Positions 1 to 64,000 of a DNA stretch of 64,000 nt are shown in pieces (within the stretch, counting starts at the first letter, position 1; each line of letters begins with the position of its first letter). Position numbers and translations under genes: made by a program. This DNA comes from Deltaproteobacteria bacterium (lineage in GTDB: Bacteria > Desulfobacterota > Deferrisomatia > Deferrisomatales > JACRMM01): NCBI GenBank assembly GCA_016214985.1, contig JACRMM010000030.1, forward strand, positions 186,001 through 250,000, in the 5' to 3' direction. Below the pieces are notes generated by a model, which was not told where the DNA came from, made no database searches, and was given only the letters and a program-made list of their open reading frames with translations.

Positions 1-1
1 C

Positions 2-718
2 GCGAAAGGGCTGGCCCGGGTGTTCGACTACTCGGTGCTGCCCAAGAACACCACCGAAGCCGAAATCCGCAAGGGTTGCGCGCTGACGCGCCAGTACGAG
101 TTCGCGGCTTTCTACAGCGCCAGCGCCTACTGGACGCCTGTCATCAAGGAGGAACTGGCCGGGTACCCGCACATCGAGATCGGCACTGGGATCGCGTTCC
201 CGTGGGGAGCCGCGCCCTCCGCCGTCAAGGCTTACGAGGTCGAGGACGCGGTGCGCCGGGGTTGCACGGCGGTCGATATGGTGCTGAACATCGGCGCGTT
301 GAAGGATAAGCGCTACGAGGTCGTCCGCGAGGAGCTCAAGGACTTCGTCCAGGCGGCCGTCCCGGCGGTCACCAAGTGCATCCTCGAGGTCTGTTTCCTC
401 ACGGACGAGGAGATTGCGACGGCCTGCCGGTTGATCCACGAAACCGGCGTGCAGTATGCCAAGACGTCCTCCGGCCAGTTCGAAGGACCCGGCCTGGAGC
501 AGTTCCTGGTCATGGTGAAGACGCTGGAAGGTACTGCCGTGAAGCTGAAGGTGGCCGGCGTGAAGTTCCCGCGCCCGCAGAACGCTTACGTGTTCCTGCT
601 GGCCGGCGCAGACCGTATCGGCACCCGGGACGCCCCGGCGATCATCGACGCTCTTGATCAGATGCGGCAACTGGGTATCGTCCCGAAGCTAAAACTTCCG
701 CAGCCCCTTACCCCGTAA
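2..718 (+). CDS. deoC: DeoC/DERA-family class I aldolase (5' truncated by window edge)
   Basis: The reading frame is open from base 2, so the start lies left of the window; the GTG at 20 is internal because family-typical sequence (GLARVFDYSVLPKNTT) runs through it. Deoxyribose-phosphate aldolases cleave 2-deoxyribose-5-phosphate to acetaldehyde and glyceraldehyde-3-phosphate. Visible signatures are the acidic strand AVDMVLNIG, the Schiff-base lysine in YAKTSSGQ and a second lysine strand VKLKVAGVK followed by GADRIGT. About 238 residues are visible, close to full family length. It lies 13 bp upstream of an FGGY kinase, so the pair probably handles one sugar: the kinase would phosphorylate and the aldolase cleave. 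The true substrate could be a related deoxy sugar rather than deoxyribose. Confidence 0.85.
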   Translation, partial: AKGLARVFDYSVLPKNTTEAEIRKGCALTRQYEFAAFYSASAYWTPVIKEELAGYPHIEIGTGIAFPWGAAPSAVKAYEVEDAVRRGCTAVDMVLNIGALKDKRYEVVREELKDFVQAAVPAVTKCILEVCFLTDEEIATACRLIHETGVQYAKTSSGQFEGPGLEQFLVMVKTLEGTAVKLKVAGVKFPRPQNAYVFLLAGADRIGTRDAPAIIDALDQMRQLGIVPKLKLPQPLTP

Positions 719-731
719 GGAGGGACTCACC

Positions 732-2273
732 ATGACCAAGTATCTTGCCGGCGTCGACGTGGGTACCACCGGTGTGCGATGCATCCTCTTCGACCTGCAG
801 GGCAACACTGTTGCCGACAGCTATCGGGAATACGGCGCCACCTATCCCAAGCCGGGTTGGGTCGATCAGGACGGGGACTTGATGGTGGCGCAGACGATGG
901 AGACGTGCAAGGCGGCGATCGCCAAGTCCGGCGTGAAGCGGGAGGAAATCGCCTCCGTCGGCTTCTCCACGCAGCGGTCGGTCACCGTTCCCGTGGATAA
1001 GGCCGGCAGCGCGGTCCGTCCGATGATTTCGTGGCAGGATGCCCGCACGGGGGCCGAGGTGGCCGAGATGAGCGCCCTGGTGGACGCTCAGCAGTACTAC
1101 AACACCAGCGGGATGCCCATGGGCACGACCTGGATCATCACCAAGGTCCTGTGGATGCGGAAGAACGAGCCTGCGTTGTTCGACCGGGTCTACAAGATTA
1201 CGCAGGTGCAGGACTACGTGCTCAAGGCGTTCGGGGCAGATCAGTACTACACCGATATCCCGGACATGGCCTTCTACGGCGTGTGGGACATCGCAAAGGC
1301 GCAGTGGAGCGACCGGTTGTGCCAATTGTTCAGCGTGAGTCCCGACCTGTTTGGCACGCCGGTTCCAGCGGGCACGCAGGTTGCCACCATTACCCCGGCC
1401 CTGGCGGAGAAAACGGGTTTTGCCGTAGGCACGCCGGTGTGCGTCGGCGCCGGTGATCAGAACTGCGGCGTCGTGGGGATGGGCTCAACTCGGCCCGGAA
1501 TGGCGACCGTCACCCTGGGCACGGCTGGCCTGGGCATCGTCTCTCTGGGCACGCCGATCGACGGGATCGGCGGATTGATGATTACGAACCACGTGCAGCC
1601 CGGCATGTGGGAGGCCGAGGGCCTGACCAACGCGGCCGCCAGCTCGTATCGCTGGTTCCGCGACACGATCGGCACGCTCGAGAAGGAGCTGGAGGCCAAG
1701 GGCGAGCGCAGCGCGTTCGAGTATCTGAACGATTTGGCCGCTGCGGTACCCGCGGGGAGCAGAGGCCTGCTCTACCTGCCTTACCTGGCGACGGCGGCCA
1801 CGCCGCGCTGGAACGCCAAGGCGCGCTCGGCTTTCATCGGCATGTCGTTCGCCCATGGCCGCGGCGAGATGGTCCGTTCGGTGCTGGAGGGCGTGGTGCT
1901 GGAGATGCGCGACATCATGGAAAGCTGGCACCAGGCAGGCGTCGACGTGGACCTGATTCGCCTGGGCGGCGGTGCGACCAAGTCGGCCCTGTGGAATCAA
2001 ATCCAGGCCGACGTGTACGGCCGCCCGGTGCAGACGCTGAAGGTTGGCGAGTCGACTGCGCTCGGCGCCGCCATCCTCGGCGGCGTCGGCGCTGGCGTGT
2101 TCAAGTCCACACAGGAGGGCGTGGACGCGTTGGTGACCGTGACCGGCTCGGTCGAACCCAACATGGAGAACCACAAGATCTATGAGGAGATGTACCAGGC
2201 GTACGTCAAGGCATACGAAGGCCTCGCGGGCAGCGGCGCCTTCGACAAGCTGGCGGAGATTCAAGCCCTCTGA
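732..2273 (+). CDS. FGGY-family carbohydrate kinase (xylulokinase-like)
   Basis: ATP-dependent sugar kinase of 513 residues, normal length for the FGGY family. The N-terminal phosphate-binding loop is GVDVGTTGVRCILFD, the middle carries VGAGDQNCGVVGMG, and the C-terminal signature is LGGGATKSALWNQIQADVYG. The ATG at 732 follows a strong AAGGAGG-type ribosome binding site and lies 13 bp after the aldolase stop, so the two genes are very probably co-transcribed. Overall it resembles xylulose kinases, but substrate specificity within FGGY kinases cannot be read from these motifs. The DERA-type neighbour argues for a deoxy- or ketose sugar whose phosphate is then cleaved. No transporter is visible, as the operon continues to the left of the window. 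Confidence 0.85.
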   Translation: MTKYLAGVDVGTTGVRCILFDLQGNTVADSYREYGATYPKPGWVDQDGDLMVAQTMETCKAAIAKSGVKREEIASVGFSTQRSVTVPVDKAGSAVRPMISWQDARTGAEVAEMSALVDAQQYYNTSGMPMGTTWIITKVLWMRKNEPALFDRVYKITQVQDYVLKAFGADQYYTDIPDMAFYGVWDIAKAQWSDRLCQLFSVSPDLFGTPVPAGTQVATITPALAEKTGFAVGTPVCVGAGDQNCGVVGMGSTRPGMATVTLGTAGLGIVSLGTPIDGIGGLMITNHVQPGMWEAEGLTNAAASSYRWFRDTIGTLEKELEAKGERSAFEYLNDLAAAVPAGSRGLLYLPYLATAATPRWNAKARSAFIGMSFAHGRGEMVRSVLEGVVLEMRDIMESWHQAGVDVDLIRLGGGATKSALWNQIQADVYGRPVQTLKVGESTALGAAILGGVGAGVFKSTQEGVDALVTVTGSVEPNMENHKIYEEMYQAYVKAYEGLAGSGAFDKLAEIQAL

Positions 2274-2392
2274 TCTTTCCGGTTGTGCGGAAGGGGGTGT
2301 TGCGTTGCGGGCGCGCGACGATCTTTCCCGTTGCATGTTCTGCGGCGGGCAGGAAGTCCCTTTCCTCCAGTAATTGCCAATCAGGCGCAGGG

Positions 2393-2416
2393 CAAGGCTT
2401 GGGGCAAGGCTTGGGG
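2393..2416 (+). repeat. Tandem 12-mers at left flank of RAYT element
   Basis: Two exact tandem copies of CAAGGCTTGGGG (2393-2404 and 2405-2416) followed by ACAG. The GGCTTGGGGAC core recurs just before the RAYT gene (2615-2640). This type of motif is expected of DNA recognised by REP-associated Y1 transposases, so it may mark an outer end of the mobile unit. The rest of the 423-bp gap 2274-2696 shows no credible gene. Confidence 0.5.
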
Positions 2417-2614
2417 ACAGACTCGTAGTCCACGGTGAGCAGCGAGGCGGCGGGTTGAGCGGGAAGGGTGGCTCGGTAGCCGCCCGGCTGGGCTTCCCGG
2501 GTGTCACCCGTGCGGTCCTGGACGGCCGCTGGGCACCAAGAACGTCCAAACGGAATGGAAAGAGCGGGCTTGTGGGCAGAGTCTTGCCACCGGGGGAGAG
2601 ATTCCCGGGGGGGG

Positions 2615-2644
2615 AAAAGGCTTGGAAAAGGCTTGGGGACGCTG
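2615..2644 (+). repeat. RAYT left-end repeat (two AAAAGGCTTGG copies plus inverted-repeat arm)
   Basis: Two tandem AAAAGGCTTGG copies (2615-2625, 2626-2636) run into GGGGACGCTG (2635-2644). The exact reverse complement of that last 10-mer, CAGCGTCCCC, occurs downstream of the transposase at 3678-3687, so the gene is bracketed by a 10-bp inverted repeat. Confidence 0.6.
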
Positions 2645-2696
2645 CAAAGTTAGAAAAGGTAGTTGCGCTCTGGGCGCACTCCGCTATCCTTCCGGC

Positions 2697-3662
2697 ATGC
2701 CACGCAGCGCCCGTCTCGACATCCTGGGTGTCGTCCACCACGTCATGGCCCGAGGGATCGAGGGTCGTCCGATCTTCCGCGACGACCGAGACCGGGAGGA
2801 GTTCCTGCGCCGACTCGCGGAGGTGGTCGTCAGCGGCAAGGCGCAGTTGCTCGCCTGGGCCCTGATCCCGAACCACTATCACTTGGTCCTGCGACCGCGG
2901 CACATGAGCCTGAAAGACCTCATGCGACGGCTCATGACGGGCTACGCCGGCTGGCACAACCGGCGCCACGGGCGCCGAGGGCACCTGTTTCAGAATCGGT
3001 ACAAGAGCATCGTGGTGGAGGAGGAGCCCCACCTGCTGGAGCTCGTGCGCTACGTCTCGCTGAACCCGGTGCGGGCGCGGCTGGTCGGGGGGATGGAGGA
3101 ACTGGACGCCTACGCGTACACGGGGCACTCGGTGATCCTGGGACGGCGCCGTTACGAGGCACAGGATGTCGACGCGATTCTCGGGCGGTTCGGCAGCCGA
3201 ACGGGAGAGGCGCGCCGGCGCTATCGAGAGTTCGTGGCCGGGGGACTGGGGGAGGGGCGACGTGAGGAGTTCCGGGGCGGGGGACTCGTGCGAAGCGCCG
3301 GGGGGTGGGAGGCGCTCAAACGCAGGAAGCGCGAAGAGCGAGAGCGGGGAGACGAGCGGGTGCTGGGGAGTGGGGAGTTCGTGGAGAAGCTTCTAGGCGA
3401 CGAGCCGACGGTGTGGCGCGCGCCGCTACGGTCGCCGGAGGAGGTGCTGGCGGAGGTGAGTCGGGCCCATGGGATCGGCGCCGAAGAGATCCTGGGGCCC
3501 TCGCGGGAGAGGCGCATCACCCGAGCGCGAGCGGAGTTCTACCGGCGTGCCCAGGCGGAAGCCGCCCAGACCCTGGCGGACCTGGCCCGGATGACAGGCC
3601 GAAGCCAACCCGCGGTGTGGCAGGTTGTGCAAAGGCATCGTGCGTCCGTCGAAAGGGAATAA
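2697..3662 (+). CDS. REP-associated tyrosine transposase (RAYT, Y1/HUH family)
   Basis: Single-strand transposase of the IS200-related RAYT group, thought to mobilise REP/BIME palindromes. The ATG at 2697 begins the family-typical N-terminus MPRSARLDILGVVHHVMARG; the longer ORF upstream reads into the terminal repeat and is discarded. Y1-domain hallmarks are the HUH motif in IPNHYHLVLRP, the segment GHLFQNRYKS, and YVSLNPVRA. The C-terminal third (about residues 230-321) is Arg-rich and ends in a helix-turn-helix-like segment (LADLARMTGRSQPAVWQVV) similar to the DnaA-C-like tail seen in some family members. At 321 residues it looks intact. It is flanked by short GGCTTGGGGAC repeats and an inverted 10-mer, consistent with a self-contained element. 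Confidence 0.9.
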   Translation: MPRSARLDILGVVHHVMARGIEGRPIFRDDRDREEFLRRLAEVVVSGKAQLLAWALIPNHYHLVLRPRHMSLKDLMRRLMTGYAGWHNRRHGRRGHLFQNRYKSIVVEEEPHLLELVRYVSLNPVRARLVGGMEELDAYAYTGHSVILGRRRYEAQDVDAILGRFGSRTGEARRRYREFVAGGLGEGRREEFRGGGLVRSAGGWEALKRRKREERERGDERVLGSGEFVEKLLGDEPTVWRAPLRSPEEVLAEVSRAHGIGAEEILGPSRERRITRARAEFYRRAQAEAAQTLADLARMTGRSQPAVWQVVQRHRASVERE

Positions 3663-3677
3663 CGTTATGAACCTTCA

Positions 3678-3687
3678 CAGCGTCCCC
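3678..3687 (-). repeat. RAYT right-end inverted repeat arm
   Basis: CAGCGTCCCC, the exact reverse complement of 2635-2644, lies 15 bp after the transposase stop codon. Beyond the 10-mer the match decays (AAAGTT against AAGGTT). This sets a likely right boundary for the RAYT unit. Confidence 0.55.
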
Positions 3688-3754
3688 GATTTGCGTCCGG
3701 CCGGCTGTGAACGAACACGATCGACGCCACCTTTTTGTGCCTGGGGGCTGAACG

Positions 3755-4651
3755 ATGAGTGAGCCGCGCCGCCAACGTCTGCTGGCCGAGCTGCTTGGCC
3801 TGCTCGGGCTGGAAAAGCTCGAAGAGAACCTTTTCGTGGGTCAGAGTCAGGACTTGGGTTTCGGCGCCGTCTTTGGCGGGCAAGTACTCGGGCAGGGCCT
3901 GTCGGCAGCCTCTCAGACCGTGCCCGGCGACCGGCGGGCACACAGCCTCCACGCCTACTTTCTCCGGCCGGGAGACGTGGCGAAGCGGATCGTCTATGAG
4001 GTCGACTGCATCCGCGACGGGGCGAGCTTCACGACGCGGCGCGTTCGAGCCGTCCAGAACGGGCGGGCAATCTTTTCCATGGAGGCCTCCTTCCAGGTGC
4101 AGGAGCCCGGGTTTGAACACCAGTGTGTGGCGCCCACGGTGCCAGGCCCGGACGGCCTGGCCACCGAATGGGAGATTCTGCAAGACATGCAGGAGCACAT
4201 CCCCGTCGAGAGCCGAGCGCAACTCCTCTGCGAGAAGCCGATCGAGATCCGTCCGGTCGACGCCGTCCACTCGTTTGATGCCTCGGTGAAGCAACCCCTG
4301 CACTACCGCTGGATTCGCGCGGCGGGTCGACTACCGGACGACCCCTGGCTCCACCGATGCCTCCTGGCCTACGCTTCGGACTTCTACTTACTCTGCGTAG
4401 CCCTCCACCCGCATGGGTGCACGTTCTGGGAGCCCGAGATGCAGATGGCGAGCCTGGATCACGCGGTCTGGTTCCACCGGGAGTTCCGGATGGATGAGTG
4501 GTTGCTCCATGCCATGGAGAGCCCGAGCGCCTCGCTCGGCCGCGGGCTCAGCCTGGGGAAGATCTTCACCCAAGACGGCCAGCTCGTCGCCACGGTGGCA
4601 CAGGAGGGGTTGATCCGAATGCGTGCGGGCTCCGAGAGAGGGCTCGAATAG
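3755..4651 (+). CDS. tesB: Acyl-CoA thioesterase II
   Basis: Hydrolyses acyl-CoA to free fatty acid and CoA. The 298-residue protein has the double hot-dog architecture of TesB: the N-terminal half carries VGQSQDLGFGAVFGGQVLGQ and HSLHAYFLRPGD, the C-terminal half YASDFYLL, SLDHAVWFHR and LVATVAQEGLIR. The Asp, Thr/Ser and Gln positions expected for the catalytic set fall in YASD, the AMESPSAS region and VAQEG. It stands alone, with a RAYT element on its left. It fits the fatty-acid metabolism encoded at 33-45 kb but is not linked to it. No FadR-type box was seen upstream. Confidence 0.93.
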   Translation: MSEPRRQRLLAELLGLLGLEKLEENLFVGQSQDLGFGAVFGGQVLGQGLSAASQTVPGDRRAHSLHAYFLRPGDVAKRIVYEVDCIRDGASFTTRRVRAVQNGRAIFSMEASFQVQEPGFEHQCVAPTVPGPDGLATEWEILQDMQEHIPVESRAQLLCEKPIEIRPVDAVHSFDASVKQPLHYRWIRAAGRLPDDPWLHRCLLAYASDFYLLCVALHPHGCTFWEPEMQMASLDHAVWFHREFRMDEWLLHAMESPSASLGRGLSLGKIFTQDGQLVATVAQEGLIRMRAGSERGLE

Positions 4652-5010
4652 GTGAACCGTCCCTGAAACGAAGGACGAGTCGATGTCTCGCAGCGTGAAC
4701 CGGGCCATTCTCCTATGAGCTATGACAGAGTGGTGCGGTTCGCTAGGATGTCGTTGAAACGGGGTAGTGCCTCCTGGCCGTGTAGGTGGTTGGCGTCTCC
4801 CCCACGACCAGACGCCACCGTGTCCTCCCTCACGGGAGCCAAGCGCATTTTGAAGTTGAAGCCACCCTCGAGGATGCCCCGGAGTCGGCCATGCAGGATC
4901 AGTTGCCTCGGTGAGGAGGGCCATCAAGATGGTCCGCCCTCGCGAGGAGGAACGCGGTTCTTTGGACTGCGCAACCCCACGTGTTCCGACCCGGTCGGAA
5001 GGAGGCGCCA
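4652..5010. other. Intergenic region with a possible coding relic on the minus strand
   Basis: This 359-bp gap holds no convincing gene. The 99-codon plus-strand ORF at 4715 looks like a shadow. On the minus strand one frame from about 4907 to a TAG at 4720-4722 reads smoothly (ILHGRLRGILEGGFNFKMRL and onward) but has no ATG start and is cut by a stop just upstream. It could be the 3' remnant of a lost gene or insertion sequence. I do not recognise the family. Confidence 0.3.
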
Positions 5011-5454
5011 ATGAGGACTGCCGAGGGTACCGTGGGGAGGGTTTTCGTGCTCCGCCTCGAGGATGGGGACAGGATCCCGGAGTGCATCGAGCGCTTTGCT
5101 GCCGAAAAGGGGCTGCTCCGGGCGTTCTGCACCCTCCTCGGCGGGATCGGTGAGGGAAGGCTGGTCGTCGGACCCGAGGATGCCACCGGCCGGCCCGTGG
5201 TGCCGATGACCCTGGGCCTGGTGGGAGTGCACGAGATCGCGGCCGTGGGGACCCTCTTCCCGGCCGAGGACGGCACTGCGCGTCTCCACATGCACGGCGC
5301 CCTGGGCCGGGAAGATGAGACCCGAACCGGCTGCGTGCGCCAGGGCGTCGACGTCTGGCAGGTCGCGGAAGCGGTGGTCGTCGAGATCGTCGGCACGAAC
5401 CTCGTCCGCAAGCTCGATCCGGTCCTGGGCTTCCAAGTTCTGTCGGAACCGTAG
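5011..5454 (+). CDS. PPC/DUF296 domain protein
   Basis: Small (147 aa) single-domain protein of the plants-and-prokaryotes-conserved (PPC, DUF296) family, a trimer-forming fold found alone in bacteria and fused to AT-hooks in plants; bacterial function is poorly defined. Visible family features are the N-terminal strand VFVLRLEDGDRI, the SFR-like segment LLRAFCTLLGGIGEG, and the metal-binding HMHGALGRED. The ATG at 5011 is chosen over the upstream GTG because AAGGAGG ends 5 bp before it and the PPC fold begins right away. It stands alone between two poorly characterised stretches, so context gives no function. Confidence 0.85.
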   Translation: MRTAEGTVGRVFVLRLEDGDRIPECIERFAAEKGLLRAFCTLLGGIGEGRLVVGPEDATGRPVVPMTLGLVGVHEIAAVGTLFPAEDGTARLHMHGALGREDETRTGCVRQGVDVWQVAEAVVVEIVGTNLVRKLDPVLGFQVLSEP

Positions 5455-5655
5455 CTGGCCCACCGCCGGGCCCTGAGCCGTGGAAACTGCGGCGAAACAT
5501 TCGTGCTCTTCTTGCCTTCAGGAAAGGCACGCCCTGCTCGACGGTTCCGAGGCGTGAGAAGGAATCGACCGGCCCCGAGCCGAGGAGGCCAAGACCTTGA
5601 CCGCGGGTTCGTTCCGGCCGATAGGTAGGAAAAACCCCCAATCGGGAGTTGTTCC

Positions 5656-5967
5656 GTGAACGAACGACGACGCAAACGACGCGTCTCCATCCGCCTGACC
5701 GGCACACAGTGGGCCGTCATCGTCGAAGCGCTCGGGCAAATGGTCAAGATCCACGCCTCCCGCCTCGACAGCCTGGTCCAGGCGGACGCTCCTGGGAGTA
5801 CGGGCAACGTGAGCGCCTTCGACGCGCTGTCTCGAACCTATGCCGACCTTCTGAGAGAGCTCGCGCAGGCCGGTCTCGTCGATCCGAGCGCCCGCGCGGC
5901 CGCAGAGACCCTCGACGAGGCGTCGGCCATGCTCGAAAGCCGTATCTCCGGGGGAGGCCGTCAATAA
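5656..5967 (+). CDS. Small conserved-looking hypothetical protein
   Basis: 103-residue basic-to-helical protein from a GTG start (MNERRRKRRVSIRLTGTQWA). The N-terminus is very Arg/Lys-rich (about residues 3-14); the rest is predicted amphipathic helix with Ala/Leu content and no signal peptide or membrane segment. I do not recognise a family. The ribosome binding site is weak. A GCCGATAG, similar to a sigma-28 -10 element, occurs at about 5617, but no matching -35 was found. The shadow ORFs in this interval are longer, so the coding assignment rests on codon usage and a clean fit between neighbours. Confidence 0.5.
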   Translation: MNERRRKRRVSIRLTGTQWAVIVEALGQMVKIHASRLDSLVQADAPGSTGNVSAFDALSRTYADLLRELAQAGLVDPSARAAAETLDEASAMLESRISGGGRQ

Positions 5968-6062
5968 GCCTGCGCGGGGAGCGCGCCGATCCATCGGCTC
6001 CGTGACAACCTCCACACCCGTGACAGACTGTTCGAGCCCGTGCCGGGCGCGAGGAGGCCGTC

Positions 6063-7790
6063 ATGGCGTACCCCGAGCTTTCCCCCCAAGCCCTGGAACT
6101 CCTGCGCCTCCGCTACCTGAGGCGCGGTCCCGACGGTGAGCCCGCCGAGGACCCGGAGGGCTTCTTCCGGCGGGTGGCCGTCGCCGTGGCCGCCGCGGAG
6201 CGGATCTTCGGCGGCGACCCGGCGCCGAAGGCGGAAGCCTACTACGATCTCCTCCGAAGCCTGCGCTTCCTGCCCAACACGCCGGCGCTCATGAACGCAG
6301 GCACGGGCGTGGGACAACTCGCGGCGTGCTTCGTCCTGCCCCTGGAGGACTCGACCGAGTCGATCTACGACTCCCTGAAGCAGATGGCCCTCATCCACAA
6401 GAGCGGAGGGGGCACGGGCTTCAGCTTCTCGAGGATCCGCCCTGAGGGAGACCTCGTCGCCTCGACGGGAGGACGCGCTTCGGGCCCCCTGTCGTTCCTG
6501 GAGCTCTTCGACACCTCCACCTGGGTCATCCGCCAGGGGGGGCGCCGCCGGGGTGCGAACATGGCGGTGCTGCGGGTCGACCACCCGGACGTGCTCGCCT
6601 TCTGCCGGGCGAAGCTCCACGGCCGGTTCCAGAACTTCAACTTCTCCGTCGGGTACACCGACGACTTCGATCGTGCGGTCGAACGGGGAGGGGAGTTTAC
6701 CCTGATCAATCCCCGGACCGGAGGTCCCTGGCGGCGGCTGGCGGCCCGGGACGTTTTCGAGGCGCTCGTCGAGGGCGCGTGGGGAACGGGGGACCCCGGA
6801 GCCGTGTTCCTCGACGCGGTGAACCGGGCCAACCCCTGCCCGCAGCTGGGCGACCTGGAGGCCACCAACCCCTGCGGGGAGCAGCCGCTGCTGCCGCACG
6901 AGTCGTGCACCCTGGGGTCTTTGAACCTCGCGGTGTTCGTGCGCGGCGCCGAGCTGGACTGGGACGCACTGGCCGACGCCGCGCGGCTCGGCGTGGAGTT
7001 CCTGGACGACTGTCTCGAGGTCTCCGTGCCGCCCGCGGAGGAGATTCGGCTCGCGAACCGGCGAACCCGGAAGATCGGGCTCGGCGTCATGGGGTTCGCC
7101 GACTGTCTGGTCGCGTTGGGGGTTCCCTACGCTTCCGAGGCCGCGCGCGGCCTGGGGCGGCAGATCATGGAACGGATCGAGGCGGCAGGGGTCGACGCGT
7201 CGCGCCGACTCGGAGAGCGCAGGGGAAGCTTCGAGGCGTTTGCCGGCAGCGCCTGGGAGCGCAGAGGGCTTTCCGCGATGCGAAACGCCACGGTCACCAC
7301 GGTCGCTCCGACGGGGTCGATCTCCATCCTGGCGGGCGTGTCGGGATCGATCGAGCCCCTGTTCGGGCTCGCCTACACCCGCCGGATCCAGGGCGAGGTC
7401 GTGAGCTTCGGGACCCACCGCATGCTTCCCTCGGCCTTCGAGGCTCACGGCCTCTCCTGGCCGGCGTGGGAAGAGGCGATCCGCCGGGAGGGGCGCATGG
7501 GGCACCTGACCCAGCTTCCGGCGGCTCTTCGGCGGCTCTTCGCCACGACCTTCGAGATCGCACCCGCCGACCATTTGGCCGTTCAGGCGGTCTTCCAGGA
7601 GAGGACCCACAACGCGGTGTCGAAGACGATCAATCTGCCGGCCGACTTTCCCCGCGACGCCCTGGGCCGCGTCTTCCGGGAAGCCCACGCGCTCGGCCTG
7701 AAGGGGGTGACCGTGTACCGGTACGGCTCGGTCCCCGAGCAGCCGCTCGAAGTCGGGGATCACTGCAACCGGTGCGCGCCGGCCGCGTGA
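6063..7790 (+). CDS. nrdJ: Adenosylcobalamin-dependent (class II) ribonucleotide reductase
   Basis: Reduces ribonucleotides to deoxyribonucleotides with a B12-generated thiyl radical, independent of oxygen. The 575-residue catalytic chain has the substrate-binding LPNTPALMNAGT, the redox cysteine in LAACFVLPLEDS, the NPCGEQPLLPHESCTLGSLN active-site segment (radical Cys and Glu) and the barrel-end APTGSISILAGVSG. The C-terminus ends HCNRCAPAA, a CxxC pair suited to thioredoxin re-reduction. It is at the short end of the family: no ATP-cone and no long C-terminal zinc region. The ATG follows GAGGCCGTC, an acceptable ribosome binding site. No cobalamin riboswitch or NrdR box is apparent in the 95 bp upstream. 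Confidence 0.93.
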   Translation: MAYPELSPQALELLRLRYLRRGPDGEPAEDPEGFFRRVAVAVAAAERIFGGDPAPKAEAYYDLLRSLRFLPNTPALMNAGTGVGQLAACFVLPLEDSTESIYDSLKQMALIHKSGGGTGFSFSRIRPEGDLVASTGGRASGPLSFLELFDTSTWVIRQGGRRRGANMAVLRVDHPDVLAFCRAKLHGRFQNFNFSVGYTDDFDRAVERGGEFTLINPRTGGPWRRLAARDVFEALVEGAWGTGDPGAVFLDAVNRANPCPQLGDLEATNPCGEQPLLPHESCTLGSLNLAVFVRGAELDWDALADAARLGVEFLDDCLEVSVPPAEEIRLANRRTRKIGLGVMGFADCLVALGVPYASEAARGLGRQIMERIEAAGVDASRRLGERRGSFEAFAGSAWERRGLSAMRNATVTTVAPTGSISILAGVSGSIEPLFGLAYTRRIQGEVVSFGTHRMLPSAFEAHGLSWPAWEEAIRREGRMGHLTQLPAALRRLFATTFEIAPADHLAVQAVFQERTHNAVSKTINLPADFPRDALGRVFREAHALGLKGVTVYRYGSVPEQPLEVGDHCNRCAPAA

Positions 7791-7912
7791 ACCGGTGCGT
7801 TCCCCCGGCCGTGCCTGGAATGGTCCCAGAATCATCGCCGGACCGCTCAAGTCTGCGGCTTTCCGAGCCGATCCATAGGACATTCCATCTTGCACGAGAG
7901 CCCGAGCGCCCC

Positions 7913-9076
7913 ATGAACGTCTCCGGATCATCGGTCCAGGATCTGTCCGTGCTGGTGATCGACGACGACGCGTCGGTGCGCGAGGTGCTCGCCGAGTACC
8001 TGCGTGACCGGGGTTTCGAGTGCCGTTCGGAATCCTGCGGGGAGCTGGGGCTCGTGGCGCTCGGCCGGAGCCCTTGCGACATCGTGATCACCGATCTCCG
8101 CATGCCGGGGCTGAGCGGCCTCGACGTGGTTCGGATGGCCCGGGATCGGTGGCCCGACGTCGAGGTCATCGTCATCACGGGCTACGCCACCATCGAGGAC
8201 GGGGTCGAGGCGATGCGGCAGGGCGCCTACGACTTTCTCCTGAAACCCCTCAAGATCGACCAGTTGGACGCGATCCTCGCCCGCTGTGTCGAGTGGATCC
8301 GTCACAAGCGCTCTCACGCTGAGCTCCAGGAGGTGAACCGCCGGCTTCTCGAGCTCAGCCACATGAAGACGAAGTTCCTCGCGGTCACCGATCACGAGCT
8401 GCGCACGCCGGTGACCGCCCTCGACGGGATGCTCCAGTTCCTCCTGCGAAAGACCCGGGACCTGCCCGAGGATGTCCGGACGCGGCTGGAACAACTCTGC
8501 CTCGTGTCTCGGCGTCTGGTGGACCTGGTGCGGGGCATCCACGACCTTGCCCAGTGCCGCACGCACCAGTTCCCCGTCTTCCCGGACTGGACCGATGCGG
8601 ACGCCGTGGCCCGCAGCATCCTCCTGGACTTCGACATCGCGCGCTTCAACCGGGAGCTGCGTCTGACGCTTCGGCAGGAGGTGCCGAGGGACGTTCGCGT
8701 CCGCGCCGACCTGCACCGCCTGCGCCAGGCCGTCACCGAGCTCGTCCAGAACGCGGTGAAGGCGACCGACGACGGCGGTTGCGTGGACGTGCGGTTGACC
8801 CTGGGCGACACCCCCGCCGGCGGGAGGCTCCTGGTCGTCGTGACGGACACGGGCGTGGGAATCCCGACCACGGAGCAGGAGAAGATCTTCGAGGCGTTCT
8901 ACGAGGTGGCCGACGAGCGCCACCACCACACCTCGAAGCACGAGTTCGGGGGTGCGGGTCTCGGCATCGGGCTCTCCATCGCGCTCGAGATCGCGCGGGC
9001 CCACGGCGGGGGGATCGATGTGAAGAGCGAGCCGGGCCGGGGCTCGGAGTTCACCCTCTGGGTGCCCCTGGTCTGA
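7913..9076 (+). CDS. Receiver-first hybrid histidine kinase
   Basis: A cytoplasmic two-component protein of 387 residues with inverted hybrid layout. An N-terminal receiver (about residues 10-125; acidic pocket VIDDDASV, phospho-acceptor ITDLRMPG, Thr/Lys in VITGYAT and LLKP) is followed by a coiled linker, a HisKA segment with H-box VTDHELRTPV, and a HATPase (N-box ELVQNAVKA, G1 VTDTGVGIP, F-box IFEAFYEV, G2 GAGLGIGLS). No sensor or membrane segment is present, so the receiver presumably gates kinase output from an upstream kinase. The ATG at 7913 starts just before the receiver; the longer ORF in this frame overlaps nrdJ and is rejected. No partner regulator is adjacent. Confidence 0.88.
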   Translation: MNVSGSSVQDLSVLVIDDDASVREVLAEYLRDRGFECRSESCGELGLVALGRSPCDIVITDLRMPGLSGLDVVRMARDRWPDVEVIVITGYATIEDGVEAMRQGAYDFLLKPLKIDQLDAILARCVEWIRHKRSHAELQEVNRRLLELSHMKTKFLAVTDHELRTPVTALDGMLQFLLRKTRDLPEDVRTRLEQLCLVSRRLVDLVRGIHDLAQCRTHQFPVFPDWTDADAVARSILLDFDIARFNRELRLTLRQEVPRDVRVRADLHRLRQAVTELVQNAVKATDDGGCVDVRLTLGDTPAGGRLLVVVTDTGVGIPTTEQEKIFEAFYEVADERHHHTSKHEFGGAGLGIGLSIALEIARAHGGGIDVKSEPGRGSEFTLWVPLV

Positions 9077-9149
9077 GACGGCGCTTCCCCTGGGACGCGG
9101 TGCTGGTAGAGTGGGGGCGACTCTCCCTTCCCCGAACCGGAGCGCGCCC

Positions 9150-9467
9150 ATGATCCCCTTTTCGCACACCCTTCTCGCGTCCCTCGCCGTCGTCACCCTC
9201 CTGGGCGGCTGCTCTCGGGAGGAGCCCGCGCCGCCCGCCGCCGCGGCCGCCAACGCCCTCACCATGACCCAGGGCGAGGACCTTTCGAAGAAGGCCCTCG
9301 AGATCCTCAACGCCAAGTGCACGGTGTGTCACACCGCCGAGCGTTTTTCTTCGAAGGCGTTCACGCCGGAGGAGTGGAACGCGGTGGTCGACCGCATGGT
9401 GACCAAGGGTGCGAAGCTCTCCGGCAACGAGCTCGACGTTATTCGCCACTGGAGGAAGGAGCCTTAG
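9150..9467 (+). CDS. Small c-type cytochrome lipoprotein
   Basis: 105-residue exported protein. The N-terminus is a lipoprotein signal peptide ending in the lipobox LLGGC, so the mature protein is probably lipid-anchored in the periplasm. An Ala/Pro linker leads to a single haem-binding CTVCH and a typical small cytochrome c C-terminal helix (GNELDVIRHW). A Met ligand is plausible in VVDRMVTKGAKLSG. The ATG at 9150 is preferred to the upstream ORF start because the signal sequence begins there. It may shuttle electrons, but no oxidase or reductase is next to it. Confidence 0.82.
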   Translation: MIPFSHTLLASLAVVTLLGGCSREEPAPPAAAAANALTMTQGEDLSKKALEILNAKCTVCHTAERFSSKAFTPEEWNAVVDRMVTKGAKLSGNELDVIRHWRKEP

Positions 9468-9508
9468 GCCGCCGCGCCTCCGGCCCCGGACGCGTCGGGC
9501 ACCGGTCG

Positions 9509-9538
9509 TTGACAGGGGCATCGGCGGTGCAGTATGTT
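9509..9538 (+). promoter_or_regulatory. Sigma-70-like promoter upstream of OMP/PKD-RCC1 genes
   Basis: TTGACA (9509-9514), 18-bp spacer, TATGTT (9533-9538). It lies 41 bp after the cytochrome gene and would give a transcript with about 330 nt of untranslated leader before the OMP start at 9876. Confidence 0.5.
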
Positions 9539-9544
9539 CGGCGC

Positions 9545-9875
9545 CCGATCGGTGGGGACCGGGCTGTGAGGAGCGGTGATCGCAGGTCTGGATTCACGAC
9601 TGGAGCGAGGCGGAGGCCGCGCCGGGCCGGAAATGTCGGCTGGGTGCGGCTTCTTCGCGTTTCCGGTCCGGTGGAGGCGGGAAAGGGGCGGGGACGGATG
9701 CTCGTCCGGACGACCGGCCCCCCGCCGTTGCCGCCGCGTCCGTCCGCCCCTTGGCGGAGGGGAAGCGCCCCGATCGTCCCCCGGAGGGATCGGATCTCCG
9801 ATGGAGTCAGCTTCCGGCACGAGTCCTGGACGTCGGCGCCGGGGAACCTGGTTGCGGTGCAGGAGGAGAACGGGC
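9545..9875 (+). other. Long GC-rich leader without a recognisable gene
   Basis: Between the putative promoter and the OMP start lie about 330 bp. The OMP frame stays open back to 9576, but the upstream residues are Arg/Gly/Pro-rich and unlike a protein domain, and a clean signal peptide with ribosome binding site begins at 9876. I looked for GEMM (c-di-GMP), cobalamin and T-box signatures and saw none. Several GC-rich inverted segments could fold in the RNA. Confidence 0.35.
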
Positions 9876-10502
9876 ATGGAGAGGCTGGTCTCGATGGCTC
9901 GCCGGGCGGGCTCTTTCGGCAAGATCCTGGGTGCGCTCCTCGCGGCGTCGGCGTTCCTCGCTTCGGCCGCCCGCGCCGAGCTCTGGATGGGCAATATGAG
10001 CGTGCTCCTGGGCGAGAAGCGGATGGACAAGGATAGCTGGGAGCCCGCGGCCAATGGTCCCGAGGTCGGCGTGATCCTCGACTTTCGTCCGGAGTCGTCT
10101 CGGCTCAGCGCCGCGATCGACCTCCTTCAAGAGAAGACCGGGGGGGCGGAGAAGGGTTTCGACCTGGACGTGAAGACCCACGAGCTTCACCTGGGGGCGC
10201 GAAAGCTCTGGAACGACGGCGAGGACCTGGCGGTGTTCCGGCCCTACGTGGGAGCCGGCCTTTCCCTGGCCCGGGCGGAGGCGACGCTCCAACGCACGAG
10301 GCAGGGCAGCAGCATCGAAACGGGTTACGGCATCGGGGGATGGGTCGGGGCCGGGCTCTACTGCACGCCGATTCCGTGGCTGAACCTCGGGGTCGACGTG
10401 CGCTGGTCCATGGTTCCGGTGAAGCTCGCCGGAGAGCGTTTCGACGCCGGAGGACTCCACTACGGGGTCAGCGCGGGCTGGCGCTGGATGGGGCCGATTT
10501 GA
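9876..10502 (+). CDS. Predicted small outer-membrane beta-barrel protein
   Basis: 208-residue exported protein. The ATG at 9876 follows AGGAGGAGAA and starts a signal peptide (MERLVSMARRAGSFGKILGA, then a hydrophobic run ending AARAE). The mature part has alternating strands with aromatic girdles (VFRPYVGAGLSLARA, GIGGWVGAGLYC, WLNLGVDVRWSM) and ends GVSAGWRWMGPI, in the style of OmpW/OmpX-like barrels that end in a hydrophobic strand. It precedes the PKD-RCC1 lipoprotein by 68 bp in the same direction, so the two may form a cell-surface unit. I cannot assign a ligand. Confidence 0.65.
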   Translation: MERLVSMARRAGSFGKILGALLAASAFLASAARAELWMGNMSVLLGEKRMDKDSWEPAANGPEVGVILDFRPESSRLSAAIDLLQEKTGGAEKGFDLDVKTHELHLGARKLWNDGEDLAVFRPYVGAGLSLARAEATLQRTRQGSSIETGYGIGGWVGAGLYCTPIPWLNLGVDVRWSMVPVKLAGERFDAGGLHYGVSAGWRWMGPI

Positions 10503-10570
10503 GAATTCGGAGCAGGTGGCCGCGGCAAGGGGACCGAGCAACGCGGCCCCGAACCAGGCGAGGAGGGGAG

Positions 10571-13474
10571 ATGAAGGTCCGTATTTCCGCACTCGTTCTG
10601 ATTGCAGGGTTACTCTCGGTGTGGGGCTGCGGGAGCCAGGGGAACTGGGCGGAGATTGCGAATCTGCCGCCGACCGCTGACTTTTCGTTCAGCCCCGCAA
10701 CGGCGAATCCGGGGGAAGAGGTGCAGTTTCAGTCCCTGGCTGGAGACCCGGACGGATCCCTCGTCTCCGTGAGATGGTCGTTTGGCGACGGAGCGACCGC
10801 CGAGGGGGACGCGGTCGGTCACACGTACGCCGAGCCGGGTTCGTACTCGGTCACCCTGACCGTGGCCGACGGCCACGGAGCCAAGGGAACGGTGACGAAG
10901 TCCCTCACGGTGAACCATCCCCCGGTGGCCAGCTTTGGGGTGACGCCGGCCGCGGGAATCAAGGCGGGGCAAGCCGTGCAGTTCACATCGACGTCTACGG
11001 ACGCTGACGGCACGATCGTGGCGTCCCAATGGAACTTCGGAGACGCCTCGCCGGCGGCCGACGGAACGGAGGTCACCCATATCTTCGACGCTGCCGGCAC
11101 GTTCACCGTGACGCTCTCGGTCACCGACGACGCCCATGCGACCGCGTCGGCGAGCCAGACTCTCGTCGTGAGAGCGCCGCTCGTCGCGTCCTTCCGCGCC
11201 GTGCCGGACCTGGCCCTCGTGACGGGGCAGTCCGTCCAATTCACGTCGATGTCGACGTCTCCGGGAGGGACCTTCGTTTCTATGGCCTGGGATTTCGGCG
11301 ACGGCACGTCAGCGGCAGGTCCGACCGCGGCGCACGCCTTCGCTCGTAGCGCCGTGTACCCCGTCACGCTCACCGTGACGGATGACACCGGCGACACGGC
11401 GTCCTCGTCTCAGTCGGTCCTGGTGCAGGACCCGGTCAACCGGCGACGGGTCGCGGGCAGTGACCACTCCCTGGCCGTCCGGGACGACGGCACCGCGTGG
11501 TCCTGGGGAAGCTCGTCCGACGGTCAGCTGGGAAACGAGACGGACGGCCTCGTGGCGGCCCAGGTCCTGGGCCTGTCGCGGGTGGCCACCGTGGCCGCGG
11601 GGGGAGGCTTCAGTCTCGCCCTCACCGCTGACGGCCATGTCTGGGCGTGGGGAACGAACACAAGAGGGCAGCTGGGGGTCGGATCGAGCGAACCGTCCAA
11701 GAGCGCCCCGGTCGAGATCCCGGGCCTGGCCGACGCCGTCGCGCTTGCCGCGGGCGCTGGGCACGCTCTCGCGCTGGGAAGTGACAGGATGCTGAGGGCG
11801 TGGGGCGACAACTCTGCCGGACAGCTGGGGAGCGACGCGCCCGCGTCGAGTTCGTCGCCGCTACCGGTCGGCACGGCGGGCAACATCGTCACCCTCGCCG
11901 CGGGACGTCTGCACAGCGTCGCCGTCGATGCGGACGGCTTGCTCTACACGTGGGGAGCGAACGACAAGGGACAGCTCGGTGACGGAACGACGACGGCGCG
12001 CGCGGCGCCGCTCCCGGTCCAGGGCGTCGTCGGTGTCGTCGCTGTCGCCGCCGGCGATGCCCACACCCTGGCGCTCAAGAGGGACGGTACGGTGTGGGCC
12101 TGGGGGGATAACTCGACGGGAGCGCTGGGGGACGGCTCGACGGAAGACCGGGTTCTCCCCGTCCAGGTTTCAGACGTCGCCGGTGTTGTTGCTGTTGCGG
12201 CCAGCGGCCGGCAAAGCTATGCCCTGGCTGCCGACGGCACGGTCTGGCAGTGGGGCTCCCTCTGGGGAGACGGAGGCCTGCTTTCCGGACAGGTCGTTCC
12301 GGCCCGGGTTGCGGGGCTCAATGGGGTTACCGGGATTGCGGCTGGCTTGAACTACGCATTGGCCGTCACGGCGGACACGGCAGTGAGGGGTTGGGGGACC
12401 AATACGGACGCCCAGTTGGGCGACGGAAGCGCGCCGGAAGGCACAGGCTCGACCGCGGCGGTCGCGGAACGGACGAGGGATATCCTGGCTTCCGTGCTCA
12501 CCGGAGGTGCTCACTTCCTGGCCCTCCGCCAGGACGGACGGGTCCTGGCGTGGGGAGCCGGCGGGAGCGGGCAACTCGGAGACGGGGCCGCCCGGTCCCG
12601 AAGCGTGGCGATCACGGTGCAAGGCCTCACGAATGCGGCGGCGGTCGCCACGGGGGAGCAGCACAGTCTCTCCGCAACGGCCAGCGGCAAGGTCCTGGCG
12701 TGGGGGGATAACTCAGGCTGCCAGCTGGGCATCGGCGACCGCGACGGCGATGCGCACGGCACGCCGACGGAAGTGGCGGGGCCCGGCGACGTGGTCGCTG
12801 TGGGCGCCGGCGCCTGGAACAGCTTCGCGATCACCCGGAAGGGGGCATTGTGGGCCTGGGGAGACGACGAGTTCGGGAAGCTCGGTATCGGGGGGAGCGG
12901 CGAGAGCGGTACCTGCAGCCCTGTCCCCGTGAAGGTGGAAGGGCTGGAGGGGGTCGTCGCCGCCAGCGGCAGCCGGCAGCACACCCTGGCGCTGACCGCC
13001 GAGGGGTTGGTCTGGGCGTGGGGTGGCAACGCCGCGGGTGAGCTCGGCGACGGAACGACCACGCCGGCAAACAGACCTCTTCGCGTGCCCGGTCTGTCGG
13101 AGGTGGTGGCCATCGCGGCGGCAAACGGGTTTAGCGCCGCCCTGCAGCGAGACGGGACCCTCTGGGCGTGGGGTGATGGGGGTTTCGGCAGCGCCCCGAC
13201 GCAGCAGGCGGGTCTCCCGATGATCGCGGCGCTGTCGACGAGATACGCTGTCGACAGCGAGGGGAAAGCCTGGGACTGGTGGAGTCGAGAAGAGGTTTGG
13301 AGTGGGCTTCTCCCGCCCGTGACGGCTGCTTTCGGAGCCGGCGACGGGAGCTCCGGGACTCCGGCGTTTGCCGCCCTGGCGGCGGATGGGGCCGTTTGGT
13401 CTCTGTTCCCGAGCGGGAAGGCGGCGCCCCTGTTCGAGACCAAACCGTTCGTCCTGAAGGTGGTCGGGCCCTGA
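10571..13474 (+). CDS. Lipoprotein with three PKD domains and a long RCC1 repeat region
   Basis: 967-residue exported lipoprotein; the ATG at 10571 follows AGGAGGGG and the lipobox is SVWGC. Residues about 30-280 hold three PKD-type Ig folds, recognised by SVRWSFGDG, ASQWNFGDA and MAWDFGDGT followed by HxY/F and YxVTLTV strands. From about 290 to the end run roughly twelve RCC1-like repeats, each around W-x-WG-x-N-x-x-GQLGDG and ending in an AAG-x-x-HxLAL strand; this predicts one or two beta-propellers. PKD stalks usually position a binding head outside the cell, so the propeller probably binds a protein or glycan. The gene sits between a barrel gene and type II secretion accessory genes. 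Bacterial RCC1 function is unknown; a Ran-GEF role is not implied. Confidence 0.85.
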   Translation: MKVRISALVLIAGLLSVWGCGSQGNWAEIANLPPTADFSFSPATANPGEEVQFQSLAGDPDGSLVSVRWSFGDGATAEGDAVGHTYAEPGSYSVTLTVADGHGAKGTVTKSLTVNHPPVASFGVTPAAGIKAGQAVQFTSTSTDADGTIVASQWNFGDASPAADGTEVTHIFDAAGTFTVTLSVTDDAHATASASQTLVVRAPLVASFRAVPDLALVTGQSVQFTSMSTSPGGTFVSMAWDFGDGTSAAGPTAAHAFARSAVYPVTLTVTDDTGDTASSSQSVLVQDPVNRRRVAGSDHSLAVRDDGTAWSWGSSSDGQLGNETDGLVAAQVLGLSRVATVAAGGGFSLALTADGHVWAWGTNTRGQLGVGSSEPSKSAPVEIPGLADAVALAAGAGHALALGSDRMLRAWGDNSAGQLGSDAPASSSSPLPVGTAGNIVTLAAGRLHSVAVDADGLLYTWGANDKGQLGDGTTTARAAPLPVQGVVGVVAVAAGDAHTLALKRDGTVWAWGDNSTGALGDGSTEDRVLPVQVSDVAGVVAVAASGRQSYALAADGTVWQWGSLWGDGGLLSGQVVPARVAGLNGVTGIAAGLNYALAVTADTAVRGWGTNTDAQLGDGSAPEGTGSTAAVAERTRDILASVLTGGAHFLALRQDGRVLAWGAGGSGQLGDGAARSRSVAITVQGLTNAAAVATGEQHSLSATASGKVLAWGDNSGCQLGIGDRDGDAHGTPTEVAGPGDVVAVGAGAWNSFAITRKGALWAWGDDEFGKLGIGGSGESGTCSPVPVKVEGLEGVVAASGSRQHTLALTAEGLVWAWGGNAAGELGDGTTTPANRPLRVPGLSEVVAIAAANGFSAALQRDGTLWAWGDGGFGSAPTQQAGLPMIAALSTRYAVDSEGKAWDWWSREEVWSGLLPPVTAAFGAGDGSSGTPAFAALAADGAVWSLFPSGKAAPLFETKPFVLKVVGP

Positions 13475-13635
13475 GGCGGTAGAGCGCGACCTTACCAACG
13501 GCTCTCCCCTCGAGGGGCGCCCGCGCCGAAGGGAGGGGCGGCGCGGAGGCCTCTCGAGCCCGCGCCGCTTGACCCCCTCCCACCGGCCTGTTACAAGGGG
13601 TCGGACACCTCACGCGGCCGCCCCCCTCGGAGCCC

Positions 13636-15249
13636 ATGTACCTCGCCCACTTCCAGCTCGACCGAGAGCCCTTCTCCCTGACGCCCGATCCCCGGTTCCT
13701 GTTCCTGGGGGAGCGCCATCGGGAGGCCCTCGCCCACCTCCTGTACGGTCTGCAAACCAACGGCGGCTTCGTGCAGCTGACCGGGGAGGTCGGAACGGGG
13801 AAGACCACCCTGTGCCGCAGCGTCCTGGAGCAGGTGCCCGCCGGCGTGGACGTGGCGCTGGTCTTGAACCCGCGCTTAACGGCGCCTGAGCTCGTGGCGA
13901 CCGTCTGCGACGAGCTCCGCGTCGACTACCCGGCCGGCGCCGAGAGCCTCAAGGTGCTTGTGGACGCACTCAACCGCCACCTCCTGGCGAGCCACGCCCA
14001 CGGCCGGCGCACGGTGCTGATCGTCGACGAGGCCCAGCAGCTGAGCGCGGACGTTCTCGAGCAGGTCCGGCTCCTCACGAACCTCGAGACGTCTTCGGCG
14101 AAGCTCCTCCAGATCGTCCTGATCGGCCAGCCGGAGCTCCAGACGGTGATGGCGAGGCCCGAGCTTCGACAGCTCGCGCAGCGGATCACCGCCCGATACC
14201 ATCTGGGCCCGCTCACGAGCGACGGGGTGGTGGCCTACGTGCGACACCGCCTCGAGGTGGCCGGGCGCGTCTCGCCGCTCTTCACGACTGCGGCCCTGCG
14301 GCGGCTCCACCGCCTCTCGGGTGGCGTCCCCCGCCTGATCAACGTGATCTGCGAGCGGGCGCTCCTGGGCGCGTACGGCAAGGGGGCCGATCGGATCGGT
14401 GCGGTGCTGGTGGCGCGGGCCGCCGCGGAGGTTCGCGGCGAAGGACCTCGCGGCCGGCGCTGGGTGCCCGCCGTGGCGTCTGCGCTCCTTCTGACCTCGG
14501 TACTGGCTGCGGGGGGCTGGTGGGTCTCCGGCCGCGACGTGCGGCCGGCGTCGAAGCCCGCCGTCGAGGGTCTCGCCGAGGCGCGCGCGCCGGTCCCCGC
14601 TCCGCCGGCGGTTGCGATCGGCGGGCCGGCCTTCCTGCACGCTCTGCCCGACAGCGACACCGCCGGGTATCGCGACCTCTTCGCCCGGTGGGGGTTGCGC
14701 TACGATGACCTCGCGGGAGGAACTCCGTGCGAGCGGGCCGAGGCGGCGGGGCTGGGGTGTCTCGAGGGGGTGGGGAGCTGGAAGACGCTCGCTCACCTGG
14801 ATCTGCCGGCGGCCGTCGAGCTCTCGGTGGGCGGTGCCGTGCGGCGCGCCGTGGTGGCGGGGCTGGCTGGGAACCGGGCCACGCTCGTGCAGGGAGATCG
14901 GGCCGTCGTGCTGCCGCGAGGTGAGCTGGAAGCGTCGTGGACCGGGCGGTACACCGTGCTCTGGCGCCCCCCTCCCTTTGGAGAGAGGGTGCTGCAGCTC
15001 GGCAGCGGGGGCCCGCCGGTGGCGTGGCTCCGTGACCAACTCGGCCGCCTCGAGCCCGGGGTGCCGCCCATCCAGAGCCAGAGCCAGAGCGCGCGAGAGA
15101 CCTTCGACGCCGGGCTTCGCGACCGGGTGGAGGCGTTCCAGCGTCGCCACGGTGTCCGTCCGGACGGGAAGGTGGGGGTCCAGACCGTGATTCAACTGAG
15201 CCGCGCCGCGGGGGATCCGGAGATCCCCTCGCTCGGACGCGGTCCCTGA
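13636..15249 (+). CDS. gspA: GspA/ExeA-like AAA ATPase with peptidoglycan-binding domain
   Basis: Accessory protein of type II secretion: with GspB it helps the secretin cross and assemble in the peptidoglycan. The 537 residues start with the family signature MYLAHFQLDREPFSLTPDPR, then an AAA ATPase (Walker A GEVGTGKTT, Walker B VLIVDEAQQ, sensor-like IVLIGQPEL). A membrane segment sits near residues 275-297 (VPAVASALLLTSVLAAGGWW). The periplasmic C-terminus ends in a PG_binding_1 repeat (LRDRVEAFQRRHGVRPDGKV). It is followed 21 bp later by a gspB-like gene, the usual pairing. The core gsp genes are not in this window. Confidence 0.88.
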   Translation: MYLAHFQLDREPFSLTPDPRFLFLGERHREALAHLLYGLQTNGGFVQLTGEVGTGKTTLCRSVLEQVPAGVDVALVLNPRLTAPELVATVCDELRVDYPAGAESLKVLVDALNRHLLASHAHGRRTVLIVDEAQQLSADVLEQVRLLTNLETSSAKLLQIVLIGQPELQTVMARPELRQLAQRITARYHLGPLTSDGVVAYVRHRLEVAGRVSPLFTTAALRRLHRLSGGVPRLINVICERALLGAYGKGADRIGAVLVARAAAEVRGEGPRGRRWVPAVASALLLTSVLAAGGWWVSGRDVRPASKPAVEGLAEARAPVPAPPAVAIGGPAFLHALPDSDTAGYRDLFARWGLRYDDLAGGTPCERAEAAGLGCLEGVGSWKTLAHLDLPAAVELSVGGAVRRAVVAGLAGNRATLVQGDRAVVLPRGELEASWTGRYTVLWRPPPFGERVLQLGSGGPPVAWLRDQLGRLEPGVPPIQSQSQSARETFDAGLRDRVEAFQRRHGVRPDGKVGVQTVIQLSRAAGDPEIPSLGRGP

Positions 15250-15270
15250 GGAGAACGGGAGAGGGTCGGA

Positions 15271-16095
15271 ATGTCGCTGATTCTGGAGGCTCTCCGCCGC
15301 GCGGAGCGCGAGCGGCGCGCCGCCGGCGGCGCCGCCGGGCCGTCCCCGGTAGGTGATGGGATGCCGCCGTCCCGGCGGCGCCGCGGGGCGTTGGGTCTCT
15401 TGGTGGGGGCAGGCGGCGCGGCGGTGATCCTCGTGAGCCTCGGCGTCGCGATGAGGGTCGCCCGGCAGCCCCCCTCGATGGCCTCGGTCCCGCCGCCCGC
15501 CGAGGCTCCGGCGAGCCCGGCGCCCGCCGGACCGGCTCTGGCAACCGTCCCGGCTCCCGTTGCCGCTCCGGCTCCCCACCCCGTTTCCGGCCCCGCGTCC
15601 GCGACGCTTCCCGCCGCGATCCCGACGCGCTCGCTCCCTCCCGCCGCGACCCCGCCGCCGGCCAGGACGATCCCTTCCGCCGCGGCCGTGCCCACTCCCG
15701 CTCCGGCGACGTCCGAGCCCGCGTCCGTTGCGGCGCCTCCGCCGGCGCCGAAGGCCGCTGCACCCCTTGCGGCTCCGGTCCCCGCTTCGGTGAGCGACGC
15801 ACCTGCGGCCGCCGCCCCCCAGCCGGCGCGACCGAAGGAGGCGACCCTCGTGCCGGCGGCCGTTCCTCCCCTGCTTCGCGACCTGCCCGACGACGTGAGG
15901 GAGCGAATCGGTCGGCTGGAGATCAGCGCCCACGTCTACGCTCCCAACCCGGCCGAGCGGTTCGTGTTTCTCAACGGGAAGGTGTGCCGGGTCGGAGATC
16001 GGATCGGCAACGAGGCCGTCCTGGTGCGGATCACCCCGGAGGGCATCGTGATCGACTACGGGGCGGGGCAGGCCCGACTCGATGCGGGCCGGTAG
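15271..16095 (+). CDS. gspB: GspB-like type II secretion accessory protein
   Basis: 274-residue bitopic membrane protein. MSLILEALRRAERER is the classic GspB N-terminus; a membrane span lies at about residues 35-56; then a long Pro/Ala-rich periplasmic spacer (about 60-190) and a C-terminal GspB domain (ISAHVYAPNPAERFVFLNGK, then VRITPEGIVIDY). The spacer probably reaches through the cell wall toward the secretin. It pairs with the GspA-like ATPase just upstream, with a short gap and co-orientation that imply one transcript. It converges with the HDAC-like gene, leaving only 24 bp and no obvious terminator. Confidence 0.85.
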   Translation: MSLILEALRRAERERRAAGGAAGPSPVGDGMPPSRRRRGALGLLVGAGGAAVILVSLGVAMRVARQPPSMASVPPPAEAPASPAPAGPALATVPAPVAAPAPHPVSGPASATLPAAIPTRSLPPAATPPPARTIPSAAAVPTPAPATSEPASVAAPPPAPKAAAPLAAPVPASVSDAPAAAAPQPARPKEATLVPAAVPPLLRDLPDDVRERIGRLEISAHVYAPNPAERFVFLNGKVCRVGDRIGNEAVLVRITPEGIVIDYGAGQARLDAGR

Positions 16096-16119
16096 GCGCG
16101 CCGAAAGACTCGGAGCCAC

Positions 16120-17448
16120 CTAGAGGTTTTGACGCTCCTTCCGGAGCACGGCGTCCGCCGGGCGGTCGCGCAGGAGGATGACGCGGAAGTCATCGGTAGT
16201 GGCCGTGCGGTAGGCGGACTCTCCCTCGTCGCGGCAGGCGGGGCAACAGCGTCGCGGCAGCTCGATCGACAAGAGGGTATCGTGCCGGCCTACGGCGCTC
16301 TCCAGGGTCACGACGCCCGGGCACTCCGGGCAGATCCGCACCCGCTCCTTCTGTCGCTCGTTGATCCCCGCGCCGTCGTAGTGCACGCTTCGGGACTCCT
16401 CGTGGTGGGTCTTCCCACGGAAGGCCTGCGCCCCCAGATCCTCGCGGCGCCGGTACCGGTCGTGGAGGATCTCGCACAGACGCTTGAGGTACTCGCGGGT
16501 CCGCTCGCTCTGCCGGAGCACGTCGGGCTGGAAGTCGGGCTCGACCACCCGGCTCGTGTCGAGGCCGGCCATGGCGAGGAGGATCCCCGTATTCACGTAG
16601 GGCAGCGCGCTCTGCACCGAGTAGCCTCCCTCCAGCACGGCCACGTGCGCCTTGAGCCGGCGCGTCAGCGCGGCGTAGCCCTGGGCCGTGACCGACATGT
16701 CGGTGATCGGGTCGGTGAAGTGGTTGTCCTGCCCCGCCGAGTTGATGATGAGGTCGGGCTTCCAGTCCTCCAGGATCGGCAGCACGAGGTGGTCCAGGCA
16801 GTAGAGGAACCCTTCGTCGGTGGTCCCGGGTGGCACCGGAACGTTCACGGTGGTTCCGTAGGCGTTGGGCCCTCCCAATTCGTCGGGAAAGCCCGTGCCC
16901 GGGTACAAGGTGCGCCCGTCCTGGTGGAGGGAGAGGAACAGGGTGTCGGGGTCGTTCCAGTAGACGTCCTGGGTGCCGTCGCCGTGGTGGCAGTCAGTGT
17001 CGACGATGGCCACGCGGAAGTCACGGTAGTGGCGTCGGATGTGCTCGATCATGACGGCTTCGATGTTGATGATGCAGAAGCCCCGGAGGCCGTGGACCAC
17101 CCGTCGGGCGTGGTGGCCCGGGGGGCGTACGAGCGCGAAGGCCCGTTCCACCTCTCCGTCGAGCACCTTTCTCGCCGCGGTGATCGCACCTCCGGCCGAG
17201 ATGAGGTGCGAGGGGCTCGCCTGGTCGGCCGCGGACGGAAAGCAGGAGTGGACGCGGTCGACGTCGTCCAGGGTCGCCACCAGCGGCGAGTACTCGACGA
17301 TGCCGTCGACGTCGAGGATCCCCTCCTCGAAGATCTGGTCACGGGTGTAAAGGAGCCGCTCTTCCCGCTCTGGATGCGTGGGGCTGATCGCCCAGTCGAA
17401 AGCGGGGAAGAAGACGACGCCGGTTCGGGTCGGGGCGCGCAGATTCAT
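16120..17448 (-). CDS. Histone-deacetylase-superfamily hydrolase with C-terminal zinc-ribbon-like tail
   Basis: Zinc-dependent deacetylase of the arginase/HDAC fold; bacterial members act on acetylated polyamines, acetoin-linked substrates or proteins. The 442 residues show RPPGHHA, the zinc-site DTDCHHGDGTQ, and SAGQDNHFTDPI (usual SAGFDAH), plus the late Tyr/Gly segment LEGGYS. After about residue 360 an unusual tail contains two Cys pairs, CPEC and CCPAC, spaced like a zinc ribbon. The ATG at 17448 begins the natural N-terminus; the longer frame runs into hyuA. It ends a long unidirectional gene run, 49 bp after the hydantoinase-like gene. The substrate is not predictable. Confidence 0.82.
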   Translation of the reverse strand: MNLRAPTRTGVVFFPAFDWAISPTHPEREERLLYTRDQIFEEGILDVDGIVEYSPLVATLDDVDRVHSCFPSAADQASPSHLISAGGAITAARKVLDGEVERAFALVRPPGHHARRVVHGLRGFCIINIEAVMIEHIRRHYRDFRVAIVDTDCHHGDGTQDVYWNDPDTLFLSLHQDGRTLYPGTGFPDELGGPNAYGTTVNVPVPPGTTDEGFLYCLDHLVLPILEDWKPDLIINSAGQDNHFTDPITDMSVTAQGYAALTRRLKAHVAVLEGGYSVQSALPYVNTGILLAMAGLDTSRVVEPDFQPDVLRQSERTREYLKRLCEILHDRYRRREDLGAQAFRGKTHHEESRSVHYDGAGINERQKERVRICPECPGVVTLESAVGRHDTLLSIELPRRCCPACRDEGESAYRTATTDDFRVILLRDRPADAVLRKERQNL

Positions 17449-17497
17449 CGTCGCTCGTCTGTTCTCCGTGTTTCGTTGTTCAGGGGACCCGCCCGGC

Positions 17498-19159
17498 CTA
17501 TGCCGCGATCTTCCCGACCAGGCCCGGGCGGATCTGCATCCGGATCCGGTGGATGCTCCCCACGGTGGCGAACCCCTCCACGACGTTGAAGCTCTCCTGC
17601 TCCGCCACCTCGGCCACGGCCCCGGGGTCCAGCAGTCCCTTCTCCCGTACCAGATCCAGGAGCGCCCTCTCTGCTTCTCGTTTGGCCTCAGCGAAGGTGA
17701 AGGTCGCGGGGATGGGCCGGAACACACCCACCTCGGGGATGGCCAGGTGGCCGGCCGCGGAGTCGGCCAGGAGGTTCACCTCCAGGTTCACCCGCGAGAG
17801 CGCGGCTCCGACGGCGTTGGCCACGTCGAAGTGGTCGGGCACCTGGACCGGGAGGTCCAGCGCCTCCTCCAGGTAGGGCGCGATGGCACGCGCCGGGCCT
17901 CCGACGGCCACCGCGCGCCGGGGGATCAGGGGGTGACCCTCGAGGACTTCGTGGATGGTGTACACGGGGCGGGAGCGGACCTCCTCGAGAAACTCCCGCG
18001 CGGCCCCGGCCACCGCTTCGGCCAAGGCTCGCAGGATGCTGCGACCAGTGGCCTCCACGGAGAGGCCCAGGGCCTCTCCGATGGGCCGCAGCGCGTGGGC
18101 CGCCTTGACGCGGTCGCCGAGTGCCCGGCCGAGAAGGACCAGGGCATCGGTGGGCGTGGGGTGTGTACCGCCGAGCGAGGCCGGGCGGCCCAGGCGCCGG
18201 GGCCCGATCTTGAGCCGGCCCCCTTCCACGGTCACGAGGCTATCCCCGCCGGCCCCGATCGAGCGCGTGTAGAGCGAACGGATCTGGGTGCGAAAGGTTC
18301 CGATCGTGGCGCCCCGCGCCTCGAGCAGGGGGACTCCGCCGAGGAACAGGGAGACGTCGGTGGTGGTCCCGCCCACGTCGAGGGTGAGGGTATCCTCGGA
18401 GAGGTCGTCCAGGGCGGCGGCGCCCATGATGCTCGCCGCGGGCCCCGACAGCGCGGTCTCGGCCGGGTTCTTCACCGAGCTCGCGAGCTGGGTGCCGCCG
18501 TCCGCTCTCAGCAGGTAGAGCGGTGCAAACAGCCCGAACCGGCGCATGGCGTCGCTCATGGCGCGGACGAAGACGGCCTGCTGGCGCCAGGAGCCGGCGG
18601 CCAGGTACGCCGTGGCGATGCGGCGCGGGAAGTTCAGTGATCCGGAAAGGCAGTGTCCCTTGACCACGTGGTCGAAATCGGGCCCCGCGATCTCGGCCAC
18701 CCTCTGTTCGTGGACCGGGTTTCGCACCGAAAACTTACCCACGGTGGCCAGCACCCGTACGCCCTTGGCCCGCAGGCAGGCCAAGTGCTCGTCCACGGCC
18801 TCCTCGTCGAGCGGGGCGATCTCTCGGCCCCGGTGATCCACGGAGCCTTTGGCCACGGCACAGTTCGAGTCCGGTGCGAAGGCGTTCGGGTTCATGCCCG
18901 GCCCGGCGGTGAGCACCATGCCCGTGGGCTCGAGTTCGCCCGCAACGATGGCGTTGGTAACGAGGGTGGTGGAGATGACCACGCGGGTGATGAGGGTAGG
19001 GGGAACCTCGTCCAGGAGGTCGCGGAGGGCGTCGACGGTGCACTCCCGCAGATCGGGCGTGGTCTGGACCTTCACCTTGTGCACGATCCGGCCGTCTGCG
19101 ATCGCCACCCCGTCGGTGTGGGTCCCGCCCACATCGATGCCCATGTACACCGGACTCAT
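17498..19159 (-). CDS. Hydantoinase/oxoprolinase (HyuA-like) family protein
   Basis: 553-residue member of the ASKHA-fold hydantoinase A/5-oxoprolinase family, which uses ATP to activate cyclic amides or related carbonyls. Phosphate loops are visible at YMGIDVGGTHTDGVAI and LTLDVGGTTTDVSLF, with GGPARAIAPY toward the end. The start at 19159 has GGGAGG 7 bp upstream and shares ATGA with the DUF362 stop codon. No HyuB-type partner follows, so this is a stand-alone HyuA-like protein of uncertain substrate. Translational coupling to a ferredoxin-bearing DUF362 protein suggests a redox or activase partnership, which is an inference. Confidence 0.82.
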   Translation of the reverse strand: MSPVYMGIDVGGTHTDGVAIADGRIVHKVKVQTTPDLRECTVDALRDLLDEVPPTLITRVVISTTLVTNAIVAGELEPTGMVLTAGPGMNPNAFAPDSNCAVAKGSVDHRGREIAPLDEEAVDEHLACLRAKGVRVLATVGKFSVRNPVHEQRVAEIAGPDFDHVVKGHCLSGSLNFPRRIATAYLAAGSWRQQAVFVRAMSDAMRRFGLFAPLYLLRADGGTQLASSVKNPAETALSGPAASIMGAAALDDLSEDTLTLDVGGTTTDVSLFLGGVPLLEARGATIGTFRTQIRSLYTRSIGAGGDSLVTVEGGRLKIGPRRLGRPASLGGTHPTPTDALVLLGRALGDRVKAAHALRPIGEALGLSVEATGRSILRALAEAVAGAAREFLEEVRSRPVYTIHEVLEGHPLIPRRAVAVGGPARAIAPYLEEALDLPVQVPDHFDVANAVGAALSRVNLEVNLLADSAAGHLAIPEVGVFRPIPATFTFAEAKREAERALLDLVREKGLLDPGAVAEVAEQESFNVVEGFATVGSIHRIRMQIRPGLVGKIAA

Positions 19160-20274
19160 GATCGCCTCCCACCCACCAACGGAAGCCGGCGGCGAATCCC
19201 CCGAGGGGGCACCCTCACCGCACCGGACGGGCACAGCTCCTGACAACAATAGCACCGAACGCAGCGCTCTTGCGAGAACTCAGGCGGGGCGCCAGGGGTC
19301 AGCGCTCCGGCGGGACACGCCTCGCAGCACGCGGCGCACCCGGTGCACAAGCGTGCATCGAACCGCGGCGCGGGTGACAGCACACCCGCGAGGAGCCGTT
19401 TGAGCGGCCCCGGCAGGGAGAAGTCGCAGGGGCTGCCCGCGGCCGGCTCGAACCGCAGCGGCTCCGCGGGGTCGCCGCACACCTCGACGCGCTCGGGGCG
19501 AACGCGGCCCTGCGCGAGGCACAGGCGCACCGTGGGGACGTCCCGGGGATCGAAGCCCGAGAGCCTCGCAGCCTCCCAGTCCAGGGCCGGGGCATCGGAC
19601 GACGCGAGGAGGAGGCCGCGCACGATGGGTCGCCCACGGCTCGGGCCCGCGCCCTCCATGGCCACGACGCCGTCGAGCACGGTCAGCGCGGGTTTCAGGA
19701 GATCCCAGAGGTCGAGGAGGCTCCGCGCGAATGAGTCCACCGAGCGGCCGGCGCGGAAGTGACCCGCCACCTTGCGCTTGCCCGGGACGCAGCCGTAGAG
19801 GTTCTTCACCCCGAGGGTGAGGCCCATCATGGTGTGGGTCTTCCACTTCGGCAGGTTCCACAGCCAGCGGGCCTCCAGCGCCTCCCGGGCGAGCTCCAGG
19901 TCACGGTAGGTCCGCCCCGAGGCCCGCCGGACCTCGCCCACACCGAGGTCCAGGAGCGGGGCGCCGTGGCGCCGGCACACGGCGAGGATCCCCGAGACCC
20001 GGGCGACCCGCTCCGCGGACCCGAACCCCGGGGAGTCGGCTACGACGGGGCGCGCCCCGAGATCGCAGGCGGCCGAGAGAAGGGCGTCGAGCACGGCCGG
20101 GTGCGTCGTGACCGCGGCGGCCGCCGGGTAGGGCGCGAGGAGGTTCGGCTTGAGCAGCACCGGCTCGCCTGGTGCGGCGAAGGGGCCCTGGTCGCCGAGG
20201 AACTCCAGGGCGCGGCGAAGCGCATCGTCGACGCGGTCGTAGTCCGGGCAGACAACCCGGGCGACGACCGTCAC
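19156..20274 (-). CDS. DUF362 protein with C-terminal dicluster ferredoxin
   Basis: 372-residue cytoplasmic protein: an N-terminal DUF362 fold (LLKPNLL, VADSPGFG, WNLPKWKTHTMMGLTLGVKN) and a C-terminal 2[4Fe-4S] ferredoxin (CTGCAACCEACP and CVRCYCCQELCP). DUF362 proteins are widespread in anaerobes and poorly defined. The GTG at 20274 is chosen since it overlaps the pabC stop (GTGA) and the fold begins at once; the longer open frame runs through pabC and is a shadow. Both ends overlap neighbours by 4 bp, so expression is tightly coupled to PabC and the HyuA-like protein. A second, differently arranged DUF362 protein lies at 46.4 kb. Confidence 0.85.
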   Translation of the reverse strand: MTVVARVVCPDYDRVDDALRRALEFLGDQGPFAAPGEPVLLKPNLLAPYPAAAAVTTHPAVLDALLSAACDLGARPVVADSPGFGSAERVARVSGILAVCRRHGAPLLDLGVGEVRRASGRTYRDLELAREALEARWLWNLPKWKTHTMMGLTLGVKNLYGCVPGKRKVAGHFRAGRSVDSFARSLLDLWDLLKPALTVLDGVVAMEGAGPSRGRPIVRGLLLASSDAPALDWEAARLSGFDPRDVPTVRLCLAQGRVRPERVEVCGDPAEPLRFEPAAGSPCDFSLPGPLKRLLAGVLSPAPRFDARLCTGCAACCEACPAGALTPGAPPEFSQERCVRCYCCQELCPSGAVRVPPRGIRRRLPLVGGRRS

Positions 20275-21128
20275 GGGGATCCCGTGGCGCGCCGCACCGC
20301 CTCGCGGTAGGCGGCGTGGAGGCGCCGCGTTACCGGGCCGGGTGCGCCGGCGCCGATGGGCTCCCCGTCGAGTCGCACGAGGGGCAGGGCCTCGACGACC
20401 GAGCTCGTCACGAAGGCTTCGTCGGCTGCGGCGAGGTCGGCGGTGGGATACAGGCCGGGCTCGGCGGAGACGCCGAGCTCCTCGGCGAGCGAGAGCACGA
20501 GCCTTCGAGCGACCCCCGGCAGACAGCCGGCGTCGGTGTGGGGGGTGAAGAGGCGCCCCACCCGGACCCAGAAGACGTTGGACGTCGCGCCCTCTGACAC
20601 GTGCCCCTCGGTCGTCTCCAGGAGCGGCTCCGCGCCCTCGGGGACGGCTCCGAGGGCCACGACGCTCGGCAGGTAGGCGAGCGTCTTGTGGCCCTGGAGC
20701 GGCAGGCCGCGTGCCCGGAGCGGCCACGGCAGGCGGCAGGCGTCGATGCCCTGGGCAGTCCGCTGGTCGAGGTCCGAGGGGAGGGGACGCGCCTGAGCGA
20801 AAAGCGTGGGAGTCGCGGGCGTCCCGGGCCGCGGGCCCTTCGGCAGCGGGCCTCGCGTCAGCGTGATCCGCACGGCGGCGTTCGGCAGGCGGTTCGCCTC
20901 CACGAGGCGGGTCACGAGGGTCTCCGGCTCCACGGCGGGAACCTCGATGCCAAGGAATTCGGCCGAGGTCCGAAGCCGCGCCCAGTGCTCCGCCAGCAGG
21001 AACGGCCGGCCGCCGTAGGTCCGCAGGGTCTCGAACAGGCCGTCGCCGTAGAGGAAGCCTCGGTCCAGGGCCGAGACGCGGGCCTCGGTCTCCGACACGA
21101 GGCCCTCCTCCAACCAGCACACCCTCAC
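20271..21128 (-). CDS. pabC: Aminodeoxychorismate lyase-like class IV PLP enzyme
   Basis: Converts 4-amino-4-deoxychorismate to p-aminobenzoate and pyruvate for folate synthesis. The 285-residue fold-type IV PLP protein has ARVSALDRGFLYGDGLFETL, the catalytic lysine in LQGHKTLAYLP, the Glu region TTEGHVSEGATSNVFWV and VTSSVVEALPL. GTG at 21128 is preferred over GTG at 21137: it shares GTGA with the pabB stop, and GGAGG lies 10 bp upstream of it but only 2 bp from the other. It lies directly behind pabB, which supports PabC over a branched-chain or D-amino-acid aminotransferase, the main alternatives in this family. Confidence 0.87.
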   Translation of the reverse strand: MRVCWLEEGLVSETEARVSALDRGFLYGDGLFETLRTYGGRPFLLAEHWARLRTSAEFLGIEVPAVEPETLVTRLVEANRLPNAAVRITLTRGPLPKGPRPGTPATPTLFAQARPLPSDLDQRTAQGIDACRLPWPLRARGLPLQGHKTLAYLPSVVALGAVPEGAEPLLETTEGHVSEGATSNVFWVRVGRLFTPHTDAGCLPGVARRLVLSLAEELGVSAEPGLYPTADLAAADEAFVTSSVVEALPLVRLDGEPIGAGAPGPVTRRLHAAYREAVRRATGSP

Positions 21129-22537
21129 GGCGTCCACAGCCTCCCCTCCCCCGTGACGACCTTTCGGAACGCCTGGGCCTTGACCAGGGTCTCCTGGTAC
21201 TCCTCCTCGGGGTCCGAGTCGTGCACGATGCCGCCGCCGACCTGGAAGTTGAGCCGCCCGTCCTTCAGGACCGCGGTGCGGATGGCGATCGAGAGATCGA
21301 CCCGGCCGGAGAAGTCAATGTAGCCGATGGAGCCGCAGTAGACGCCCCTGGACGTGGGTTCGAGCTCTTCGATGACCTCCATGGCACGCACCTTGGGGGC
21401 GCCGGTGATCGAGCCGCCCGGGAAGGAGTTGCGGATGCAGTCCACGGCGGACTTGGAGGGGTGGACCCGGCCCGCTACGGTGGACACCAGGTGATGGACG
21501 TTGGCGTAGGACTCGATCACCTCGAACTCCGGCACGTGGACGCTCCGGTAGGCGCAGACGCGGCCGAGGTCGTTTCGCTCCAGATCCACGATCATGACGT
21601 GCTCGGCGCGGTCCTTCTCGCTTCGGCGAAGCTCTTCGGCCAGCCGGCGGTCCTCCTCGGCGGTGCGGCCTCGGGGGCGCGTGCCCTTGATGGGCCGAGT
21701 CTCGATCCGGTCGCCCTCGATCGAGAGGTAGCGCTCCGGGGAGTTGGACAGCACGGCAAAGCCGTCCGGCAGGAGGCACGCGCCGAAGGGCGCGGGGCTC
21801 GCGGCGCGCAGGCGCCCGTAGAAGGCCTCGGGCGCCTCCGCGCACGGCACCGAGAAGCGCTGGGAGAGATTGACCTGGTAGACGTCTCCGGCAGCGATGA
21901 GCTCCTTGACGCGCCGCACCGCGGCCCGGTACTCCGCGGGCGTGAAGTTCGCCTCGATGGTCGAGGCCGCAGGGAGGGGGGCCTCGGTGCGGGTGGGTGC
22001 AGGGCTCTCGGCCAGGCCTGCCCACAGCGTCTGCACCTCGTCGGCCCGATCCCGTGCCCCGGCCCGGGGAGAGAGGGCCAGCGTGGCGCTGCCGTCTCGG
22101 TGGTCGAAGGCGCCGACAGCGTCGTAGAAGCCGAAGAAGAGATCCGGCGTGCCGAGGTCGTCGCGGCTCCGGCGGGGAATCGTCTCCACGTGGTGGAAGA
22201 GGTCGTAGGCGAGGTAGCCCACGGCGCCGCCGCAGGCGAGCGGAAAGGGGCCGGGGGGCGCGGCGTGCGCGCGCAGCAGCTCGGCCAGAAGGTGCAGAGG
22301 GTTGCCGGTCCATCTCTCCTCGCGCCCCTCCCGGGGCCACGCGAGCCGGGCACGGTCGCCTTTGGCGTGGACCACCAGGAAGGGATCGGAGGCGACGTAG
22401 GACCGTCGGCCGAGCGCCGGGAACCCGGCGCCGCTGTCGAGCAGGCAGGGGTAGGCACGACCGGCCCGCACCAGGGCCGAGAAGGCGGTGACGGCCTCGA
22501 GGTCATCCCGGAGCGGCACGGTCGCGGGACCCGTCAC
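21125..22537 (-). CDS. pabB: Aminodeoxychorismate synthase component I
   Basis: Chorismate-utilising enzyme that aminates chorismate for p-aminobenzoate. The 470 residues have the typical N-terminal PabB/TrpE fold and a C-terminal chorismate-binding domain: YQVNLSQRF, the diagnostic RPIKGTRPRG (PIKGT marks PabB; TrpE usually has PVAGT), VDLERNDLGRVC and SFPGGSITGAPKVRAME. The glutamine amidotransferase subunit (PabA) is not in the window. The GTG start at 22537 shares GTGA with the upstream pbp1A stop, and pabC follows through another GTGA overlap, so pabB and pabC form a coupled pair within a longer operon. Confidence 0.92.
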   Translation of the reverse strand: MTGPATVPLRDDLEAVTAFSALVRAGRAYPCLLDSGAGFPALGRRSYVASDPFLVVHAKGDRARLAWPREGREERWTGNPLHLLAELLRAHAAPPGPFPLACGGAVGYLAYDLFHHVETIPRRSRDDLGTPDLFFGFYDAVGAFDHRDGSATLALSPRAGARDRADEVQTLWAGLAESPAPTRTEAPLPAASTIEANFTPAEYRAAVRRVKELIAAGDVYQVNLSQRFSVPCAEAPEAFYGRLRAASPAPFGACLLPDGFAVLSNSPERYLSIEGDRIETRPIKGTRPRGRTAEEDRRLAEELRRSEKDRAEHVMIVDLERNDLGRVCAYRSVHVPEFEVIESYANVHHLVSTVAGRVHPSKSAVDCIRNSFPGGSITGAPKVRAMEVIEELEPTSRGVYCGSIGYIDFSGRVDLSIAIRTAVLKDGRLNFQVGGGIVHDSDPEEEYQETLVKAQAFRKVVTGEGRLWTP

Positions 22538-24507
22538 GGGTTGGCCTCCGGCGGCGCTGTGGGCTCGGGCGGCGGCTCGTCGGCCGCCGGCTCCAGGGGC
22601 TCGGGCGGGCGAGCGAAGGCCACGGTCGTCCCCGTTCCTGGGGCCGTACGCTCGCCGGTGGTGGTGTCGATGGCGTCAAAGGTCACACTGTCGGGCACGG
22701 GCCACGGCGGGGGTGGGCCGTCGGAGGCGCTCGCTCGCATGATCTCGACCCAGATGGGCAGCGCCGCGTCGGAGCCACTCTCCCCGGCGCCCAGGGGCCG
22801 GTTGTCGTCGCGTCCGACCCACACGCCGGTGGCCAGACGGCTGGAGAACCCCACGAACCAGGCGTCGCGCAGGTCATCGGTCGTCCCGGTCTTCCCACCG
22901 ACCGGAAATCCGAGCGCGTGGGCCTTGTAGCCGGTGCCGCTGTCCACGACCGCCTTGAGCAAGTCGGACCCGACGTAGGCCGTTACCGGATCCAGGACCT
23001 TGCGCGGGGATGCCGGCGGCGGCCAGAGGTTTCGCTCGTCGGGACCGTACACGGCTCGGATCCAGTAGGGTTCCGGCATGAGGCCTCCGGCGGGCAGGGC
23101 CGCGTACGCGCGCACGAGCTCGAGCAGGGTGGCGCCGCCGACGCCGAGGGCCGTGGCGAGCCCCTCCCCCAAGGGTCCCGCCAGTCCCATGCGATGCGCG
23201 AGCTCGTCGACGCGAGGCTTTCCGATGCGGTCGAGCAAACGCACCGCCGGCACGTTGCGGCTCAAGGCCAGGGCCCTGCGAAGGGTCATCTTCCCCAGGA
23301 ACTCACGGTCGTAGTTGTCGGGTCTCCAGGGGGTATCCGGGCGGGCCCCGGGGTAGATGGACGGAGCGTCGTTGAGCACGGACGCTTCGGTCCACCCGGC
23401 CTCGAGGGCGGCCAGGTAGATGAACGGCTTGAAGGAGCTTCCGGGCTGGCGCCGGGCCTGGAGCGAGCGGTCGAAGGAGCTCTCGATCCAGTTTCGGCCG
23501 CCGACCTGGGCGCGGACCGCTCCCGTGAGGGGATCGACGGCGAGGGCAGCGCCTTGTACCGGCGCGGCCTTCCGCCCCGGGTGGCGCTTCTCTACCGCCG
23601 CAAGGCCTTGGGCGACGGCCTGCTCGGCGACCTGCTGGAGGTGGCTGTCGAGCGTCGTGTAGACCCGCAGCCCGCCCTGATACACCAGCTCGGAGCCCAG
23701 GCGTTCGATGAGCTGGCGACGCACGGTCTCCACGAAGTAGGGAGCGGCCGCGCGCCGCGGCCGCGGCACCGGGAGGGGGTCCTCCTCGGCCGCCCGGGCC
23801 GTGGCCGCATCGGCCCACCCCAGCTCGGCCATGCGCTCCAAGACCACGGCCCGGCGCGCCCGCGCGCGGTCTGGATGGTGAAAGGGGTCGTAGGTCTGCG
23901 GGGCCTTGGGAAGGGCCGCGAGCAGAGCGCATTCGGACAGGGTGAGACCCGCCAGGGGTCTACCGAAGTACACTTCGGCCGCAGCCGCGACTCCATAGGC
24001 ACCGTTGCCGAGGTAGATCTGGTTCAGATACAGGCTCAGGATCTCGCGCTTCGTGTAGCGCCGCTCGATCTCGAGTGCAAGGAACGCCTCCCGGACCTTC
24101 CGGGAAAACGTCTTCTCCGGTTTGAGGAAGAGGACCTTCACCAGTTGCTGGGTGATCGTCGACCCGCCCTCGACGATGCGCCCCTCCACCAGGTCGACCA
24201 CGAGGGCCTTGACGATTCGGCCGACGTTGATGCCCATGTGCTCGAAGTAGCGGTGGTCTTCGATCGCGAGGACGCACCGTACGAGGTCTGCCGGCAGCGC
24301 GTCGAGGGGAACGGGCGTGCGTCGCTCGGTGGCAAACTCGGCCACCAGCGAACCGTCCGAAGCGTAGACCTTCGACGACGAAGGAGGGGCGAAGTCCTGC
24401 AGGCTCGACACCTGGGGCATGCCCCGGAGGAGCACCGCGACCGTCCCTCCGAGAAAGCCCACCGTCGCGGCCAGGAGGATTCCCAGCGCCGCGAGGAAGG
24501 TCTTCAA
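22534..24507 (-). CDS. Bifunctional penicillin-binding protein 1A
   Basis: Class A PBP that polymerises and cross-links peptidoglycan. The 657 residues begin with a membrane anchor (about 5-28), then a glycosyltransferase domain (catalytic EDHRYFEH, GGSTITQQLVK, RKVREAFLALEIER) and a transpeptidase domain with the three active-site motifs SSFK (QPGSSFKPF), SRN (LSRNVPAVR) and KTG (VGGKTGTTDD). The C-terminal tail is Pro/Glu-rich and probably disordered. It is somewhat shorter than E. coli PBP1a, lacking the large inserted OB domain. It overlaps phoH by 4 bp upstream and pabB by 4 bp downstream, an unusual operon setting for a cell-wall synthase. Confidence 0.92.
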   Translation of the reverse strand: MKTFLAALGILLAATVGFLGGTVAVLLRGMPQVSSLQDFAPPSSSKVYASDGSLVAEFATERRTPVPLDALPADLVRCVLAIEDHRYFEHMGINVGRIVKALVVDLVEGRIVEGGSTITQQLVKVLFLKPEKTFSRKVREAFLALEIERRYTKREILSLYLNQIYLGNGAYGVAAAAEVYFGRPLAGLTLSECALLAALPKAPQTYDPFHHPDRARARRAVVLERMAELGWADAATARAAEEDPLPVPRPRRAAAPYFVETVRRQLIERLGSELVYQGGLRVYTTLDSHLQQVAEQAVAQGLAAVEKRHPGRKAAPVQGAALAVDPLTGAVRAQVGGRNWIESSFDRSLQARRQPGSSFKPFIYLAALEAGWTEASVLNDAPSIYPGARPDTPWRPDNYDREFLGKMTLRRALALSRNVPAVRLLDRIGKPRVDELAHRMGLAGPLGEGLATALGVGGATLLELVRAYAALPAGGLMPEPYWIRAVYGPDERNLWPPPASPRKVLDPVTAYVGSDLLKAVVDSGTGYKAHALGFPVGGKTGTTDDLRDAWFVGFSSRLATGVWVGRDDNRPLGAGESGSDAALPIWVEIMRASASDGPPPPWPVPDSVTFDAIDTTTGERTAPGTGTTVAFARPPEPLEPAADEPPPEPTAPPEANP

Positions 24508-25484
24508 GGCGCTGAACCTCCCTCCGCGCGGGACTCGTACGCCTCGATGATCTCCTGCACCAGCGGGTGGCGGACCACGTCGGCTCGCGTGAAGCGGCAG
24601 AAGCGGATGCCCTGGATATTCTCGAGCAGGGACTGGACCTCCACCAGGCCCGACACCCGGCCGGGCGGAAGGTCGGTCTGGGTGATGTCTCCGGTGATCA
24701 CCGCCTTGCTGTCGAAGCCCAGCCGCGTGAGAAACATCTTCATCTGGTCGGAGGTCGTGTTCTGCGCCTCGTCCAAGATGACGAAGGAGTCGTTCAGGGT
24801 CCGGCCTCGCATGAAGGCCAGCGGGGCCACCTCGATGACCCCACGCTCGAGCATCGCGCCGGCCTTCTCGAAGTCCATCATGTCGTGCAGCGCATCGTAG
24901 AGAGGCCTGAGGTAGGGGTTCACCTTCTCGAAGAGGCTGCCGGGGAGGAAGCCGAGCTTCTCGCCTGCCTCGACGGCGGGCCGGGTCAGGATGATCCGCT
25001 TGACCTGGTGCTTGGTGAGGGCGGCCACGGCCATGGCCATGGCCAGGTAGGTCTTTCCGGTGCCGGCGGGGCCGATCCCGAAGACGATGTCGAAGTGCCG
25101 GATCGCCTCGATATACGCCTTCTGGGCAATGCTCTTCGGGCTGATGACCCGGCGCTCCGACGAGATGAAGGCGGCGTCGAGGAAGATTTCGCGGAGCTTC
25201 GCCCTGCGGTTGGCCTTGAGAATCCGCACGGCGTGGTCGACGTCCGCGCGGTAGAGTGGGTACCCCTCTTCGAGAAGGCCGTAGAGCTGCTCGAGCACTA
25301 GGCGGGCCGTCTCGGCGGCCACGGCGTCGCCCTGGATCTGGACGACGCTGCCCCGGGCCGTGATCGTGACCTCCTTGAGCAGACGCGCCAGCTCGCGCAG
25401 GTTGGCGTCTTTCTCGCCGGAGAGCGTCTGAAGCAGGGCGGCATTCGCGAACTCCAGGCGCTCGACGGTCGGCTCCGGGGCCAC
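24504..25484 (-). CDS. ybeZ: PhoH-family ATPase (YbeZ-like)
   Basis: 326-residue P-loop NTPase of the PhoH family, linked in other bacteria to rRNA processing with YbeY. An N-terminal KH-like region precedes the ATPase core: Walker A GIGPAGTGKTYLA, RPAVEAGEKLGFLPG, Walker B FVILDEAQNTT and the sensor VITGDITQTDLP. Usually ybeZ is followed by ybeY and a CorC gene; here it is followed instead by a class A PBP, with a 4-bp overlap. The GTG start at 25484 lies 1 bp after the HDOD gene stop. ATPase assignment is secure; the cellular role is inferred from the family. Confidence 0.9.
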   Translation of the reverse strand: MAPEPTVERLEFANAALLQTLSGEKDANLRELARLLKEVTITARGSVVQIQGDAVAAETARLVLEQLYGLLEEGYPLYRADVDHAVRILKANRRAKLREIFLDAAFISSERRVISPKSIAQKAYIEAIRHFDIVFGIGPAGTGKTYLAMAMAVAALTKHQVKRIILTRPAVEAGEKLGFLPGSLFEKVNPYLRPLYDALHDMMDFEKAGAMLERGVIEVAPLAFMRGRTLNDSFVILDEAQNTTSDQMKMFLTRLGFDSKAVITGDITQTDLPPGRVSGLVEVQSLLENIQGIRFCRFTRADVVRHPLVQEIIEAYESRAEGGSAP

Positions 25485-25485
25485 G

Positions 25486-26343
25486 TCAGCCGGCCCTGCC
25501 GGTGTCGGGCAGGTCCGTGGCGTGGCTGGCCCGGGCGGCCAGCGTCTCCAGGATGGCGTCGACGCGAGCTTGATCGGCGAACCCGAGGGCGCGGAGAGCC
25601 TCCTCCTCGAGGCTGTAGGCGAGGCCGTCCGCGCCGAGGCCGGCGCCGATCGTCATGGTGAAGGCGTCGGCGAGGTGGGCGATTCGAGCCAACGTCGGGT
25701 CGATGGACGCTTCGGCCGGCCGATGGTGGGTGCGAACGGCCTCGACCAGCGCAGGCGGGAACCGCCAGCGCTCCAGCAGGAGTGCCCCCACGTGCGGATG
25801 GTCCATACCGACGACCTGCTGCTCGGCCTCCGCGAACCCGAGGCCCTTCGTCTCGACCAGCTCCCAGATCCGGGGCATCGCGTCCTCGACGAAGCGAGCG
25901 AGCACGATCTTCCCAATGTCTTCGAGCAGACCTGCGGTGTACGCGGTGCTGGGTCCCGGATACCCGGATTCCTGCGCGATCAGCTCCGCGGCGATGGCGG
26001 ATACGACGGAGCGGTTCCACAGGGCTCCCGCCGCAAGGCCGTAGCCCCCTTGCGCCGACACGAGGTACCGGGAGGACAGCACGGTCAGGGCGATTTGGAC
26101 GAGGTGGTTCATGCCGAGAAGGCTCGCGGCCTGCCGCACGGACGTCACCTCGCGCCGGAGCCCGTAGAAGGGCGAGTTGCACCGGCGCAGCAGGTTGGCC
26201 GTCATGGCCGGGTCCTTCTCCAGCAAGGACGCCAGCTTCGCCAGATCGGCGTTGGGGTCCTGGGCGGCCTCGAGCAGTCGTACCGCCACGGCCGGCATGG
26301 GCGGGAGGGTCTCGATCCCGGCGAGGATGGCTTCGATGTTCAT
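25486..26343 (-). CDS. HDOD-domain signalling protein
   Basis: 285-residue HDOD protein (degenerate HD fold, no catalytic metal site expected). Signatures include LPPMPAVAVRLLEAAQDP, NSPFYGLRREVTSVRQA and the AGLLEDIGKIVLARF segment, where classical HD enzymes would have HD. Such proteins act as adaptors in two-component, motility or c-di-GMP pathways. The start shares ATGA with the cheD stop, so it is co-translated with a chemotaxis protein, which supports a motility role. No additional output or input domain is present. Confidence 0.85.
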   Translation of the reverse strand: MNIEAILAGIETLPPMPAVAVRLLEAAQDPNADLAKLASLLEKDPAMTANLLRRCNSPFYGLRREVTSVRQAASLLGMNHLVQIALTVLSSRYLVSAQGGYGLAAGALWNRSVVSAIAAELIAQESGYPGPSTAYTAGLLEDIGKIVLARFVEDAMPRIWELVETKGLGFAEAEQQVVGMDHPHVGALLLERWRFPPALVEAVRTHHRPAEASIDPTLARIAHLADAFTMTIGAGLGADGLAYSLEEEALRALGFADQARVDAILETLAARASHATDLPDTGRAG

Positions 26344-26825
26344 AGGATCTCCTCACCGCGCCCGAGGAGCCGCACGGTGACGGTCCCGTCGTGGAGCTTT
26401 AGCGACATCGACCGACCCACCACGCCCCCGAGGCTGGATCCGAGGATCGGGATGCGCTGGAGGCGAAGGGCCCCGACGATGGCTTCGGCGTTCCTCTTCC
26501 CGATGTCCAGGAACTGGCTGTGCTGGAGCATGTTCGCACCGCCGGCCACGCGGGCCTCGAGGGCCTCGCGGCGCGCCCCCTTGGCCAGCAGCGCGCCCAG
26601 GAGGGCGTTCAGGCCCGTGTCAGCGTACATGTGCGGGTTGAACTCCCGCGAGGCGGAGCGGAACTGCGAGTCCGGGAGCATCACGTGGAGGATGCCTCCC
26701 ATGTGGGACTTGCGATCGTACAGGGAGAGTCCGACGCAGGAGCCGAGGGCATACGTGACCACCGTATCGGTGGGGTCGTCGGACACCTTGCAGTCGGAGA
26801 TCCCGACCACGTGGGTCATGGCCAT
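26340..26825 (-). CDS. cheD: Chemoreceptor glutamine deamidase CheD
   Basis: Deamidates glutamines on methyl-accepting chemotaxis proteins and can bind CheC. The 161-residue protein has the catalytic Cys and His motifs (TYALGSCVGLSLYD and GGILHVMLPDS) and the conserved THVVGISDCKVS. ATG 26825 is used rather than the internal ATG at 26819, because GAGG lies 7 bp upstream. It is the first gene of the long minus-strand run and the only canonical chemotaxis gene in the window; other che genes must lie elsewhere. A candidate sigma-70-like promoter lies at 26861-26889. Confidence 0.92.
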   Translation of the reverse strand: MAMTHVVGISDCKVSDDPTDTVVTYALGSCVGLSLYDRKSHMGGILHVMLPDSQFRSASREFNPHMYADTGLNALLGALLAKGARREALEARVAGGANMLQHSQFLDIGKRNAEAIVGALRLQRIPILGSSLGGVVGRSMSLKLHDGTVTVRLLGRGEEIL

Positions 26826-26860
26826 GGAAACCTCGCGAGAGCAGCAAATTACCAATCGAA

Positions 26861-26889
26861 AGGATAGCAAACAGCGGTGCGGGCGTGAA
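26861..26889 (-). promoter_or_regulatory. Candidate promoter for the cheD-HDAC run
   Basis: On the minus strand: TTCACG (26889-26884), 17-bp spacer, TATCCT (26866-26861), 36 bp upstream of the cheD start. Both hexamers are 4/6 matches, so this is a moderate call. Confidence 0.35.
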
Positions 26890-26909
26890 AGTTCATTCTC
26901 GTTATGCGC

Positions 26910-26939
26910 TTGAAGCTCCAACGGCCCCTTTGCTATAAA
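26910..26939 (+). promoter_or_regulatory. Sigma-70-like promoter for the cytidylate-kinase-like gene
   Basis: TTGAAG (26910-26915), 18-bp spacer, TATAAA (26934-26939), about 85 bp before the ATG at 27025. It diverges from the cheD promoter within the same 199-bp gap. Confidence 0.5.
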
Positions 26940-27024
26940 GGCCCCGAATTCCGAGGGGGATACTGCCGGGAGCCCGGCGGGAGCCTTTTGCTCGGGACGT
27001 TCTTCGGGCTCGTGAGGAGGAGAC

Positions 27025-27720
27025 ATGCCGGTCATCACCATTTCGAACCAGTTCGGGGCAGGCGGGCCGGAGGTGGGCCGCGAGGTGGCCAAACGCCTCG
27101 GACTGGACTACTTCGACAAGGAGATCATCCACCGTGTCGGACTGGAGATCAACGTGCCGAACGCGGACGTCCAGGAGTTCGAGGACGAGCACCACAGCAA
27201 GTATCGGAGCTTCTTCTCGACGATCTTCGACCTTGACGCGCTCAAGAGGAAAGCGAAGGTCCGAGAGGAGAGCCTTGCCGACGCCCAGTACGACGATCGC
27301 GACAAGATTCCCTACCAGTTCCACGTGGACGGCTGGATCGACAGCGAGATCTACAAGCAGATGATCGAGAAGGTGGTGAGCGCCCTCGGGCAGCGGCGCG
27401 GCGTCGTCATCGTCGGTCGGGGCGGCCAGTGCATCCTCAAGGAGAACCCCCGCACGGTGCACGTCCGATTTGTGGCCGAGTTCGAAGACCGCGTTGCCTG
27501 GGCCGTCAAGCGAAGGGAGTTGGCGGCCCCGCAGGCTCGCGATCTGGTGAGGGAGCTGGACGTCCGAAAACAGGACTACCTGCGCTTCTACTTCGACGCC
27601 GACCCCGACCTGCCGACCTCGTACCACGTCGTGCTCAATACCTCGAGGGTGTCGCTGACGCAGTGCGCCGACATCGTGGAGCGGCTCGCCGCGGACGTGG
27701 CCGAGGGGGCCACGGCCTGA
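27025..27720 (+). CDS. Cytidylate-kinase-like family protein
   Basis: 231-residue P-loop protein of the cytidylate-kinase-like group common in deltaproteobacteria. The start ITISNQFGAGGPEVGREVAKRLGL contains a modified P-loop (GAGGPEVG), followed by a central helical insert and VVIVGRGGQCIL and RFYFDADPDLPTSYHVVLNT. It differs from true Cmk, which has a GxxGxGKS loop and CMP-binding insert, so catalytic CMP phosphorylation is doubtful; a regulatory or other nucleotide-kinase role is possible. The ATG follows GAGGAGGAGAC. It is monocistronic and ends before a strong bidirectional terminator. Confidence 0.8.
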   Translation: MPVITISNQFGAGGPEVGREVAKRLGLDYFDKEIIHRVGLEINVPNADVQEFEDEHHSKYRSFFSTIFDLDALKRKAKVREESLADAQYDDRDKIPYQFHVDGWIDSEIYKQMIEKVVSALGQRRGVVIVGRGGQCILKENPRTVHVRFVAEFEDRVAWAVKRRELAAPQARDLVRELDVRKQDYLRFYFDADPDLPTSYHVVLNTSRVSLTQCADIVERLAADVAEGATA

Positions 27721-27769
27721 TCGATGGGGCTGACGGAGAGGGAACCGCTCCGGCGACCGTCCCGGCGTC

Positions 27770-27811
27770 CGAACGAGAAGAGGCCCCCGAACGGGGGCCT
27801 CTTCTCGTTCG
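27770..27811. terminator. Bidirectional terminator hairpin between convergent genes
   Basis: Perfect 19-bp stem (27770-27788 with 27793-27811) around a GAAC loop, the stem containing AGAAGAGGCCCCC. It sits between the convergent cytidylate-kinase-like and TPR genes, symmetrical enough to stop transcription from both sides. Confidence 0.85.
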
Positions 27812-27826
27812 GGCTTCAACGCCCGG

Positions 27827-28423
27827 TCACTTGCCTTGGGACCGCAGGGTCTCCAGTTCCTTGCGGATGCGCTCTGCCATGTCGGGCGGCGGGCTGCGGT
27901 CGAGGTACGACTGCCAGGCCCTCATCGCGCCCTCCCGATCGTTGAGGTCGTAGCGAAGCACGACGCCAAGGTTCATGAGGCTGTTGAGGTGCTTCGGGTC
28001 CATGTCGGCGGCCCGGCGAAGCTCGGCGGCCGCCTGTTTGAAGTCCCCGATGGCTCGGTACATGATCGCCCGGTCGGTGATGACGTCCGGGTCGTCGGGT
28101 TTCAATTCCAACGCTTTCGTGTAGGCCTGGATGGCCTCGGCGTACTGGTTGGAGTCGAAGTGGAGGTTGCCGAGCCGGACCCAGGCGCCCCGGTTCTTGG
28201 GGTCACCCTCCACGATCCGAGTGATCTCGCGGATCTCGGCCGAAAGGTTGCCCATGGCACTGCCGGGGCCGGCCACGTTGGGCGCGGGTGATTCCACGGT
28301 CCCAGGGGTGGGGCCGGGCTTGTTCCAGATGAAGAAGGAGGTCACGAGGCCCAGAACGTATCCGGCGAGCAGGCACGCCACGGCCACGATCACGACCTGG
28401 TCCGAGCGAAGAGTCTTGTTCAC
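27827..28423 (-). CDS. Membrane-anchored TPR protein
   Basis: 198-residue protein with an N-terminal membrane anchor (about residues 9-32, VVIVAVACLLAGYVLGLVTS), a short Pro-rich linker and three to four TPR units (AWVRLGNLHFDSNQYAEAIQ, then AYTKALELKPDDPDV, and LRRAADMDPKHLNSLMNLG). It probably scaffolds proteins on the periplasmic face. It stands alone, diverging from the HD-GYP gene, with a candidate sigma-70 promoter in the shared gap. TPR repeats do not reveal the partner. Confidence 0.8.
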   Translation of the reverse strand: MNKTLRSDQVVIVAVACLLAGYVLGLVTSFFIWNKPGPTPGTVESPAPNVAGPGSAMGNLSAEIREITRIVEGDPKNRGAWVRLGNLHFDSNQYAEAIQAYTKALELKPDDPDVITDRAIMYRAIGDFKQAAAELRRAADMDPKHLNSLMNLGVVLRYDLNDREGAMRAWQSYLDRSPPPDMAERIRKELETLRSQGK

Positions 28424-28477
28424 GAGTGGGTCCTCTCCCGTGGGGGTGCCCGAGCCCGGGCGGTTGCCGAGAGCAGC

Positions 28478-28507
28478 CTCTTACCCGGTCCGTTGCTCCG
28501 CTGTCAA
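28478..28507 (-). promoter_or_regulatory. Candidate sigma-70 promoter for the TPR gene
   Basis: Minus strand: TTGACA (28507-28502), 18-bp spacer, TAAGAG (28483-28478). The -35 is perfect, the -10 weak. Confidence 0.35.
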
Positions 28508-28530
28508 GTCGATCCTCGCTGGAAGGAGCC

Positions 28531-28557
28531 TCAAGGTTGTTCGGCGAGGGCCGATAA
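28531..28557 (+). promoter_or_regulatory. Sigma-28 (FliA) promoter upstream of HD-GYP gene
   Basis: TCAAGGTT (28531-28538), 11-bp spacer, GCCGATAA (28550-28557). The -10 is a perfect match to the flagellar sigma-28 consensus and the -35 matches TAAAGTTT at 6 of 8 positions with the canonical spacing. It lies 68 bp before the ATG at 28626. Confidence 0.75.
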
Positions 28558-28625
28558 GCGAGGGAGGCAGGACCAACGGGCGGGGCCCTCCGGCGGTGCC
28601 GACAGAGGGACGGGAGAGGGTACGG

Positions 28626-29921
28626 ATGATCAAGAAGATCCGGGTCGACGAGTTGGAAGTGGGCATGTTCATCGAGGACCTGAACGTCCCATGGATGGAC
28701 CATCCGTTCCTCTCCAACCGCCGCCGCATCAAGTGTACGAAGGACATCGACATCCTCGTCGAGCACCGGATCCAGGAGGTATTGATCAACACCGAGCTCG
28801 GGCGCGACACGGGCAAGGGCCAACCGATCGAGCAGGCCGAGAGCGAGGCGAAGGACCGCCTGAACAGGGACGTGCTGTCTCCGCCTCCCGCGCCGCCCGA
28901 AGAGCCGGCCCACGACGCACTGGAGCACGCGCCCCTGACCGACTCGACCCCCTTTGAGGAGGAGGTTCGAAAGGCGCGCACCGTATACGGACAGGCCAAG
29001 AACTTGGTGAAAGACCTCCTGACCGACGCCCGCATGGGCAAGAGCGTCGACGGCGAGCGCGCGGCGCGCGTCGTCGACGACATGGTCGACTCCATCTTCC
29101 GCAACCACGACGCCCTCGCGAGTCTGTCGAGGCTGAAGAACTTCGACGACTACACGTTCAACCACAGCGTCAACGTGAGCGTGCTGGCCCTGACGCTCGG
29201 ACGCCACCTCGGGATCGTGAAGGGGGAGCTCAAGCGCCTAGGCGTCGGGGCCATCCTTCACGACGTGGGGAAGATGCGGGTACCCGAAGCCGTCCTCAAC
29301 AAGCCGGGCCGCCTCACCGAGGAGGAGTTCGAGGTCATGAAGACCCACTCCCTGCACGGGGCGAAGATCCTCTTGGAGACCAAGGACGTGCCGGATGAGT
29401 GCGCCGCGGTCGCCCTCAACCACCACGAGCGCTTCGACGGCCGGGGGTATCCGCGGGGCCTTCAGGGCCTCTCCATCGGGAAGTTCGGGCTCATCTCGGC
29501 CGTTGCCGACGTTTACGATGCCGTGACGTCCGACCGCGTCTACCACAAGGGCATGCCGACCCACCAGGCGCTCCAGAAGATGTACGAGTGGGCGAAGACC
29601 GACTTCTACCCGATCTACGTGCAGAAGTTCATCCAGTGCATCGGGATCTATCCCATCGGCTCGGTGGTGCGCCTGGACACCGGCGAGGTGGGCGTCGTGT
29701 GCCGACAAAACCACGATCAACTCCTGAGGCCGTGCGTTCGCGTCGTCTTCGACGCGGACGGTGCCCGGCTGGCGGCGTCCGTTGAGGTGGATCTGCGGGA
29801 GCTGGACGAGCATGGGGAGAAGCCGTTCGCACGCACGGTCGTGTCCACGCTGGAAGCCGCCGCGGCAGGCGTCGACCCCGAGGCGGTGCTGGTGCGAGAG
29901 ACGCCGGCCCAGGCTGCCTGA
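28626..29921 (+). CDS. HD-GYP c-di-GMP phosphodiesterase with DUF3391 N-terminus
   Basis: 431-residue predicted cyclic-di-GMP hydrolase. The N-terminal DUF3391 domain (about 1-140; IRVDELEVGMFIEDLNVPW) precedes an HD-GYP domain with its metal and signature residues: FNHSVNVS, ILHDVGKMRVPE, VMKTHSLHGA, NHHERFDGRGYPRGL and AVADVYDAVTSDR. ATG 28626 is preceded by GGGAGAGGG and begins the domain directly; the longer upstream frame crosses the promoter. A near-consensus sigma-28 promoter upstream places it in the flagellar regulon, so it probably lowers c-di-GMP as flagella are completed. Confidence 0.9.
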   Translation: MIKKIRVDELEVGMFIEDLNVPWMDHPFLSNRRRIKCTKDIDILVEHRIQEVLINTELGRDTGKGQPIEQAESEAKDRLNRDVLSPPPAPPEEPAHDALEHAPLTDSTPFEEEVRKARTVYGQAKNLVKDLLTDARMGKSVDGERAARVVDDMVDSIFRNHDALASLSRLKNFDDYTFNHSVNVSVLALTLGRHLGIVKGELKRLGVGAILHDVGKMRVPEAVLNKPGRLTEEEFEVMKTHSLHGAKILLETKDVPDECAAVALNHHERFDGRGYPRGLQGLSIGKFGLISAVADVYDAVTSDRVYHKGMPTHQALQKMYEWAKTDFYPIYVQKFIQCIGIYPIGSVVRLDTGEVGVVCRQNHDQLLRPCVRVVFDADGARLAASVEVDLRELDEHGEKPFARTVVSTLEAAAAGVDPEAVLVRETPAQAA

Positions 29922-29930
29922 GGAGCGGTA

Positions 29931-29962
29931 TCGTAAACCTAATTCGATCATAGCGTTGACAA
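29931..29962 (+). promoter_or_regulatory. BirA (biotin repressor) operator upstream of bioY
   Basis: TCGTAAACC (29931-29939), 14-bp spacer, CGTTGACAA (29954-29962), against the bacterial BirA-box pattern TTGTAAACC-N14/16-GGTTTACAA (8/9 and 7/9 matches). The right half overlaps the -35 hexamer of the bioY promoter, an arrangement suited to repression when biotin is abundant. Confidence 0.75.
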
Positions 29963-29984
29963 GGTCCCGGCGATCACCTACCCT
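29956..29984 (+). promoter_or_regulatory. bioY promoter
   Basis: TTGACA (29956-29961), 17-bp spacer, TACCCT (29979-29984); the -35 is perfect, the -10 is TA...T only. It is embedded in the BirA operator and lies 37 bp before the bioY start. Confidence 0.6.
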
Positions 29985-30020
29985 CCGCGGGAAACGAACC
30001 CCATTCCTGCGGGAGGTGCC

Positions 30021-30572
30021 ATGGCGCGCGCGTCGACCCGAGACCTCGTCCTCACCGGGCTCTTTGCTGCCTTGACCGCGGCAGGAGCCTTCCTGCGGCT
30101 CCCTCTCGAGCCGGTCCCCTTCACGCTCCAACCCCTCGTCGTCTTCCTCGCGGGCGCGGTGCTGGCGCCGGCCGTGGCCCTCTCGTCCCAGCTCGTCTAC
30201 CTGGCTCTGGGGCTCCTGGGGCTCCCGGTGTTTGCCAACGGGGGCGGACCGGCCTACGTGCTGCAACCGACCTTCGGATTTCTGGTGGGGTTCGCGGCCG
30301 CGGCGTGGGTGGCGGCGTGGATCGGAAAGGGCGGGACCGGGAGGGGACGGACGCTTCTGGGGCTTGTGGCCGGGCTCACGGCCCTCTATGCGTGCGGAGT
30401 GCTCGGCCTCTTCCTCAACCTGGCGGTGGTGCAGGGCAAGGCCCAGGTCTTCCGGAAGGTCGTGTGGGGGCTCGGAGGCTTTCTCGTCTTCGACGCGATC
30501 AAGGTCGCGGCGGCTGCTGCCCTTGCCCCGGCCCTGCGGCGAGCGGTGGGGGCTGACACCGCGAACCGCTGA
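30021..30572 (+). CDS. bioY: Biotin transporter substrate-binding subunit
   Basis: S-component of a biotin ECF transporter. The 183-residue protein is almost entirely membrane helices (about six), with the family features SLTGLFAALTAAGAFLRLP-like start, PFTLQPLVVFLAGAVLAP and QLVYLALGLLGLPVF, and the GGPAYVLQPTFGFLVGF segment. The ATG follows GGGAGGTGCC. No EcfA/EcfT genes are adjacent, so it either works alone or shares an energising module. A BirA operator over the promoter independently supports the biotin assignment. Confidence 0.93.
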   Translation: MARASTRDLVLTGLFAALTAAGAFLRLPLEPVPFTLQPLVVFLAGAVLAPAVALSSQLVYLALGLLGLPVFANGGGPAYVLQPTFGFLVGFAAAAWVAAWIGKGGTGRGRTLLGLVAGLTALYACGVLGLFLNLAVVQGKAQVFRKVVWGLGGFLVFDAIKVAAAAALAPALRRAVGADTANR

Positions 30573-30581
30573 GGTGTCGCA

Positions 30582-31172
30582 TCACTCGTAGTTCCCCGTC
30601 ACGAAACCGTACCCCTCGAAGAACGCCTCGACCTCGACGTCGGCGAGGTGGGGCAGTTCTTCCCGCAGGGCGACGATCAGGTTCTCCCGCTCAACCACCG
30701 GGGTGATTGCCGCGAGTGCGCCGAGCATCACCGCGCTGGCCAGGGCTGAGGTTCCGTGCTGCCCGGCGAGGTCGTGCGTCGGGACCCACAGCACCTCCCG
30801 TCCGGCGAACGCCTCTTCCACCTCCAGCTGGGTAGGGTACCGTCCTTTGCGGAAGCGAGCCTCGTACGGCAGCACCGCATCCGTTGCCAGGAGCGCACGC
30901 CCGGCAGGCGCGAGGAAGGGCGCGACGCGAAGCGCCTCCAGGCGTTCGAGCCCCACGACCAGTTGCGCTCTCGCCTTCGAAATCTTGGGACTCGTTCCAG
31001 CCGGGAGCCCCAGGCGCACGTGCGCACGCACGGGAGAGCCGAGCTGGGCCAGCCCCGCCAGCATGAGATAGTGCGCGTCGTAGCCTTCTCGGACCGCTGC
31101 TTTGGTCAGTACCGAGGCGAACGTGAGCACCCCCTGGCCCCCCACTCCCGCCACCACGAGGTCGAGCCTCAT
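30582..31172 (-). CDS. iorB: Indolepyruvate:ferredoxin oxidoreductase, beta subunit
   Basis: 196-residue gamma-type subunit that, with IorA, oxidatively decarboxylates aryl pyruvates to aryl-acetyl-CoA while reducing ferredoxin. Signatures are LVVAGVGGQGVLTFASVL and AGLAQLGSPVRAHVRLG, followed by LLATDAVLPY. The ATG at 31172 shares ATGA with the iorA stop, so the subunits are translationally coupled. It converges on bioY with only 9 bp between stop codons and no visible terminator. The pair marks amino-acid fermentation or aromatic amino-acid turnover in an anaerobe. Confidence 0.92.
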   Translation of the reverse strand: MRLDLVVAGVGGQGVLTFASVLTKAAVREGYDAHYLMLAGLAQLGSPVRAHVRLGLPAGTSPKISKARAQLVVGLERLEALRVAPFLAPAGRALLATDAVLPYEARFRKGRYPTQLEVEEAFAGREVLWVPTHDLAGQHGTSALASAVMLGALAAITPVVERENLIVALREELPHLADVEVEAFFEGYGFVTGNYE

Positions 31173-33058
31173 CGCGTGCGCCTTCGCCCCCGAAGGTCCC
31201 GCTTCAGAGCCTTGTGGCGGCACGCGGAGGCGCACAGCCCGCAGCCCATGCAACGCTCCCCGTCCACCGTGACCTTCTGGGTTGACTCATCCACGTCCAG
31301 GGCCGGGCAGCCCACGGTTTCCAGACAGGACGAAGGACAGGCATAGGCACCCAGGCAGCGGGTCGGCAGGGCCCGATACGGAATGACCGTGCGCCGCGGG
31401 CGGCGTGCCACGCAGGGGGCTTCGGCGATGATCACCTGCACGCCGGGCGAGCGCAGGGCCTGGGCGAGCACCCGAGCCAGGCGGCGGTTGAAGTACGGGA
31501 GGGCCTTTCGGACCCGCCGCACGCGCGCGGCCTTCACGAGCTCCTCGATGCTCAGCGGGCTCGGCACGGCACCCCGGTCGCCCTGGTAGTTGCCCAGCGA
31601 CGGTTGGTAGCCGGTCATGGAGGCGTACCCGTTGTCCAGGATCAGCACCGTCAGATTGAGGTTCTGGGCTGCGGCATTGAGAAGGGGGGGAATGCCGGCG
31701 TGAAAGAACGTGCTGTCGCCGATGGTGGCGACGACGGGGGTGTCGAGGCCCGCGTACGCGAAGCCCTGCGCCAGGGCGATACTCGAGCCCATCGCGACCT
31801 CGGTCCGGCACAGGGAATAGGGGGCGTTCATGCCGAGGATCGTGCAGCCGACGTCGCCGGTCACGACCACCTCGTCCTTCTGATACCCGGCGCGCTCGAT
31901 CGCCTCGGCGAGGGCTGCGTAGGTGGAGCGGTGAGGGCAGCCGGCACAGAACGTGGGGGTCCGGGTCGCCCACGAAGGGCCTGGCCGGGCTGTGTCCGCC
32001 GCCGCGGCGTCATTCCGCTCGAGCCCGGCCAGGGAGGCCAGGGCCCGGCCCACGATCTCCGGATCGAAGTCGCCCACGGCCGACGTCAGCCCGTCGCGTT
32101 TCCCGAGCACCTCGGGCCGGTCGGGCTGCTCCGCGGCCAACAGGCGGACCCTCTCCTCGATGAGCGGCTCCAACTCCTCCAGGACGAGCACTCGCCGGCA
32201 GCGGGCGAGGAGACTCGAGATCTTCCCCTCGGGCAGCGGGTTCATGACCGCCACGCGCAAGAGGTTCGGCTGCTCCTGGTCGGCGGGCCAGTCGTCGAGG
32301 GCCTCCCGCACGTAAGGCCACACTGATCCGGATGCGATCACGCCGAGAGGGGAGCCCGAGGGCTCGGAGAGGTTCCAGTGGTCGAGGAGCCGGCCGGCGT
32401 GCTCGAGCCGGCGCAGGGTGTCCTCGTGCTGGCGCAGGCACAGGGCGGCCCCCGCCTTCGTGTACCGTTCAAGGTCGATGGGGACGTGGCTCTTCTGACG
32501 GACCTGCCGCGGCGTTCGCAGGTCAACCGGGCCGCAGGTGTTCGCTGTGATCGTCGTCCCCCGCAGCATCACCGGCGTCTGGGCCTGCTCCGACACCTCG
32601 AAGGCCTCGGCCGTCATGGTGCGGTGCTCCTCCGGCGTTGCGGGCTCGATCATCGGGAGCAGGGCCAACCGGGCGATGAGCCGGGAGTCCTGCTCCACCA
32701 TGCCGTAGTACATCCCCGGGTCGTCGCCCACGTAGAGCACCAGGCCCCCCCGGGTTCCCGAGGTGGCGATGGAGAGCAGGGCGTCGCTCGCCACGTTCAG
32801 GCCCGACATCTTCATGACCGCGTAGCTTCGCTGTCCGGCCCAGCTGTGGCCGGCCGCCACCTCCAAGGCGACCTTCTCGTTGACGGCCCACTGCACGCGC
32901 ATGCCCTCGGGCTGCACGGTGAGGAGGTACTCGATGGCAAGGGTCGCGGGGGTTCCGGGGTAGCCGATGGCGAGTTGCGCCCCGGCTTCCTGGGCTCCGC
33001 GGGCGCTGGCCTGGTTGCCGGCGAGAACGGGTCGTGCGTTGGGGGCCGTTGAGGGCAA
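31169..33058 (-). CDS. iorA: Indolepyruvate:ferredoxin oxidoreductase, alpha subunit
   Basis: TPP- and Fe-S-dependent catalytic subunit. From the TTG at 33058 (GGAGG 10 bp upstream) it has 629 residues; the GTG at 33118 in the ORF track would add 20 atypical residues and overlap a promoter-like region. Visible are AGNQASARGAQEAGAQLAIG and GYPGTPAT (pyrimidine domain), CAGCPHRSTYAAL, the TPP motif GDVGCTILGMN with ATIGDSTFFHAGIPPL, and two C-terminal cluster motifs (CPSSCLETVGCP and CMGCGLCASACRH). A weak promoter, TTGACC-N18-TACCAA (33138-33109), precedes it. It overlaps iorB by 4 bp. Confidence 0.92.
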   Translation of the reverse strand: MPSTAPNARPVLAGNQASARGAQEAGAQLAIGYPGTPATLAIEYLLTVQPEGMRVQWAVNEKVALEVAAGHSWAGQRSYAVMKMSGLNVASDALLSIATSGTRGGLVLYVGDDPGMYYGMVEQDSRLIARLALLPMIEPATPEEHRTMTAEAFEVSEQAQTPVMLRGTTITANTCGPVDLRTPRQVRQKSHVPIDLERYTKAGAALCLRQHEDTLRRLEHAGRLLDHWNLSEPSGSPLGVIASGSVWPYVREALDDWPADQEQPNLLRVAVMNPLPEGKISSLLARCRRVLVLEELEPLIEERVRLLAAEQPDRPEVLGKRDGLTSAVGDFDPEIVGRALASLAGLERNDAAAADTARPGPSWATRTPTFCAGCPHRSTYAALAEAIERAGYQKDEVVVTGDVGCTILGMNAPYSLCRTEVAMGSSIALAQGFAYAGLDTPVVATIGDSTFFHAGIPPLLNAAAQNLNLTVLILDNGYASMTGYQPSLGNYQGDRGAVPSPLSIEELVKAARVRRVRKALPYFNRRLARVLAQALRSPGVQVIIAEAPCVARRPRRTVIPYRALPTRCLGAYACPSSCLETVGCPALDVDESTQKVTVDGERCMGCGLCASACRHKALKRDLRGRRRTR

Positions 33059-33172
33059 GCCGGGAGTTCCTCCGAAGGGGAGCCGCACCGACGGTGCGGC
33101 GAATCCCCTTGGTATCACGAAGGCCCGGCGGGGGTCAACGGGCGCGGTGACGGGGTGTGAGCGGAGAGAAGG

Positions 33173-33216
33173 AAAAGGCAGCGTGCCGGAGGCGAGGTAC
33201 CACCCGGCACGCTGCC
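33173..33216 (-). terminator. Rho-independent terminator after lipase gene
   Basis: Perfect 13-bp stem GGCAGCGTGCCGG / CCGGCACGCTGCC (33216-33204 with 33189-33177), 14-nt loop, then TTTT on the minus strand. It begins 13 bp after the lipase stop and isolates it from iorA. Confidence 0.85.
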
Positions 33217-33229
33217 CACTGGTTACTGT

Positions 33230-35281
33230 CTACTGCGCGGCCACGGGGCCTGCCACGTGACCACGATCGAAGAAATCGGCCGCCTGGGCCTGCGCTGCCG
33301 CCGAGGCCTGCGCCTGCACCGTGGCGTCGTAGCGCGTCGGCTCCTCGTACCAGGGTTCTTCCAACGGGTCGAAGATCGGGGCGAGGGTGAAGAAGTGAAT
33401 CACCGGGTCCGCCGCGGTGCCATACCGGTAGGCACCAGGTTCGGTGCTCGGGGCGGCGAAGGGAGGCGGCACGGAGGTGACGGAGTCGATGCCGATCGAG
33501 GCGAGGAATGTGAAGCTCGAAGCCTCGCTCACGATCGGGTCCCCGTGGGCCGTGACCGCCATGAGCTTGTCCGTCGAGTTGCCCCCGATGCCGCTATACA
33601 TGGAGTCGGTGGGGTCCAAGAGCCACTGAGCGAGGTTGAGGAACACATAGTAGGACGTGGTCCCCTTCGTGTATCCGAGGCTCTCGACGAGTCCACGGAT
33701 GTCGGTCCGGCGAGTCTCGTCGACGATGTTCGCGATCTGGCCGCCCGGGCTCACGAGGTGCAAGAGAGCGGGGCGCTCTTCCTGGGAGAGGAACACCGAG
33801 CCGATCAGCGAGCCGAGGGACTGCGAGGCGAAGCGCATATCCTCGGGGTCATTCGACACTTCCGCCGTCCCGTCGCCCTCGAAGTCGAGCGCCCCTGCTT
33901 CCAGAACGTCAAAGGTCTCCCAGAGATCGACGGCCGCCTGGTAGAAGTTTGCCCGATCCTGAAGGAGGTTGGCCGTGAAGAAGCCCGTGCCTCGCTCCCC
34001 GTGGAGCGGCGCATCGATGGCGAGCACCGCGAAGCCCTTGGCTGCGAAGGCGTTGGCCGTGAGGAGGGCGTCGAACTTGTCGCGGGTGATGCCGTGCTGG
34101 AAGACGACGACCGGGTGCGGCAACGTCCCGCCCTTTGGCGTCACGAGTAGGAAGGGGACCGGTACGGCCACGGGCGTCGGCAATCCGAGAGTCGCAAAAC
34201 TCGCGCTCTGGAAGCGGCCGAAGTAAACTTTGTCGATTGAGCTCGAGGCGTATTGGAGTGTGTAGCCCACACGCTGGGTCACGTCGCCGGTGGGGTCCTG
34301 GGCCGCGAGGTCGGTGTATAGCTGCAGCATCGTCACGCCGGTTGCGTGGCCGTCGGAGGTCGACTCGCCCCCGTCGGTGAGCCATTCGAGGTCGTTCTTG
34401 TCGTCGGTCCATGCGAAGTGCGAACCGAGCTTGAGGGCCGCCGTTCGGGCCGAGAAGTCGGCGTAGGGCAGGGGAGGCGGCACGGTGCCGGGGGCCGCGA
34501 GATCGAGGGTCAGGTCCGCGGTGTGGAAGGTCCACAGGAGCAGGACGTCGTCTCGGCTCCAAGGGGTGCCCAGCACGGCCCCCGTGGCCTGCGCGAGCCC
34601 GTCGAAGAGGCCGCCGGGCGCGTTGAACTTGGCGCGCAGAGCCTCGAACTTCACAAACGGCGAGTCCGCCGGGAAGGGCGTCGTCTCCTTCAGGGCGCTC
34701 ATGCTAAAGCTCGGGTGCACGTCGAACCCGGCCGCGTCCTTCAGCCCCATCTTGACGGCCACTCCGTAGAACGCCCCCGGGGTGAACGGCGTGTTGGGCA
34801 GGAGCTTCACCACGGTGTGCGGGGTGGACGGGTCCGCGTCGGCGATGTGGTCAGAGATCACCTGGAAGCTGGCCTGGGTGCGGGGCAGTTCCCGGCCGTC
34901 GAGCCGGAACACGAAGGCCTGGAGCGTGCTCGCGTCGACCGAGCCGGTCAGCGGAACGGTCAGGAACATGTTGGGCGAAAGGCCGAGGAGCTTCTGCGCG
35001 TTGATCACCAGCGCGAGCGGAGCCAGGGCGCCCTCGGCGGGCAGTTGAATGGCCGGGTCGGCCGGTTCCTCGTCGGCCGACCAAACGACGTCGTTGGGCA
35101 TGGGCATCACCTGGATTCCGGGCTCGAACTCCGCGAACACGCGGTCCGTGCCATCCTCGGTCTTGTACGGGTCTTGCCCCAGCGTGTCAGTGTTGTCGTT
35201 GCCGTTGGCGCAGGCCCCCAGCAGCAGAGCGAGGCCCGCGAGCACCGTCGCGGCGCCGAGAACGCGAAAGCGAACTCTCAT
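33230..35281 (-). CDS. Outer-surface lipase/alpha-beta hydrolase lipoprotein (VolA/Pla-1/cef-like)
   Basis: 683-residue exported lipoprotein resembling the VolA/Pla-1/cef lysophospholipases that release fatty acids at the cell surface. The ATG at 35281 follows AAGGAGGAAGTC and starts a lipoprotein signal ending LLLGAC. The N-terminal half is Ig-like (LTVPLTGSVDASTLQAFVF); the C-terminal half is an alpha/beta hydrolase with PVVVFQHGITRD, IDAPLHGERG and a nucleophile elbow SQSLGS (a variant of GxSxG). It lies 67 bp behind fadL in the same orientation, matching a lipase-plus-porin strategy for exogenous lipids. A hairpin terminator follows it directly. Confidence 0.82.
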   Translation of the reverse strand: MRVRFRVLGAATVLAGLALLLGACANGNDNTDTLGQDPYKTEDGTDRVFAEFEPGIQVMPMPNDVVWSADEEPADPAIQLPAEGALAPLALVINAQKLLGLSPNMFLTVPLTGSVDASTLQAFVFRLDGRELPRTQASFQVISDHIADADPSTPHTVVKLLPNTPFTPGAFYGVAVKMGLKDAAGFDVHPSFSMSALKETTPFPADSPFVKFEALRAKFNAPGGLFDGLAQATGAVLGTPWSRDDVLLLWTFHTADLTLDLAAPGTVPPPLPYADFSARTAALKLGSHFAWTDDKNDLEWLTDGGESTSDGHATGVTMLQLYTDLAAQDPTGDVTQRVGYTLQYASSSIDKVYFGRFQSASFATLGLPTPVAVPVPFLLVTPKGGTLPHPVVVFQHGITRDKFDALLTANAFAAKGFAVLAIDAPLHGERGTGFFTANLLQDRANFYQAAVDLWETFDVLEAGALDFEGDGTAEVSNDPEDMRFASQSLGSLIGSVFLSQEERPALLHLVSPGGQIANIVDETRRTDIRGLVESLGYTKGTTSYYVFLNLAQWLLDPTDSMYSGIGGNSTDKLMAVTAHGDPIVSEASSFTFLASIGIDSVTSVPPPFAAPSTEPGAYRYGTAADPVIHFFTLAPIFDPLEEPWYEEPTRYDATVQAQASAAAQAQAADFFDRGHVAGPVAAQ

Positions 35282-35348
35282 GACTTCCTCCTTGGGACGG
35301 CGCGACGGTCCGCGCGGTTGATCGTGGATCGGATCGGCACGGGTCTTC

Positions 35349-36701
35349 CTACCATCGGTACGCAATCTGGGCGCTGAAGATGTCGGCGGAGTTCGTGAAC
35401 GTGCCCTTCAGGCCGCCGCGGCTGGCGTCCTCACCCACCGGGTCCTTGTTGATCTTGGCGTCGTCCACGAACAGGTGCGCGTAGCCGACGTCGACGGAGA
35501 GCCGATCGGTGGCCTGGTAGCCGGTACCGAAGGAGAGCCAGTACCGGTCGTTGTCCGGCAGGCGCGGCGTCCGGTACTTGGAGTTGGGCACCGGGGTCTG
35601 ATCGTAGGCGAGCCCCGTGCGCAGCGCCCAGGCGGGCAGGGGGTTGTAGGTGGCGCCCACGGCGACCCGCCACGCGTCGTCCCACTTCTCGGTGGTGACC
35701 GAGGGATCCTGCTCTGGATTGTCGAACTCGATCTTCAGCTCGTCGAACGTGGACCAGTGGGTCCAGGTCACGTCGGCCATCACGGCCAACTTTGGATCGT
35801 AGCGGTGATAGAGGCTCAGGGAGACCGTGTCGGGGAGGTTGATGTCGCCGTTGGCGTCGGTCTTCTGAAACTTGCTGCTGCCCGCGGCGTCCAGGATCGC
35901 CTGGATCTTGGCCGGGACGTCGAACTTTGCGTCACCCTCCAGCTTCTGCTTGACCTGAGAGCGGTAGTGCAGCCCTGCCCGCGTGTTCTCGGTGAACTCC
36001 CACAGCAGACCCACGTTGAAGCCGTAGGCCCAGTCGTCGGCGTTGAGCGTCGCCTTGCCGTCGTCGCGCTGGGTCCTGTCTCCCACGGCCGCCAGCGCGG
36101 TCCCGAAATCGACGGCCTGGCTCAGCTCGGCCTTCATGTACATGGCGCTGACTCCCGCGCCGATGCTCAGGTTGCGGGTGATTTTGTAGGCGGCGGAGGG
36201 ATTAATGTTGATGGTGAGGACGTCGGACTTCAGGGCGTGGTACCGGCCGACCCAGCCTTTGTCCCAGTCCGTGACCAGCCCGAAGGGGGCGTTGACGCCG
36301 AGGCCGAAGGCCCAGCCGTTGTCCAGGGTCGCCGAGTAGTACCCGTTCGGAACCAGCCCGAACGTTCCCCCGTCGCCCCCATTGTCGCCCGTGAGCCCCT
36401 CGTCGGTGATGTCGGTCAGTTGATGCGTGGAGCCCTTGTTCTTGAACACGAAGCTCGTGACGATGGCGTGGCCCCCGGCGATGGCCTGCTGCCCCTTGAG
36501 GCGGGTGAGGCCGGCCGGGTTGAAGAAGAGGGTGGAGGCGTCTTCGGCAGAGGCGGCTCCGCCGGCAAAGGCGTTTCCGATTCCGGTCACGCTCTGCTCG
36601 ATGATGGCGAAACCGGCGCCCGAGGCGGCGCCTGAGCAACAGACGAGGGCCGAGACTGCCGAGAGGGTGGCAAACCACGTCTTTCGTCGGGGTCTTGTCA
36701 T
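35349..36701 (-). CDS. fadL: FadL-family long-chain fatty acid outer-membrane transporter
   Basis: 450-residue outer-membrane barrel that takes up hydrophobic substrates. The ATG at 36701 follows AAAGGAGGACCGG and begins a signal peptide (SAVSALVCCSGAASGAGFAI). The hatch-domain motif ITGIGNAFAG-like (VTGIGNAFAGGAA), the NPAGLTRLKGQ element, GLGVNAPFGLVTDW and the C-terminal aromatic strand ending AQIAYRW are diagnostic. It sits between the fad operon and a surface lipase, so substrate flow is probably lipid, fatty acid, then beta-oxidation. A 20-bp palindrome upstream (36872-36891) is a likely operator. Confidence 0.92.
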   Translation of the reverse strand: MTRPRRKTWFATLSAVSALVCCSGAASGAGFAIIEQSVTGIGNAFAGGAASAEDASTLFFNPAGLTRLKGQQAIAGGHAIVTSFVFKNKGSTHQLTDITDEGLTGDNGGDGGTFGLVPNGYYSATLDNGWAFGLGVNAPFGLVTDWDKGWVGRYHALKSDVLTININPSAAYKITRNLSIGAGVSAMYMKAELSQAVDFGTALAAVGDRTQRDDGKATLNADDWAYGFNVGLLWEFTENTRAGLHYRSQVKQKLEGDAKFDVPAKIQAILDAAGSSKFQKTDANGDINLPDTVSLSLYHRYDPKLAVMADVTWTHWSTFDELKIEFDNPEQDPSVTTEKWDDAWRVAVGATYNPLPAWALRTGLAYDQTPVPNSKYRTPRLPDNDRYWLSFGTGYQATDRLSVDVGYAHLFVDDAKINKDPVGEDASRGGLKGTFTNSADIFSAQIAYRW

Positions 36702-36871
36702 CCGGTCCTCCTTTGTGTGTGTGCGTTGTCCGAGCGTGCAAGGGCCGCGTATCAATTGCCGCCTCAGCGGCGAATCGGCGTCTCCTCCTCGAAGAGCCGT
36801 GTACAAATCAATGGGTACTGGTCCATCTGCTGTTGGGTCGGTGTGGCTCGCCGGTCGTCTTTGGTTCAAGT

Positions 36872-36891
36872 TTTGATTGGTTCCAATCAAA
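36872..36891. promoter_or_regulatory. 20-bp palindrome upstream of fadL (putative operator)
   Basis: TTTGATTGG-TT-CCAATCAAA: two perfect 9-bp arms around 2 bp, in an AT-rich island of an otherwise GC-rich 312-bp gap. It lies 171 bp before the fadL ATG. It differs from the FadR box at 45060, so a separate regulator is expected. No clear promoter was found between it and fadL. Confidence 0.55.
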
Positions 36892-36954
36892 CAGGATCTG
36901 AGACTGAGTCCAGAGCGGCCACTACTAACAATGTTTGCCCGCAGGCTACTTACC

Positions 36955-37005
36955 AAAAAAAAAGGGGCCTGGCTAGGGCGGAGCGGCCTTGTGGCCGCCC
37001 CGCCC
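36955..37005 (-). terminator. Terminator at the end of the fad operon
   Basis: Minus-strand hairpin GGGCGGGGCGGCC / GGCCGCTCCGCCC (13 bp, one mismatch) with a 4-nt loop, then a 12-nt gap and nine Ts (36963-36955). It begins 8 bp after the fadE stop. Confidence 0.75.
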
Positions 37006-37013
37006 GTTAACTT

Positions 37014-38789
37014 TTACAGAACGATCCGCTCCGCCTCCACCAGCCGGCCGGCAATCTGGTCGCGCAGCGCCGCCGTGTTGGCCGGTGTGCGGCGCGCCAA
37101 GCGGCGCAGCGCCGCGAGCATGGTGGCCAGCGTGTCTCCCTCCTCCATGGCGGCCACGGCCTCGCGCGCGAACCCTTCGGCTCGCGACATGGCTGCCTCG
37201 CAGGCGATGCGGGCCGCGGCGAGCGGCAACGCGGCGGCCGCCTCGCCGCGGCGGGCCGCGTCTTTGAGGGCCCGGAGAACCGTCGACTCGGCGGCGTAGG
37301 TGTTCGTGATGAGGTCGGCCGTTCGCGCCAGGATCATCTGCTGATCCGCCAGACCCTTGCCGTACTTCTGCGCGGCCACGCCGGCCACGAAGAGGCACGT
37401 CTTCTTGAGGTTCGCGACGAGTTTTTTCTCGGCGGCCAGAAGGCTGAAGTCCTCCTCGAGGTCGAAGCTCGGTATGCCCATGAGCTCTTCCTGCAAGGCC
37501 TTGGCGGCCTGGAAGAGAGGGATCTCGCCCTTCGTCGCCTTTCGGAGGAGCATTCCAGGGATCAGCAGGCGATTGACCTCGTTCGTGCCTTCGAAGATCC
37601 GGTTGATCCGGCTGTCACGGTAGTAGCGCTCGGCCGGGTACTCGGCGCAGTACCCGTACCCGCCATACACCTGCACGGCCTCGTCGACGACGTAATCGAG
37701 CGCCTCGCTCCCGAGGATCTTCACCATGGCGCACTCCACGCTGTACTCCTCGATGGACTGGAGCGCCGCCTCGCCGTGCGCTCCGCCGCCGGCCCGGAGC
37801 AATGCGTCGATCATGCCGACGGTGCGGTACGACGACGCCTCGGCCACGTAAGTCCGCACGAGCATCTCCGCGAGCTTCTCACGGATCAGCCCGAAGTCGG
37901 CCAGACGCTTGCCGAACTGCTTTCGCTCCAGGGCGTAGGACAGGGCGCCCTGGATGGCGTTCTTGCTGGCGCCGGCGCAGGCCGCGCCGAGCTTGAACCG
38001 GCCGATGTTGAGGACGTTGAAGGCGATCTTGTGGCCCTGCCCGATTGCGCCCAGCACGTTGCCCACCGGCACCCGGGCCTCGTCGAGGATGACCGTGGTG
38101 GTGGAAGACCCGCGGATCCCCATCTTGTGCTCTTCGGCGCCGATGGAGAGGCCCGGGGTGCTCTTGTCCAGGAAGAAGCCCGTGAACTGCTCTCCGTCGA
38201 TCTTGGCGAAGACCGTAAAGCAATCCGCGATGCCCCCGTTCGTGATGAACTGCTTGGTGCCGTTGAGGATGTAGTGGGTGCCGTCGGCCGAGAGCACCGC
38301 CTTCGCGCGGCCGGACAGGGCGTCGGAGCCGGCTGTGGGCTCGGTGAGGGCGTAGCAGGCGATGGTCGTGCCGTCCGCGATGCCGGGAAGGTACTTCGCC
38401 TTGAGCTCCGGCGTCCCGTAGTAGACCAGCGGCAGGGTTCCGATGCCGGTGTGGGCGCCGTACATGACCGAGAAGGAGCCCTGGCCGGACATGTTCTCCG
38501 CGATCAGCGCGCTGGAGGCCTTGTCGAGGCCCAGGCCGCCAAACTCCTCGGGGATGTCGGCCATGAGGAGCCCGAGCTCGCCGGCCTTCTTGAAGAGGGC
38601 CTTGGTGACCGCAAAATCCTTCTCCTCGATCCGATCGGACAGCGGAAGCACCTCGTTCTCGACGAAGTCTCGCGCGGTCTTTGCGTACATGAGCTGCTCG
38701 GACGTGAGGTCCTCCGGGGTGAAGACCTCCTCGGGCGTGGTCTCTCGCACCAGAAAGCTGCCGCCTTTGACGTAGGATGCTTCGGACAT
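37014..38789 (-). CDS. fadE: Acyl-CoA dehydrogenase, FadE of fadNAE type
   Basis: FAD enzyme for the first step of beta-oxidation. 591 residues: a standard dehydrogenase core (CYALTEPTAGSDA, FITNGGIAD, MGIRGSSTTTVIL, ERKQFGKRLADF, YGGYGYCAEYPAERYYRD) with the catalytic glutamate in RIFEGTNEVNR, plus about 180 residues of helical C-terminal extension as in very-long-chain enzymes. Length and neighbours match Bacillus FadE (about 594 aa), the last gene of fadNAE. ATG 38789 follows AAGGAGTG. The spacer to fadA is filled with 7-bp-phased repeats. Confidence 0.93.
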   Translation of the reverse strand: MSEASYVKGGSFLVRETTPEEVFTPEDLTSEQLMYAKTARDFVENEVLPLSDRIEEKDFAVTKALFKKAGELGLLMADIPEEFGGLGLDKASSALIAENMSGQGSFSVMYGAHTGIGTLPLVYYGTPELKAKYLPGIADGTTIACYALTEPTAGSDALSGRAKAVLSADGTHYILNGTKQFITNGGIADCFTVFAKIDGEQFTGFFLDKSTPGLSIGAEEHKMGIRGSSTTTVILDEARVPVGNVLGAIGQGHKIAFNVLNIGRFKLGAACAGASKNAIQGALSYALERKQFGKRLADFGLIREKLAEMLVRTYVAEASSYRTVGMIDALLRAGGGAHGEAALQSIEEYSVECAMVKILGSEALDYVVDEAVQVYGGYGYCAEYPAERYYRDSRINRIFEGTNEVNRLLIPGMLLRKATKGEIPLFQAAKALQEELMGIPSFDLEEDFSLLAAEKKLVANLKKTCLFVAGVAAQKYGKGLADQQMILARTADLITNTYAAESTVLRALKDAARRGEAAAALPLAAARIACEAAMSRAEGFAREAVAAMEEGDTLATMLAALRRLARRTPANTAALRDQIAGRLVEAERIVL

Positions 38790-38802
38790 GGGAACACTCC
38801 TT

Positions 38803-38875
38803 GTCAGTGGTCAGTGGACAATGCATGGTTGTTGGTCCTTGGTTCTAAACCAATGACCAAGAACGAATAACTAAG
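38803..38875. repeat. Heptamer-phased imperfect repeats between fadA and fadE
   Basis: Reads in 7-bp steps: GTCAGTG, GTCAGTG, GACAATG, CATGGTT, GTTGGTC, CTTGGTT, then CTA, then AACCAAT, GACCAAG, AACGAAT, AACTAAG. The second half is a near-inverse of the first (GGTCCTTGGTT against GGTCATTGGTT), so the RNA can fold. The repeat reaches into the fadA stop codon. Confidence 0.7.
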
Positions 38876-40058
38876 AACCCGTGAGATTTTCAAAGATCCC
38901 GGCTGCCCCCATGCCCCCGCCGATGCACATGCTGACCAGACCGTAGCGCGCCTTCCGGCGCGGCATCTCGTGCAGGAGCGTGGCCGTGAGCTTTGCGCCT
39001 GTGCAGCCGAGCGGATGGCCGAGGGCGATGGCGCCGCCGTTGACGTTCGTGATCGCAGGGTCGAGCCCCAGGGTGCGGATCACGGCCAGGGACTGAGAGG
39101 CAAAGGCCTCGTTGAGCTCGATCAGGCCCAGGTCGGCGAGGGTCAGGCCGGCAATCTTGAGCGCCTTGGGGATGGCCGCGATAGGCCCGATGCCCATGAC
39201 GCCTGGGCCCACACCGGCGACCGCGAAGGATACGAACCGGGCGAGGGGCTTGAGGCCGAGCGCCGCCGCCGTCTCCGCGCTCAGTATGACCGAGACCGCG
39301 GCCGCGTCGCTCATCTGGGAGGAGTTGCCGGCCGTGACCGAGCCGCCCTGCTTGAAGGCGGGCTTCAGTTTGGCCAGTCCGGCCAGGGTCGTATCGGCCC
39401 GCGGCCCTTCGTCGGCCCGGTGGACCGAGGTGGACGTCTCGACCTTGCCGTTCTTCCCGGCCAGGGCGCGTGTGACTTCCACGGGGACGAGCTCCTCGTC
39501 GAAGCGGCCGGCCGCCTGGGCGGCGACCGCCCGCCGGTGGCTCTCGGCCGCGAAGGCGTCTTGGTCCTCCCTCGAGACGTGGTACTGATCGGCGACGTTC
39601 TCTGCGGTGATGCCCATGGATACGTAGGTGTCCGGGTTGGTCTGCACGAGGTCCGGGTTGGCCATGATCTTGTTTCCGGTCATGGGTACCCGCGTCATGG
39701 ACTCCACGCCGCCGGCCAGGACCACGTTGGCCATGCCGGACAGGACGGCCTGGGCGGCAAGGGCGATGGTTTGCAGCCCGGAGGAGCAGAACCGGTTCAC
39801 GGTCTGGCCCGGCACCGACTCGGGCAGGCCCGCCCGGAGGCTCGCGACCCTGCCCACGTTGAGGCCTTGCTCCGCCTCGGGGAAGGCGCAGCCGAGGATC
39901 ACGTCGTCGATCTGGGCCGGGTCGAGGCCCGGCGTGCGCGCAACGGCGGCTCGCAGGGCCGCGGCGGCCAGGTCGTCGGGGCGCGCGTTGGCGAGGGCCC
40001 CCTTGAACGCCTTGCCCACGGGCGTGCGAACGCTGGTGACGATGACGGCTTCACGCAT
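38871..40058 (-). CDS. fadA: Acetyl-CoA C-acyltransferase (3-ketoacyl-CoA thiolase)
   Basis: Last step of beta-oxidation: thiolytic cleavage of 3-ketoacyl-CoA. The 395-residue chain has the acyl-accepting cysteine in [12 protein letters not shown], the His in [15 protein letters not shown] and the deprotonating cysteine in [15 protein letters not shown], plus [16 protein letters not shown] 40058 follows AAAGGAGACC. Length matches Bacillus FadA (391 aa), middle gene of fadNAE. Spacers on both sides contain 7-bp-phased micro-repeats. Confidence 0.95.
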
Positions 40059-40073
40059 GAAAGGTCTCCTTTG

Positions 40074-40208
40074 AGCGGTCAGCGGTCAGCTTTCAGCGGT
40101 CTGCTGGAAACGCAGACCCAAAGACCGTGACGCTGGACCGCGAATATCGTTCTCGTACGTCGGCGTTGTTTCCGTCTTCTTCGCTGACAGCTGAGCGCTG
40201 ACAGCTAG
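40074..40208. repeat. Heptamer-phased repeats between fadN and fadA
   Basis: At 40074-40101 AGCGGTC, AGCGGTC, AGCTTTC, AGCGGTC; about 80 bp further, at 40183-40208, GCTGAC, AGCTGAG, CGCTGAC, AGCTAG. The two blocks are roughly reverse complements, so they could form a long stem-loop in the operon mRNA. The second block contains the fadN stop codon. Confidence 0.7.
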
Positions 40209-42604
40209 TTTCTCAGCGGCTTTCCCGTCTTCAGGATGTACTGGATCCTCTCCAGGGTCTTCCTCTGGGCGCATAGTTCCACGAACGCCCGCCGCTCCAG
40301 ATCGAGCAGGTAGTCTTCCGTGACCGTGGCGCCGTAGTCCACCTCACCTCCGCACAGGACCCACGCCACCTTCTCGGTCACCAGCGTGTCGTGCTCCGAG
40401 ATCTGGCGACCTTCCTTCATCGTGTAGAGCATGGAGCGGATGTTGGCGAGGCCCTCTCGTCCCATGACGCTCACATGCGCGGGCCGCTGGAGCGGCTGCC
40501 AACCCGTCTCCAGGAGCCCAAGCGCCGAGCGCTTGGCGTCGTGGATCAGGTGCTCCCGGTGGAGGGTGACGCTGTCGCCGGGGCGCAGGAAGCCCAGGTC
40601 GAAGGCCTCCCAGGCAGAGAGGCTCACCTTGGCCAGGGCGATCGTCTCGAAGGCCCTGCGCACGTGAGGTAAAGGGTCGGCGCCCGGGGGACACGCGGCC
40701 ATGGCGCGCAGCAGAAGCTCCTTCGTGCCGCCGCCGGCGGGCAGGAGCCCGACGCCGACCTCCACGAGGCCCACGTAGGTTTCGTGGCTCGCCTGCACCC
40801 GGTGGCAGTGCAGGCACACCTCGGCGCCTCCGCCGAGCACACGGCCGAAGGGCGCGGCCACGACCGGGACCGGAGCGTACTTGAGCGCCAGGGTGGAGGC
40901 CTGGAAGGCTCGGACCACGCCGTCGATCTCGGGAAGGTTTCCCTCGAGGGCCTCGAAGAGGAGGAGCATCAGGTTCGCACCCACGGAGAAGTTCTCTCCC
41001 TGGTTGCCCACGACGAGCGCGTCGAAGGCCGTGCCGGCCTCGGCCACCGTCTTCTGGATGGCCTGCATGATGCCGCCACCGATGGCGTTCATCTTGGAGT
41101 GGAACTCCAAGCACGCGACTCCGTCTCCGAGGTCGATGAGGCTTGCCTCCGGGTTGGAGAAGAGCGTCCGGCCCACGCGCTTCAAATCTGCGAGCACGGT
41201 CACCCCGGCCCGAGGAGCGAGCGGAGTGTGGGTCCCGGTACCCAGGTCCCACATCTTCGTTCCCAGCCCCTCCGTCACGTAGAAGCGGGGTGTGGCGCTC
41301 TCGGCCAGCGCACGGACCGGCGCGGGCACGTCCCACCCTTCCGCCATCATGCGATCGACGGAAGCCTTCACGCCCAGGGCGTCCCAGATCTCGAAGGGCC
41401 CGATCTCCCAGCCGAAGCCCCAGCGCATGGCGCGGTCGATCGAGGCGACGTCACCGGCGACCTCGGGGATGCGGCGCGCCGCGTAGAGCAGCACCGCGGC
41501 GGTGACGTCCCAGGCAAAGCGGCTCGCGGCGTCCTTGCCGGCCACCAGACGAGCCACGCGCTCCCCGGGGTCCTCGACGGTCTTCACGTCTGCGAGAATC
41601 GGATAGTCCGCCTTTCCCGACGGGCGGTACTCGAGGTTCGAGGGGTCGATGCCAAGAGTCGTCTTCTTGTCGTTCTCCTTGACGGATTTGTAGAAGCCGG
41701 CGCCGGATTTCAGGCCCAGGAGGCCCTTGTCTATCATGGCCCGAAGCCAGGCCGGGAGCTCGAAGACCTCCCGGCGCTCGTCGTCCGGGGCGCCGTCGTA
41801 CTGCGTGCGGGCCACGTGTGCGAGCACGTCGAGCCCGACGAGGTCGGCGGTCCGGAAGGTGGCGGACTTGGGGCGAGCGAGCGCCTGGCCCGTGAGGGCG
41901 TCGACCTGCTCCACCGTGAGGCCGTGCTTCGCCATGGCGCCCACGGTGTAGAGCATCGAAAAGACGCCGATGCGGTTGGCGATGAAGTTGGGCGTATCCT
42001 TGGCCCGAACGACCCCCTTGCCGAGCCTCTTCTCGGCGAAGCGGGTGAAGGCGTCCACGATCGCGGGGTCCGTCGCCGCTCCCGGGATGACCTCCAGCAG
42101 GTGCATGTACCGGGGCGGGTTGAAGAAGTGGGTTCCGAAGAATCGCGGCCGGAGGGCCTCGGGGAGCGTCTCGGCCATCGCGTTCACCGAAAGGCCCGAG
42201 GTGTTGGTGGTGAGCAGCGCCGTGGGCTTCAGGTGCGGCGCGACCCGCTGGAACAGGCTCTCCTTGATGTCCAGGCGCTCGACCACCGCCTCGATCACCC
42301 AGTCCACTCCGGCGAGCCTGACGAGGTCGTCCTCGAAGTTGCCCGGTGTAACGAGACGAGCCCGGTCCTTGTGGCCGAAGGCGGCGGGGTTCGCCTTGAG
42401 AGCCTTCTCTATGCCCTGAAAGGCGAAGCGGTTTCGGACCGCGGCGCTCGAGAGATCCAGGCCGCGCGCCCTCTCCTCGTCCGAAGGCTCGCGGGGCACG
42501 ATGTCGAGCAGAAGCGTGGGAATCCCGGCGTTGGCCAGGTGGGCGGCGATGGCGGCTCCCATGACGCCAGCGCCCAGGACAGCGGCTTGTTGGACGGGGG
42601 GCAT
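40205..42604 (-). CDS. fadN: 3-hydroxyacyl-CoA dehydrogenase / enoyl-CoA hydratase fusion (FadN type)
   Basis: Bifunctional beta-oxidation enzyme, 799 residues. The N-terminal dehydrogenase has a Rossmann loop AVLGAGVMGAAIAAHLANAG, NTSGLSVNAMAE, FFGTHFFNPPRYMHLLE and KDTPNFIANRIG; the C-terminal crotonase half has LEFHSKMNAIGGG, NFSVGANLMLLL and GGGAEVCLHCHRV. This order, dehydrogenase first, and the length match Bacillus FadN (about 789 aa), not enterobacterial FadB. ATG 42604 follows GAGGAGGTCC; the longer ORF overlaps fadR. It is the first gene of fadN-fadA-fadE. Confidence 0.93.
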   Translation of the reverse strand: MPPVQQAAVLGAGVMGAAIAAHLANAGIPTLLLDIVPREPSDEERARGLDLSSAAVRNRFAFQGIEKALKANPAAFGHKDRARLVTPGNFEDDLVRLAGVDWVIEAVVERLDIKESLFQRVAPHLKPTALLTTNTSGLSVNAMAETLPEALRPRFFGTHFFNPPRYMHLLEVIPGAATDPAIVDAFTRFAEKRLGKGVVRAKDTPNFIANRIGVFSMLYTVGAMAKHGLTVEQVDALTGQALARPKSATFRTADLVGLDVLAHVARTQYDGAPDDERREVFELPAWLRAMIDKGLLGLKSGAGFYKSVKENDKKTTLGIDPSNLEYRPSGKADYPILADVKTVEDPGERVARLVAGKDAASRFAWDVTAAVLLYAARRIPEVAGDVASIDRAMRWGFGWEIGPFEIWDALGVKASVDRMMAEGWDVPAPVRALAESATPRFYVTEGLGTKMWDLGTGTHTPLAPRAGVTVLADLKRVGRTLFSNPEASLIDLGDGVACLEFHSKMNAIGGGIMQAIQKTVAEAGTAFDALVVGNQGENFSVGANLMLLLFEALEGNLPEIDGVVRAFQASTLALKYAPVPVVAAPFGRVLGGGAEVCLHCHRVQASHETYVGLVEVGVGLLPAGGGTKELLLRAMAACPPGADPLPHVRRAFETIALAKVSLSAWEAFDLGFLRPGDSVTLHREHLIHDAKRSALGLLETGWQPLQRPAHVSVMGREGLANIRSMLYTMKEGRQISEHDTLVTEKVAWVLCGGEVDYGATVTEDYLLDLERRAFVELCAQRKTLERIQYILKTGKPLRN

Positions 42605-42654
42605 TGGACCTCCTCCTCTACAGGTGAGTGGGACAGACGGGCGCCGCGAGGGGA

Positions 42655-43278
42655 TCACCTCGCGCACATCCCGTGAAGCAACACGTCGAAGAGCGGGGCC
42701 GCCTTTTCGGAGAGAGGACCGCGCTCGGCGCGCAGGAGCCACGCCGAGACGGTCTCGTCGATCGAGCCGAAGTACACCCGGCGCAGGAGCCGTGTCCCGA
42801 CATCGCTGCGGAAGGCGCCACCGGCCTTTCCCTGATCCAAGATGGCCTCCACGCGGCGGGCGTAGCCGGCCAGAGGACCGGAGATCTCCCTGCGAATCGA
42901 CTCCTCCGGCTGGCGGAGCTGGAACTGCAGAAAGGCAGCGAGCTCCGGGTCCTCTTCCATGAACGCCAGGTGGAGCTCCACGCAGCGGCGCAGCTTGGCC
43001 ACAGGGTCCGCGACCTGGGCCACCTCCTCGTCCACGCGGGCCAGCATCGACTCCATCACGTGCCGGAACGCGCTGATGAGGAGATCCTCCTTGCCCTGGA
43101 AGTACAGGTACAGGGTTCCGTCCGCGACCCCCGCCTCTTGGGCGACCCGCGACATCGTGCAGTTGTGGTAGCCGTGCCGACTGAAGGCGCGCACGGCGGC
43201 CTCGAGGATCTCCCGGCGACGCTCCGCCTTGCGCTCCGCCGTCGTCGGGGGAGGGTTAGTCTTCTTCGTAGAGGGCAT
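42655..43278 (-). CDS. fadR: TetR-family regulator, probable FadR
   Basis: 207-residue TetR repressor. The HTH region is classic (RREILEAAVRAFSRHGYHNC and VAQEAGVADGTLYLYFQGKEDLL). The C-terminal ligand domain is acyl-CoA-regulator-like. It overlaps the end of lcfA by 23 bp and lies 50 bp before fadN, as fadR follows lcfA in Bacillus. The palindrome 45060-45077 ahead of lcfA fits the published Bacillus FadR box, supporting autoregulated control of the whole block that is relieved by long-chain acyl-CoA. Ligand and target are inferred; the TetR family is certain. Confidence 0.85.
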   Translation of the reverse strand: MPSTKKTNPPPTTAERKAERRREILEAAVRAFSRHGYHNCTMSRVAQEAGVADGTLYLYFQGKEDLLISAFRHVMESMLARVDEEVAQVADPVAKLRRCVELHLAFMEEDPELAAFLQFQLRQPEESIRREISGPLAGYARRVEAILDQGKAGGAFRSDVGTRLLRRVYFGSIDETVSAWLLRAERGPLSEKAAPLFDVLLHGMCAR

Positions 43279-45049
43279 CGAGGCGATCCTTGTAGTGCTC
43301 CGTGATGATCTTTCGGCGCACCTTCATCGTGGGCGTCACCTCGCCCTGCCCGGCGGAGAACTCCTGACCGAGGAGGACGAACTTCTTGACGCTCTCGTAG
43401 GAAGAGAGGTGGGCCGCCGCCTGGATCTCTTCGAGACGCCGCGTGTAGAAGTCCAAGACTTGAGGGTGTTCTACAAGTTGCTCTGGGTTCGAGTGCGGCA
43501 GGCTCTTCCACTGCGCGTACCGTCGAAGCCATTCGAAGTCCGGAACGATCAGGGCCGTCATGAACTTCTTCTTGTCGCCGTAGAGCATGGCTTCGGCGAT
43601 ATACTTGTCCATCTTCAGGATGTTCTCGACCTTCTGGGGTGCCACGTTCTTGCCCCCCGCCGTGATGATGAGGTCCTTCTTGCGGTCGGTGATCCTGAGG
43701 TACCCGTCAGCGTCGATTTCGCCGATGTCGCCGGTCTTGAAGAACCCGCCGTCGGTGAACGCCTCTCGGGTCGCGTCCGGGTTCTGGTAGTAGGCGGAGA
43801 ACACGTTGGGGCCCTTGACGAGGATCTCACCGTCCTCGGCGATCTTCCCCGTGACACCGCGAAGGAACCGGCCGACCGTGCCCACCCTGTGGTACCTCGG
43901 AGTATTGACGTTCGTGACCGGCGACGTCTCCGTGAGGCCGTAGCCTTCGTAGATCCGAATGCCCACGGCGTTGAAGAACATGGCGAGCTCGGGCGCGAGG
44001 GGGGCGCCTCCGGAGATGAAGAACCGCAGCCGGCCGCCGAATCGTGCGCGCACCTTGGAGTAGACGAGGTGGTCGGCCACGCGGTACTGGAGCGCGAGCC
44101 ACGGCGCGAGCGAGCGCCCCGCAGCCTCCAGCGCGCCGACCCGAGCCGCCACGTCGAGTGCCCAGAAGGTGATGCGGCGGGTCAGCGGCGGGGCCTCGAC
44201 CGCCTTGGCCTGGATGCCCGCGTGGATCTTCTCGAAGATCCTCGGGACGCTCACCGCGACCGTCGGGCGCACCTCCCCCAGGTTTTGGGCCACCTGCTGA
44301 ATCCCCTCGGCGTACGCGATCGTGACGCCGCACCAGAGCATCAGGTAGTAGCCCGCCATGCGCTCCAGAATGTGGGCCAGAGGAAGGTGCGAGAGACACA
44401 CGTCAGAGGGGCCGAGGTCGAACTCCGCGAGGCTGAGCTCCACGTCGGAGAGGATGTTTCGGTGGGTGAGCTCCACGCCCTTGGGTTCTCCCGTCGTTCC
44501 CGAGGTGAAGATGATCGTCGCCGTGGCGTCGTCTTTGGGGAGGGCGAGGCGCTCCTCCAAGACGCCCTGGTCCGTGCGATCGGCCTCCGCCTGCAAGGCT
44601 TGCAGAGTGAGCGCCCTCGGGTGGGACGCTCCGGCCAATGCCGAGAGCTCGAAGACGATCAGGAGCTCGATGCCCCCCTCGCGGTCCAGGAGCGGCAGGC
44701 ACTTCTCGACCTGTTCGCGGTCCGACGCGAACAGAACCCGCGCTTCGCTCCGGCGCAAGAGCTCCGCGACCTCGGGAGCCGCGAGCGTGGGGTAGATGGG
44801 GACGGTGACCCCGGCCGCGCTCAGGGTGGCGGTGTCGGCCACCGCCCACTCGTACCGGGTCTGGGACAGAATCGCCACGCGGTCTCCGGGCGCGAGACCC
44901 CTCGCCATGAGGCCCCGCGCGGTGAGCTCTGCCTCCCGGTAGAAGTCGTCCCACAGGACATCCCGGTACGCGCCGCCCTGTTTGACCAGCATGCAGCGTT
45001 TGCCTTGCCATCGATTGCGCCGATCGCGGATCATCTGAGGGATGGTCAT
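43256..45049 (-). CDS. lcfA: Long-chain-fatty-acid-CoA ligase
   Basis: AMP-forming acyl-CoA synthetase, 597 residues, activating long-chain fatty acids. Signatures: ATIIFTSGTTGEPKGVELTH (P-loop), YEGYGLTETSPV, GWFKTGDIG-like GFFKTGDIGEIDADGYLRI, DRKKDLIITAGGKNVAP. It has the longer FAA-type layout of FadD15-like enzymes. ATG 45049 follows CAGGAGGCCGCC. It heads the fad transcript: promoter TTGACA-N17-TAGTCT and a FadR-box palindrome lie just upstream. Reaction products feed fadE and fadN downstream. Confidence 0.93.
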   Translation of the reverse strand: MTIPQMIRDRRNRWQGKRCMLVKQGGAYRDVLWDDFYREAELTARGLMARGLAPGDRVAILSQTRYEWAVADTATLSAAGVTVPIYPTLAAPEVAELLRRSEARVLFASDREQVEKCLPLLDREGGIELLIVFELSALAGASHPRALTLQALQAEADRTDQGVLEERLALPKDDATATIIFTSGTTGEPKGVELTHRNILSDVELSLAEFDLGPSDVCLSHLPLAHILERMAGYYLMLWCGVTIAYAEGIQQVAQNLGEVRPTVAVSVPRIFEKIHAGIQAKAVEAPPLTRRITFWALDVAARVGALEAAGRSLAPWLALQYRVADHLVYSKVRARFGGRLRFFISGGAPLAPELAMFFNAVGIRIYEGYGLTETSPVTNVNTPRYHRVGTVGRFLRGVTGKIAEDGEILVKGPNVFSAYYQNPDATREAFTDGGFFKTGDIGEIDADGYLRITDRKKDLIITAGGKNVAPQKVENILKMDKYIAEAMLYGDKKKFMTALIVPDFEWLRRYAQWKSLPHSNPEQLVEHPQVLDFYTRRLEEIQAAAHLSSYESVKKFVLLGQEFSAGQGEVTPTMKVRRKIITEHYKDRLDALYEED

Positions 45050-45059
45050 GGCGGCCTCC

Positions 45060-45077
45060 TGAATGAATATTCATTCA
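45060..45077. promoter_or_regulatory. FadR-box palindrome at the lcfA-fad operon start
   Basis: Perfect 18-bp palindrome TGAATGAATATTCATTCA. It fits the published Bacillus subtilis FadR (YsiA) consensus TGAATGAMTANTCATTCA. It starts 5 bp after the -10 hexamer, over the predicted transcription start, and ends 10 bp before the lcfA ATG, so a bound repressor would block initiation. Confidence 0.85.
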
Positions 45078-45082
45078 TGCGG

Positions 45083-45111
45083 AGACTATGCCGGGGCTTC
45101 TCCAGTGTCAA
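45083..45111 (-). promoter_or_regulatory. Promoter of lcfA-fadR-fadN-fadA-fadE
   Basis: Minus strand TTGACA (45111-45106), 17-bp spacer, TAGTCT (45088-45083). Perfect -35, -10 3/6, placed immediately upstream of the FadR palindrome. Confidence 0.7.
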
Positions 45112-45211
45112 GGGGGAAAGGCAACCAAAGTATCGGGTCGTCGCCGGGTCGGGGACCCTTGGCTCTCGGGCCCGCGAAGACCGTGACGACGAGCGCATCG
45201 CAGGGGCTGCC

Positions 45212-46342
45212 GTGGCCAAAGAGCGGTTGAGAGTGGTCCTTCTCGAGCCCTTCTGGGGAGGGAGCCATCGGGCGTCTGCCGAGGGGTGGGCGCGGCACAG
45301 TCGTCACGACGTTCAGGTCGAGAGCCTGCCTCCCCGGTTCTGGAAGTGGCGCATGCGCGGCGCCGCCTTCGAGCTGGCGCGCCGGTTGGGGCCGCGGCTC
45401 GACGAGGTGGACGCGGTCGTGGCCACGGACCTCCTCGACCTCGCCCATCTTCAGGCGCTGTTACCTCGCCGCGTCGCCTCTGCCCTCTACTTTCACGAGA
45501 ACCAGATCTCGTATCCGGGCAGGCCCGGCGAGCCCGCCCCCGAGCGGGACCTCCAATACGCGTTCACCAACCTGGCGAGCGCCCTGGCCGCGGACCGGGT
45601 CGCCTTCAACTCCGCGTTTCAGAGGGACGCGTTTCAGGGGGGGCTGAAGGTCCTCCTGGGAAGGATGCCCGACGCGAGGCCCCTTTGGGCGGTGGACGAG
45701 ATCGCCCGCAAGTCGAGCGTCGTCCCGCTCGGCATCGAGGTCTCGGACCTTCGATCCGGGGAGTCACGAGACGCGGAAGCGCCTCCGGTCGTCCTTTGGA
45801 ACCACCGCTGGGAGTATGACAAAGCTCCGGAGGTGTTCTTCGCCGTTTTGGAGCGCCTGGCCGAGCGTGGGGTTCCGTTTCGGGTGGCGGTGGCGGGGGA
45901 GGCGTTCGGGCAGGTGCCGACGGTGTTTGCCGCGGCGAGGGAGGCGTTGGGCGGGCGCGTCGTGCACTGGGGGTTCGCGCCCACCCGGGCTGAGTATGCG
46001 GCGCTTCTGGCCCGGGCCGACGTGGTCGTCAGCACGGCTCTCCAAGAGAACTTCGGGATCAGTCTCCTGGAGGCGGCCTGGGCCGGCGCGCACCCCCTGG
46101 CGCCCCGCCGGCTGAGCTACCCGGAGGTGCTCCCCGCGTCGCTTCACGCCGCCTGCCTCTACGACGACGTCGACGCCTTGGAGGCCTGCCTGGAGGTGCT
46201 CCTGACCCGGCCGGACGGGCGGCTCTCCGCCGGAGACCTGCGGGTGGCGCTCTCCCACCTCCGGTGGGAGGAGCGCGTCAGGGCCTTCGACGATCTCGTC
46301 GACGAGGTTTTCGAAGCCAACGGGGGGCGATCTATGGTATAA
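45212..46342 (+). CDS. tRNA-queuosine mannosyltransferase-like GT4 glycosyltransferase
   Basis: 376-residue glycosyltransferase of the DUF3524/GTDC1 family, whose animal member (QTMAN) mannosylates queuosine in tRNA-Asp. The N-terminus VVLLEPFWGGSHRASAEGWA and LPPRFWKWRMRGAAFELAR are near-diagnostic, followed by SALYFHENQISYP, LWNHRWEYDKAPEVFF, VHWGFAPTRAEYAALL and the GT4-type acidic motif NFGISLLEAAWAG. GTG 45212 is chosen from the homology start and GGGG 8 bp upstream; the 1037-codon ORF in the track is mostly a shadow of lcfA. No queuosine genes are nearby. The tRNA substrate is inferred from the family. Confidence 0.82.
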   Translation: MAKERLRVVLLEPFWGGSHRASAEGWARHSRHDVQVESLPPRFWKWRMRGAAFELARRLGPRLDEVDAVVATDLLDLAHLQALLPRRVASALYFHENQISYPGRPGEPAPERDLQYAFTNLASALAADRVAFNSAFQRDAFQGGLKVLLGRMPDARPLWAVDEIARKSSVVPLGIEVSDLRSGESRDAEAPPVVLWNHRWEYDKAPEVFFAVLERLAERGVPFRVAVAGEAFGQVPTVFAAAREALGGRVVHWGFAPTRAEYAALLARADVVVSTALQENFGISLLEAAWAGAHPLAPRRLSYPEVLPASLHAACLYDDVDALEACLEVLLTRPDGRLSAGDLRVALSHLRWEERVRAFDDLVDEVFEANGGRSMV

Positions 46343-46350
46343 GCGACCAG

Positions 46351-47472
46351 TCAGGCCCCCGTGGCCCCCAGGTCGACGCGGCGGTACAGCCGGCTCCCGA
46401 GCCCGAGCGCTTCCGCGTAGGCGAGCTGGACGGTCCAGTCTACCTGGGGGTACAGACCCCGGAACTTGTCTGCCCCGGGAGCGAGATTTCCCGTGAGGCA
46501 CGAGCCCGGGTTCCCGGCGAAGCTGTTCACGAGGTCTGCGCACGCTTGGTCGAGGGCGACCGGATCGGCCGAGCACAGGATGCCTGCGTCGGCCACGATG
46601 GGCGCATCGGAATGGCCGTAGCAGTCGCAGGCCGGGCTCACCTGGGTGGCGAAGTTGACGAAGACGCACTTGTCGCGCTTTCCCGCCAGAGTGCCGAGGC
46701 AGTATTCGGCCATCTTCTCCTGCAGGGAGGCCGGGCCTTCGGTCCACTGGACCTGGATGGCTTTCTGCGGGCACGTCAGGATGCACTCCCCGCATCCGAC
46801 GCACCGCTCTGCGTCGATCAAGGCGACTTCCCCGACGGCGATGGCTCCCTGGGCGCACCAGTGGACGCACTCCCCACAAGCGACGCACAGCTTCGCTTTG
46901 ACCTTGGGTGCCACGGACGAGTGCTGGGCGAGCTTGCCCTCTCGGGCCGCACAGCCCATGCCCAGGTTCTTGAGAGCGCCGCCGAAGCCCGAGAGCTCGT
47001 GTCCCTTGAAGTGCGCCAGGCCTACGACGGCATCGGCGTGGGCGATCTCGGCCGCGACGCACACTTCGCGGAAGTGCTTCCCTTCGATCGGGATGCGCAC
47101 GGAGGTACTGCCCCTCAGACCGTCCGCGATGACCAGCGGCGCTCCGACTACGGCGTAGTCGAAGCCGTTCTGGATCGCGGTCTCGAGATGGCTGACGGCC
47201 TCGGCGCGGGTGCCCACATACAGGGTGTTCGCGTCCGTGAGAAAGGGCTTGGCGCCCAGCGCCTTGATCGCCTCGACGACCCGGCGGACGAACACGGGTC
47301 GGATGAACGAAGTATTGCCCTTCTCGCCGAAGTGGAGCTTGACGGCCACGAGGTCGCCACGCTGTACACGGTCGGCCAGACCGGCACGCCCGAGAAGGGC
47401 CTCGACCTTGTCGAGGAGATTCTGGCGGGGGGTTGTCCGCAGGTCGGAGTAGTGCACATCGGGCGTCGTCAT
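46351..47472 (-). CDS. DUF362 protein with central dicluster ferredoxin
   Basis: 373-residue member of the DUF362 family. The N-terminal part holds VAVKLHFGEKGNTSFIRPVF and TDANTLYVGTRAEAV; two [4Fe-4S] motifs follow in the middle, CVACGECVHWCAQGA and CVGCGECILTCPQKA, and a C-terminal part continues the fold (CDCYGHSDAPIVADAGIL). The ferredoxin insertion is central, unlike the C-terminal one at 19.2 kb, so the two are paralogous families rather than recent copies. It stands alone, tail-to-tail with the glycosyltransferase (8-bp gap). Function is unknown; a redox role is inferred from the clusters. Confidence 0.85.
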   Translation of the reverse strand: MTTPDVHYSDLRTTPRQNLLDKVEALLGRAGLADRVQRGDLVAVKLHFGEKGNTSFIRPVFVRRVVEAIKALGAKPFLTDANTLYVGTRAEAVSHLETAIQNGFDYAVVGAPLVIADGLRGSTSVRIPIEGKHFREVCVAAEIAHADAVVGLAHFKGHELSGFGGALKNLGMGCAAREGKLAQHSSVAPKVKAKLCVACGECVHWCAQGAIAVGEVALIDAERCVGCGECILTCPQKAIQVQWTEGPASLQEKMAEYCLGTLAGKRDKCVFVNFATQVSPACDCYGHSDAPIVADAGILCSADPVALDQACADLVNSFAGNPGSCLTGNLAPGADKFRGLYPQVDWTVQLAYAEALGLGSRLYRRVDLGATGA

Positions 47473-47602
47473 TGCGTGTCTCCGTCATGGGGGCCGTCAG
47501 GGTGCGGGGGCGAAATCTAGCACACCGCCCGGCTTGGATCCAGGCGGGTTTGTTCCTTTCGGCGTGCCGTTCGCTTCGGGCGTTCCCGAGAAGGAGGTTG
47601 TC

Positions 47603-48103
47603 ATGTTTCAAGTGGGGGACAAGGCGGTCTACCCAGCCCACGGTGTGGGCGAGATTCTGTCCATCGAGAAGCGCGACATCATGGGCAGGGCCATGGAGGT
47701 GTATGTGATGCGGATCCTGGAGCGGGACATGACGATCCTGATCCCCGTGTCCAAGTCCAGCGACGTGGGGTTGCGGGAGGTGATGGGGCACGAGGAGGTG
47801 GACGCCGTGTTCCTCGTACTGCGCCAGCGCCGCCGTGTCAGCGACAACCAGACGTGGAACCGCAGATTTCGGGAGTACAGCGAGAAGATTCGCACGGGAT
47901 CCGCGGTGGAGATTGCCCACGTGCTCCGAGACCTGTACCTCCTGCGCTCGGGGAAGAGCCTCTCCTACGGGGAGAAGCGCATGCTCAACACCGCCATGGA
48001 GCTCCTCTCCCAGGAGATCGCCGTGGCGCAGGGGCAGAAAGCCAGCCAGGCCCAGGAGCAGATCCTCTTGGCCTTCGGCGACGTCGGGCCGGCGGAGGCG
48101 TAA
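47603..48103 (+). CDS. carD: CarD/CdnL-family RNA-polymerase-binding regulator
   Basis: 166-residue CarD-type factor that binds the RNA polymerase beta subunit and stabilises open complexes, often at rRNA promoters. It opens FQVGDKAVYPAHGVGEILSIEKR, the CarD/TRCF-interaction fold, and ends in the helical DNA-binding part (EIAHVLRDLYLLRSGKSLSYGEKRML). ATG 47603 follows AAGGAGG. It starts a four-domain block with a PIN/TRAM protein and IspDF, an order known from deltaproteobacteria and reminiscent of yacL-ispD-ispF in Bacillus. Confidence 0.93.
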   Translation: MFQVGDKAVYPAHGVGEILSIEKRDIMGRAMEVYVMRILERDMTILIPVSKSSDVGLREVMGHEEVDAVFLVLRQRRRVSDNQTWNRRFREYSEKIRTGSAVEIAHVLRDLYLLRSGKSLSYGEKRMLNTAMELLSQEIAVAQGQKASQAQEQILLAFGDVGPAEA

Positions 48104-48107
48104 CGCC

Positions 48108-49130
48108 TTGGGAGCGGGCGCCTATCGGGCGGTCCTGTTCACCGCCTGCGTCATTTCCGGGGCCCTCGCGGGCCCCGGGCTCGCTTCCAGCCCGGCGGCC
48201 CCGATCATCGGAGGGGCGGGCGGGGTATTGCTCTTTCTGGTTGCCTGGTGGTTCGAAACCGCGGCCCGGCTGGCCTCTCCCCAGGCCGTGCTCGGCGCTG
48301 GGGCGGGGATTCTGGCGGGGCTCCTCGGCGCGGTCTGGGCCCGAGAAGCGCTGGGGCTCGCCGGTCTTCCGGTGGCGGTCTCGGTCGCAGTAACAGGGCT
48401 CATGGTGTACCTCGGCGCCTTGTCCGGAGTCCGCGGGGTGAGGGCGCTGCGGACGGTCGGGGGCAAGGTCGGAGTGGTGTCGTCCGCGAGTCCGAAGATC
48501 CTCGACACTTCCGCGATCATCGACGGCCGGGTCGCCGACATGGTGGAGCTCGGGTTCCTGGGGGGACCCCTCGTGGTTCCTCAGTTCGTCCTCAACGAGC
48601 TCCAGGGGATCGCGGACAGCAGCGATCCGCTTCGCCGGGGCCGCGGACGACGTGGGCTCGGGGTTCTCGAGAGGCTCCAGGGCCTCGAGGGGGTCGAGAC
48701 CCGGATCACGGATCAGGACTTCGCGCGCATCAAGGAGGTGGACGGCAAGATCGTCGCGCTCGCCAAGGCGACGGGGGCCACGGTCATCACGAACGACTTC
48801 AACCTCTCCAAGGTCGCGGAGCTCCAGGGCGTCCGAGTGCTCAACGTCCACGAGCTCGCCCATGCCCTTCGCCCGGTGGTGTTGGCCGGCGAAGAGGTGC
48901 AGGTCACGGTGCAGAAACCGGGGAAGGAGCCTGGGCAAGGGGTGGGCTATCTCGAGGACGGCACCATGGTCGTGGTGGAAGGCGGCGCCTCGCACCTGGG
49001 CGAGCTCCTGCGCGTCACGGTGAGCTCGGTGCTCCAGACGTCAGCGGGCCGCCTGATCTTCGCACGTCCCCCGGGGGAGGAAGCCACCTCGGGGAGGGAG
49101 AAGCGGAGCATGTGGAGGCGGCGCGGGTGA
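48108..49130 (+). CDS. PIN-TRAM membrane protein (YacL-like)
   Basis: 340-residue membrane protein with about four N-terminal membrane helices (residues 5-115), a PIN nuclease-like domain (ILDTSAIIDGRVADMVELGF; ITNDFNLSKVAEL carrying late acidic residues) and a C-terminal TRAM domain (VTVQKPGKEPGQGVGYLEDG). It probably binds or cuts RNA at the membrane. The start is TTG at 48108, 4 bp after the carD stop with GGAGG 9 bp upstream; the ORF-track start at 47835 overlaps carD in another frame. Its stop overlaps ispDF through GTGA. Confidence 0.88.
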   Translation: MGAGAYRAVLFTACVISGALAGPGLASSPAAPIIGGAGGVLLFLVAWWFETAARLASPQAVLGAGAGILAGLLGAVWAREALGLAGLPVAVSVAVTGLMVYLGALSGVRGVRALRTVGGKVGVVSSASPKILDTSAIIDGRVADMVELGFLGGPLVVPQFVLNELQGIADSSDPLRRGRGRRGLGVLERLQGLEGVETRITDQDFARIKEVDGKIVALAKATGATVITNDFNLSKVAELQGVRVLNVHELAHALRPVVLAGEEVQVTVQKPGKEPGQGVGYLEDGTMVVVEGGASHLGELLRVTVSSVLQTSAGRLIFARPPGEEATSGREKRSMWRRRG

Positions 49131-50359
49131 CGCCCCGAACCTGGGCGGTCGTGCCGGCGGCGGGGGCGGGAACGCGCATGGGCGGCTCGACCCGCAAGCA
49201 GTATTTGGTGTTCGGCGGCCGACCGTTGCTGCTTCTGACCCTGCAGGCTCTCACGTCGTGGCCCGACCTCGACGGCCTCGTCGTCGTGGCGCCGGGAGCC
49301 GACGTGGACTGGGTGCGGGGCCTGGTGGAGGGGGCGGGAATCCCCCGGCTGCTCCGTGTCGTGGCCGGGGGGGCTCGGCGGCAGGACTCGGTGCGGCTGG
49401 GCCTCGAGGCGTTGGAGGAGGCTGCGGACGCCGACGTGGTGTTCGTCCACGACGGCGTCAGGCCGTTTCCGCCGGTGGGCCGTTTCGCCGCGCTGCGCGA
49501 CGCGGCGTCACCCGACGGCGCGCTGCTGGCGGTTGCCTGCCGGGATACCCTGAAGCACTCCGATGCGGGGTTCATCGCGTCCACGGTGGATCGAAGCGAT
49601 CTGTGGCAGGCGCAGACGCCCCAGGCGTTTCCGCTGGCGCTGCTGCGGGAGGCTCTGCGCTCGGCCGACGCGCGCGGGTACCGGGGGACGGACGAAGCGT
49701 CGCTGGTGGAGGCGCTCGGCCGGCGCCCCCGGCTTGTTCCGGGCGACGCCCGAAACCTCAAGGTCACCACACCCGAGGATCTGCCCCTGGCGGAGGCTCT
49801 CCTGGCGGTTTCTGCGGAGCCGCAGGGCGCCGCCGGTGCGCCCTGTCACATCGGGCACGGGTACGACGTGCACCGCCTCGTGGAGGGGCGCCGACTGGTG
49901 CTGGGCGGGGTCGAGATCAGTCACCCCACCGGGCTTCTCGGGCACTCGGACGCCGACGTGCTCGCGCACGCGGTGGCAGATGCGTGCCTGGGAGCCGCAG
50001 GCCTGGGGGATCTCGGCCGCCACTTTCCGGACCGGGATCCCCAATGGGCCGGGGCGTCGAGTCTGGATCTGCTCGCGCGCGTGGCGGGGTTGGTGGGCGA
50101 GAGGGGGCTCTGCGTGCGCCGCGTGGACGCGACCCTGGTCGCCCAGCGGCCGAAGATCGCCCCGCACGCCTCGGCCATGGAGGAGCGGTTGTCGCGGGCC
50201 CTCGGGCTTCCGGCAGGGGGGGTTACGGTCAAGGCCACGACGACCGAGGGCCTCGGGTTCGAGGGGCGGGAGGAGGGCATCTCGGCCCACGCGGTGGCGT
50301 TGCTTGGCTATGCCCGAACGCCCCTCTTGAGTTGCTCCAGCTGCGCCCGAGCGAGGTAG
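49127..50359 (+). CDS. ispDF: Bifunctional IspD/IspF isoprenoid enzyme
   Basis: Fusion of two non-mevalonate pathway enzymes, 410 residues. IspD (about 1-230; AVVPAAGAGTRMGGSTRKQY, FVHDGVRPF, TPQAFPLALL) makes CDP-methylerythritol; IspF (about 240-400; IGHGYDVHRLVEGR, LLGHSDADVLAHAVADACLG, VNVKATTTE-like VTVKATTTEGLGFEGREEGI) makes the cyclodiphosphate. The GTG start at 49127 overlaps the PIN/TRAM stop (GTGA). Its 3' end overlaps the convergent PilZ gene by 52 bp, adding an atypical Cys/Ala/Arg tail (SCSSCARAR) after the normal IspF end. Confidence 0.94.
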   Translation: MTPRTWAVVPAAGAGTRMGGSTRKQYLVFGGRPLLLLTLQALTSWPDLDGLVVVAPGADVDWVRGLVEGAGIPRLLRVVAGGARRQDSVRLGLEALEEAADADVVFVHDGVRPFPPVGRFAALRDAASPDGALLAVACRDTLKHSDAGFIASTVDRSDLWQAQTPQAFPLALLREALRSADARGYRGTDEASLVEALGRRPRLVPGDARNLKVTTPEDLPLAEALLAVSAEPQGAAGAPCHIGHGYDVHRLVEGRRLVLGGVEISHPTGLLGHSDADVLAHAVADACLGAAGLGDLGRHFPDRDPQWAGASSLDLLARVAGLVGERGLCVRRVDATLVAQRPKIAPHASAMEERLSRALGLPAGGVTVKATTTEGLGFEGREEGISAHAVALLGYARTPLLSCSSCARAR

Positions 50360-51072
50360 CGGCCGAGCCGGCCCTCGATGCCCGGAGGAAGACCCGCGAA
50401 GCGAACGCGCACCAGGGCGTCCAGGCCGCCAGAGAGGGCGCCGGAACGCGCCTGGACCACGACGCACGGAAGGTTGCGCACCCACTCGCCGCCGTCCAGC
50501 GCGACATGGAGCAGCGCCCGTTCGCCGGGGCCGGGTGGGGGAGAGGCGAGGGCGAGACGCGCGCCTCCGAAGCTCAGGTCCTTGAGCACGCACGGGCGGG
50601 CGCGATCCGAGAGGGATCGGGCGAGGCTCTCGAGGTGGGGCAGCGCGGAGCCCTTGGACGGCCGGGACCACGAATCTCTCACCGCCTCCGTCAACTCCTT
50701 TGAGCCCAGGGGGAGGAACTCGCCCTTCAGCGCCAGCGCAACCCGGAAGCTGTCGCGCCGGTTCCGGCGTTCGAGCGCGCCCGGGCCGAGGTCCACTCGA
50801 AGCGCCTCCTGCGGGACGCCGTTGACGACGACGGTGGCCGGTCCCGCGAAGACCCCGGTCACGATCACGAGCCCTGAGGATTCCGCGAACTGAAACACCG
50901 CGGGTTCGCCGAGAAGGAGGGGAAACGGGCCTTCGGAGCGAACCGGCGCCAGGTCGACGTGCCGGTCGTCGGCGTCGATGCACACGACGTCTCCCCACGC
51001 GCCGGTGGCTTGGGAGAGGAGGCCCCGGCGCTGGATCACCCGGCCGGCGAGGGTCGAAGTGTCAGGCGCCAA
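50308..51072 (-). CDS. PilZ-domain c-di-GMP-binding protein (YcgR-like)
   Basis: 254-residue flagellar-brake-type protein: an N-terminal YcgR-like barrel (about 1-100; VDLAPVRSEGPFPLLLGEP) and a C-terminal PilZ domain with both c-di-GMP motifs, the RxxxR in RRNRRDSFRVAL and D-x-S-x-x-G in LKDLSFGGARLALA. It overlaps the fliY stop by 11 bp and so belongs to fliM-fliY, making it a probable c-di-GMP-dependent motor regulator. The start is uncertain: TTG 51072 is preferred because it keeps the overlap short; the track start at 51123 would overlap fliY by about 60 bp. Confidence 0.83.
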   Translation of the reverse strand: MAPDTSTLAGRVIQRRGLLSQATGAWGDVVCIDADDRHVDLAPVRSEGPFPLLLGEPAVFQFAESSGLVIVTGVFAGPATVVVNGVPQEALRVDLGPGALERRNRRDSFRVALALKGEFLPLGSKELTEAVRDSWSRPSKGSALPHLESLARSLSDRARPCVLKDLSFGGARLALASPPPGPGERALLHVALDGGEWVRNLPCVVVQARSGALSGGLDALVRVRFAGLPPGIEGRLGRYLARAQLEQLKRGVRA

Positions 51073-52063
51073 GGCGGCGGATACGCTCCGAGGGCGACTC
51101 GATCTCGGTGATGCGCAGGGCAAAGTGGTCGGATCCGACCACCACGAGCTCCCCCTTGGCGATCACCTTGTCGTTGACCACGAGCTCCATGGGGGCTTCC
51201 GTGTCCTTGTCGAGGTCGACGATCGAGCCGGGCCTCAGCCGCTGTACCTCCCGAAGGGGCATGACCGCACCGCCGAGACGAACCATCACCTCCACCTCGA
51301 TGTCGAGGATGAGATCGATGTTGCGGATCTCTGCGGCCGGCGCCGGCCCGGGGCGGAAGGAGTCGAAGGTCGGAGGCGCCTGCGCCGGCCGGGCCGAAGG
51401 CGCGCGGGGCGGGGGGGCTTCCTCGGTAATCTCGCACGCGACGCGCGCGATCTCCTGGGCAACCTCGATCGGCAGCAGGAGGCGGAGCGGCGCGTCCAGC
51501 ACTCCCTCGACCCGGATCGTTCCGATCGCGAGAAAGGCGTGCTTCCAGGGCAACGATCGGGCTAGATCGCCCTGAGGCGCCTCGTCGAGCCTCGGGGCGC
51601 CGAAGCCGGTCTCGCGGCCGAGGGTGGCCGAGAGGACAGGGGCGCCGTTGCCCGCGATCTGGCTCAAGGCCTCCTTGAGCGCGTCGCGGTCCGACTCTTC
51701 CAGGGTCGCCTTCGCCGAGCCCTCACCGCCGAGGATCAGGTCGGCGAGCACCGATGCCTCCTGCGGGTGCAGGAGAAACGCCATCTCGCCGGAGAAGCCC
51801 GACCGGAAGGGGAAGACGGCGGTGAAGGAGGCTGCGGTGTCCAGGTCGCCGACATTGACGACCTGTCCCAGCCCCTCGACCACCGAGGCCGGGCGGGCGA
51901 GCAGGGTTGCCAGCGTCGAGTTGGCCGAGGCGAATAAGACGCGGGCGAGCTTCTCCAGGGCCTCCAGCTCCGACGTGCGCAACTCCGCGACGTCGGCCGC
52001 CGGCTCGGTCGCCGCCACGGTGAGGAGTCGATCGATCTCTTCTTGGCTCAGGATATCGGCCAC
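51062..52063 (-). CDS. fliY: Flagellar motor switch protein FliY (CheC-like plus FliN domain)
   Basis: 333-residue C-ring protein. The N-terminal peptide ADILSQEEIDRLL is the CheY-P-binding/FliM-like motif; the middle (about 40-200) is a CheC/FliM-like fold (FSGEMAFLLHPQEASVLADLI); the C-terminal SpoA domain (IDLILDIEVEVMVRLGGAVM, IVDLDKDTEAPMELVVNDK, GELVVVGSDHFALRI) equals FliN. The GTG start follows GAGGAGGCCGGCAG. It follows fliM by 57 bp and precedes the PilZ gene. Classical FliN lacks the middle domain, hence FliY. Confidence 0.92.
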   Translation of the reverse strand: MADILSQEEIDRLLTVAATEPAADVAELRTSELEALEKLARVLFASANSTLATLLARPASVVEGLGQVVNVGDLDTAASFTAVFPFRSGFSGEMAFLLHPQEASVLADLILGGEGSAKATLEESDRDALKEALSQIAGNGAPVLSATLGRETGFGAPRLDEAPQGDLARSLPWKHAFLAIGTIRVEGVLDAPLRLLLPIEVAQEIARVACEITEEAPPPRAPSARPAQAPPTFDSFRPGPAPAAEIRNIDLILDIEVEVMVRLGGAVMPLREVQRLRPGSIVDLDKDTEAPMELVVNDKVIAKGELVVVGSDHFALRITEIESPSERIRRLGA

Positions 52064-52120
52064 CTGCCGGCCTCCTCTCGTCGGACCTTGGCCCGTACCG
52101 CGGGCTCTGCCGTCGGGGCG

Positions 52121-53176
52121 CTACCCCACGCCCTGAAGCGGCTCGAACAGGGCGTCGTCCTGCGGGCGGGGATCTTCGCGGGTGACGTGGGAGACGATCC
52201 GCGCCGCCTTGCGCCCCTTACGCGCGCCGAACAGGGCCTGGAACTTCGGCAATCCGGCCACGCGGACCGTAACCGGGGCCGTGACCTCCTTGTTGAGAGG
52301 CAAGAGGTCCCCGACCTGCATGCTCAGCAACTCGCGGATCGGAATCTTCCGTTCGGCCAGGTCGACGTTCAGGGTCGTGATCGCATCGGCCAGGACCTCA
52401 TCGAGCCGCCGGTGGTCCTCGTCGGTCATGCGGGTCGTGAAGTCGGTGCGGTTCTCCTGGCGCAGCTCCATCGCAAACGGGTCCAGGTAGATCGCCGGGA
52501 TGCAGAAGTTCATCATCCCCGAGGTCTGTCCGACCTTCACCTCGAAGACGACCACCACGACGATCTCGTTGGGCGCGACGATCTGGACGAGCTGCGGGCT
52601 CGTCTCCTGGCGCTCGAGAACGAAGGTGGTCTCTCCGATCGTCTGCCACGCCTCCCGAAGGTCGCGCAGCGCCATCTGAATGAAGCCCTCCACCAGGTGC
52701 TGCTCCAGCACCGTGATCTCCCGGTTCTGCGTCGGCGTCTCCGAGGACCCTCCCATCAGCTTCTCGATGATCGCGAACACGAGCGTGGGGTTCACCTCGT
52801 AGGCGAGCGTGCCCCCCTGGGGCTGGATGTCCACGACGTTGATGCAGGTGGTCTCCGGCAGGCTCATGAGGAACTCGGCGTAGGACAACTGGTCCACGCT
52901 CAGGAGCACGATGTCGGCGATCGTCCGCAGGTACGCGGAGAGGTTGAGGGCGAGGTTGCGGGCGTAGCGCTCGTGCAGGAAGTGCAGGCTCTGGAGGACG
53001 TTCTTGGAGATCCGGTTGGGCCGCTTGAAGTCGTAGCGCGTCGCGCGCTTCGTGTAGCGGGCCGGGCTCGGCGCCACCGGCTCGGGCGGTGCGGCGAGCT
53101 TCTGCGTCGCCTCCTCCACGAGGGGGACGCTCTGCAAGAGCGCGTTGACTTCGTCCTGAGAGAGGAGCTCCGACAC
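52121..53176 (-). CDS. fliM: Flagellar motor switch protein FliM
   Basis: 351-residue C-ring protein that binds CheY-P and sets rotation direction. The N-terminal CheY-binding peptide SELLSQDEVNALLQ, the central FliM fold (YDFKRPNRISKNVLQSLHFL, YARNLALNLSAYLR, IIEKLMGGSSETPTQNRE) and a C-terminal SpoA domain (KIPIRELLSMQVGDLLPLNK) are clear. The GTG start at 53176 has GAGG upstream. A sigma-28-like promoter whose -35 contains the fliA stop codon lies 66-93 bp upstream, so fliM-fliY-pilZ may form a separate late transcript. Confidence 0.94.
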   Translation of the reverse strand: MSELLSQDEVNALLQSVPLVEEATQKLAAPPEPVAPSPARYTKRATRYDFKRPNRISKNVLQSLHFLHERYARNLALNLSAYLRTIADIVLLSVDQLSYAEFLMSLPETTCINVVDIQPQGGTLAYEVNPTLVFAIIEKLMGGSSETPTQNREITVLEQHLVEGFIQMALRDLREAWQTIGETTFVLERQETSPQLVQIVAPNEIVVVVVFEVKVGQTSGMMNFCIPAIYLDPFAMELRQENRTDFTTRMTDEDHRRLDEVLADAITTLNVDLAERKIPIRELLSMQVGDLLPLNKEVTAPVTVRVAGLPKFQALFGARKGRKAARIVSHVTREDPRPQDDALFEPLQGVG

Positions 53177-53241
53177 TCGACGCCTCGATCACGGTTGCGC
53201 GTGGCAAACGAAGCACAGGCCGGACCCGCCGGCTTCTAGCC

Positions 53242-53269
53242 TTATCGTTTCGCGGCGCCCGATTCTTTA
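53242..53269 (-). promoter_or_regulatory. Sigma-28-like promoter for fliM-fliY-pilZ
   Basis: Minus strand TAAAGAAT (53269-53262), 12-bp spacer, AACGATAA (53249-53242). Matches TAAAGTTT at 6/8 and GCCGATAA at 6/8. The first TAA of the -35 is the fliA stop codon. Confidence 0.6.
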
Positions 53270-53992
53270 GACCAGTCCTTCCAGCACACCCCGCAACCTC
53301 AAGATCGCCGACGAGTGCAGCTGGCTCACTCGCGACTCGGTGACACCGAGAACCTTGCCTACTTCCTTCATGGTCAGCTCGTTGTAGTAGTAGAGCGAGA
53401 CGACCATGCGCTCCTTGTCCGGGAGTCCGTCGATCTGGTTCGCCAGGACGTCACGCACCTCCTGGCGCTTGAGCACCTCGAAGGGGCTCTTCTCCGGCTC
53501 GTCGGGGATGAACTCCCCGAGCTCCTTCACCTCCTCGTCGCCCTCCTCCGCCTTGGGGCGGTTCAGGGACAGGAGCGACAAGCCGCGGGCCTTGTAGAGG
53601 AGGTCGCTGAACTCTCCCATCGACACGCCGAGAGCCTCGGCCGCCTCCTCGTGGGTCGCCGGCCGCTTGTTCTTCTGCTCGAGCTCCCGGAACACGTGGG
53701 AGAGCTCGCGCTCCTTGCGGCGCATGGAGCGCGGCGCCCAGTCCTGGCGGCGGAGATAGTCGAGCATCGCGCCGCGGATCCGGAACTCCGCGTACGTCTT
53801 GAACTTGACGCCGCGGTCCGTCACGAACTTGTCGATGGCGTCGATGAGCCCCAGGATGCCGGTGTTGATCAGGTCCTCCACCTCGATGGAGGCCGGCAGG
53901 CGCGCGGAGAGCCGCTCGGCGATGTACTTGACGAGGGGCGCGTACTCCTCGATGAGCTCGTCCCTGGCGGGCCGCAGATCGCCGGTTGGAAT
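53267..53992 (-). CDS. fliA: Flagellar sigma factor sigma-28 (FliA), probable ATT start
   Basis: Sigma factor for late flagellar genes. The track ORF starts at an internal GTG (53881) and lacks region 2.1, but the same frame continues upstream with the essential EYAPLVKYIAERLSARLP, so the real start is further left. No ATG, GTG or TTG exists in frame after the promoter. An ATT at 53992 sits 8 bp after GGAG and gives 241 residues, the usual FliA length. Regions 2 (VKFKTYAEFRIRGAMLDYLR), 3 and 4 (LTMKEVGKVLGVTESRVSQLHS) are intact. A CTG at 53977 is the alternative start. Confidence 0.88.
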   Translation of the reverse strand: MPTGDLRPARDELIEEYAPLVKYIAERLSARLPASIEVEDLINTGILGLIDAIDKFVTDRGVKFKTYAEFRIRGAMLDYLRRQDWAPRSMRRKERELSHVFRELEQKNKRPATHEEAAEALGVSMGEFSDLLYKARGLSLLSLNRPKAEEGDEEVKELGEFIPDEPEKSPFEVLKRQEVRDVLANQIDGLPDKERMVVSLYYYNELTMKEVGKVLGVTESRVSQLHSSAILRLRGVLEGLV

Positions 53993-54050
53993 GGCCGTCT
54001 CTCCTGGAGGAGGCGGTGAACAGAGCGGAGATGGGGCGGAATCCGGGCGT

Positions 54051-54080
54051 ATCCTAGCATCGGGGCTCCGGAGGTGTCAA
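54051..54080 (-). promoter_or_regulatory. Sigma-70-like promoter of fliA
   Basis: Minus strand TTGACA (54080-54075), 18-bp spacer, TAGGAT (54056-54051; 4/6). It follows the terminator of the upstream gene and would start RNA near 54044, about 50 nt before the ATT start codon. Confidence 0.7.
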
Positions 54081-54100
54081 CACGGGAAGAGCTGGAAATC

Positions 54101-54145
54101 AAAAGACAAAAGACCCCCACGAGCCGCTTGCGGCGGTTCGGTGGG
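54101..54145 (-). terminator. Terminator after the FlgM-associated gene
   Basis: Minus-strand hairpin with arms CCCACCGAACCGC / GCGGCTCGTGGG (one bulge and one mismatch) followed by TCTTTTGTCTTTT. It separates the flagellar chaperone transcript from fliA. Confidence 0.7.
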
Positions 54146-54174
54146 AGTGGCTTCCGGGAGAGAGAGGGCGCGGC

Positions 54175-54513
54175 TCAGCCGAGGTACAGGGGACGCAGGA
54201 GCGCGTCCAGGTCCTCCGGCGTCACCGACTCGTCTCGCAATTCCTCCCCGTGGCGGGCGATCAGCTCGTCTGTCGTGCTGCGAACCTGCTCCGAGCGCTG
54301 CTCCGGGGGAAGGTTCGGCTGGCGGCCGTCGACCACCTGGGCGGCGAATTGGCCGATCCACTGCGCCTTGCGCGCGGTGGCGCTCAGGGTGAGCTGGTCC
54401 GGGGACCGGCTCGCCTGGCTCGCCTCCGACGTGCGGCGGGGGATTCGACCGACGCGCTCCTGGCGGTTGTACGTCCGCAGCACGTTGTGGACCGCGAACT
54501 CCGAGATGCCCAT
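54175..54513 (-). CDS. FlgM-associated DVU0524-like flagellar protein
   Basis: 112-residue protein resembling the DVU0524 family described as FlgM-associated in deltaproteobacteria. The N-terminus MGISEFAVHNVLRTYNRQER is the recognisable part; the C-terminal half is helical and acidic. It has only weak similarity to FlgM itself, so an anti-sigma-28 role is a guess from position, directly upstream of fliA and under its own sigma-28-like promoter. ATG 54513 follows AAGGATGGGG. A terminator follows the stop. Confidence 0.6.
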   Translation of the reverse strand: MGISEFAVHNVLRTYNRQERVGRIPRRTSEASQASRSPDQLTLSATARKAQWIGQFAAQVVDGRQPNLPPEQRSEQVRSTTDELIARHGEELRDESVTPEDLDALLRPLYLG

Positions 54514-54550
54514 GTCCCCATCCTTGGGTCGAGGGTGTCCTTTGAGGTAT

Positions 54551-54578
54551 GGATCGGCCGTGGGGACGAAATACTTTA
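54551..54578 (-). promoter_or_regulatory. Sigma-28 promoter of the FlgM-associated gene
   Basis: Minus strand TAAAGTAT (54578-54571), 12-bp spacer, GCCGATCC (54558-54551): -35 7/8, -10 6/8. It lies 37 bp upstream of the start codon. Confidence 0.6.
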
Positions 54579-54598
54579 GAGATGATGAGGGGGAATCG

Positions 54599-54943
54599 TC
54601 AGCGCCGACCGTAGGCGGCCATGACGCGGCGGGGCGGCGGCGCCGCTGCCGAGACCGGGGGAGGCGTCGCGGCCCGGCACCGGTCCTCGGAGGCGACGAC
54701 CTCGCTCAGGATCCGCCGCAGCGTCTCGACCCCCTGCTGGAACTGCGGGGCGCTGCGGTCGGCCTCGGCGGGAATCCCGGCCAGGAGGGCATGTGCCCGG
54801 TCGAGCAGGGTGAACTTCTCGGAGACGACCGCGGGCAGCTCGGACACGTTGGTCCCCGCCAGGATCCGCTCCTGGCGGAGCGTGAGCTCGAGGATCGTCC
54901 GGTAGAGTGCCTCGACGTGGGCGAGAATTTCGACGGGGTCCAT
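54599..54943 (-). CDS. FlgN-like flagellar export chaperone
   Basis: 114-residue predicted helical protein. ATG 54943 (MDPVEILAHVEALYRTILEL) starts a long amphipathic helix typical of FlgN, with the pair ERILAGTNVSELPAVVSEKF in the position where FlgN helices turn. The C-terminal 25 residues are Pro/Ala/Arg-rich and may bind hook-associated proteins. FlgN chaperones FlgK and FlgL, which are not in the window. Sequence similarity within the family is low, so the call rests on length, helix pattern and placement among fliS, fliD and fliA. Confidence 0.6.
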   Translation of the reverse strand: MDPVEILAHVEALYRTILELTLRQERILAGTNVSELPAVVSEKFTLLDRAHALLAGIPAEADRSAPQFQQGVETLRRILSEVVASEDRCRAATPPPVSAAAPPPRRVMAAYGRR

Positions 54944-55088
54944 GGGGCTCCGAGGCGAAGGGTCCGAGGCTCCTATCGGCACCCCGGAGCCGGAGCATGA
55001 GCGAGCGTCCCAGCCTTATCCCCAGGAGGGGGTGTATCCCGCGGGCCCATGGACGGGCGGGAGCGGGGCCCAGCATCCTTGCGTGTCT

Positions 55089-55478
55089 TCACCCCTTCCG
55101 GTCCGCGAACCGAGGCGTGTTGACGCTCGCCGGCCGATACCCGGCCAGGCCGGACTGTCCTGCGGACACGGTCTTGAGGTCGTGGCGCAGCGCGTCCAGC
55201 GCCTCCGCCGCCATTCGGCGGGCTCGGGCGTCGGAGCGGGCGACCGTTGCGGCGAGCTCTTGCAGCGCCGCGGCGCGGGGGTCGGCCCAGGGCGGCGGCG
55301 TCCCCGGAGTGGCCGCGGTGGCTTCGAGTCCCTGCAGGGCCTCGGAGCGGGTGGCCAGGGCCTTCTCGAAGGCGTCGAGGTCCAGGGGGGAGAGGGTCGA
55401 CGCCAGGGCGTCGGTCGCGTCGAGCACGGCCCGAAGGGCGTCCAGGGGCTCGGGTGGAATCGGAGCTGCGTGCGCCAT
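55089..55478 (-). CDS. Small helical flagellar protein (FliT-like)
   Basis: 129-residue Ala/Leu-rich helical protein. It lies 34 bp behind fliS, the usual place of the FliD chaperone FliT, and has a C-terminal tail (YRPASVNTPRFADRKG) similar in style to small flagellar chaperones of deltaproteobacteria. No catalytic motif is present. ATG 55478 follows CAGGAGCGAGAC. FliT is my best guess; an additional FlgN-like chaperone is the alternative. Confidence 0.5.
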   Translation of the reverse strand: MAHAAPIPPEPLDALRAVLDATDALASTLSPLDLDAFEKALATRSEALQGLEATAATPGTPPPWADPRAAALQELAATVARSDARARRMAAEALDALRHDLKTVSAGQSGLAGYRPASVNTPRFADRKG

Positions 55479-55512
55479 GTCTCGCTCCTGACGTCGGGCT
55501 GTGCCGGCGGGG

Positions 55513-55962
55513 TCAGCCGGCGATGGAGAGCCGGTGATCGTCCTCGGGGGCGGGCATGCGGCGATTCAGGGCCTGGGCGTCGTCGTCCAGGGGGACCTCC
55601 ATCTCGGCCCAGGCGTCCCGCAGGGTCTTGAGCGTGGGGAGGATCCCGTCCACGTGAGCCATGTCGTTGGTCATGTTGGCTTCGGTGATCTTCCGCATGA
55701 AGAAGATGTAGAGGTTCCAGAGGTTTGCCGCGATCTCGCCGCCCTTCTCCAGGTTCAAGGTCGCGGCGAGCTCCTCGACCACCGCGCGGGCCTTCTCGAA
55801 ACACTGAATCTTCTCTGGGATTTCGCCTCTGCCCAGGTGCTCCCTCGCCCGGCGCAGAAACTGGATTACCCCGTCGTAGGCTAGGACGATAAGCTGCTTT
55901 TGGCTCGTAACCGCGCTCGTCTGGGTCTTCGCGTACGCGTTGACACCGTATCCGTGGATCAT
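55513..55962 (-). CDS. fliS: Flagellin-specific chaperone FliS
   Basis: 149-residue export chaperone that keeps flagellin unfolded. The family signature is strong: GVNAYAKTQTSAVTSQKQLIVLAYDG, the helix KARAVVEELAATLNLEKGGEIAANLWNLY split by the typical NLY/IFF segment, and the ITEANMTNDMAHVDGILPTL helix. The C-terminal tail is about 25 residues longer than short FliS proteins. ATG 55962 follows GGAGGTGGTCGG. It follows fliD by 40 bp and serves the two giant flagellins encoded just upstream. Confidence 0.93.
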   Translation of the reverse strand: MIHGYGVNAYAKTQTSAVTSQKQLIVLAYDGVIQFLRRAREHLGRGEIPEKIQCFEKARAVVEELAATLNLEKGGEIAANLWNLYIFFMRKITEANMTNDMAHVDGILPTLKTLRDAWAEMEVPLDDDAQALNRRMPAPEDDHRLSIAG

Positions 55963-56002
55963 CCGACCACCTCCGTGTGGTCTCCCGAAGGAGCTGGGAG
56001 CT

Positions 56003-57934
56003 TCAATTGGAGCTCTTGGTGAGGGCGGCCAGGGCGTTGGTGAGGTAGCTGCCCTGGTTGTTGAGTTCGCTGATGGTCTGTTCCATCCGGTTGAACTGGG
56101 CGAGCAGGCTCTCTCGTCTGACTTCGAGGCGCGCTTCCATCTCCTTGATCTGTGTGGCGATGCTCTCGACGGATTTCGTCAGGCTCGACTGCTGAAGTCC
56201 TGCGACGCCCGAGAGGGGGTCGGTCAGGTTCGAGAGGTACTCGTCGAAGCGGGAGAAGATCCCCTTGGTCACGGTTACCGTGGACTCGGGCCCTGCGCCG
56301 AGCCCCCCGTCGAGCTCGACCAGGAGCTGCAGGCCGTCGGTCTTCGCGTTGCCCGAGTTGCCTTTGAGGATCTGACCCGTGCCCGTAGCGGGCTCCCCGT
56401 TGATTGTTCCTGCCACGTTCTGTCCTGTGCTCGCGGCGACGCCGGAGAGCTTGAGGGTCGTGAGGCCGCTTCCGCCGATCAGTTCTATCTTGGAGCTCGA
56501 CCCGTACCGGGCCGAGGTGATCGTGAGCGCGCCGGCCCCATCGGCCGCGACCGTGACCTTGCCCTGGAACGAGCCGTTGATCTTCGCCTGGATCTCGGCG
56601 GCGAGCGACTCCGCCGTGTAGTCGGTCTTGTGCGCCAGCGTGATGGTGCGCGGCGAAGCCCCGTCCACCGAAAGGGTGAGCTGGTCGTTCGCGGCGTCGA
56701 TCGAGAGCCCAGCCGCCGCGGTCCCGGTTGCGGCGGCTCGAGTGGCCACTTGGGTCACGTCCACTGCATAACCGGCGGTCGACTGCTGGGTCTTTGCGCC
56801 CGCGAAAACGAACGAGATCCGGGTGTTCGTCGAGTCCGCCCCCGTGCGAAAGAGGCGCATCGTCCCCTCGAAATCCTTCCCCATGGCCGTGGAGAGCTTC
56901 GAGGCGTCGAAGGAGAGCTTCCCCCCGTCGCCCACCGTGATCCCCACCGACGAGAGGGTGCGGTACTCGGAGTTGCTCGCCACGGTGCTCGAGACAAGGC
57001 TGCTAAGGCTTCGCTGCACGCCCATCAGGGTCGAGTCGCCCATGAGGATGCCGGCCACGTTCTTGTCCGAGTCGTAGGCGAACTGCTTGGAAATCTCGGC
57101 GGTGATGTCGTTGTAGGCGTCGACGAAGGCCTTCACCTTCTCGGCCACCGCGTCGCTGTTTCGCGAGACGGAGATCGTCACCGGCTTGCCGGGGTCGGCC
57201 GCCTTGAGGTCGAGGGCCACTCCCTTGATCAGAGTGTTGATCGTGTTCGAGGCCGAGTTCACGATGATGGCGCCGGCGCCCGAGCCGAGCTTGACCTGTG
57301 CGTCCTCGGCGGCCTGCACCGGGTTCTCGAGGTCGAAGGCCAGGTTGACCCCTTCGTCCTGGGTGATCGAGAGGGCGTTCTCCGCACCCGTGGCGTTGGC
57401 GGCCAGAAGGAGCCTGTAGCTTCCGCCCGTGCTCACCACCGAGGCTGTAACGCCGATTTTGGCGTCGTTAAGGGCCTTGGCGACCCCGTCGAGAGTGTTG
57501 TTGTTGGCGCTGAGGGTGAGGGTGTACGTTGCACCGCTACCCACTTGAATACTGAGGGCCCCTGTGCCGATGCTCGCGGTGCTGGAGTCGTAGTTCTGGG
57601 AGGCCACCTGGTGGGCCTTCGCCAGCTTCTCGACGGACACCGTGTAGGTGCCCGTGGGCGCTTCCAGGCTCGCCCGGGCCGTCAAGGTCGACTCGTTGGA
57701 GGAGGTCACCGTCTGGTTGTTCCAGGTGGCGAGCCGAGAGAGGTCGCCGGCCGCCACGCTCACCGAGAGGAGTTTGCTGTTGAGCACCTGCCACGTGTCC
57801 GCTTGGTTTTGGATGCGAGTCTGCTCCGCCTCCTTCAGGATCTTCGGCCGGCTCTCCACGGTGATGAGCTTGTCCACCGTCTCCGACGCCTTGATCCCGG
57901 TGGCAAGCCCCTCGAACGTGATCGTCCCTGCCAT
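56003..57934 (-). CDS. fliD: Flagellar filament cap protein FliD
   Basis: 643-residue cap protein that folds flagellin monomers at the filament tip. The N-terminal coiled domain (ITFEGLATGIKASETVDKLI), TWQVLNSKLLSVSVAAGDLS, and C-terminal helices (EYLSNLTDPLSGVAGLQQSS, then RMEQTISELNNQGSYLTNAL) define FliD_N and FliD_C; the middle carries flagellin-like insertions. It is longer than the usual 450-500 residues, as are the flagellins, so cap and filament may have enlarged together. ATG 57934 follows GGGGAGGAG. The spacer to flaG holds an 8-bp-phased repeat. Confidence 0.93.
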   Translation of the reverse strand: MAGTITFEGLATGIKASETVDKLITVESRPKILKEAEQTRIQNQADTWQVLNSKLLSVSVAAGDLSRLATWNNQTVTSSNESTLTARASLEAPTGTYTVSVEKLAKAHQVASQNYDSSTASIGTGALSIQVGSGATYTLTLSANNNTLDGVAKALNDAKIGVTASVVSTGGSYRLLLAANATGAENALSITQDEGVNLAFDLENPVQAAEDAQVKLGSGAGAIIVNSASNTINTLIKGVALDLKAADPGKPVTISVSRNSDAVAEKVKAFVDAYNDITAEISKQFAYDSDKNVAGILMGDSTLMGVQRSLSSLVSSTVASNSEYRTLSSVGITVGDGGKLSFDASKLSTAMGKDFEGTMRLFRTGADSTNTRISFVFAGAKTQQSTAGYAVDVTQVATRAAATGTAAAGLSIDAANDQLTLSVDGASPRTITLAHKTDYTAESLAAEIQAKINGSFQGKVTVAADGAGALTITSARYGSSSKIELIGGSGLTTLKLSGVAASTGQNVAGTINGEPATGTGQILKGNSGNAKTDGLQLLVELDGGLGAGPESTVTVTKGIFSRFDEYLSNLTDPLSGVAGLQQSSLTKSVESIATQIKEMEARLEVRRESLLAQFNRMEQTISELNNQGSYLTNALAALTKSSN

Positions 57935-58010
57935 GACTGTTTCTCCTCCCCACGTGATCCTTCGTACCGCGACCGGTCTTCAGCCTCCGGCCTCGAGGTC
58001 TTGGCCTTCG

Positions 58011-58042
58011 AGCCTCCCAGCGTCCCGGCGTCCCAGCATCCC
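58011..58042. repeat. Octamer-phased repeats between flaG and fliD
   Basis: Four consecutive 8-mers AGCCTCCC, AGCGTCCC, GGCGTCCC, AGCATCCC; degenerate copies seem to continue on the left (57980-58010). Same architecture as the fad spacers, with different sequence and period. Confidence 0.65.
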
Positions 58043-58048
58043 CGCTTC

Positions 58049-58405
58049 CTACCCCGTCTTGTCGATCAGTACGCCCACCATCTCACCGATCCGGGCGGAG
58101 AGCTCCAGGAGCTCCTTGGAAGGGATCGTCCGGAGCACCTCACCGGTCGAGTTGTCGAGCACCTCCACCATCATCCGCTTCGCGTCGGCCTGAAACGCGA
58201 ACTGGACGGTGGTTCCGCTTGCCTTGAGAAAGGCGTTCACTCCATCGGCCGCCTGCACCACCGCTTCGTCTGTCGACTCCTGAGGGGGCAACGCCCGCGG
58301 CGGTGCATCCTGGGTCGGTCGAGGTCCTTGCTGACCCGCCGACACGGCCTGCCGCGAGGGAGAGCCTCGAATCGAAATGTCTGCGCTAGCCATCACCGCG
58401 TTCAT
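58049..58405 (-). CDS. flaG: FlaG family flagellar protein
   Basis: 118-residue protein; the C-terminal FlaG domain is clear (FAFQADAKRMMVEVLDNSTG, then VLRTIPSKELLELSARIGEM), preceded by a disordered Ser/Pro/Gln-rich N-terminus. FlaG is thought to affect filament length and lies between flagellin and fliD in many species. ATG 58405 follows GCAAGGAGGCAACTC. It is separated from the flagellin stop by two hairpins, the first a likely partial terminator. Confidence 0.88.
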   Translation of the reverse strand: MNAVMASADISIRGSPSRQAVSAGQQGPRPTQDAPPRALPPQESTDEAVVQAADGVNAFLKASGTTVQFAFQADAKRMMVEVLDNSTGEVLRTIPSKELLELSARIGEMVGVLIDKTG

Positions 58406-58423
58406 GAGTTGCCTCCTTGCGTC

Positions 58424-58454
58424 AAACCGGCGGCGTTTTCGCCGCCTCAGGTTT
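58424..58454 (-). other. Hairpin in the flaG leader
   Basis: Minus-strand stem GGCGGCG-AAAA-CGCCGCC extended by AAACC/GGTTT with a 3-nt bulge, ending 18 bp before the flaG ATG. It may affect flaG translation or stop readthrough; no T-run follows. Confidence 0.4.
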
Positions 58455-58469
58455 CAGGATGGCGAGGGA

Positions 58470-58503
58470 GGAGGGGAGGGCCGGTCCTTGGGCCCTCCCC
58501 TCC
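58470..58503 (-). terminator. Hairpin after flagellin 1 (partial terminator)
   Basis: Perfect 13-bp stem GGAGGGGAGGGCC / GGCCCTCCCCTCC, 8-nt loop, starting 9 bp after the flagellin stop. No T-run follows, so it may trim or attenuate rather than fully stop transcription into flaG-fliD. Confidence 0.55.
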
Positions 58504-58512
58504 GTCAAGCCG

Positions 58513-60909
58513 TTACCCTCTCAGAAGGGTGAGAAGGTTGTTCGGTGCCTGATTGGCCTGGGCGAGCATCGCTGTGCCAGCCTGCATCATGATCTGGTAC
58601 TTGGTGAACTGTGCCATCTCGGCCGCCATGTCGGCGTCGCGGATCGTCGACTCCGAGGCCTGCAGGTTCTCCGAGGACACCCGCAGGGTGTCGAGGTTGG
58701 CCTCCAGGGTGTTCGCCTGGAAGGCGCCGAGATTGCCTCGGATCGTCGACACCTGGTCGATGGCCGCGTCGATCATTACGATCGCGTCCTGGGCTCCCTT
58801 GGCCGTGGTGACGTCGATGTCCGCCAGGCTGGCGAAGTTGCTCGAGATGCCTGCCAGGTCGGAGTCGGCGTCGGCGTTCGCCTTCACGGCGAGGCTTGCG
58901 GCCGATATATCTTGGACGCCGATCTTCACCGTTTGGTCCTGGTTCGCGCCGATCTGGAAGACCAGGGACTTGTCCTCCAGGCTGACATTCGAGGTCCCTG
59001 CCACCAACGTGGTCCCAAAGTTCACTTTCAGGGTGTTCGGGCCGCCATTGTTCGTGGTCGCGCCGTCGGCGAGGTCCACACGGTTCTGGCCTGCGGTCAC
59101 ATCGACCCAGCTGCCGGCGCCGCCGCTCGCGCTGCTCAGCCGGGCCTGGTAGGCCGTCTGCACCACGGCGATGGTGCCGGAAGCGCTGAGGTTCGCGGTG
59201 GTCACGCCGCTGACGTCCAGCGTCACCGAGTCGTTGGCCGCCCCGGTCGCGGTGGCGGTCGTGGACGTGCTGTGGAAGGCGCCGCCGCCCACGGTGTTGC
59301 CGTCGACGACGAGTTTCGCGGCGCTGGCGCCCAGATCGACGGTGAAGGCGTCCGCTGCCTTGTGGTAGCCGGCCCCGACCGTGAACTGGAAGTTGAAGTC
59401 CGACCCGGCGGCTGTCCAGGTGCCAGCGTTGTTCGTGAAGGTGACCCCCGAGACGGTCGCCCCGGTGGTGGCGTTCTTGAGCACGAAGTCGCCGGCGACC
59501 AAGGCGCTGTCGAGCTTGTTGTTCGCGAGCTCGACCTTGTAGCTCGCCCCGGCGGTCCCCGAGTAGTAGCTGCTGGCGCCCAGAGTGGTCGTGACGGTGG
59601 CGGCCGTGCCCGTGAACTTCGCCAGGTTGATGACGTCGCCGCCCGTGAAATCGGAGAGGGCGGCAGCGGCGAGGTTCAGGTGGACGTTGTCGGCTCCGTT
59701 GGCCACCGTGAGATCGATCTGGCTGGCGAAGTCGCTGTAGAGAGCGACGTTCGAGCCGGTGTCGAGCTTGATCCCCAGATTGCTGGCGGTGACAGCCAAC
59801 GTAACGGTGTCGCCGGTCACCCCGGCTCCCGAGACGGCCGCGGCGTTGTTGAAAGTGATGCTGTTCGTCCCCCAAGAGAGGGTGCGGGTCGTGAAGTTCC
59901 AGGCCGCGGCTACGGCGCCGCCGCCGTCGGTGGCTACCGTGAGTCCGCCGCTGGCGACGTTGGTCGTGGCCAGGTTGACGCCGTTACCGCCGGCCGCGAC
60001 GGCGACCACCAGGGAGGCGCCGGTGCCCACGAACTTCTCGGTGCCGGCGGCCAGGTCGACCGCGATGGTCCCTGTGTTGCCTCCACCCAGCGTGGCGGTG
60101 TTCACGGAGTCGGCCGTCGCGCCGGAGAACGTCACCGTGTGGGCTCCGGCAGTGGCCAGCGTGCCGGAAAGATACGTTGCGCCGGTGGGGTTCGTGCCCA
60201 CGACCTGGATGCCCGAGGCCAGGGTCTCGGTCGCTCCCTTGGCCAGCGTCTCCAGGGCGCCGGTGAAGGACAGGGTGTGGGTTCCGGTGGAGAGGCTGCT
60301 CGAGACCGGGGAGGAGTCGCCACCCACGTAGGCGAGCCCCATGTCGGTCAAAGTGGTGCCGGCCGTGACCGAACCGGCTGTCTTCACGCCCACCGCGATG
60401 GCGTAGGCGCCGTCCGCCGCGTCGGCCGAGACCACGCTGCCCACGCCGTTGGCCCGGCTGTCGAAGGTCGTCTGGAGGGCGTTCGAGCCGTCGAGAAGCT
60501 TCTTCGTGCCGTACTGCGTGTTGCTCGCGATGCGGCTGATGGTCTCCAGGATGTTCGTCACCTCCGCCTGGTTGGCCGCGAGCATCTTCGCGTCGGCCGT
60601 GGCCGAGTTGGCCGAGTCGAGGGCCAGGCCCCGCATCTTGTCCAGGAGCGAGTGCACCTTGTCCAGAGCGCCTTCAGCGGTCTGGATCATGGAGACGCCC
60701 TTCTCGCTGTTGGTGATCGCGGCCTTGAGGCCGGCGACCTGGGCGCGCATCTGCTCCGAGATGACCAAGCCGCTCGGGTTGTCCGCGGCCTTGTTGATCC
60801 GCAGCCCCGAGGAGAGCTTCTCCATCGTGGCGCTCATCGAGCGGTCAGTCTTGTTGAGGTTGCGCCAGGCGTTGAGGGACGTGATGTTCTGGTTGATCAT
60901 GAGAGACAT
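58513..60909 (-). CDS. fliC: Giant flagellin 1
   Basis: 798-residue flagellin, about twice usual size. The conserved D0/D1 ends are intact: MINQNITSLNAWRNLNKTDR, LSSGLRINKAADNPSGLVIS, SEKGVSMIQTAEGALDKVHS at the start and NLQASESTIRDADMAAEMAQ, MLAQANQAPNNLLTLL at the end. About 500 central residues form surface domains rich in Thr, Ser, Ala and Gly, a substrate-like composition for glycosylation. ATG 60909 follows ATGGAGGAAATCTC. Its sigma-28 promoter overlaps the stop codon of the upstream TPR gene, leaving a leader of about 185 nt. Most of the sequence is nearly identical to flagellin 2 except residues about 225-385. Confidence 0.96.
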   Translation of the reverse strand: MSLMINQNITSLNAWRNLNKTDRSMSATMEKLSSGLRINKAADNPSGLVISEQMRAQVAGLKAAITNSEKGVSMIQTAEGALDKVHSLLDKMRGLALDSANSATADAKMLAANQAEVTNILETISRIASNTQYGTKKLLDGSNALQTTFDSRANGVGSVVSADAADGAYAIAVGVKTAGSVTAGTTLTDMGLAYVGGDSSPVSSSLSTGTHTLSFTGALETLAKGATETLASGIQVVGTNPTGATYLSGTLATAGAHTVTFSGATADSVNTATLGGGNTGTIAVDLAAGTEKFVGTGASLVVAVAAGGNGVNLATTNVASGGLTVATDGGGAVAAAWNFTTRTLSWGTNSITFNNAAAVSGAGVTGDTVTLAVTASNLGIKLDTGSNVALYSDFASQIDLTVANGADNVHLNLAAAALSDFTGGDVINLAKFTGTAATVTTTLGASSYYSGTAGASYKVELANNKLDSALVAGDFVLKNATTGATVSGVTFTNNAGTWTAAGSDFNFQFTVGAGYHKAADAFTVDLGASAAKLVVDGNTVGGGAFHSTSTTATATGAANDSVTLDVSGVTTANLSASGTIAVVQTAYQARLSSASGGAGSWVDVTAGQNRVDLADGATTNNGGPNTLKVNFGTTLVAGTSNVSLEDKSLVFQIGANQDQTVKIGVQDISAASLAVKANADADSDLAGISSNFASLADIDVTTAKGAQDAIVMIDAAIDQVSTIRGNLGAFQANTLEANLDTLRVSSENLQASESTIRDADMAAEMAQFTKYQIMMQAGTAMLAQANQAPNNLLTLLRG

Positions 60910-61100
60910 GAGATTTCCTCCATGAAGGGCGGGGCGGGGAAGCCCCAGCGGTTTCGTTCCGGCGTCCTTGCCGTGTGCCACAGTTTGAAGGGCGTGGCGC
61001 CCCCGGAAGGCTTACGGCCCCTTCCACGGCCTCGAGTTGATGCGTTTCTGTGCCCGGACTTCACCTCCTTTCGCAAAGTGGAAACCATGCTCTGACCCTC
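60910..61100 (-). other. Long flagellin 1 leader
   Basis: About 185 nt between the predicted start of transcription and the ATG. It contains AAAGGAGGTG and, at the ribosome binding site, ATGGAGGA, which could serve as CsrA-type GGA sites, and a 63-codon ORF (61088-60897) whose end overlaps the flagellin start. No csrA or fliW gene is in the window. Post-transcriptional control is possible but only inferred. Confidence 0.35.
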
Positions 61101-61127
61101 TTATCGGCGGGCCTTGGCCCGACTTGA
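61101..61127 (-). promoter_or_regulatory. Sigma-28 promoter of flagellin 1
   Basis: Minus strand TCAAGTCG (61127-61120), 11-bp spacer, GCCGATAA (61108-61101). Perfect -10 and canonical spacing; -35 5/8. The TAA of the -10 is the stop codon of the TPR gene. Confidence 0.75.
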
Positions 61128-61628
61128 GGGCGACGAGAGATCTTTTTCGATCTCCGCGATCCTCTCCATGAGCTCAGGCTGGCCCGGGGCGAGGCGGTCC
61201 GCCTCCCGGTAGGCCTCGCCTGCGGTGGCAGGAGATCCCGCCGCCCGGTGCGCGTCGCCGATCAGGAGCAGCGCTGCCGGGGCCTGCGCAGGATCGAAGA
61301 GCGCGACCGCCTCGGCGAAGGAAAGCGCGTCTTCGCAGCGTCCGTTGCGGAGCAACAGGGCACCGAGTGCCAGGATTGCGTCGGACCGCGACCGATCTGC
61401 CTCTGCCACGCCTTGCAGCAGCGCGAAGGCTTCGGCGTCCTGACCCAACTCGGCGAGAGTCAGGCCGAGGGCGACGCGTAGCTCCGGGTGCTCGGGGTGG
61501 GAGGCGAGCGCCGCGCGTAGAAGCGCTTCGGCCGCCGCGCCGTGGCCCCGCTCCCGCAGTCGGGCCGCCTCGTGAGTCACCTCTTGCGGATCGCCCGCGT
61601 CGGGCGGGGATATGGCGTTCGAGTTCAT
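61101..61628 (-). CDS. TPR protein encoded between the two flagellins
   Basis: 175-residue cytoplasmic tetratricopeptide protein with about four repeats (AEALLRAALASHPEHPELRV, LLQGVAEADRSRSDAILALG, AEAVALFDPAQAPAALLLIG, AYREADRLAPGQPELMERIA). No signal peptide. It lies 85 bp after flagellin 2 and its stop codon forms part of the flagellin 1 promoter. Position suggests a role in flagellin handling, for example as chaperone or part of a glycosylation complex, but the sequence itself only shows TPRs. ATG 61628 follows AAGGAGAGGACC. Confidence 0.78.
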   Translation of the reverse strand: MNSNAISPPDAGDPQEVTHEAARLRERGHGAAAEALLRAALASHPEHPELRVALGLTLAELGQDAEAFALLQGVAEADRSRSDAILALGALLLRNGRCEDALSFAEAVALFDPAQAPAALLLIGDAHRAAGSPATAGEAYREADRLAPGQPELMERIAEIEKDLSSPSSRAKARR

Positions 61629-61649
61629 GGTCCTCTCCTTGGGCGGCCC

Positions 61650-61681
61650 ACGGCCCGGCGCGTTTCCTCGCGCCGGACCGT
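61650..61681 (-). terminator. Hairpin after flagellin 2
   Basis: 13-bp stem ACGGTCCGGCGCG / CGCGCCGGGCCGT (one G-U pair) with a 6-nt loop, 32 bp after the flagellin 2 stop and 21 bp before the TPR start. No T-run; partial termination or transcript stabilisation is likely. Confidence 0.5.
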
Positions 61682-61713
61682 GAAACCGGGGTCGGTCGCG
61701 ACGCGCCCGGGGC

Positions 61714-63999
61714 CTACTGGAGCAGCTTCAGCAGATTCTGCGGCATCTGGTTGGCTTGGGCAAGCATCGCCGTGCCGGCCTGCATCATGATCTGGTACTT
61801 GGTGAACTGTGCCATCTCGGCCGCCATGTCGGCGTCACGGATGGTGGACTCCGAGGCCTGCAAGTTCTCGGAAGCCACCCTCAGGCTGTCGAGGTTGGCC
61901 TCGAGGGTATTGGCCTGGAAGGCGCCGAGCGTGCCGCGGATCGTGGACACCTGGTCGATGGCCGCGTCGATCATCACGATCGCGTCCTGGGCACCCTGGG
62001 CGGTGGTGATGTCGATGTCGGCCAGACTGTCGAAGCTGCTCGTGATGTTCGCCAGGTCGGAGGTGGAGTCGGCGTTCGCCTTTACGGCGAGGCTCTCAGC
62101 CGCCAGGTCCTGGATGGCGATCTTCACCGTCTGGTCCTGGTTCGCGCCGATCTGGAAGACCAGCGACTTGTCCTCCAGGCTGACATTGGAGGTTCCGGCG
62201 GCCAACGTGCTCCCGAAGTTCACCTGGAGGGTGTTCGGGCCGCCGTTGTTCGTGGTCGCGCCGTCGGCGAGGTCCACGCGGTTCTGCCCTGCGGTCACGT
62301 CGACCCAGCTGCCGGCGCCGCCGGCGGCGCTGCTCAGCCGGGCCTGGTAGGCCGTCTGAACCACGGCGATGGTGCCGGAGGCGCTGAGGTTCGCGGTGGT
62401 CACGCCGCTGACGTCCAGCGCCACCGAGTCGTTGGCCGCCCCGGTCGCGGTGGCGGTCGTGGAGGTGCTGTGGAAGGCGCCGCCGCCCACGGTGTTGCCG
62501 TCGACTACCAGTTTTGCGGAGCTCGCTCCCAGATCGACGGTGAAGGCGTCCGCTGCCTTGTGGTAGCCGGTCCCGACCGTGAACTGGACGTTGAAGTCCG
62601 ACCCGGCGGCTGTCCAGGTGCCAGCGTTGTTCGTGAAGGTGACCCCCGAGACGGTGGCGCCGGTGGTGGCGTTCTTGAGCACGAAGTCGCCGGCGACCAG
62701 GGCGCTGTCGAGCTTGTCGTTGACGAGCTCGACCTTGTAGCTCGCCCCGGCCGTACCCGAGTAGTAGCTGCTGGCGCCCAGGGTGGTCGTGACCGTGGCG
62801 GCCGTGCCCGTGTACTTCGCCAGGCCGATGGTCTTGGCGCCCGTAAAGGCGGAGACTGCGGTGCCGGAGAGGTTCAGGTGCACGTTGTCGGCCCCGTTGG
62901 CCACGGTGAGATCGGTCTGGCTGGCGAAGTCGCTAAAGAGGGCGACGTTCGAGCCGGTGTCGAGCTTGATCCCCAGGTTGCTGGCGGTGACGTCAAACGT
63001 GAGCGTGGCGGCGCCGGTCGTCGCCCCGGCAATGCCGGACGTTCCGTTGAAGTCGATGCTGCTAGTGCCCCAGGTGAGAGTCTGCGTTGTCTGGTTCCAG
63101 GACGCGGCCACAGCGGGAGCAGCGCCCTCGGAGACGGTAAGGAGCCCGCTTCCCGAAGTGATGCCGGCTACGTTGCTGAAGTCGGCTACGCCGGTAACGT
63201 TCAAGACGAGGGCAGCGCCGGTGTATGCCCCGACGTATTTCTCCGTCCCGGTCAGGCTGACCGCGGCGGTTCCTATCCCCGCCCCAGCACCGGCCGCGCT
63301 GGTCACCACGTCGGCCGTCGTCCCGGAGAACGTCACCGCGTGGGTCCCTTCCGCGGCCAGCGAGCTCGAGACCAACGTCGCCCCTGTGGTGTTGGTGCCC
63401 GTGACGGCGACACCCGAGCCCAGGGTCTCGGTGGCGCCCTTGGCGATGGTCTCCAGGGCGCCGGTGAAGGACAGGGTGTGGGTGCCGGTGGAGAGGCTGC
63501 TCGAGACCGGGGAGGAGTCGCCGCCCACGTAGGCGAGCCCCATGTCGGTCAGGGTGGTGCCGGCCGTGACGGAGCCGGCCGTCTTGACGCCCACCGCGAT
63601 GGCGTAGGCGCCGTCGGCCGCGTCGGCCGAGACCACGCTGCCCACGCCGTTGGCCCGGCTGTCGAAGGTCGTCTGGAGGGCGTTCGAGCCGTCGAGAAGC
63701 CTCTTCGTGCCGTACTGGGTATTGGCCGCGATCCGGCTGATGGTCTCCAGGATGTTCGTCACCTCGGCCTGGTTCGCCGCGAGCATGTTCTTGTCGTTCA
63801 CGGCGGAGTTGGCCGAATCCAGCGCGAGGCCGCGCATCTTGTCGAGGAGCGTGTGCATCTTGTCCAGGGCGGCCTCGGCCGTCTGGATCATGGACACGCC
63901 TTTCTCGCTGTTCTGGATGGCGGCCTTCATTCCCGCTACCTGGGCGCGCATCTGCTCGGAGATCACGAGTCCGCTTGGATTGTCGGAGGCTTTGTTGAT
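61714..63999 (-). CDS. fliC: Giant flagellin 2 (5' end outside the window)
   Basis: The frame is open to the window edge; 761 residues are visible and about 45 N-terminal residues are missing, judged by alignment to flagellin 1 (it begins INKASDNPSGLVISEQ). The track start at 63966 is an internal GTG. The conserved D1/D0 parts and much of the central region are nearly identical to flagellin 1 at DNA level, while one internal block (about 62960-63420) differs strongly. The C-terminus is MLAQANQMPQNLLKLLQ. The tandem arrangement points to duplication with continuing exchange between the copies. Confidence 0.95.
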   Translation of the reverse strand: MNKASDNPSGLVISEQMRAQVAGMKAAIQNSEKGVSMIQTAEAALDKMHTLLDKMRGLALDSANSAVNDKNMLAANQAEVTNILETISRIAANTQYGTKRLLDGSNALQTTFDSRANGVGSVVSADAADGAYAIAVGVKTAGSVTAGTTLTDMGLAYVGGDSSPVSSSLSTGTHTLSFTGALETIAKGATETLGSGVAVTGTNTTGATLVSSSLAAEGTHAVTFSGTTADVVTSAAGAGAGIGTAAVSLTGTEKYVGAYTGAALVLNVTGVADFSNVAGITSGSGLLTVSEGAAPAVAASWNQTTQTLTWGTSSIDFNGTSGIAGATTGAATLTFDVTASNLGIKLDTGSNVALFSDFASQTDLTVANGADNVHLNLSGTAVSAFTGAKTIGLAKYTGTAATVTTTLGASSYYSGTAGASYKVELVNDKLDSALVAGDFVLKNATTGATVSGVTFTNNAGTWTAAGSDFNVQFTVGTGYHKAADAFTVDLGASSAKLVVDGNTVGGGAFHSTSTTATATGAANDSVALDVSGVTTANLSASGTIAVVQTAYQARLSSAAGGAGSWVDVTAGQNRVDLADGATTNNGGPNTLQVNFGSTLAAGTSNVSLEDKSLVFQIGANQDQTVKIAIQDLAAESLAVKANADSTSDLANITSSFDSLADIDITTAQGAQDAIVMIDAAIDQVSTIRGTLGAFQANTLEANLDSLRVASENLQASESTIRDADMAAEMAQFTKYQIMMQAGTAMLAQANQMPQNLLKLLQ

Positions 64000-64000
64000 G

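Follow-up and report, generated by a model that had tools for sequence, protein, structure and literature searches.

A conserved, probable AUU start codon of fliA suggests translational limitation of the flagellar sigma factor in the order Deferrisomatales

The E. coli gene pcnB begins with an AUU codon, which limits the amount of a protein that is harmful in excess. In Streptomyces, the sigma factor gene sigR starts with a GTC codon whose use is repressed by IF3; this start keeps the anti-sigma factor in excess of the sigma factor, and its replacement by ATG, GTG or TTG led to uncontrolled activity (PMC5472188). The same paper notes an excess of anti-sigma factor for the E. coli FliA/FlgM pair (PMC5472188). 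In Staphylococcus, the conserved starts of cvfC1 (AUU) and ccpN (AUA) attenuate expression (PMC13009471). Apart from AUG, GUG and UUG, start codons are vanishingly rare, and one reconstruction found a single switch to AUU among 61,358 ancestral AUG starts (PMC5622118). Here, we describe fliA of a member of the Deferrisomatales, which very likely belongs to this small group of genes. The stretch of DNA analysed, 64,000 nucleotides in length, is referred to below as the window.

An open frame running from 54076 to 53267 on the minus strand of the window encodes a FliA/WhiG sigma factor. The product matches TIGR02479 with 268.6 bits (cut-off 189.6), which places it in the FliA/WhiG sigma-28 family, and contains Sigma70 regions 2, 3 and 4 (PF04542, PF04539 and PF04545). 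Upstream, the frame is closed by a TGA at 54079-54077, inside the -35 box TTGACA of the predicted promoter (Table 1). No ATG, GTG, TTG or CTG is present among the codons from 54076 to 53992, and the frame as a whole is free of ATG, GTG and TTG between the upstream TGA and codon 38. The match to Sigma70_r2 begins at residue 13; therefore, a start at codon 38 (GTG 53881) would drop region 2.1, and fliA is left with no in-frame AUG, GUG or UUG that could serve as a start. The initial annotation had placed the start at an ATT at 53992, preceded at a distance of 8 bp by GGAG and yielding a protein of normal length. The coordinates are right, the GGAG occupies 54004-54001 with an 8-nt spacer, and the length is indeed normal. 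Its further statements, that no ATG, GTG or TTG follows the predicted transcription start in frame and that region 2.1 is encoded 5' of the first GTG, were borne out by reading of the frame.

Table 1. Features of the fliA region of the window
Feature	Position	Strand	Remarks
Promoter	54051..54080	-	TTGACA-N18-TAGGAT, TG before -10 (extended); sole promoter-like site in the 1.6 kb scanned
Shine-Dalgarno AGGAG	54001..54005	-	8 nt before ATT; all 5 genera share the same GGAG and CGGCC-ATT
fliA ATT start codon	53990..53992	-	No upstream in-frame canonical start; ATT in 7/7 flagellated genomes
fliA coding sequence	53267..53992	-	241 codons and stop, read from ATT
GTG, codon 38 of fliA	53879..53881	-	Earliest canonical codon in frame; lies within region 2.1; not accepted as start
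fliM	52121..53176	-	Next after fliA; GTG start; TIGR01397, 279.7 bits
fliN/fliY-like gene	51062..52063	-	GTG start; FliMN_C
DVU0524-family FlgM-associated gene	54175..54513	-	Upstream of fliA; ATG start; NF041863, 49.1 bits

Of the 12 genomes of the order that were compared, 11 contain a fliA orthologue. In all seven flagellated genomes (G000, G001, G002, G004, G006, G008 and G010), which represent five genera and three families and were assembled separately, the homologous codon is ATT; three of the seven belong to one genus and have nearly identical fliA genes, so that the seven effectively count as five independent lineages. The Shine-Dalgarno sequence and the AUU are conserved together, as a block GGAG...CGGCC-ATT that is followed, after exactly eight codons and with no insertion or deletion, by a conserved AGG-GAC core. 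FlgM, FliM and FlhA occur, among the genomes compared within the order, in exactly these seven, and in a tree of FliA the seven separate from the sister group, family f3.

If the ATT were incidental, FliA would begin elsewhere, at CTG 53977, at GTG 53881, or, if the transcript is longer, at a codon further upstream. A CTG is able to initiate weakly, and the f4 genomes have GTG and TTG codons upstream. However, CTG 53977, which the initial annotation had named as an alternative start, is not conserved (the aligned codons elsewhere are CCC, TTC, CCA and CCC) and lies 23 nt from the Shine-Dalgarno sequence. GTG 53881 is absent from G002 and G006, where the earliest canonical codon of fliA is at least codon 76. 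As for upstream codons, the frame is stopped in or beside the promoter, with no canonical codon following, in three genomes (that of the window, G001 and G002). In the f4 genus, which contributes three of the seven genomes, an in-frame GTG lies within the Shine-Dalgarno sequence itself (GAAGGAGTG). G006 contains two in-frame candidates, an ATG in the -10 box and a TTG in the leader. All three codons lack both conservation in the other genomes and a suitable Shine-Dalgarno sequence. An ATG at 54060 of the window, which overlaps the -10 box, was rejected, being out of frame and 5' of the predicted transcription start. We consider a start of FliA at any of these other codons very unlikely and, judging from the sequences compared, have high confidence that AUU is the authentic start.

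Among the internal isoleucine codons of the seven fliA genes, 81 out of 82 are ATC and one is ATT. Thus, the ATT at the start is no ordinary isoleucine codon. The share of ATT among isoleucine codons in these genomes is ca. 5-11%, and the chance that ATT was kept as a plain isoleucine codon in five genera is ca. 1e-6 to 1e-5, if the genera are treated as independent. The 106 FliA-family loci of a first screen came from the order, the phylum to which it belongs, and named genomes spread over many phyla. Only three of them (L001, L007 and L008), all from this order, had no canonical codon before region 2.1; in the remaining four ATT genomes, the canonical codons are all non-conserved and located in the promoter, the leader or the Shine-Dalgarno sequence. 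A second screen covered the 102 genes of the window genome that had compared orthologues. Four candidates were inspected, and fliA alone was without a canonical start: fliN proved to be an alignment-edge effect, its start being canonical in those very genomes, another gene has an ATG only a few codons downstream, and the third was a wrong-frame open reading frame.

The window genome is an unfinished assembly of 72 contigs, and the initial annotation had named, as a possible refutation, an ATG or a frameshift masked by faulty sequence. However, six other assemblies, that of the single-contig genome G004 included, have the same ATT, and this conservation refutes the concern; an error of this kind can for practical purposes be dismissed. 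It could also be argued that the start block is kept for another reason, as the beginning of an antisense reading frame or as a protein-binding site, since the reverse complement of CCATT creates an opposite-strand ATG in all seven genomes and CGGCC is strictly conserved. However, the lengths of the antisense frames (133, 13, 20, 47, 134, 38 and 134 codons, within 400 bases) are not conserved, and with either function fliA would still be left without a start. We regard this explanation as highly improbable.

The elements that surround an AUU start of fliA were also analysed. The predicted energy of the Shine-Dalgarno duplex ranges from -6.4 to -9.6 kcal/mol in the seven ATT genomes and beats most shuffled sequences in six of them, the exception being G001. 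One sigma-70-type site was found in the fliA region, versus 0.1 expected in shuffled sequences, and the promoter can be aligned and recognised at each of the 11 fliA loci in the order. The predicted leader, from a predicted transcription start near 54044, is ca. 50 nt long, and its sequence and length between the promoter and the Shine-Dalgarno sequence differ among the seven ATT genomes. No conserved RNA structure beyond chance was found in the leader (consensus energy of -4.3 kcal/mol). Folding z-scores were near zero or positive in four out of five genomes, and only the G006 leader folds better than its shuffled versions. On these grounds, a riboswitch or a structured leader RNA was rejected. 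Therefore, the codon itself is the sole pointer to regulation.

Canonical starts are present at homologous positions in the neighbouring genes: fliM starts with GTG or ATG in all seven ATT genomes, the fliN/fliY-like gene with GTG or ATG in six, and the flgM-associated gene with ATG in six, so that the choice between GTG and ATG varies in fliM and fliN. The order fliA-fliM-fliN-(PilZ) is kept in those ATT genomes whose contigs are long enough. A terminator scan revealed a terminator-like hairpin at 54125-54112, after the flgM-associated gene, and the promoter scan detected no further promoter in the region covered. We infer that fliA, fliM and fliN form one transcript. The cognate anti-sigma factor is encoded in the same genomes, as each of the seven contains two PF04316 FlgM loci; the f3 genomes contain none. 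The FlgM loci never adjoin fliA in the flagellated genomes (in the window genome, they are at G000:C30:54030-54194 and G000:C64:149416-149571). A FlgN-like gene with a weak Pfam FlgN match (E 0.017) lies at 54599-54943 of the window and is conserved beside the flgM-associated gene.

We propose that fliA is translated from AUU and that, as the initial annotation had suggested, the weakness of this codon limits FliA output, a reading that we consider probable as a whole; if the AUU start is taken as authentic, we would strongly expect it to act as a limiter. The strong, conserved sigma-70-type promoter would drive synthesis of an mRNA that appears to carry fliM and fliN in addition to fliA, and would supply structural proteins required in many copies. 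On this mRNA, a good Shine-Dalgarno sequence would position the ribosome at the AUU, while the mismatch between AUU and the initiator tRNA, disfavoured by IF3, would lead to low FliA. FliA, presumably a regulator required in small amounts and opposed by FlgM, would thus be held low relative both to this anti-sigma factor and to FliM and FliN, the C-ring proteins, whose downstream genes have normal start codons.

In all readable genomes of the order (loci L116-L125 and L127), infC starts with ATC, or with ATA in one genus, after AGGAGGTG; therefore, these cells very likely have IF3-type discrimination against non-AUG codons. By analogy, fliA may depend on IF3 as well. A narrower form of our proposal, which does not exclude the broader one, is that AUU sets a fixed low dose of FliA with no dynamic control by IF3 or growth state. 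The strong promoter and the gene order shared with fliM and fliN are consistent with a fixed dose, as are the folding results, in which no extra regulatory element was seen in the leader, and the static attenuation by the AUU of cvfC1, for which no effect of media was found (PMC13009471). Against it are the AUC or AUA start of infC in this order, a mark of IF3-responsive control, and the fact that IF3 control of the sigR type has been demonstrated in Streptomyces. We give the fixed dose a somewhat less than even chance. More tentatively, and with greater doubt, fliA may belong to an IF3 regulon of the order, in which AUU couples FliA synthesis to the ratio of IF3 to ribosomes; if so, commitment to late flagellar genes would follow the translational state of the cell.

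The sister family f3 (genomes G003, G005, G007, G009 and G011) has no FliM, FlhA or FlgM. A FliA/WhiG-type sigma factor is encoded in four out of five f3 genomes and adjoins a small conserved protein at the loci read; given the lack of FliM, FlhA and FlgM, this homologue is probably non-flagellar. Its gene starts with ATA and ATC in two species of one genus and with ATG in two species of another. The first two were set aside as firm support for non-canonical initiation, because other starts are available to them: in G003 (ATA), codon 7 is an in-frame TTG, and in G011 (ATC), TTG and GTG codons are found upstream. In the other genus, g8 (L015 and L016), the ATG of the sigma-28 homologue lies ca. 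7 nt past a TAGATT -10 box, and in L016 the stop codon of the preceding gene directly abuts the -35 element TTGACT. With so short a distance from the -10 box, the g8 mRNA is probably leaderless or nearly so. Translation of leaderless mRNA has also been reported to be inhibited by IF3 (PMC2268962), and a parallel in IF3 sensitivity between leaderless f3 mRNA and AUU-initiated fliA is offered as a lead only. If fliA were part of an IF3 regulon, the f3 homologue, with its ATA, ATC or apparently leaderless ATG, would retain IF3 sensitivity in a different way.

The fixation of ATT in the flagellated members of the order suggests that a weak start has been kept by selection to limit FliA. Because AUU starts are so rare, the fixation of AUU across several families in the gene of a master sigma factor strongly indicates that start strength is under selection. 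Together, fliA and sigR suggest that throttling through the start codon has repeatedly been directed at sigma factors. On a practical side, annotation programs limited to ATG, GTG and TTG starts would place the FliA start wrongly in these genomes. Our literature search found no paper pairing fliA with "non-canonical start codon", and titles and abstracts on fliA, FlgM, start codons and translation initiation mentioned no such case except that of the sigR paper.

We rate the fliA AUU as a new, well-conserved case alongside the known start-codon-throttled genes. It shares the AUU start with pcnB, which, in contrast, encodes a poly(A) polymerase and no sigma factor. With infC (AUU in E. coli and, in the order analysed here, AUC or AUA), it has in common a start of the AUU/AUC/AUA type combined with a Shine-Dalgarno sequence, and conservation of the non-AUG identity; infC, however, is part of the IF3 autoregulatory loop, whereas fliA would be a separate target. 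Like fliA, ccpN and cvfC1 have a conserved non-canonical start, which in these two genes attenuates expression, and cvfC1 is first in its operon, as fliA appears to be, but both are Gram-positive genes with an extended Shine-Dalgarno sequence and evidence from ribosome profiling and reporters. The closest precedent is Streptomyces sigR. There, the start is GTC rather than ATT, the product is an oxidative-stress and not a flagellar sigma-28 factor, the effect is experimentally proven, and the anti-sigma gene is cotranscribed, whereas the PF04316 FlgM genes are elsewhere in the genome relative to fliA. Nevertheless, both genes encode a sigma factor with an anti-sigma partner, both combine a taxon-wide conserved non-canonical start with a good Shine-Dalgarno sequence, and sigR and fliA of the f4 genus even share a decoy GTG inside that sequence.
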